From: Pteria penguin
Taxonomy: Eukaryota; Mollusca; Bivalvia; Pterioida; Pteriidae
Assembly: GCA_035048485.1 (NCBI GenBank)
Contig: CM068583.1
Coordinates: 44,483,042 to 44,547,041, forward strand
DNA length: 64,000 nucleotides
Direction of reading: 5' to 3'
Position 1 is the first letter of the stretch. The number at the start of each line of letters is the position of its first letter. This document shows positions 1 through 64,000 of this stretch, one piece after another. The position numbers and the translations under genes were made by a program. The notes under the pieces were generated by a model that saw nothing but the letters and a program-made list of their open reading frames with translations, was not told the origin of the DNA and ran no database searches.

Positions 1-185
1 TTTCGGATGAGACAGTAAAAACCGAGGCCCCGTGTCGTGGTATGCATGGCACGTTAAAGATCCCTCACTGATTTGGGTGGGTCCGTTGCAAAGGTCAAAA
101 TTTGTATGCCCGCATCAGGCAGATGCCGTCACCATATACGTGAAATATTCGTGGTGTGACGTTAAACAAAAATCAATCAGTCAAT
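1..185 (+). repeat. tRNA-derived SINE, body and tail (head lies outside window)
   Basis: This is the body of the SINE family seen complete at 18765-19034. It shows the same order of blocks: 'gagacagtaaaaaccga', 'catggcacgttaaagatccc', 'cagatgccgtcaccatatac' and a tail rich in 'aatcaatcagtcaat'. The tRNA-like promoter head is cut off by the window edge. Short open frames here are only frames through the repeat. Confidence 0.85.
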
Positions 186-1499
186 ATTATCGTTTTAAGT
201 CCTCGTTAATTTCTGCTCAATTTTGAAATTGTTGACTGAGAGCAGATATTTAAAGTCTCTCAAATGACAACCTGTTGTGTTTAAGGTGGTCATGTAAGCG
301 TTATAGACCCATTTCAGGCTTCTTAAGTATAAAATTTTATATCAATAGCTGATTGGATGAAAGAATTTATATTAACTTACAAGTTCAGTTGTCTTGTATG
401 TTTTTTCAGATGGTTTTTTTTTTTTTTTTTTGACTACTTATATATAGTGTACCCAGTTTGTGTATTCTGTTATTAGTCTAGTTAATGAATATACATGTAC
501 ATGTAGTAATTAATGTTTGTTTGTGCTCTTCATTATTTTCAATTAGAAATAAATGAAATGCTTTCATCGTACAATATATATTATTTAAAGATAAGCATTA
601 GTGTATGCCTTGACACTCGACGTTCATTATCGTAAATTTTCTTATTACGGTTTCTCATCAAAAAGTATTAGGTGAATTTTGTTGAAATTCACACTTAATG
701 ATCCTATACTGAAGCAAGACAGTATTAGTTTTTAACAACATGAGCCATGTTATAGATAATACCGGTTAATATTCGTGATGGCATATCGTAGAGGACTCAA
801 TGAATTTACTACCGGCAGTACTCGGAGTGATTACTATAGATCAAGGTTATTCTATATTACATGGGATCTGATCCCTAGAGGACGACCCTATAAATGTTAT
901 TGCATCTCTGTAACATAAAGCGAATATTTTAGAAACATATAGAATTATCCCCCAGTGGTCTAGTTGATTCTGACCAAATTTCAAAGACGTTTTATCTCCT
1001 TGTTTATGAGTCAAATCCATGATTATTCGTTACGGCATCACTTCCTATTATACGAAGTGAATTTTGATAAAAGTATTCCAGATTGACCGCCATGGAAGTC
1101 CAGCGTGTCCCAGAGTGTAACAAGGTGAAAGGTCGTATTCGGAATGGATCGAGCACATATACCTACTATTTCCTGGATCCTACTGTTCTTCCTTTCTTTT
1201 CTCATTGAGTTACCAGTATATTGCAGTCAACACCGGCTGTTTTAATCTGCTACAGGTGTACGTCGTTTTGAGTACAACAATGTCTAACATAGTGTCAAAA
1301 TCCGGGAATCAACCTTGACTTACACAGTAAACCAAGTGCCACTAACTTTCCCACTTCTGTATAATTCATCTTTGACTTAAAATTTTAATTACCAACTTCA
1401 TTGTAGTCTGTGGCCTATGGATTCGACCTTTGTCGAGCAGCTTAAAGGTGTAGTGGTGTTTCTGCCCGAAGCCGTTGCTTCTTTCCACCTTCTACCCCC
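186..1499. other. Intergenic, no feature recognised
   Basis: AT-rich non-coding sequence with a T-run near 415-431. I see no long open frame, exon-like stretch or recognised repeat. Confidence 0.5.
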
Positions 1500-1505
1500 T
1501 TTATT
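1500..1505 (-). terminator. Poly(A) signal AATAAA of the beta-propeller gene
   Basis: AATAAA on the minus strand, about 55 bases past the TGA of the 1560-3014 gene. This is a suitable distance for a short 3' UTR. Seen directly; its use is inferred. Confidence 0.5.
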
Positions 1506-1559
1506 ACTAACAACTGGCCGTCTAGTATGATGTTATACAAACAATATAAACAACTTTTA

Positions 1560-3014
1560 TCAAACAAGTTTAAATACCATGATATTTTCTGGTGTCGATA
1601 TTAAAAGATGATTTGTTTTAGAGTTAAATGTTAAAAAATGAGGATTCCATAAATCGTCTTCCTCGGTCAGAAGTGGTTCATTCTCCTGTCCGTCGCAGCT
1701 GACCTGCAGTAACTGGTGCTGACGATGATCAGCAATCAAAAGATAAGAGTCCATACATAAAACTTCACCTGGCTCGTCTTCTAGACGTACTTGCCAAAGC
1801 TCTTGTCCTTCATATGTCATACTAACAACTCGTCTGTTTCTGATATCGGATATATAAACAATATCTTTATTTGGATCGAGACGAACAAATCGTGAGCTTT
1901 TCAGCGACACTCCGTAACAAGTTTTGATGACGTAACGTTGCTTCCCTTTATCGCTAAGTATCCTTATGCACGCTTTACTACGATTATTGAGGTCACATGA
2001 AATGGCGAAGTTTCTTCGACCGTATGAAATACCAAATCCTTCCCCATTTAACTTAAAACATCTCTGTTGTAAAACAAATCCTTCTTTGTCCACGAAGTAG
2101 AAGAGGACGTTCGTGCCACTTGTCATCGCTACTTCATTACTATAAACTGATGTTATTCCACGACATTCTTCTGATACGAGAATGTCGCAACAAAAAGCAT
2201 AATTTTCATCAAATAATTTTAATTTGTTATTATTCAAGTCTAGTACTAAAGTATATCCGTCAGCAATAGTCGCTAAGCCGTGGACCCAACTCGGTAAGTC
2301 ATCGTCTGGAGCAGTCGCAGGCCAAAATTGTTCAACAAGAGCATTCACTTTAGGCAGTGTACTTCTTTTCCTTGCAGATGCAGGGATGTCTAAACTTATG
2401 TCTTCCGTTCTGTTTACCTCCCCTTTATGTGAACATGATGTTGTGGAGTCCTCCTTGATATGACTACGAATAAGATTCACATCAAGGTGTACGTTTTCTG
2501 TTTGTGTTGGTGTTACGGACAATAGCGTGATAGCATTGGCAGACTGTGTAAATCGCTCTTCATTTATATCATTTCCTTGAATTGCTTTCGTCTTGCTGTT
2601 CATATTTACTGCATTTGTTATTGATGATGGGTGTATACTTTTGGCGAGACTTGGTGTTATTGATGATAAAATAATATTGCTGTTTGCTGATTTATCATGA
2701 AGAGGTGTCACCGAAGCTAACGCCATTTCCTGATTTTCTTTGTTTTCATCGTTTAATTCTAAATTTTGAAACTGGTTATCTTTGCTGCTTCCCAAACCAC
2801 AGGTACTTTTTTCTTCATCAGGCAGTTGCTCTTGTCCGTTATCTTTTACACCTTCCAGCGTGTGGTGGTCGGTTACAACTGTACCATTATTTGTCTTTTG
2901 TTTGCTATTTTCAAAAGATGCAATACGTTCAAGTCCACTAAACGGCTCTTTATTTTGACTTGGTTTGATCTGAATGACCTTGATTGCAGCAGTAGTTGAG
3001 CTAGAACTTCCCAT
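1560..3014 (-). CDS. Intronless protein with C-terminal NHL/TRIM-like beta-propeller
   Basis: A 484-residue open frame; an in-frame TAA lies 27 bases before the ATG, so the start is closed off. Residues 1-225 are polar, low in complexity and Ser/Thr/Asn rich, with recurring S-[VI]-T-P motifs (101-104, 118-121, 166-169; a related SSIT at 130-133). The protein opens MGSSSS, which fits the MGxxx[ST] N-myristoylation consensus, so membrane attachment is possible. Residues about 240-484 form successive beta-strand blocks of the type found in NHL and TRIM2/3-like propellers, for example 'VLDLNNNKLKLFD' (257-269), 'DIVYISDIRNRRVVSM' (384-399) and 'YLLIADHRQHQLLQV' (424-438). No RING, B-box or coiled coil is present, so it is not a complete TRIM ligase. 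Many bivalves carry expanded intronless families of TRIM/NHL-like genes. The likely role is protein binding; substrate and pathway are unknown. Confidence 0.85.
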   Translation of the reverse strand: MGSSSSTTAAIKVIQIKPSQNKEPFSGLERIASFENSKQKTNNGTVVTDHHTLEGVKDNGQEQLPDEEKSTCGLGSSKDNQFQNLELNDENKENQEMALASVTPLHDKSANSNIILSSITPSLAKSIHPSSITNAVNMNSKTKAIQGNDINEERFTQSANAITLLSVTPTQTENVHLDVNLIRSHIKEDSTTSCSHKGEVNRTEDISLDIPASARKRSTLPKVNALVEQFWPATAPDDDLPSWVHGLATIADGYTLVLDLNNNKLKLFDENYAFCCDILVSEECRGITSVYSNEVAMTSGTNVLFYFVDKEGFVLQQRCFKLNGEGFGISYGRRNFAISCDLNNRSKACIRILSDKGKQRYVIKTCYGVSLKSSRFVRLDPNKDIVYISDIRNRRVVSMTYEGQELWQVRLEDEPGEVLCMDSYLLIADHRQHQLLQVSCDGQENEPLLTEEDDLWNPHFLTFNSKTNHLLISTPENIMVFKLV

Positions 3015-4476
3015 GCTATCTCTAAATAATCCACAGTTTTATTTCCGCATTTTCAAGAATAAAAATATTTATAAAGTAGAAACACGAAGATCCGAGAACG
3101 TGTGTACCTATGGGAAGTAGAAATTCTGGTCATGGTTAAATGCTTTATAAAATTATTTGCAGTAACTTGATCTGGATTAAAGTTATACCTTGTGGATTTT
3201 ACTTAAAACATTTGTATGTTTAATGTACCTGTCCTTGATCACTTGAGCTCTTTAAATAATCGAAATAAGTTTACAGTTAGGTTCCAAATTACTTGCTATA
3301 GATCTTAAATGACTCCGATAAGTAATTAACAATCATAATGAGAGGTAAAGGTACGATTATATTGTCAGAATCACAACTTGTCCCGCAGAGGTCACGCAGC
3401 TCACCTGATTTAATTTCAAATACCAACCACGAGAGTTGCATGTATTTGAATGTTTTATGTTTTTGATTAGTAGGAATGATCAGACATTTTGAATTCTGCA
3501 TTTGGTTATTCTTGTCCAAACAGCAGACAGAAAATGTCATTTTGTTATATAGCTACTTTTCTATTTTCTTCTAGGCTATTTGTTGTATGCTTGTCGAGGG
3601 TTTTAGCGTTTTATGGCTAAAAGCTGAAGAGCTACTATTGTGACACCCTTGTCTTTGTCCGTAGACAGCCCATATACGTAATATTTTTATGCCCAAGGTA
3701 ATTTCGGGGCAGCATACGGTCGCTATCTTTTCTGTCAGTCTTTTCATCCGAACTCCTATCTTCTCTCACCGTTCATCACAATTTCGTTCATACTTTACAC
3801 AGTTGTCACCCCAACCCCAAAAAGGACATAAGGACAAAGGTCACTTTCTAAAGGTCAATGTCACTCCGAAAATAGAACTTAAATACCAAAAAAAAAAAGG
3901 GGGGGGGGCTTATATATTTTAGTGAATTTTCAACAGGCAATGATCATACTTTATACAAATGTTAATTGTCACTCGGGATATGGGCTTTCAAAGATCAATA
4001 AGGTCATTTATAAAAGGACAACGTCACTCAGCATCTAGAATTTAAAAAAGTAAACCAACCACCCCTTCCTCACTTCTATTACCACCACTACACACACTCA
4101 CACCAAACGGCATATATACTGGCGAATTTTAACGAGCGTCGCTATGTTCTTAATACTTCATATAATTTTACATAATGTAAGTTGTCCACAGTTATAATAT
4201 ACAAACATCTGCGAGTTAAAAATACAAGAAGATAAAATGTTTAAGTATTCGAAGTGATATAATCTTCATTAAAAGCACTAAGCACTATATTTGCTTTTCT
4301 TTTCAAGATTTTTCTGCGAGATTTGATATGTATCTCACAATCCTAAATATTTGGAGACATGAAGGGTTTTATATTTGATGGAGTCATCCATAAGTTTGTT
4401 GCAGTTCGGGGAGCATCAATCACCTGTACTGATTTTCTTCATGTAAATGAGAGTATGACATCCTCTACTTAAGGGG
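3015..4476. other. Upstream and intergenic region, low complexity only
   Basis: This should include the promoter of the minus-strand propeller gene, but no convincing TATA or other motif stands out. An A-run followed by a G-run lies at 3888-3908. Open frames here have no recognisable protein features. Confidence 0.4.
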
Positions 4477-4695
4477 AGCCGGCGTAGCTCAGTCGGTAAA
4501 GTGTTTGACGCGTGACCAAGAAGTCTTGGATACGAGTCCAACCGGCCTTCCGTTGGTTTTTCGGATGATACGGTACTACCGCAGTCACGTTATACTGCTT
4601 CCGATAGGTCATTTGCATGTCTAAATTTCTGTACAATGCGCGAAGCTGATGCAGTCACCACATAAGTGAAATATCTCTGTGTGATGTAAACCAAG
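4477..4695 (+). repeat. tRNA-derived SINE, diverged full-length copy
   Basis: The head reads like a tRNA gene: A-box region 'ggcgtagctcagtcggtaaa' near 4482-4501 and a B-box-like 'tacgagtcca' near 4531. The body contains 'tttttcggatga' and 'gatgcagtcaccacataagt', shared with the other SINE copies, and ends in 'gtgtgatgtaaacc'. It is more diverged than the 18.8-kb copy and no clear TSD was found. It is a pol III retroposon relic, not a working tRNA. Confidence 0.75.
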
Positions 4696-5054
4696 AAAGA
4701 AAGTAACAGACAAATTTATTTTAGGGAAGATGTTTGTATTTCATAGATTTTCCATTGTGACAAGAACTTTCAAATAATATAGATGGATTTACCTGCCCCA
4801 CCCCTCCTTAACTTTTGAGCAATTATGGAAAACATTACATATTACTATGTACATGTGTATTTTGCTTGTAACTTTCACGTTCATTAATTTATAAATATAA
4901 TTATTCAGTCAATCAATTTTCTCTAAAACAAAGATGAAACAATTAATTCAAAATATACAATGAGATGGTAATAAAAATAAAGTTTTGGCGGTCATTTGAA
5001 CGTTTGTTTCTTTCCCTCGTTGATAGAGGAAACGGCCAGTACCTGTTTGAAAAT

Positions 5055-5672
5055 GCCAGTACTACATCTCTCTAGTTCATGCTGTGATAAGGCCCTGGGT
5101 CGTGACATTGCCCTTGGTGGATTCTCCAACGCGACATCTCTCTCGATCTTGCTGTCATAAGGCCTCGGGCCGTCACATTGCCCTCGGTGGATTCTCTCTA
5201 GAGATCATGCTGTAGTAAGGTCCTGGGCCGTGACATTATCCTCGGTGGATTCTCTAGTACGACATCTCTCTAGATCTTGCTATGATAAGATCCTGGGCCG
5301 TGGTATTGCCCTCGGCTGGATTCTCCAATGCGATATCTCTCTAGATCATGCTGTCATCTGGGCCGTGACATTACCCTCCGTGGATCCTCCAGTACGACAT
5401 ATCTCTAGATCTGCTTGTAATAAGTTACTGGGTTGTGACATTGCTCTCAGATGGATTTACCAGTACGACATCTCTCTAGACCTTGCTGTAATAATGTCCT
5501 GGGTCGTGACATTACCCTCGGTGGATTCTCCTGTACATCTCTCTAGACCTTGCTGTAATAATGTCCTGGGTCGTGACATTACCCTCGGTGGATTCTCCTG
5601 TACATCTCTCTAGACCTTGCTGTAATAATGTCCTGGGTCGTGACATTACCCTCGGTGGATTCTCCTGTACAA
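5055..5672 (+). repeat. Minisatellite, about 67-bp unit, about nine copies
   Basis: Tandem units built around 'gacattaccctcggtggatt', 'acatctctctaga' and 'ttgctgtaataatgtcctgg'. The last three units (5535 onward) repeat with an exact 67-bp period and are nearly identical, while units on the left are diverged and some carry internal deletions. The long open frame across it (5230-5613) is a by-product of the repeat. Confidence 0.9.
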
Positions 5673-7640
5673 TACATTACTTTCCAGAGGAAAAACCAAA
5701 AAGGAGGGAGTCATTTTCTTTAAACGTCTTATTAGTCATTGATATTGGCGACATTGGAAAAAATCATTGAATATCCATCTGTTAAAACTAAATCAAACGA
5801 AATCGAAGTATTCATTTATACCTAATTCATAGGCTAATCTAGAATTTTTAATGGGGGTTGCTGTCTCCCATTACTTATGTTTTGTTCTATGTGGTCCAGA
5901 AAGGGCTTGCAGCCGTAAAAATGGTCGAAAATTACCTTTCTTTTGGGGTAAAATTTTCCCACCAAATGGGGTTGCAATCCCTGCATTCTTCCCACCCCTT
6001 ACCTCTAAAACCGCCAATGTACTCATTACAGCTGTGGGACAAGATTACTGTTCTAAACTTGACATGACATACATATAAAGCATATAAAATTATTGCTTCA
6101 GCATTGCTGATAAAGCTTAACGTTTAAAAATGCCATTTTGAAATTGAAAATTAGTATTGAAATTAAACTCCGTAGTACTCATCCTTTGAGATGAAATCTG
6201 TTTGGAGCTTTGTCTTTTGCTATACTTTTAATATCAATAATGAAATACAGAGCTCTAAATATTTTACATTACATTCGTTTTGTTTGTGACTCTCGCCATA
6301 TTTTTTTTCTCCTGTGGGGAATTTGTTGTTTGTGATTACCACCTTTTATTTCACATGGGAAATTTCTGTTAAATTTTAACTGAGGTCTTTTCTTTTAAAA
6401 AGTAACGTATAAGGTTTTCGTATTTAGCACATATGCTCATCGAGACCACAGCTCTGACTGGTATTGTATTTGTTTACCTTGACCTTTGAGGGATTATTTT
6501 AAGAAATTTACCTTGGTCTCATCTTATGAATTCTAAGAAATGTTGTTTCTATAATTTGAATCTATATCATAATCATTTTATGTATGTAGCTTAGTCTGAA
6601 ACATGGAGGAATACAACTTGCAATTCTAAACTTTTTTCAATTTTGTATGATTTCATGACCATAAAAAGTTAGCACGTTAAATATTCTCCAAAACTTGGTA
6701 GAAGCACAAATTAACGTGTGTCGTAATTTTCACAATTATGGTAGAGGAATGCATGCTCTTTAAACATACACTTTCTTCAATATAGGCACGAGTAGTGTAA
6801 ACGAGTTTTGAAGATGGGGCTATTTTCAGAAGTTTTGTCCTGCCACCAAGGACCCTGTGGTGCAGGGATCAATAAATTTACAATTCATGTTCGTCTTATC
6901 CAAAATATTCTTCAATTATGACAAATACCTAAAGTAGCCTTTTGAAGAAAAAATCTAAAATAAGCAATTGTTAATGCACAAAGGACGAAGACCAATTGCT
7001 AAATCAAATTTAAAGTTGTATATTGTGTAAAATTCAATCCCAACAGTCTAAATTAAGTATATATACTAGGGATACATACCCTTACAACGTCAGTAGATGT
7101 GATTCCCTTACTGTAGAGCAGAGAGGTTCCAACGCCTGACGTAGTGTGGATCAGGGACACATGCATAGGGCATTTGGGGAGGGAGTTTCTAATTATTGTC
7201 ATGGGTATAGAACCCCCCCCCCCGGGCCCCTGTTGATAAAATCCTGGACAATTCTTAAATATCTCCCCCCCCCCTTTCCTCCTTTTTTGTGCTTACTATT
7301 CGTACGTAAAGCGAGGTAACTCGCAATGCACATTTTTCAAATTGGGCTTTTTTCCATACATATAAAATCATTCGTTTGTAAAATTACTATTTAGTGACGA
7401 ATCTCTAAATCAATAGGGATATGAAGTTATTTAACTGGCTGTCGAAAGTTTTCTTATATAAAGTAAACAATCTGTTGTTTGTTTAGCTCCATTCTTTAAT
7501 CCAAATAATTATCAAGGAAAATTATCAATCACTTTCAAAATTTTCAATATTCAAAATTGCATGTACGTACATGTAAAGAACTTGCATGCGTATTACTACC
7601 AGATTCTAAATCACGGTAGTAATGTGTTTCATTTGCAATA
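5673..7640. other. Intergenic, no feature recognised
   Basis: AT-rich sequence with C-runs at 7207-7222 and 7264-7274. I found no repeat family shared with the rest of the window and no exon-like stretch. Open frames at 5851-6078 look random. Confidence 0.4.
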
Positions 7641-7652
7641 ACAGATATTTAG

Positions 7653-7907
7653 TTACCCATAAACAAATGGGACCTACCTAAATCTTACCAGAGGAGACTG
7701 GATCTTAATAGTCTTTCTTCCGAAGACCAGATGAAGATGGCTGTTGATCGGAACCCCAGCAAGCCAAGGATGAGTTTGCCTCCAGAAAAAGACGGCAGAT
7801 TTCAACTTCGTTATGTTAGATATATAAATGTATTTATATCTCTTTGGAATCTATTGTCCTACACTTTGGTCGGATTATGGAGCAAAATCGGTTTATGTAT
7901 CGTCTAA
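7653..7907 (+). CDS. Candidate coding exon, unknown protein
   Basis: An open frame runs from just after a TAG at 7650 to TAA at 7905-7907. The part from about 7686 to 7820 has non-random, protein-like composition: charged and polar, including 'RRLDLNSLSSEDQMKMAVDR' followed by a proline-rich KPRMSLPP stretch. The last 30 residues are hydrophobic and could be a membrane segment or read-through into an intron. An 'ag' at 7689-7690 is a possible acceptor, and GT dinucleotides after 7808 are possible donors. An alternative is a 58-residue protein starting at ATG 7731. I do not recognise a family, and it may be a repeat-borne exon. Confidence 0.35.
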   Translation, partial: LPINKWDLPKSYQRRLDLNSLSSEDQMKMAVDRNPSKPRMSLPPEKDGRFQLRYVRYINVFISLWNLLSYTLVGLWSKIGLCIV

Positions 7908-8489
7908 GTCCGTCCATACTGTGTTAACAACATATTATAGGTTTTGTTGTTACTTTTAGCTTTATAGTGGAGGATCTATCAGAGTCTGATGAGATGAAAA
8001 CTGGTTGTATATTCCTTTAACTGAGAAAAATGTCTAAATGAAAAGTTTGGAAACGTCTTGTTAAACCAATATACTTTAAAAGTATTGCTCCATAATGTAT
8101 CATATCGGATATATGTCTGACCAATATCCTGCGCCTCTTTTGTCGAATTAGACTATGTAACCCGATGCCATGTGTCACTGTGAACTTTGGTCCCTTGCTG
8201 CCTTGCTTCTTCGGGTGGTTAAGTTGTATAGGTCAGTTTTCAATCCACACACCAAGGAGATATTGCCGCCATCAAGTGAAATAATCTTGCTGTGGTAAAA
8301 AACAACAAATATACCACTGAATTGTCATGTTTTCTGTGAATGCAAACACAATATCGTAAATGTCTGTAGACGATGTCCCAAGTCAACTCTAATACTGTAG
8401 TCGTCAAATGGAAATTCTTGTGACCTTTTATAACCCTTAGTATTTTCCTTTTCGTTTTGCATGGCTTCAAGTATGTACTCAAGTAAAAT

Positions 8490-8528
8490 TCTCTCTCTTT
8501 CTCTCTCTCTTTCACATACACACACACA

Positions 8529-8562
<34 letters not shown>
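8490..8562 (+). repeat. (CT)n-(CA)n microsatellite
   Basis: A CT-rich tract passes into an ACAC tract with two small interruptions. Open frames on both strands here consist of Ser-Leu or Cys-Val repeats and are not genes. Confidence 0.95.
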
Positions 8563-8564
<2 letters not shown>

Positions 8565-8756
8565 ACTTCTTTTTGGTCCGTGTCGTAGTTTTGAGTCAGT
8601 ATCAAAGAAGATTTATTGTGTGATTATCTGTTTTAATTGGGATTTTCCTCTCACCTATCTTTTGTTCAAGATGGCACCAAAATAGAAATGTAAAGGACAT
8701 GCGCACATTTGATTAGTTCAGCTTGGTTAGCGCCGTCGTTGATCAATCAATTCTAG

Positions 8757-9058
8757 GACAGTGATCAAGAGGTACCGGGTAGTGATTATGATGTCCCGAA
8801 TAGTGATCAAGAGGTCCCGAATAGTGATCAAAAGGTTCCAGGTAGTGATTAAGAGGTCCCGGTTATGACCAAGAGGTCCCATGTAGTGATCAAGAGGTCC
8901 CGTGTTGTGACCAGGAGGTCCCAGGTCGTGATCTACAGATCCCGGGTAGTGACCAAGAGGTCCCAGGTAGTGATCAAGAGTCCCTGGTAGTGCTCAGTAG
9001 TGATCAAGAGGTCCAGGGTAGTGACCAGGAGATCCCAGGTAGTGATCAAGAAGTCCCA
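8757..9058 (+). repeat. Minisatellite, about 21-bp unit with TGATCA
   Basis: About 14 imperfect copies of a unit close to 'agtgatcaagaggtcccggg'. Most copies keep the palindrome TGATCA; variants change it to TGACCA or TGATTA. There is no coding frame across it. Confidence 0.9.
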
Positions 9059-9165
9059 GATTCATTACAACGGTAGCTCATCAGTGTCCAGTCCTTCAGA
9101 GAGAAAAAAGGTATACATCGAGGTCTCGAGTCGCCACAGATGTGCTTAAAAACAATACTCACTGC

Positions 9166-9240
9166 TTCTGGTAAATTTGTTGCATAGGTCTAAATTTCTG
9201 TGCAAATAATTTAAGTAACAATCTAGGTGTGACGTAACAC
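9166..9240 (+). repeat. SINE tail fragment
   Basis: 'gcataggtctaaatttctgt' and 'ggtgtgacgtaacac' match the 3' half of the tRNA-derived SINE at 4477-4695 (compare 'gtctaaatttctgtacaatg'). The head is missing. Confidence 0.5.
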
Positions 9241-9264
9241 GGTTGTACCAATTATCGGACGGGA

Positions 9265-9298
9265 CAATTGTATTGTATTGTATTGTATTGTATTGTAT
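9265..9298 (+). repeat. (TATTG)n microsatellite
   Basis: About six perfect copies of a pentanucleotide, directly downstream of the SINE tail fragment. This is consistent with a microsatellite that grew from a retroposon 3' tail. Confidence 0.9.
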
Positions 9299-9839
9299 GT
9301 CGGATGACGTATGGAAATAAACAACTTAGAATTAAACTGAAATGATGAGTGTAATTTTGAAATTCATGTATCATTAAAATACTGATTTGTAATTTATAGT
9401 TGTAGTCCGTTATCGTAAACAAATTTAAAACTCAGAAGAACAAACAGACCAAACCCAAACAAACAAAACAGAAATCCCCCCTTTTAAAGAAAAACAAACA
9501 AACCCCCCCCCCCCCCCCCCCACGCCCGAAAAAAAAAAAGAAAAAACAGATCGTTAATGAAATCATTATTAAAATTTTTATCTCATTCTCGTTCTTCAAG
9601 AATTTTGTTGAATAAATGTTAGACCAACACCACCTCTAAAATAAGTACAAAAAATCTGTCTGACTAGCATAGATGTTTACTCGATATAATTCTCTCCTTT
9701 ATTGAACCCAATTAATATTAAATTCAAAATATTTTCACTTTGATTCGAACCGTTTATGATTCTGTAGGAGTAAGTAGGTCAAATTTTGCTGTCTGTGAAT
9801 GAACTATTTCTTGTCCGTGGAAGAATAATACTTAGTGTG
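9299..9839. other. Intergenic with homopolymer tracts
   Basis: Long C-run (about 9505-9521) followed by an A-rich tract (about 9530-9546). Nothing else recognised. Confidence 0.5.
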
Positions 9840-10054
9840 ACATCATCAAGAACACTATTCTGATTGGTCAATGATGACCTAGCTTATGAATATTCAAAAT
9901 ATTTCACGTGTTTTGGGGTTCAGGTAAACAACCAATCATTATCGACTCTGTACCAAGCGATAGCCAGCCCGCGCAGTGTGGCTGTTCAACATTTGTATAT
10001 ATCGACATAGAAATTGTAAAGTGATATTTAGACATAGTGACAATACGATCTAAA
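9840..10054 (+). promoter_or_regulatory. Putative ANP32 promoter and 5' UTR
   Basis: Immediately upstream of the ANP32 ATG are an inverted CCAAT box (ATTGG, 9863-9867), an E-box CACGTG (9905-9910) and a direct CCAAT box (9932-9936). No TATA box sits at a usual place. CCAAT boxes plus an E-box are common in broadly expressed genes. The transcription start cannot be placed by eye. Confidence 0.4.
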
Positions 10055-40189
<30,135 letters not shown>

Positions 40190-40840
40190 GAAAAAGAATG
40201 ACTTATGATTATTGTGTATAAATTGTACAAATTCAGCACTGTCAGTCCCGCTCCCTCTTCTCAGGAATGTCACTTTGGAGACGGACGATAATCTAGTGTG
40301 TGACCTTCAGTAGGCTTCTACAACATGTTTGTTCGTTACTAGAAAGTTATGTTACAGTTGATTTTCTTGACAGTTCTTTTCCCTTAGAAAATCTAGGTAT
40401 CATTACACAGGATCAATATTTATATGTACATCAGTTATGTTTAAGATATATTTTCAAATGGAAAGAATCCACATTCCACCAGCACAAGTATAGTGTTACA
40501 AAGACTGGTTTAGTTCTTAGAAGTACCTTTGTGAATACATAATGGATGGAAGATCATTGATGGGGAGCATGCATTGTAAAATAGTCCATGTTTAGAAGTC
40601 ATACCATTTTTATCGTGTTGGACATAATTTTGTGTAAATGAGTGGTACAAAATGGATGGTTGCAATCAGAAGAAAGATTACATGGCATTTGAATGTTTTT
40701 TTTACAATATTAGATACCTTTGTGATGAATGTAATGGTATGTATATGGCCAACACTTTTACACTTTTCACGATTCACTCATTCTGATCATATTGCTTTTG
40801 TCCATTACTACAGCAAATAAATATTTATTAATGCAAGATT
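40190..40840 (+). other. ANP32 3' UTR with poly(A) signal
   Basis: AATAAA at 40816-40821 is the first well-placed poly(A) signal, so the mRNA likely ends near 40835-40845. Further AATAAA sites exist downstream. Open frames at 40300-40542 and 40638-40820 fall in the UTR and lack protein features. Confidence 0.6.
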
Positions 40841-41180
40841 TTTCTAAAGTGATGACGAAAAAGGTGTTTCGAGGTTAATTACATTGATGTACAAGTTGTA
40901 ATTATTTACAGATGATGTATTGCATTATATCTCACTGCTGGAATACATCATGATACAAATTGAAAAGTGTAGGCTCAAATTGTAAATAATCATTAACATG
41001 CGCTACTTCAAAATTAAAGATATTTTACACAGAAAATTGTTAATGGTATTTATTAATCTGTTTAGATATTCCTATTATGGTATGACATATTGCATCTGCC
41101 TGTGGGTCTTCCGAAAGAGATATTATCAATTATATATGAATTTAGGTGTTTGGTTATTTGAGAAAAAAGTATGATTAGAT

Positions 41181-41457
41181 TGATTGATTATTGTTTTACG
41201 TCACTCCACGATTATTTCATGTATATGGTGACAGCATCTGCCTGATGCATTGCATACAAATTTAGACCTTTGCAACAGATCCACCCAAAGCAGTGAGGGA
41301 TCTTTTACGTGCCACGCCTACCATGACACGGGACCTCGGTTTTTTACTCATCCAAAAGACAGAACACCAGTGTGCCCAGGGTGGGAGTCGAACCCGGGAC
41401 CTCATGATTACGGGCCGAGCATTTTATCCACTAGGCCACACTGGCATAGTATGATTA
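41181..41457 (-). repeat. Full-length tRNA-derived SINE (minus) with 13-bp TSD
   Basis: In reverse it has a head 'ggcctagtggataaaatgct', a B-box 'gggttcgactccca' and the same body as 18765-19034, ending in an (AATC)n tail. AGTATGATTAGAT flanks both sides (41168-41180 and 41458-41470). It lies about 340 bp past the likely ANP32 mRNA end. Confidence 0.92.
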
Positions 41458-41470
41458 GATATCCATACAA

Positions 41471-43139
41471 TGATACATTTATATATGTGTAACTGCATAT
41501 ATTTTAACTTTTAAATCTAGATCCACTTCACAGTAACTATCTTATTAAAACCAGACTTATACTTGGTTCCTCTACGACACTCTCCATGTACATGTAGAAT
41601 ATCATAGAGGAATGAATTCAAGGCGTGTTTTAATGATTGTATTTAGAAACATAATATGCATATGCATGTTTATTCTGAAACATACAGCTTACCAATAGAA
41701 GGAAACACTGAAGGGTTATTGATCCTTGAGTGACGTAATAGATATTTAGTCAAAAGGGGGTGGGAGAAATAAAACTCTTGATTTTTCTTCATAAAAAAGT
41801 AGCATGTATATCATAGTATATATACTAACAAAAGAAAGTAAAACTTTAGGTTTTGAATATATTTCTGATTTATTATGACTTGCCAAATCACATTGGTTAT
41901 TTACATCAATTTTGTTTAAAATAAGAGGATGGTTTTCAAGTATTTTCCTTATTTTTTATAGCATGGTTATGTTAAAAAGAAATAATGTTAAAATAGTGGA
42001 ATGAGTGCAGTGTAAAATTATGAACCATACATATAATTCGTCTCCGTAAGAGCTGCCCTCTCAATTGTTTTTACAATGATTTGGGGACAAAATCAGGGGG
42101 TAGGGGGAGTGTAGGGTAATAAAATCTTAACTTGTGAGAAATACCGGTACATGTATAACCCGGATACATACATATTTCTTTTGTTGATTTAGTACATATG
42201 GTATTGTAGAATGCAAATAATTCAAGAAAATGAGATTTGCATGTATTTTTATCTTATCAGCACTCTAAATATTACATTTTGTATGGGGAATAATTTTAGC
42301 AATCAATGATGCAAGACAGCCTTTTTCTCTCATTAGGCATATAGGGGGTTTCAAAAATTGATGCAAACAATGAAACAAAGATATTACTTGTATACTACAA
42401 CTGAAAAGTGTTTATAATCTGATGATATAAATAAGATTATCCATTCAATGCAATCTAATAGATGATATGTTCAACCCAGGAATAACCAAAAATACAAATA
42501 AAGCATATTGAGGCTCCAGAATTTTTATTTCTTGATTCCTGAACAAATATAGGTAGGTAGTGTTTTAACGCCACCAGTTTTTGAGTATAATATATGTTCC
42601 TTAAAAAAGCAGATTTTTCACTAGAATTTTCTTAGGGATGGATAACCCTTAGGTTAAAGTATACTGTTATTACACCATGAAGAAGGAAAATGTGAGGGGG
42701 AAAAAGGGGTAGGGGATATTATGCCATCAGAGACATTCTGCACATCTCATAATTAAAGGTATTATAGTAGCTATTAATTATGATGTATTAATTTCTGGAT
42801 TGAAATATATACTGTATGGTGCTTACTAATACACTATAAAATACTCATAATCGTGCATTATGATTTCATTAATGATTACTATTAATTGGTGAGGTTACTA
42901 GGCCAAGTTAAATTGATTCCAGTGGCTTAAAGCATAAATATAAAAATGAAGGAGATGAGGTTCCAAATTAAATGTTACAAACTTTAGATCCACCATGTGA
43001 TATACTGATGGACTGAAATAATCTGCATAATGTATTTCAACCAAATTAAGAGCAAGCACAGGGTCAAGGTCAAGTGCATCTCTTGCTTATGTAATTATTT
43101 AAATGATCAAATATCGGCCACCTAAGAAATTGTTCGAAA
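41471..43139. other. Intergenic, no feature recognised
   Basis: AT-rich sequence with an A-rich, AATAAA-containing stretch near 42490. No exon-like frame and no repeat family seen elsewhere in the window. Confidence 0.4.
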
Positions 43140-43179
43140 ATGTTGAAATATTTATTGGTGAGCAATAGTCTATTTTATG

Positions 43180-43968
43180 ATTATGGTAAAGTGTTGTTGG
43201 TCTGTCTGCACCTTGTTAGCACAATACAGACCATACCTTTTAGGCTAGGACTTTCAAACATGGTACACTTATTTCTTATGGGCATGAGGGGGTCATTTTG
43301 GGGCAAAAATAGCAAATTTTTGAGAATGCAACTTGTAAACAAGTTACAGACCAAACTGTTTATGCTAGAACTTTTAAACTTTGAACACATTTCTTTTGAA
43401 TGGAAGATGAAACCTATTGATTTTCAAAGTATGTATCTGCAAGGTTAAGGTCACAGTGCTTATGACGGATTCTTGTCCAGGCCATAACTTTTATACCTTG
43501 CATGGATTTGAATAATATTTCACACAGTTGTTGCACAGGACCCAAGGGTGTGTCATGACCTTGACTTGATGGTCGTATCAGCAAGGTCAAGGTCACAATG
43601 CATATGATGAGTAAATCTTTTTACGGACCTTAACTTTTTACCCCTAAACATGGATTTGAATAATATTTCACAGAATTGTTGCCCAGGACATAAGGATCTG
43701 TCTTGATCTTGGTTCAAGGTCATGTCTGCAAGATCAAGGTAACACTGCATATGATGGGTAAATATTTGCCTGGGCCATAACTTTTTACTTCTTGCACGGA
43801 TTTAAGTAATTCTTTTTACAGAATTGTTGCCCAGGACCCAAGGATGTGTCATGACGTTGAACCATAATATTTTACCCATTGAATAATATTTCACAAAATT
43901 GTTGGCAAATTCATTCACTTCAAACTAAGCGACGGGTGTGCTATGTCGCGCTAGGCGTTACTCTTGTT
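43180..43968 (+). repeat. Dispersed repeat ending '...aggcgttactcttgtt'
   Basis: Four or so units carry 'aggtcaaggtcacaatgcat', 'tggatttgaataatatttca' and 'gaattgttgcccaggac'. The 3' terminus matches the families at 14.7 and 26.7 kb although the interior differs. Confidence 0.7.
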
Positions 43969-44239
43969 TTCGTTCGAACAATATAGTTTCTTTTAAAAGG
44001 CACGAAAACAGCTTCGTTGTTTTAATGATAGAAAGTTTTTAATTTGCTGGGTGTCTCCCGGACACAATAACATTTCTATGGTAGTTCTTAACCATTGATG
44101 TTATTATAGAACGGTTGCCTCGGTGCAAATTCTGGGGGCATCACTTTGTCTAGTTTAATATGAGGCATAGAATGTTCAAACTTACATCAATGATGCATCT
44201 TTACAAAAGTAAAATATTCAATAGATCAGCTTGTTTCTA

Positions 44240-44415
44240 CTGAGGCAGGCAGGCTTGATGTAGTGGTTAAGTGCTTGTTTTGCCGTGCAGACAATCCGGA
44301 TTGGATTCAAATGTTTCTTCTGAAAAGAGTCCCTCATTAAGATGTACTTTAATGATATTGTTAACTCCATTAAGACTTCCTGATTAATATACTGGAGGAT
44401 GTTAATTGAAGACAT
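44240..44415 (+). repeat. Diverged tRNA-derived SINE
   Basis: The head 'ggcttgatgtagtggttaag' resembles the second SINE family (29521-29688); the rest is heavily diverged. The B-box is decayed ('ggattggattcaaat'). Confidence 0.45.
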
Positions 44416-45087
44416 CTGTCAACTTAGGAAATGAAATGAACACCTGTTAGCTTTCTTCTTAATTTGGAATAAAAAAGTCTTAAAGATATTTAATATAAGT
44501 TTCGGCCAGCAATTGGAATTTTCTCATCTCGTTGATTTTAGCGATAGGAAACGAATATGAATAAGAATTACAGTGTATACCCCTAAACAAAGCTTGGGGA
44601 TACATGTAGGAATCATCTGTCCATATAGATCTGTTCATTTCCTTTATTGATGCATTTTGAACAAACATAGACAAGGAAATTTGTGGAAAAAACCCCACGA
44701 TGTGCATATGCATGAAGTGAGAAAATGGTGTATGTAGTGATAAATTGTACAGCGATATGATCTCTAACCACTTGGAAATTCTCAAATAGTTGTGCATTGA
44801 TTTGAATTACGCTGACTTTTAAATGTGTATCTGAAAGTGTTTAAAAATCTTATTACTACAATCCAGTATCACCCGCAACCTTGAGACTGTACGTGGGCGG
44901 ATTGCAGATTTGTCCTCTCCAAGATTGACAGGGAAGTCTAATGAACTTCAGTCCAATCACAAAAACCAATTGTGATTTAATTTTAAGCTCTAAACACGGC
45001 ATGCAAGATAATGTTACCAGTAATCATGTTCATTGTTCATTATATTTTTGTCGACATATATAGGCAAAACTTAGAATTCTTTGCAGA

Positions 45088-47313
45088 TTGAGGTTTCTTA
45101 TTATAGACGTTGCCAAATGTCGGTTGTTCAATCCAGTTCGTCATACGGAGGACATGTCTTCTAATTCTCATCGCTTTTCCTTAATGCTGAAGTTTGCCAA
45201 TAAAGGCATAGACGCATTGAACATCAGCAATATCCTCAACCATAAGAAAGTTCAGTCTTGCATTCCACTATACTTTAAATATACAGAAACACCATGTATA
45301 TCCTACAGCCATACACCCACCATTGCTTCTAAACCGTTTAATTACAAACAAACTTGGAAGTGCCTAGATATCAAACGTCTTACACAAAACCATACCGCGT
45401 GTTCATATGCTCCTTATCCAAATTTACATATAGTCCTGTTGGTCACATCATCACTGTCGATGTCAACATCGTGAACAATATAACTCTTCGTCAGCTATAA
45501 TTATCCGGGGTCCAAAATTTAGAGAGACTAAAACATTTAATTGGCGAATCAGCGTCCGTATTGTTATGGATTCGGTAGAGGACTATGCTCGTAGATGGGC
45601 AAAACGTGAAGAAGTTGAGCTTAATACGTTGTCAGAATGGGTTAAGAGTGTAAGAAGTTTGATACTCACACGTATTAGTAATTTAAAAAGGAACTTGGGA
45701 CCAGTCATCCGTCTGTCTTCGACGACCAAAGAGTCAGAGAGGAACTCGAAAGAATACACGACAAATATGTGTTAGTACCAGCTAATAAAGCCTCGAACAA
45801 TATCGTTTTTATTTGCAAGGCGTTTTATATAAATTGTCTTTTAGAGCAACTTGGCATTACCAATCTACTGGAAATCCCACTTACACTCGCTCTAAAATCT
45901 CACTAGATGAAATAATTAATAACCATAAGTCAGTGTTGAGTACCTTTAACTTGTGTACTAAGGATAGTGAGTTCGAGTTACCTTATTTATATTGGATCCT
46001 AAATTACACAAAGATCCATATAAACATAGGTTCATTGCAGGATCCAGTAAATGCTCAACCAAACCTCTATCAGCCCCCCCCCCCCTTACCAAAATATTAT
46101 CTGCAATTAAGAAGAAACTTCAGACATACTCCGATGTGATTTACTCTCGTAGTGGTGTTAATCAGTTTTGGATACTAAAAAATTCCAAAGAATTATTGGA
46201 AAACTTAAAATCTCAAAATCTGACAACTGTTAAATTCATTAAGACATGATTTTTCTACACTTTATACCACCAGACCTCATGATGAATTGAAAACCTGGCT
46301 CTTTAGAATTATTGATAACTGTTTCTTCACCAAAAAGGGTTCGCGCAGATATAAATTTATTGTTTTACGATATCCAGATACATATTTTGTGAAAAACCAC
46401 TCTGAATCTAAATATAAGTACTCTGAAGATGACATAAAAACATGCTGGACTTTCTGATTTACAATATATATGTTGTGTTCGGTGACCAGGTCTTCCAACA
46501 AACCATCGGAATCCCTATGGGGACTAACTGTGCTCCCTTGCTAGTCGATTTGTTCCTTTCGTCGTACGAAATTGACTTCATACAAAATCTTATAAGTCAA
46601 AATAAGAAGCAATTGGCCTTGTCCTTTAATTTTACATACAGATATATTGATGATGTACTATCTATAAATAACAAAAACTTTGATACATACGTACATACAA
46701 TATATCCAAAGGAACTTGAAATTAAGGACACCACAATATCCAATTCATGTGCTTCATATTTAGATCTACTTTTTGATGTCGACCGATATGGTAAACTTAC
46801 TACTTCAATTTATGACAAACGTGATGACTTTAGTTTCCCCATTGTTAACTTTCCATATACTAGTAGCAACATTCCTTTATCACCTGTGTACGGTGTTTAT
46901 GTATCCCAACTGATTCGATATGCGCGGGCGTCATCTGAGTATTGCTCTTTCATTTATCGAAGCCAATTACTAGGAGAAAAGTTACTCAAACAAGGATATG
47001 AGATATCACGACTTATGTCAACATTCCGCAAATTTTACGGTCGTTATAAAGTCCTTATTTGCTCATATGATGTATATTTGTCTGACATGTTGACTTCCTT
47101 ATTTCACAGTAACTAAACCATCTGTATTACCTATACTGTACAGCAGTATTCTTACTGCTTATGACATATACCTATTTTGACTACGGCCATGCCGTTTCCT
47201 TATTCTGTGACAGCGAATAATACTATTTCGCTTATACTTATGGCATCACCACGGGTGTGACCGGTCGGCAGGGGATGCTTACTCCTCCATGGCACCTGAT
47301 CCCACCTCTGTTT
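45088..47313 (+). pseudogene. Penelope-like retroelement, reverse transcriptase region, frameshifted
   Basis: Coding sequence for one RT protein is spread over all three frames: 45088-45474 (N-terminal part), 45566-45775, about 45740-45960, 45992-46249, about 46249-46459, then 46442-47116. The last open piece (224 residues) has the RT motifs GIPMGTNCAP (residues 23-32) and YIDD (68-71), followed by the SYLDL and YDKRDDF blocks. Upstream pieces hold counterparts of the PKLHK and D-x-S-T-L-Y-T motifs usual in Penelope-like elements. At least four frameshifts and a stop make it dead. After the stop, a non-coding tail with 'gggtgtgaccggtc' and 'ggggatgcttactcctcc' (47250-47313) looks like the 3' end. 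Exact clade not decided; the Naiad-type elements of aquatic invertebrates are a candidate. Confidence 0.75.
46442..47116 (+). CDS. Reverse transcriptase palm and thumb, longest intact piece of the dead retroelement
   Basis: This 224-residue stretch is the largest unbroken frame of the element at 45088-47313. Metal-binding YIDD is at 46643-46654. The start Met is internal to the original ORF and not a true start. Host codons and flanks give no sign of domestication. Confidence 0.75.
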   Translation: MLDFLIYNIYVVFGDQVFQQTIGIPMGTNCAPLLVDLFLSSYEIDFIQNLISQNKKQLALSFNFTYRYIDDVLSINNKNFDTYVHTIYPKELEIKDTTISNSCASYLDLLFDVDRYGKLTTSIYDKRDDFSFPIVNFPYTSSNIPLSPVYGVYVSQLIRYARASSEYCSFIYRSQLLGEKLLKQGYEISRLMSTFRKFYGRYKVLICSYDVYLSDMLTSLFHSN

Positions 47314-47635
47314 TGATAGAGATTGTTTATATTACATGTATATTTACATATGTGTTGTCGCGTTTCTTCGACTTCGAATTGTGGATTTCGGAACAATATC
47401 TTGGATTTGTACTTCTTAACGGTATCCTAAATGAAATTCTGAAATGATTGCCTCATCATTTTTATAAATTGTTTGAATCAATTCACCAGTCATCATTATT
47501 TGTACTAAAGATATAGAATTCTTTCATTTAAAAAATACAAATAGCAAAGCAAATTATTGATAAATAATTTTGGTGTAGTGCGATTTCTTACTTGACATCC
47601 CCTTGCAATACCATTTTGCGACTCTCAGTTTGAGG

Positions 47636-47777
47636 GCAGGCGTGGTGTAGTGGTTAAGCGCTTGGCTTGCGGTGCCGACCATGCGGGTGCGATCCCTGGG
47701 TTGCGCCACTATGTTTAGGAGGTTGGCAACCTCCTGCTTCCATGAAATATTGTTGAAAGCGACGTAAAAGACCAACT
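47636..47777 (+). repeat. tRNA-derived SINE, second family
   Basis: Close relative of 29521-29688: the same head, the hairpin 'aggttggcaacct' and 'gaaatattgttgaaagcgac'. It lacks the 'gtcgcgattagactg' block, a small internal deletion. No clear TSD. Confidence 0.88.
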
Positions 47778-48329
47778 ACCAACTGTCTTGTGATACAAAA
47801 TTAAATAATGCAATATGTGACTGCCATCTGAACAATTGCTAAACTATTTTCTCACTTTTTCACGCGGATTTTGATGAAACTGTTGATAATGCCAAAGTAA
47901 CACAAGTTCTTAATCTAATATATGTCATAAGTATGTCATAATGTAAGTACATGCTGTTCTTGGATACAAGTGAAAGTACACTGCTGTCCATAAATACGTG
48001 AATGTGTTTAAAAACTTTATTGAAAGTATACAACTTTGGTACCTAAGAGAATGGTAAAGTAAAAGAAAATTGCATAGTAAACATATCTATTTCTGTTTGA
48101 TGAGATGCAGTAATGCCTAATCCGAAATGGTGACATCCAATTAAAGCTTAACTTTATAAACTTCTGGCAGAAATTTAAAGTTTGAAAATGTTAATTTTCC
48201 TGATTTACAAGAAACTTTGGTCTATGGTTATTATTGGTAGGTGACATTCGGAATTCAGTGTACATCTTATAACATTAGGATGCTTATTTCATTTCATACA
48301 GAAGCTCAATAGTGTAAAAACGGTATTTA

Positions 48330-48790
48330 CTGCTCCTGCCAGGTATGACAAGGGATATTAAAAGTGTTTGCTTTGTCCATCCTTCCGTCACACATTTGGT
48401 TTCCGGATGATAACTCAAGTACCTTTCGTCATATTCACACCAAATTTGGGTATATCCTTACTCATCAAGAAAGGAAGAACCCTATAGATTTTGGGCTCAA
48501 AAGGTCAAGGTTACAACTACTGAAAATAGACTGTAATTATTTGTTTCCAGATGATAATTCAATTACTTTTCACCAAATTAGGATATATGCTAATTTAACA
48601 AGTAGGAAGAACCCTATTAATTTTAGGATAAAAAGATCAGTGACACAGGTGATGGAAAAGACTAATATTATAGGTTTCCATGTGATTTTTTTTATATTTT
48701 CATATATCAGTAACTGCTCATCAGAATCTGATTATTTTTCATATATTTCACGATCAAATTCTTTTACAATGAGATAATTCAAAATCTTAT
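48330..48790 (+). repeat. 'tatgcccccac' family, partial copy
   Basis: Shares 'tgataactcaagtacctttc', 'aggaagaaccctatagattt' and 'caggtgatggaaaaga' with 29026-30347; ends are eroded. The 137-residue open frame across it is a repeat artefact. Confidence 0.75.
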
Positions 48791-48917
48791 CAAAAGGGTG
48801 CTTATAGATTTGTGGGTCAGTACATATGTATATTAAATAATTATTAAAATGACGCGCCACAAGTATAAAGTCTCGTTCAATCAAATCAAAATATGAACTT
48901 GTCTTATCGCTCCATGA

Positions 48918-49180
48918 GAAAGCCGGTGTGGCTCAGTGGATGAGGTGCTCGTTTCGTGACCGAAAGGTCCCGGGTTCGACCCCCAACGTTGGTTCTGTCA
49001 GATGAGACAGTAAAAACCGAAGTCTCGTGTCATGGTAGGCGTGGCACGTAAACGACCCCTAACTGTCTCGGGGAGGGGGGGGGGGGGCTGAAAGGTGTAA
49101 ATTTCTATTCAATGTATCAGGAAGATATCGCCATATACGTAAAAATAATCGTGAAGTAACGTAAAACAATAATCAGTCGA
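48918..49180 (+). repeat. tRNA-derived SINE, first family
   Basis: Head 'ccggtgtggctcagtggatg' with a B-box 'gggttcgacccc', then 'gatgagacagtaaaaaccga' and 'ggtaggcgtggcacgtaaac'. A G-run (49073-49087) sits in the body. The tail 'gtaacgtaaaacaataatca' follows. A second tRNA-like head without a body follows at about 49196-49260. Confidence 0.85.
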
Positions 49181-49274
49181 CAAACAGTGCTTCATAAGTC
49201 TACTTTGCTCAGTTGGTAAGGTGCTTGGCTCGTAACCGAGAGATAGCGAGTTCAACAGAATAGAGTTGTAAATT

Positions 49275-49474
49275 AAGAAAGTTATAGGCAGGCCAGGACG
49301 GGATGCTGCTACTTTGGAAGGGAAAATTAGCGATATGGAAGTTAAAATCGTCACGTTCGTCATAAGAGAGGCGTGTAACTGACCATCCCTACCGAATGTC
49401 AAGAATAATTCTATGTAGGAAGCAGATGTGTTGCTCTCTGACGTGTCCTTGATCCCAAATTTTGTGGGATACAT
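49275..49474 (-). pseudogene. Penelope-like RT fragment, minus strand
   Basis: Residues of the type YPT-x-x-x-I-K-D-T and SASYIEL correspond to the YPKELEIKDT...SYLDL part of the RT at 46.7 kb. After a frameshift it reaches the SSIPS block. Only about 65 codons remain. Confidence 0.65.
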
Positions 49475-49509
49475 ACGACCGAGTTATTTCTGAAAGTACA
49501 ACCCTTTAA

Positions 49510-49556
49510 GAGTAGCAGCATCCCGTCCAGGTCTGCATATAACGTTCTTATTTTAC
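49510..49556 (+). pseudogene. Penelope-like RT fragment, plus strand
   Basis: 'gtagcagcatcccgtccagg' and the following bases are an inverted copy, about 39 bp, of 49280-49320. They correspond to the same RT block as the end of the minus-strand fragment. The two fragments lie head to head. Confidence 0.6.
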
Positions 49557-50224
49557 AGTTTCTATGCTATGCCAATGCATGTTCTCCTTCTGAATGTTTT
49601 GTTCTGAAGGTGACAACTATGTATAATGTTTCTCTCCGAATAGCAGAAAGATTTTTTGAAAAGTCGGCTATTTCTATACTTCTGTCGTTAGACAGGCGTA
49701 TTATGTTATGGAGCTGTCCGTCCATCTAAGGCTCATTATTGCAGAAATATTTTGGATATGTTGAAGATACTGATGTAAAACGATACTTAGGAATTTCAAT
49801 TTCTGTTGCAATTGGCCACATTTTACAATAGTTACTGCCCTTTAATGACAATCGGTATTCGAAAATGTTTTTAGCAATATTAGATACTGAAGTTAAATAT
49901 GCTGTACATATGTTTAGCACGTGATCCTACATACCAAGCTTGACTTCGCAACTGACCCCATTTTACAAGAGCCATTTGCCTTTGATGAGAATAGGGTACC
50001 ATTGAACGGTACATAATACGACCACACTTTATTAAACTAAGGGGTCACACAAACTACAACTCGATATCTAATCCAATTGTAGATTTCCCTTGATACTGGT
50101 ATAATAGTTTCAGTTTTCTTCTTCATATTGTTTGTAGGTTAATAGATCTTCATCGCACATCCATAATTTCCCATGCTGAAACACCCCCCCCCCCTCTTTC
50201 TTTCCTAAATGCACCGACTACAAT

Positions 50225-50700
50225 TGTATTAAATACATATACAGAGATGTGAAAATTCCAGTTCAATATGCACATCTTCATAATGTGATCTTTCTTTGTA
50301 CCAAATTTCATCAAAATCCACCAAAGGGTTTAGGAGGAGTTGCAAAGACAAGTTATTTTGCATAGAAATTTTTTTTGTAAATTTTTTGAGACCGCATTCC
50401 CCTTACAAAATGCACATCTTAATATGGTGTTACTCCTTGGTACCATGTTTTGTCAAAATCCACCCAAAGGTTTAGGAGAAGTTGCGAAGACACGGTATTT
50501 TGCATAGAAAATTCAAAGAAACTCTAAGACTAAGTCCAAGGGCCATAACTCCTATAAACTTTTTTGGACTGCATTTCCCTTCCAATATACACATCTTCAG
50601 AAAATGTTCTTTCCTTGTATCAAGTTTCATTTAAATCCCTCTAAGTGTTTAGGTGTTGTGAAGACAAAGTATTTTAAGAAAATTTAGCATGTTCCTCTTA
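50225..50700 (+). repeat. Dispersed repeat with three about 150-bp units
   Basis: Each unit has 'aatatgcacatcttcataat', 'tttcatcaaaatccaccaaa' and 'tttaggaggagttgcaaaga' or close variants. Non-coding. Confidence 0.7.
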
Positions 50701-50719
50701 ATTTATTTGAATGTTTGAT

Positions 50720-52640
50720 AATCAAGGAATTGTTTATAAGTCCTTGTGATAATGGAATAAATTAAACTGAAATAATTGAAATGATTTTCTCAGTTTATGG
50801 CGCCAGACTCGGGTATTTTACTAAAAATCAGAAAACACGATGTTTTATTTAAGGAGTTTTTGATTAAACCCAAAACTGAATACCCCCCCCCCCCCTTTCC
50901 TTTCATTTGTACTTGTTGATAATGAAGAATTGTACGATGTTTCAGTCAAATATCTTATTCGCCAATACAATGGGTGATTTCCCTATTGCAAGTCTAAGCA
51001 TTGTGCTGTAAGCCTACAGGGCAATAAATTTAAGTGAAAGATCGACGCCACCTAACGACCGAGTTAAAGTAACGACACGTCACACCCCCGCCCCCTCACT
51101 CTCTCTGTGCTGTGAACGAGATATCGTTTGCAAACGTATTTTAAACTTTTTCAATAAAACCAAAATATATATTTGTGTATGTATTAATGTAAAACATGCA
51201 AGATTCAGTGTTCAGTCGGGTCATCATCTTTTATATATAATTACATGATCGTATCCGTGAAATTAATACAAAAATAGATATATCTGGCAGGAGTATGTAA
51301 CAAGATAAGAAAATGAAAGGGTGGGGTGGGGTGGGGGTTCTGAAAGATACTTTTCTTTACTGTTTAGGTAAGAAAACGACCGACACTCTAGTTTCCCTTG
51401 CGACTCCAGTGATCATGCTTTGTCTTTTGTTCTGAGATTATAAATATTTTTCAAAAGTTTGCCTGCACTTCACCGGGAAGAAAAAAGAATACATAAAAAA
51501 AGAAGAAAACAGACCAAAGAAAATAATAATGAATAAAATAGAATGAAGATCAATGTCCGTATGTATAAATATCTACCGGAATTAATCAATCGTGTATTTC
51601 ATCGTAATCGCATGTAATATTTCAAATCTGAATATGTTTATCAGAGCAATCAATAATAAATATCATATCACATGTAATATGAATTTATTTGATTTTAAAG
51701 TCGGCTTTACTGTACTGAACCCACAAGTAGTAATTGCGCTCTTCAATTCGGATCGTTACCTTCTTTAATTAAGAGTCCGAAATAGGTATTACAAAGAAAC
51801 TCGGCACACTCTCGGAATAATAAATCATTTTTGTGTGCATGTTCTTGGTGACTTTTCTCATACAATTTTGTCAGATGTCTTCAGTTTTCTCTTTTAAATC
51901 ACACTTATACATGTATCTGTACAATGACCAATCAGCTTGTCTTTACCAATTTCATTCAAATACCATTGATGCACTTTTACGACAAGTAGATATACGGGTA
52001 TAAAGAACGTATATAACGTAGTTATACGTCCAAACAGGGACGTATATATCTAAAACATTATATACGTCCGTGCTTCAGGTGCGCACTATATTTTCAATTT
52101 TTATATAAAAATGCGTTCTAGTTTTAAAAATATTCAGAATAGCAGAATATTTTAAGATACATTTCAAACGTTCATTGTGTAATTAAGCAGAGGAGATTTA
52201 AAAAGATATTAAATGATTATTAATCAAGATATCTTTTTATATAAGTCTACTTTCGTTATTTTTCATGCTTCACTGAAACAAACACAATACGCATCATCAT
52301 AAGGTCGCTGCCTTTTTAGCACTATCATACCCATTTACCGGGACATATTTGGTGTCCACGTTTGACCGTCTGACGGCGCGGACACAGGTAAATGACCACC
52401 TTTATACGCGGTCAATATGGCCGATATACAGGGACAGTGTCCACGCGTGTCCGCGGCTTTACACGCCCAAATCCAATGTCCACGGTACATGCACGGTATC
52501 TCAGAGAAGCTTCATATACTGACCTTGTAATTTTCAGGAAGCATAAAAATATTCCCTTAGTTATGAACAAAAACTAAATATTCCCTTAGTTATGAACAAA
52601 AATCAATCTTAAAAGGCAACTACATGTTTGACTTGTATCA
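50720..52640. other. Intergenic, little recognised
   Basis: C-run at 50883-50895. Short direct repeats of 'acgtatata' near 52010-52065, and a GC-richer patch at 52340-52500 with repeated 'gtgtccacg/gtgtccgcg'. No credible coding frame. Confidence 0.4.
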
Positions 52641-53703
52641 CATGAAGGACAACTAAGAAGGCAGAAGATGATAAATAATTTCAAGGAACTCCTTTCCGAA
52701 TGTCAGGATGGAAACTCTGGTCAACAATCTAAAATGTCTAGTGCAATACCATTGGACAAACCTGTCCATAATGGAGCAAGAAATTAAAAATACAGATCTT
52801 ACAAAATGCCTCTCTAAAATATATGCCAGTAACAATATTCCTTAAATGTATTTATTTACAGTTTGAGGTTGTGTATATACATAAATATGCATAACAATTA
52901 AAGAACTATTACATGAATATAATAATCATTTTGAAGCATTCCATAAATTAAGATACAGTTTACACATGTAATCTTTTCCTGTCTGTACAGTGGAATAGAT
53001 AAAAGATCCTTCCTTTCGTGAATTTGTTATAATCTGAAAAAATAAACCAAAATGCTGTTATTTTCAGTTTTCTGTGTGTTCAATGTATGGAAAGATGTTT
53101 TACCTTACCTGAACCAAATGTTTGCTTTCTTGTGAACATTGTTTTATTTGTTCAGAATTCAGTTCTATCAATTTCTTTTAGTCTCAAACAGAGTATGACT
53201 AGCATTGTTGTAACCTCTACTAGTCTGAACATATTTTTTCTTAAATCAGCTCTCCTTCAAACAAAGTTAAATTACTGCTCAGTATGACGAGATCTACTAC
53301 TTTTATTAGAAATCTCCCTGAAATACTAGAGGAATAAAGTTTCACTATCTGTCATCTATCAATTGTTTTTTATCTACTACCTCTCAAGTTATTTGCATGC
53401 TGCTTGGTGCATGACAGTTTAGTAGTTAGAGTTTTTTCATGACTTACCTACTTTTAGCAAAGATATTGCCCTTCACAGAAATTAAGTTTTTCACACTTTT
53501 CTCTACTGCCATCAGAATATCTGAATGAAACTTTCTGTAAAGCCTCAGTGTGATTAATCATATTCAAACTATTACTGCTGGTGCAGAGATATAAAAAAAT
53601 TGGAATTATATAAAGTTTGGTGGTAATGAACACATATTGCTTTGGCATTACACAGCATTATGAGTATGCTTATTTAAATGTATCATCTAAGATAAGAATC
53701 TAC

Positions 53704-53887
53704 CTGAACTGGGTCAAGTGATCGTAGTCCAGACTTCAGATTATTTCCAAGGTCAGCAACTTCAGGTGGTGTCATGGCTTTTACAGTTTTACATAACTGT
53801 TGACTTTGCACACCACTTCCCCACATACACAAGTCATTTTTTGTGACCACTACAACTGCAGCAGTGATTGCCAATTTACCTCCATTC
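53704..53887 (-). CDS. Candidate internal exon, unknown protein
   Basis: 184 bp bounded on the minus strand by 'ttactctttactag' before and GTAGAT after. It codes for 61 residues after one split base. The translation starts NGGKLAITAAVVVVTKNDLC and ends in MTPPEVADLGNNL and a KSGLRSLDPVQ stretch. This is well-mixed protein-like composition with a clean splice frame, unlike nearby frames. I cannot name the family. A mesothelin/stereocilin-type helical repeat is a weak guess from the 'P-P-E-V-x-x-L' pattern. Neighbouring exons were not found, so it may be a lone or lost exon. Confidence 0.5.
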
Positions 53888-53952
53888 CTAGTAAAGAGTA
53901 ACAAAAAAACCCCAAAAAGATCATATACATGGTCATGTTCTTTAAAAATCAT

Positions 53953-55130
53953 TCTCTTAACATTTCCAAGATTGGGAAATATTTATATATATTAATTTTA
54001 AATTAAATACTTTTAAATGTGGAGTACAGCTCATGACACAAGTTGCAGTGAATAGTAAAACAACTCCTTTAATACGGTAACATGCATGTAAAACTGTCAT
54101 GTGACGTCAATTGTAATCTATTTCTCATGACAGCATGTAGGTTTACGTGATAAAAAATAGTTTTGTAGAAACATCAAAATAACTTCTAACCAGTTTAGAC
54201 CACAAACAATTGGTTTTTCGCATTTATGCTCCGCACACAAAGAATGCTGATTATTTATTCATCTTAACTGACAATTTGACATCCTGAAACAAACATCAGC
54301 CAACTATTGTCTGAGGACATTGTCGCTGAGACTACTTTGACGGCCTGTGATTCGTTGATTTAAAAACTGTCATCTAAATGTACTGTATTGTAATGAATCT
54401 GTACTTTTAATTAAATAAAAACCTGCAACAGTGATAGACAAACCTACCCCAGTTGAGCAAGAAATTCAGAATACATATTTTACAAAATATATGCCAGTTT
54501 CTCTTCTTAACAAATCTTTGATTGGAAAACCCAAATGCAGGTTTGGACACAATTTTCGGTGACTTCATTTTGAAGATCAAGGTGTTGTCTACTGATGCTA
54601 AAATTGTTAATACTGCAATGTGACCTAAGGGGCCTGCCTATGGATTATTCTTAAATTTATGTTTGAAGAAAAATCAATAAATAGCCTCATTGCGAGTCCT
54701 AATAAATCACTTGAAAACGGGAAAAACTTGCCTACCTATTTTCATATTTTTTTCAAATTCTGGTTATGTAGCATTTAAGTAAGAGGTCTAAATGTAATTT
54801 CTTTTCATTTTGGTCACAGAAGAATGATTAACTGCTCTTGGTGAGCTGATTAATTCAAGGACTTATAAACATACAACAATAAACTTGTTTATAAGTCCTT
54901 GATTAATTCAAACGTCCAAATTTATCTTCAGCCACATGCTTAAAATATGTCTTCAATAGTTGGTGGGTTTATCTTTCGCAAAATAGAACTTTTAAATAGA
55001 TTTTTCTGAAATTTTTCACGCTTCCATTTGTGAAAAGGGTAAGCTATTTATCACATCTCATAGAATTTGGTTGCATATGAACACTCCATCCAATTCACCT
55101 TCCAACCAGTAGATTAAATAATGCAGTCTC
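53953..55130. other. Intergenic or intronic, one strong hairpin
   Basis: A perfect 15-bp inverted repeat CAAGGACTTATAAAC lies at 54856-54870 and 54887-54901. A stretch at 54430-54500 resembles 52755-52830 ('gagcaagaaattcagaatac' against 'gagcaagaaattaaaaatac'), marking a dispersed repeat. Nothing else recognised. Confidence 0.5.
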
Positions 55131-55149
55131 TTGTTTGGGGGGGGGGGGG

Positions 55150-55500
55150 GGGGGTGTCATTATACCTATGTACAAAATGCTAATAAAATTTGCTCTCTTC
55201 ATACTATCTTACGGCAAAGAATTTGCAATTGCTTGTATTCGAAATGAACGTGCAATCGACAACTTCATGGCAACAAATTTTACTGCATTGTTGTCTCTAG
55301 TCGAAGCTGAGCCAAGGAACGACATTCCTTCAAGTGGGACATTAAATAACCATCTTATTCACGATTCTCATAATGTTTTAACATCATTTATATTTAGAAA
55401 CATACAACATTTACCTAAATATTTATATTGCATTTTCATTATCAGAGGAAATGCGGGAAGATCGATCTTTAAATTTGTCATATACGTGAAAAAGAACTAA
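55150..55500 (+). CDS. Doubtful open frame, possibly an exon remnant
   Basis: After a G-run, a frame gives 'YGKEFAIACIRNERAIDNFM' and continues about 90 residues with plausible composition. The G-K-E-F-x-x-x-x-x-x-N pattern recalls the start of the IgGFc-binding N-terminal domain, but the match is thin. No good acceptor is seen. It may be chance. Confidence 0.2.
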   Translation, partial: GGVIIPMYKMLIKFALFILSYGKEFAIACIRNERAIDNFMATNFTALLSLVEAEPRNDIPSSGTLNNHLIHDSHNVLTSFIFRNIQHLPKYLYCIFIIRGNAGRSIFKFVIYVKKN

Positions 55501-56834
55501 AGTTCCAGAGCATGTTGGGGAAAACTTTAATTGAAATATCTCGATAAAAACAAGCGATACAAGATCAAGACAAATGCTTTGTCCGGAGAATTACACAACC
55601 GAGTACATCCGACGGTGTCGGTGGTAAACACATCGTAAATTAGTCACAACTACATATTATTACGCGAAATTTGAAAACATTATTGCAACTCCTTTTTCGA
55701 GTTACTGAAACTAGTTTATGTTTCGCTTAAATTGACTGAGCTAAAGGTACATTGTGCTGATCAAGAATTTTTAAGACAACATCAGTAATTTTTCGGCACT
55801 TTATTTTTCAGCGGCATAGTAAGCTCTATATCGGTAGTGAAAGTTATAACCCCTGAAAAGAAAGTGATTGCAATGAGTGCGGCTTCACCGAAGCCGACTC
55901 AAAAACAAATGGAATACACAAATCAAAATCAAAATTTTTGTTTACTTTTTTTTACTTATTCTTTTTTTGACTTCCTAACATGAACTGAATAATGCAGTAT
56001 TGACCATGCAACATTTAAGAACATATCGTGGAAAATACAGGTAGAAAAAGCCCCACTCTCCCCCTCCTCTCTTTCTTGCATGTAACTATCTACTTTGTAG
56101 GCAATTTGTTAATAGTACCGATAAATGGAAATAATAGTATGCACCTAAGAGACTTAAATTGCATTCCAGTGTTGCAAACTTCAATGCCTCCTGCCAAACT
56201 TACAATTAATGAGCAATACAGAGGATCTGCTTCAACTGTTACATAAATACTATATAGAGTATTACATGTGAATTACAATTTTTTTGAATAGTTTAATTTC
56301 AACTGATGTACTACATGTAGCATGTTTTTTCTCAGAGTCCCTATAACAGTTATAACACTTACTGGGCTTATTTGACATGGTTAAGTTGCTTGTTATCCTA
56401 CAGGGCTCTTGCTTCGCTGGTCCCCTCCAAAATTGTACCAGTATAGGAAGCTTCTTGTATTAGGGAGGAAGACCAATGAGGCAAAAGCCCTGTGGTTATC
56501 CAATACACACAGAATTTCATCTTGTGAATACAATCTAAAACTTGTTATCCATATTAAAAGTATCTTTATTTTGTATGTTTCCCATAATGATTGATTTTCA
56601 AAACTTGTAATTGATTAATTGCAATCGGAAGGCAATTAATGATGATGTTGCTGACATCGGCAATAATCGTAACAGCACTAAAATTGAAACTGCAATAACG
56701 TTTTGAGGTTTTTGACATTTTGATGTTATATAATTATGAATTTATGAATTTGATACGTACATGTAACTAAATGTAAATGTAAAAGATTCTGGCTTGGTTG
56801 AAAAATTTGAGCATGAAATTTTCATTTATTTCTG
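55501..56834. other. Intergenic, no feature recognised
   Basis: AT-rich sequence with T-runs near 55950. Open frames at 56028-56246 and 56409-56594 show no protein features. Confidence 0.4.
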
Positions 56835-57064
56835 AGCAGCCAAATTGGCAGACTCCAACACACAACTCCATTTAAGGGATTCAGTCTGTGGTAATGCAAC
56901 ACAGCTGAAGCAGGAGAAAGCAGAGCCAGAGACCAAGAATATTATTGCAAGCAGGGTGAAAAATTGTGGCTGGACACAGGAATTGAACCCAGAACTTTTG
57001 AGCCCGCAAGTGAGCTATCTGGGATGATACCTGCACCTGGCCATAATTTTTCACTCTGCCTGTT
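56835..57064 (-). repeat. tRNA-like SINE bounded in part by a 26-bp inverted repeat
   Basis: In reverse, 'agatagctcacttgcgggct' and 'gggttcaattcctg' look like A- and B-boxes. The head is enclosed by inverted copies: 56949-56973 ('gcagggtgaaaaattgtggc') and 57036-57062 ('ggccataatttttcactctg'), with about four mismatches. Confidence 0.5.
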
Positions 57065-57318
57065 ACAGATTTGCAGTGAAAATGAAATATCATCGGATCA
57101 ACAGACAATTCCGGTTATATAAATGCCGGCCCAGTAAATAATCTTACAACTTCTGGATCGATTGTCCGGTGTTTTCTAGAAGTGATTTCAGTATCAAACT
57201 TATTACTAATGTCATCATGATGTACATTTTGCTTTCAGTCTTGTAAAAATTGCTTCGGTCTGGTGAATTGTCCTAGTTTACCAGACTGACTGTCCTGTAA
57301 ATATTTTTACAATTTCAT

Positions 57319-57596
57319 TGATTGATTGATTGATTTTTGTTTAACATCACACCACGAATATTTCATGTATATGGTGACGACATCTGTCTGATGCGGGGCA
57401 TACAAATTTTGACCTTTGCAATTGACCCACCCAAAGCAGCGAGGGATCTTTAACGTGCCCTGCATACCATGACACGGGGCCTAGGTTTTTAGTGTCTCAT
57501 CTGAAAGACAGGACACCGGCATGACCAGAGCGGGACACGATCCCCAGCCTCCTAATCAGGAGGCAAGCATGATACCACTAGGCCACGCCGAATTTA
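57319..57596 (-). repeat. Full-length tRNA-derived SINE (minus) with 10-bp TSD
   Basis: Same family and orientation as 41181-41457. Reverse head 'ggcgtggcctagtggtatca' and the common body, with (AATC)n as tail. ACAATTTCAT flanks both sides (57309-57318 and 57597-57606). The B-box is changed ('gggatcgtgtccc'). Confidence 0.88.
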
Positions 57597-58059
57597 ACAA
57601 TTTCATATTCAATGGATTGGGTGCCGTGAGACTGATCCTCAAGTGAATGCAAACCAGGGTAATTTCTCTGTTGAGTTTCAAGCTTTGGAAGCCTCTGGCA
57701 AGGGGGAAGAGTGACGGATGCCGGTATCGGCTCCGATAGCTCTATGGTGAGTGTACAATATACAATTATAATAATATTAATACTAAAAGCATATCATGTT
57801 AGTACTTTGGTAACTTTCATATTTTCGTATACAGGTACAAAACTAATTTACTCATTTATACTCAGCATAGCAGGTTTATTTAATCTGACTATGCTACGCA
57901 AAACATACTTGACAATAAACCAAGTACCCATATCTTCTTTCGCTTTACTTTCGATTTTCTGACCTTGCCAAAAAGTATTGTACTGTATTACGATCTCGAT
58001 TTTTTTTTTTTTTTTTTTTTTTTTTGTACCGTGGCTTTCAGTGGCTGGTATACGCATAT

Positions 58060-58320
58060 CTTCTTTTTCCAATACGAAGTGTACTCAAAAGTTGAGCGTA
58101 ATACTTCATGTGGCAGTCAAGATAAAAGCCTCACAGGGCAAAAGTTAAAATTCTTGATCCTGAACCTAAGCTCAGTGAAATGGACAGGTGGTATGTTGCC
58201 CATTGCAGTCCGGTACTGTAGGCTTCCAAGTATGCTGATTAGCCTAATGTCATAGCTGATGGAAGTCAATTCCAATCCCTGATGGTACGTGGGAAGAAGG
58301 AGAACCGGTATACATCTTTT
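58060..58320 (-). pseudogene. CR1/jockey-like retrotransposon, C-terminal end and 3' terminus
   Basis: In reverse, the block 'YRFSFFPRTIRDWN' is the well-known end of RT ORFs in this group. It is followed by a decayed tail and the 3' terminus 'cgctcaacttttgagtacac', 'ttcgtattgg'. Frame broken. Confidence 0.7.
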
Positions 58321-58342
58321 CTTGTTGTTGAGTTATGAAAGG

Positions 58343-58400
58343 TATCTTCTTCTTCTTCCAATACGAAGTGTACTCAAAAGTTGAGCGTTATACTTTATGT
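58343..58400 (-). repeat. Second 3' terminus of the same retrotransposon
   Basis: 'ccaatacgaagtgtactcaa', 'aagttgagcgt' is identical to 58070-58100, with a (TCT)n stretch beside it matching a (GAA)n 3' tail. A third, slightly diverged copy is at 61098-61140. Confidence 0.7.
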
Positions 58401-58718
58401 TGTACCTTTGTCATGGTGTCTGTCCACAAGTGTTGTATATATGTATAATAATATGAGTTACAAAAATCAAATTAAGTAATTTTGGATTTATTTCTATTTT
58501 TTATTAATAATTAAGATTTAACTTTTCTATTTCTTAGTGATTTGGAATACTTTCACATTTATTGGGATATAATATCAGGTGAAATGCATTCTTTGAATGT
58601 TACCAAATGAAATTAGTTATTTCTGTTCACATATGGTACATATTTCAATCTGTCATTTATCAGGTTTCCAAAGTAAGCATAGGAGGGGTATTGTTCGGAG
58701 TTATCTGAGACTTTCATT

Positions 58719-58867
58719 CCTTTTGGTGTTCTTATGCTTGTTATTTACTTGATTAAGAATTGATATCTTTTAAATTCAGTTTGTTGAACACACCTTTTGG
58801 TGTTCTTATGCTTGTCATTTACTTGATTAAGAATTGATATCATTTAAATTCAGTATGTTGAACACAC
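58719..58867. repeat. Tandem duplication, 74-bp unit, two copies
   Basis: 'ttttggtgttcttatgcttg' starts at 58721 and 58795. The two copies differ at about four sites, so the duplication is recent. Confidence 0.9.
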
Positions 58868-59179
58868 ATGATATGAAACCTATGTTCTGATTGGCTGTAC
58901 TTTTGTAATGAAGGCGGAGTTCGTACATGTAAATGATTTTGTACATGCAACTTGTATAGAATGAATGAGAGCATTTTGAAGAGTTAGCTTTTTGGATCAT
59001 CTTTAAATAGGACAACTTTATATAATTGGAATTATTGCATTTTGTATTTTGGAACTTTGTAAAGATTCGGGCATTCAAACAAATAAATTTTGAATTTTGA
59101 CTTTATTTCTACTTGGGAACTAACAGTGAATGAGAGACATATTCATTACATGGTGGAGAATCCGGGTAGACATATTCAT

Positions 59180-59560
59180 TACACTAGATTGTGCTGGATC
59201 TTGAATAACAAAAGAAGGCGGATCTTTATACTCTTCTGATCTGTAGCGGTTCCCATCCCAGGGAGTTGACCATGTTGGTGACATTCCTCAGTATTTCCTT
59301 GTAGCGAATCGTGCCCCTCTACGCTGGACTTTCTCTATCTGGTTGACCTGTCCACTGGTGTGAGGGTCCCATGTGGAGTCAGCATACATTGGCTTCGTAA
59401 GTTCTGACCCGTGCTGAGGTTCTGCAACATCTGAGATTTCGCTTTAGGAAGCCTAGAGTCCTATTGGCTTTCGCTGTGATGGCATCAATGTGCTTGTTCC
59501 ACTTCAAGTTGCTGCAGATTGTACATAACTACCAGGTACTTGCTCGAGTCCACTACTTCT
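59180..59560 (-). pseudogene. CR1/jockey-like RT fragment
   Basis: In reverse it reads 'NKHIDAITAKANRTLGFLKR', later 'VTNMVNSLGWEPLQIRR', both standard blocks between the RT thumb and the C-terminus of this group. Stops and frameshifts break it. It probably belongs to the same original copy as 58060-58320, separated by later insertion. Confidence 0.75.
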
Positions 59561-60023
59561 AACTTATGGTTGTGCATGTAGTCTGATTTTTTCTTATTTT
59601 TATTTTTAAGTCAAGCACTCGACTTAGTATCTCGAGCGCTCAATTATTATCTTGGACGTATCATCAAACCACAGGAATCTGAAATTCAGTCCGTAAACCG
59701 GCATAGCTTATTTTATATATAGCATGTCCTCGGCTGTAGATAGTTTTCAATTGCATGAAATTTAATCGAAGTTACTTCCCTTATCTGCTATTTTGGAGGT
59801 CAAGCTTGAGTTTTTGCTTCATATTCACACCAACTTTATTGAATGTTTTTTGAGGAAGTTGTCTATATTTTCATTCCCATGAAAACGTTTTCAATATCAT
59901 TTTAGAACACTTACTTTCGAGATACTAAGTCGAAATACTAGGTCGAGTGCACTAGATCGAGATACTACGTCGACTGAAACCTCGAGATATTAAGGGCGGG
60001 TCGACCATTTGATTCTGAATGGC

Positions 60024-60050
60024 CGGGGGGGGGGGGGGGGGGGGGGGGGC
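60024..60050 (+). repeat. G homopolymer (about 27 bp)
   Basis: A nearly unbroken G-run after 'gaccatttgattctgaatgg'. That flank resembles the end of the MITE at 17600-17824 ('aaccatttgatttttatggg'), so this may be a decayed half of a related element. Confidence 0.7.
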
Positions 60051-61097
60051 GCTCCTGGCACTTTTTGGAAATAAATATTTTGACCCTGAAAATGTTTGAA
60101 ATAAATGTCTGGCTTTGACTGAAATGAAAATTAGTATCATGACTGCTAGCATGTACATATACCAGATCATGCAAATATAAAGCTGAATGTTCTGTAGAAA
60201 ACACGTTGATTTTGGCTCGCTTCGCTCGCCAGATTGCTCACTACACTATAATGTGTAGTAGTTAATCCGTATTACTCATATTTCAGCGGAATTTATATCA
60301 TAAATCAAATCATGCTATTCAATATGTTCAACAAAACATAATAGAATTATTGTTTAAAAACATATTTCATGTCCATTTTGAGGGACAGACAAGAGACAAG
60401 GGCTCTACCATCTGCTTTCTGAGAGAATTTCTCGTCATGTTCTTGTTAGGAATAGTGTCATTCACGTCCACTTGCCACCAATTTCCAATTCCTTTCCCCA
60501 ACTTCCCCTCGTGTTTTCCGCCCCTTATTTATATGCCAGACACACCGATATTTTAACGTTAAAACGAGTGGCCAAAAGAGGTCTTAATTGATTTTTGCCT
60601 CATATCTCACCTGAGCACATATGCAAAGTCGATGTTTGAATTAAATCATGTGCATTTCAAAATTTATGGTGGCCATATTTGTTGACAGTGTTTCATTCCT
60701 TTTAAGTTTCATTCCAATCAATGCAACAGAACATTCGTCAAATGATTTTAACACATTTATCAAAATGTAAAATAAAAAAACCCCATAAATTTAAAATGAG
60801 AACAAAAGTAAAACCAACCAAAACATATAACATACATGATAACAAAATGAAAGATTCCGAAGTGGGCCTATATTGTTCACCTGGGACATATAAAACACTG
60901 CCCAATGATATTGAACAATGCTTGTTGATGGCCATGCAAGTCTTTAGTTTCTTTAAAACTTTTAAAGCATGTAAAATTGTACAGGAACATCTTTGCTTAA
61001 AATCTAACAAATTTTCTCAAATTCAGCCTATAAGTAATGAATACAAAGTTAAAAATGTGAAAAATCAATATATCATATATATAAAAAATATTTACCT

Positions 61098-61140
61098 CTT
61101 CTTCCAATATGAAGTGTACTCAAAAATTGAGCGTTACTTA
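61098..61140 (-). repeat. Third copy of the retrotransposon 3' terminus
   Basis: 'ccaatatgaagtgtactcaa', 'aaattgagcgt' differs at two positions from the 58-kb copies. No RT sequence is attached. Confidence 0.65.
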
Positions 61141-61931
61141 TGAAATGCTTTTTTTGCATTAAAATACCCTAGTTCGAAGTAAGTGAAAAATGAATAAAAT
61201 ATTATTATTCAGACAGGAAGCCAAAACAGCAACACTTCATCACACATCCTTCCATAGTGATAAATGAAAATATATATAATCTGAAATGAATTTAAATGTA
61301 TATATATATTTCCGTCTAGGGACCACCTCATTCGGGATCACCTTAGATTATCATGATAATTTTGCTTTAAAAGAAAAAAGAGGAGTTACTGGCTCAGTTA
61401 TGTGGCAGAAGTCACCATGGAGCTATACAATACATGAATATAAATAATATACTAGAACATATAACACATTACAAAAATATTTGATTGTAGTGCAATTACG
61501 ATACCGACTTAGGACGGTCATTCAATTTGACAAAAGCCAAACAAATGGTGTGGTTAACCGGTTTACGGGCCCACCTTCCCACTCACCGTAACAGCAGAAC
61601 AATCAAAGGACGTACATTTAAAAATTTATAAATAATCCTCCATGTAAAGAACAAGGGTCAACAGGTATCGCATATTGGGAGGTCATAAAATATAAACACG
61701 TAAGGTATTGTAAAACACATAATGGTATAAAAATATATGCGACATCAACATGACAAACCGTGCTCTGCCAATCTGAAAGCGAGCTAAGACCCTAGATCTG
61801 TAGGAGTCCCGACTAATAGTCAGAGCAGAGGGGACGAGGTTCAGGACCATGTCTCCTCTGAAAGAGGTTTGGACAAGGCCCGTCATATATATATATTAAT
61901 GACCAAATCCTCTTTTTGCTTACTAAAAGAT
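61141..61931. other. Intergenic, no feature recognised
   Basis: AT-rich with short (TA)n patches near 61270 and 61300; no credible frame or repeat family. Confidence 0.4.
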
Positions 61932-62253
<322 letters not shown>

Positions 62254-62294
62254 ATATAGGGTACCTTGTTAACTGTAGTGTCTTTGTGCTTCAC

Positions 62295-62310
62295 ACACAC
62301 ACACACACAC

Positions 62311-62382
<72 letters not shown>
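62295..62382 (+). repeat. (CA)n microsatellite with (TA)n end
   Basis: CA repeats interrupted once by CTA, ending in ATATATAT just before the retroelement fragment. Confidence 0.95.
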
Positions 62383-62386
<4 letters not shown>

Positions 62387-62388
<2 letters not shown>

Positions 62389-62953
62389 GTATACAAGTAA
62401 AAAATCCAACATTTCCGAGTTAATGGTTGTATTTCACACATTTTCATTTGAAAAAGTGCCATTTGTTATTACACACAACCCCCGTAACCAAAATATCCTT
62501 CTAATAGCAAAAACTAACCTGAGACAGGATGCTAAAATGCGGGAACTGATTAACACGGGATCAATCATTCAAAGTAAACACCAACCTCAGAACCTTAAAC
62601 GGTTACTGATAAGGGCTCGATTTGAGGAAAGAGGAAATAAAACACATACCGTGGAAAAATGCCGGGACAGTCGATGCGGAACATGCCCATACCTATATGA
62701 AGGCGAAAAAGTGGAAATCCCTAATGGAAAACTAATTTTCGTCAATGCGGATATGACATGCAAGAGTGTAAATGTAATCTACTGTATCATATGCAGCGGT
62801 TGCCAAGAAATATACATTGGACAAACGGGGAACCTAACAGAAAGGGTGAGAATCCATCGACAACAAATAAGGCAGCCACACTACAGGAAAATTCCCCTCA
62901 GTAAACATTTAGATGAGTGTTCTGGTCTACTGTCCGCGCCACTCGCTTGGTAA
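62387..62953 (+). pseudogene. Penelope-like GIY-YIG endonuclease domain, cut short by a MITE
   Basis: 188-residue frame. Residues 24-80 hold the pre-domain blocks (KVPFVITHNPRN, NLKRLLIRARF). A cysteine cluster KCRDSRCGTC is at 91-100. GIY-YIG nuclease motifs follow: VIYCIICSGCQEIYIGQT (130-147), Arg153 and the HRQQI stretch from His157, then KH at 173-174 with Cys178. Such nucleases nick DNA for target-primed insertion of Penelope-like elements. The last codons (from about 182) come from a MITE inserted at TA 62928-62929. The 5' end merges into an inverted terminal repeat, so ATG 62387 is not the original start. The RT part of the element is missing here. Confidence 0.82.
62396..62442 (-). 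repeat. Inverted terminal repeat, left copy
   Basis: About 45 bp, 'aagtaaaaaatccaacattt' to 'gttgtatttcacac', present in reverse at 63562-63607 with one mismatch. It is out of the usual direct order but known for Penelope-like element ends, which can be inverted. Confidence 0.85.
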
Positions 62954-63391
62954 ACCGAAAAATCTGGATTTTCACTTATTTATCTTTAAAATAGTTTTAC
63001 AAAATTAATATCAATCGATAGATCTTGTTTAGTCGTAACTTTTGGTGTATGTTATATGTTTATACAAAGAAGCATTCGTATTTTATAGGGAAAATTCATT
63101 TTAGATAGGGCGTTTTCTATGTTAATTTTGACGTGACGTCGCCGATGTTTAACACTGAATCTATGGGAAACTTGGCGACGTCACGTCAAAATTTAACATG
63201 GAAATCGCCATATCTAAAATAGATTTTTTTCTATAAGATATGAACGCTTCTTCATACAAACATATAGCATACACCAAAAGTTACGACAAAACAAGATCTA
63301 TCGAATGGTTTTTCCTTTTTGACATTATTCTGAAGATGAATAACTGAAAATCCAGATTTTCCAGTTTCAAGAATGAGTGGCGCGGACAGTA
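62928..63391. mobile_element. Foldback MITE, TA target, inserted in the GIY-YIG frame
   Basis: Ends CTGTCCGCGCCACTC and its complement (...GAGTGGCGCGGACAG) are flanked by TA on both sides. Almost the entire 460 bp is inverted-repeat: arms of about 215 bp run to a centre near 63150-63165 with the perfect blocks 'tttgacgtgacgtcgcc' and its complement. TA duplication and long arms fit a Tc1/mariner-type non-autonomous element. No transposase. Confidence 0.88.
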
Positions 63392-63514
63392 AGCTCAACT
63401 CTAATTATTCATTTTCCATTATATAACGTCAAAAAATTCAATAGGAATTTTACTAATAAACTCCCTTTTATTATTGATACTATGACGTCAGTAACATAGT
63501 TACGTTATAAGCAT

Positions 63515-63576
63515 GTTGTTTAGTTCACCTGAAGATTGTTTTATAAAAACATGAAAGTACTTGTGTGAAATACAAC
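63515..63576 (+). ncRNA. Candidate type I hammerhead ribozyme in retroelement terminus
   Basis: Core box CTGAAGA (63529-63535, fits CUGANGA), stem II (TGTTTT/AAAACA around ATA), core box GAAA (63553-63556) and a minimal stem III (AG/CU). The cleavage site would be after U63562. Stem I is closed by CAC 63526-63528 with GTG 63563-63565 and by GTTGT 63515-63519 with ACAAC 63572-63576, with an internal loop between. Minimal type I hammerheads are known from Penelope-like elements. The U-U at the base of stem II is a departure from the usual G-C pair, so activity may be weak or lost. Confidence 0.55.
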
Positions 63577-63607
63577 GATTAACTCGGAAATGTTGGATTT
63601 TTTACTT
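63562..63607 (+). repeat. Inverted terminal repeat, right copy
   Basis: Reverse copy of 62396-62442. Its left edge lies within one base of the predicted hammerhead cleavage site. Confidence 0.85.
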
Positions 63608-63643
63608 ATAGATATATTATTCTATACACAAGAACACTTTTAT

Positions 63644-63644
63644 T

Positions 63645-63715
<71 letters not shown>

Positions 63716-63747
63716 CTATATATATATATAATATATATATATATATA
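63644..63747. repeat. (TC)n-(TA)n microsatellite
   Basis: About 25 TC units followed by a broken TA tract. Confidence 0.95.
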
Positions 63748-64000
63748 TTCCATTTTCATTCTTGTATATATCATTACTGGTCTTAATAATGCGTTCCAGT
63801 CCAATAATACGTGGATTGTTTTTGGTAACTACTAATAATGTGCATTTTGAATTATCCTTAGTACTATTTTGATTGTATTTCTCTCTGTGGGTAAAAGCTT
63901 CTAATTGCTAGATGAATTTCAGTGTTAGAGTAACTCTCTCTGATAAGTTTTTTCTAAAGTCTTAATAGTAGATATTACAGATACCTGGGCACACCGGTGT
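63748..64000. other. Window end, no feature recognised
   Basis: AT-rich sequence without recognisable frame or repeat. Confidence 0.4.

Follow-up and report, generated by a model that had tools for sequence, protein, structure and literature searches.

A hammerhead-like motif lies shortly behind a Penelope-like element (PLE) frame near one end of the window, that is, the whole stretch of 64,000 nucleotides of Pteria penguin DNA that was analysed. The question raised by this locus is whether the motif belongs to a ribozyme and whether cleavage by that ribozyme has left a trace in the places where genomic copies of the element begin. Minimal hammerheads in PLEs are already known (PMC6155905, PMC7761336 and PMC7229834, in their accessible text); the new evidence here is in the insertion junctions, not in the presence of a hammerhead in a PLE.

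Anatomy of the motif and of its element

From the letters of the window, the original prediction had described CTGAAGA, a six-pair stem II, GAAA, a two-pair stem III and two separate stem I helices. Reading of positions 61000–64000 confirmed a hammerhead-like motif at 63515–63576 with every element in the claimed order and place (Table 1). The window copy has the type I core, namely CUGANGA, GAAA, A15.1-U16.1 and an H17 that is not G. Three helices can be drawn around this core in type I order; free folding prefers rival pairings and favours TTCAC/GTGAA, a two-base shift from the inner stem I CAC/GTG. The closing pair of stem II (10.1/11.1) is U-U and not Watson-Crick, whereas in natural hammerheads it is usually a G-C pair. 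The preferred reading of the stretch is a minimal type I hammerhead, probably dimeric, of the kind reported for PLEs, among which a weak stem III is common according to the accessible text of PMC6155905 and PMC7761336.

Table 1. Coordinates of the motif and of the element copy in the window
Feature	Position	Strand	Remarks
Outer stem I, 5' strand GTTGT	63515..63519	+	pairs with 63572-63576; helix also in unconstrained folds
Inner stem I, 5' strand CAC	63526..63528	+	hammerhead pairing with GTG 63563-63565
Catalytic core CTGAAGA (CUGANGA)	63529..63535	+	core bases kept across copies
Stem II	63536..63552	+	U-U 63536/63552; six pairs 63537-63542/63546-63551; loop ATA
Catalytic core GAAA (G12 A13 A14 A15.1)	63553..63556	+	kept across copies
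Palindrome AGTACT	63556..63561	+	stem III: 2 bp in monomer, 6 bp between two molecules
Predicted cleavage site	63562..63563	+	after T63562 (H17); 3' product would begin with G63563
Stem I 3' strands	GTG 63563-63565, ACAAC 63572-63576	+	
5'-truncated PLE reading frame, part of GIY-YIG endonuclease	62441..62926	+	
Foldback insertion	62928..63391	.	replaces about 96 bp of endonuclease end
Last PLE codons and stop, KLNSNYSFSII-stop	63391..63426	+	counterpart in copy L029 ends KFNSNYSFSII-stop
Tail to first inferred reverse transcription start site	63563..63607	+	contains stem I 3' strands
Optional tail extension to second inferred start site	63608..63649	+	window copy stops here, then (CT)n
Short inverted arm	62395..62439	-	reverse complement of 63563-63607, 44/45

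The rarity of the motif was gauged with a descriptor that combines CTGANGA, GAAA and H17 with minimum helix lengths, namely five pairs in stem II (of which the first may be a mismatch), two in stem III and three in stem I. This resulted in one match in the 64-kb window against none in 150 dinucleotide shuffles, both strands included, and a further set of 200 shuffles averaged 0 matches each with a strict form of the descriptor, 0.03 with a middle form and 0.125 with a loose one, figures that are a guide rather than a blind test as the descriptor was written after the motif had been seen. The bare pattern CTGANGA...GAAA is not rare, with 7 matches in the window versus 4.1 expected.

The hammerhead is situated roughly 100 nt past the PLE stop codon and inside the terminal repeat, or pseudo-LTR; PLE copies carry a terminal pseudo-LTR with an optional tail and inverted arms. 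The GIY-YIG frame that had been noted upstream is real, scoring 24.7 bits against Pfam PF01541 (cut-off 22.6) and having 19 homologues at E ≤ 0.001 among 27 candidates, with proteins of Mytilus coruscus and Pinctada imbricata among the 19. The frame is, however, 5'-truncated and interrupted by a foldback. The arms of the foldback (62928–63102 and 63217–63391) are 175 nt long and 80% alike, and its ends are TACTGTCCGCGCC. In copy L029 the endonuclease stretch is uninterrupted where the window copy has the foldback. With its truncated and interrupted frame the window copy is dead as an element; its ribozyme core is intact. No relatives outside its own genome were found in protein-based scans of viral and genome contigs. 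Scanned with 16-mers, the viral contigs yielded 20 loci at which the tail matched over just 16 to 42 bases, and these were taken as chance.

Other repeats were observed elsewhere in the window. Frames at 46433–47116 and 49109–49483 resemble by eye a different reverse transcriptase, the first containing YIDDVL. Two arrays of a related 161-nt satellite unit occupy 14728–15359 and 26756–27496, and a near-perfect inverted pair at 62041–62258 (101 nt, 92%, with 16 nt between) resembles by eye a tRNA-derived repeat in two facing units.

Conservation and folding of the hammerhead in two subfamilies

Copies were collected from the 838-Mb assembly, in which a 103-base query gave at least 49 matches (40 of 110 candidates scored). 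A tail pattern (63567–63597, up to 3 mismatches) was found at 71 places, an outer tail pattern at 69, many of them belonging to a diverged subfamily B, a B tail pattern at 59 and a core pattern at 90, while the reversed-pattern control for the first and the controls for the other three each gave 0. The stretches compared, the window included, contain 71 first-pattern and 59 B-pattern places at the same mismatch limits. Seven further copies of subfamily A and nine of B were retrieved from the outer-tail places, the others lying, by coordinates, inside stretches already retrieved. Core places left out include C1:47394887, C5:23390684, C6:52327156 and C9:17926882. The A alignment comprised 43 copies out of 50 passing 75% identity; those left out (L045+, L031+, L060-, L062+, L074+, L072- and L069+) mostly have an upstream part other than the standard repeat.

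Across the 43 A copies the CUGANGA box was retained at C3 in 40, U4 in 42, G5 in 41, A6 in 43, G8 in 38 and A9 in 43, and GAAA at G12 in 41, A13 in 42, A14 in 42 and A15.1 in 43. H17 was U in every copy (43/43). Each core position was thus kept in 38–43 copies, and the whole core was intact together in 28. The U-U pair at the base of stem II, pointed out earlier as a weakness, is indeed present but is not decay; with U at 10.1 in 41/43 copies and at 11.1 in 42/43 it is a family trait.

Subfamily B retains CACCTGAAGATTGT, ACATGAAAGTACTT and GTG, and on the 3' side beyond these it is unlike A. Its outer stem I is ACATTCA/TGAATGT as compared to GTTGT/ACAAC in A, meaning that both sides have changed with pairing retained in another register. 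Stem II of B has only three clear pairs, the distal pairs having been lost.

Compensatory change, the absence of which had been named as a refuting outcome, did not exceed chance among the 43 near-identical A copies. Stem II cells were paired in 94.0% of cases, with zero pairs changed on both sides. Over 39 distinct A rows, 91.9% of cells were paired versus 91.8% in shuffles, and one pair changed on both sides was observed versus 0.8; the covariation score was reached by 67 of 500 shuffles, and there is thus no covariation signal. Sliding the partners lowered pairing to 33–64%, as expected when a structure is drawn on one row. The proposed covariance-model check was likewise negative: Rfam gave no hammerhead at the gathering threshold anywhere in the window and none up to E = 10 in 62300–63700, in 63505–63585 or in five related loci. 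These negatives were not taken as refutation on account of the close similarity of the copies and the missing positive control for Rfam, which would be a known minimal PLE hammerhead.

The minimum free energy of the motif was unremarkable (z = -0.69). A competing monomer fold reached -9.9 kcal/mol versus -5.5 kcal/mol for the hammerhead drawn without stem III. A duplex of two molecules was better (-23.6 versus 2 x -9.9 kcal/mol) and had the palindrome paired within it; this duplex pairs the eight bases AAGTACTT, so that A14 and U17 are buried. When the core was held open in a longer sequence taken from other copies, the dimer with a 6-bp stem III persisted at -24.0 kcal/mol versus -29.8 kcal/mol unconstrained. 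The best predicted dimers bury part of the core. The earlier interpretation of a type I hammerhead at the 3' end of a PLE is supported in that it fits the sequence, the position and the published PLE hammerheads.

Insertion ends at the predicted cleavage site

Insertion ends were numbered such that the predicted 3' cleavage product begins at position 0 (G63563 in the window). The predicted 5' end coincides with genomic insertion junctions. In the window, the 45-nt inverted arm terminates at the predicted cleavage site, 63562/63563; T63562 also matches and the next base differs, so that the junction is 62439/62440 or 62440/62441. The original prediction had given 63563 as the 5' end with no mention of the inverted repeat. 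Self-priming on the stem III palindrome was rejected as a source of the inverted arm since the palindrome is absent from the arm's junction in the window.

Four further A copies (L075, L080, L081 and L085) start at 0 and differ from the element in the base before it, although in L085 two bases beyond the differing one match again. Three start at +1 (L067, L083 and L084+). The inverted arms of the window and L036 have one T before 0 in common with the element, while L068 and L076 are ambiguous, sharing three and four bases before 0. Similar ends were observed in subfamily B, where L122 and L140 start at 0 with a different preceding base, L111-, L121-, L138- and one L138+ end share two T before 0, and L111+ and the other L138+ lie at +1. 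Hence not every end is at 0, as inverted arms overrun the site by one (A) or two (B) bases and others begin at +1. The upstream flanks of eleven A copies, L068 and L076 included, showed no mutual resemblance in BLAST with low-complexity masking, apart from a match of L084+ to L036- that was taken as element sequence in their other arms. The eleven were treated as separate insertions on account of these unlike flanks, (AT)n flanks being indistinguishable to masked BLAST.

Two observations on fused sequences were made among the genomic copies. In L080 the tail that starts at the cleavage site abuts a short sense piece resembling PLE frame, much as a template jump would leave it. The PLE tail is also fused to another repeat (GTATTGTATAGCTCCATGGTGAC...), near the cleavage site in L068 and about 24 nt upstream of it in L069; this repeat was also noted in the window at about 61360–61440 (other strand) and in L045, and it may be a template-jump partner.

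The concentration of ends was evaluated by machine calling with gaps, with P values from a uniform null that is crude. Pooled over A and B, 15 of 81 ends fell within -2 to +1 where approximately 2.7 were expected (P ~8e-8). Separately, the counts were 8 of 51 in A (expected 1.7, P 2.8e-4) and 7 of 30 in B (expected 1.0, P 5e-5). These ends are the ones in the range -70 to +48, which held 51 of 79 A and 30 of 59 B ends; 1 A and 25 B ends at the edge of the compared sequence were unused. The interval -2 to +1 was the densest 4-nt window in A, tied with -1 to +2, and in B (scan P 0.025 and 0.005, respectively). The A ends called within it were WIN-, L075, L080, L081, L067, L084+, L073+ and L091-, of which L073+ and L091- would be excluded by eye. 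Three A ends that curation by hand counted were drawn away from the site by chance matches (L085, called at -3; L036-, at -4; L083, at -23), as was L122 in B (at -3).

Curation by hand gave 9 of 26 A ends (range -26 to +48, expected 1.4, P 5e-6) and 8 of 26 B ends (range -40 to +26, expected 1.55, P 1e-4). In A, 31 of 72 ends lie at 63537 or later; ten rows in which the element runs on upstream of an indel or deletion were dropped (L077-, L039-, L071+, L072-, L047-, L070-, L050-, L073+, L063- and L086-) and 21 were kept. Dropping lowered the count, as L050- and L073+ had been called at +1. None of the 26 in-range B rows was dropped. The pattern found at 71 places starts at +4 and would miss copies starting further downstream, which is why the outer-tail search was run; it requires a long tail and so undercounts copies ending at the first start site. 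With this search, six A copies beginning downstream of the cleavage site (L091 and L093–L097) were gained, along with L092, which has the whole motif. The six were added to the curated set, L096 being out of range and L092 excluded for its full motif with indels, which brings the total to 26. Because the six start downstream, the peak is not simply a rising slope cut off at its edge. Allowing one arm per insertion left A at a median P of 3e-6 (worst 3e-5) and weakened B to a median of 0.004 (worst 0.024). A junction peak is thus present in both subfamilies.

To judge from the genomic copies, the ribozyme in the PLE pseudo-LTR probably cut RNA in vivo, with reverse transcriptase then running off the end so made. 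An alternative that we consider unlikely is that the hammerhead is real and the pile-up stems from pausing or template switching of reverse transcriptase in a structured repeat, with the site at a hot spot. End clusters do arise elsewhere, as 8 A ends lie at -59 to -54 (TTATAAGCATG; copies include L030, L032, L033, L040, L046 and L065) and 6 B ends at -14 to -8; as a guess, the former are transcript starts just upstream of stem I and the latter stops against stem II. In addition, ends around the site spread from -4 to +3, and cleavage-dead RNA of the Anolis PLE still inserted in vitro (PMC11167929, accessible text). A pause at stem I should however leave ends on the 3' side of that stem, at +3 or beyond, while six copies start at 0 with a differing base before it; copying passes the stem I strand GTG and halts at its far edge, which makes pausing less likely. 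Furthermore, the functional place of the peak is common to A and B despite their differing sequence from +3 onwards, and the position had been predicted without junction data.

A merely accidental match in AT-rich repeat DNA, with no ribozyme behind it, is highly improbable. The absence of an Rfam hit, the ordinary folding energy and the lack of excess covariation would agree with this, yet no match occurred in the 150 shuffles, B keeps the core though its flanks differ, the junction peak sits at the predicted place and hammerheads are reported as a constant PLE feature (PMC6155905, accessible text). Least probable is a cut of the same phosphodiester by a nuclease, either a host enzyme or the element's protein, which would yield identical junctions and recalls the protein requirement of the Anolis hammerhead in vitro, as the cut site is where a hammerhead cuts and mutants in C3 and G8 of the Anolis hammerhead abolished RNA cleavage while endonuclease mutants did not (PMC11167929, in the part available).

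Two-armed insertions and a possible route of insertion

Four insertions (the window, L036, L122/L123 and L139/L140) contain a short arm that extends between the first tail site and the cleavage site, together with a longer arm from the second tail site into the pseudo-LTR or the open reading frame. From their closeness and facing orientation, L122/L123 and L139/L140 were each read as one insertion. In L111, L121 and the L138 pair two tails lie head to head and both arms end at or near the site, the second arm of L121 at +3. In all seven two-armed insertions with an end at the cleavage site that were compared, namely these three and the former four, the two arms have different starts, the first tail site for one and the second for its partner. 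Such a difference hints that a single complex held a pair of RNA molecules of which at least one had been cut.

Some other arrangements were noted. L083, a short inverted tail from +1, and L029, a long copy, lie in facing orientation at a distance of 3.6 kb (C14:21677250-21683000) and are possibly one insertion of the window's kind; the short arm of L083 extends to the second tail site and may not fit the pattern of the seven. L060 (39 to 60 nt) and L062 (51–52 nt) contain short head-to-tail units spanning most of the hammerhead, in L060:1474-1691 and L062:3260-3442, and the unit joints of L062 break the CUGA box. Ribozyme-made circles were rejected as an origin of these tandem units; their ends do not match the cleavage site.

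The proposed route is as follows. The ribozyme would cut PLE RNA after U63562, probably by means of two molecules sharing an AGUACU stem III. Reverse transcription would begin in the tail, 45–90 nt downstream of the cut, and continue to the freed 5' end, where it would run off; the resulting short cDNA would start at G63563. In two-armed insertions, this short product would go to one target strand and a longer cDNA made from uncut RNA to the other, and joining of the two would leave the short inverted arm. Somewhat more guardedly than cleavage itself, we favour the reading that cleaved PLE RNA was a working template of germ-line insertion, with the ribozyme setting the end of one of the two cDNAs.

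Several known systems resemble parts of this route. Minimal type I hammerheads of PLEs have reportedly been described by Cervera and de la Pena in 2014 and by Lunse et al. in 2017. The motif shares with them its place in the pseudo-LTR, the CUGANGA/GAAA core, a tiny stem III and likely dimeric action. As far as citing papers tell, it differs from them in the U-U closing pair of nearly every copy and in the coincidence of genomic junctions with the cleavage site.

R2 retrotransposons have 5' HDV-like ribozymes and are site-specific rDNA elements. As in R2, the ribozyme cut would define the 5' end of the RNA template, while R2 differs in its ribozyme fold and in its site-specific insertion into rDNA.

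In PAc, a PLE of Anolis carolinensis, reverse transcription starts internally at two adjacent sites and copies are made from both target strands, the hammerhead is protein-assisted, insertion in vitro persisted with hammerhead mutants, and not one read was observed to start or stop at the hammerhead site, according to the accessible part of PMC11167929. The present element is like PAc, as far as that part goes, in its hammerhead at the pLTR-ORF junction, in two start sites that define an optional tail and in the use of both strands. Here, unlike PAc, genomic copies begin at the hammerhead site, whereas cleavage in PAc is described there as dispensable for insertion in vitro. In the accessible text on Penelope elements of Adineta vaga (PMC3846280), pLTRs are inverted with a tail optionally on one arm; an inverted pLTR arm at the 5' end and an optional tail on one inverted pLTR are thus common to both systems. 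The ends of those arms are described in that text as palindromes or shortened pLTRs, unlike here, and the word "hammerhead" is absent from the paper (PMC3846280). No report of insertion ends at a hammerhead site was found in the open-licence literature as far as its text was accessible, a scope outside which the main papers on PLE hammerheads lie.

If it holds, the pile-up of ends links the ribozyme to a step of insertion and preserves a legible trace of cleavage in vivo, one open to counting wherever a genome bears PLEs.
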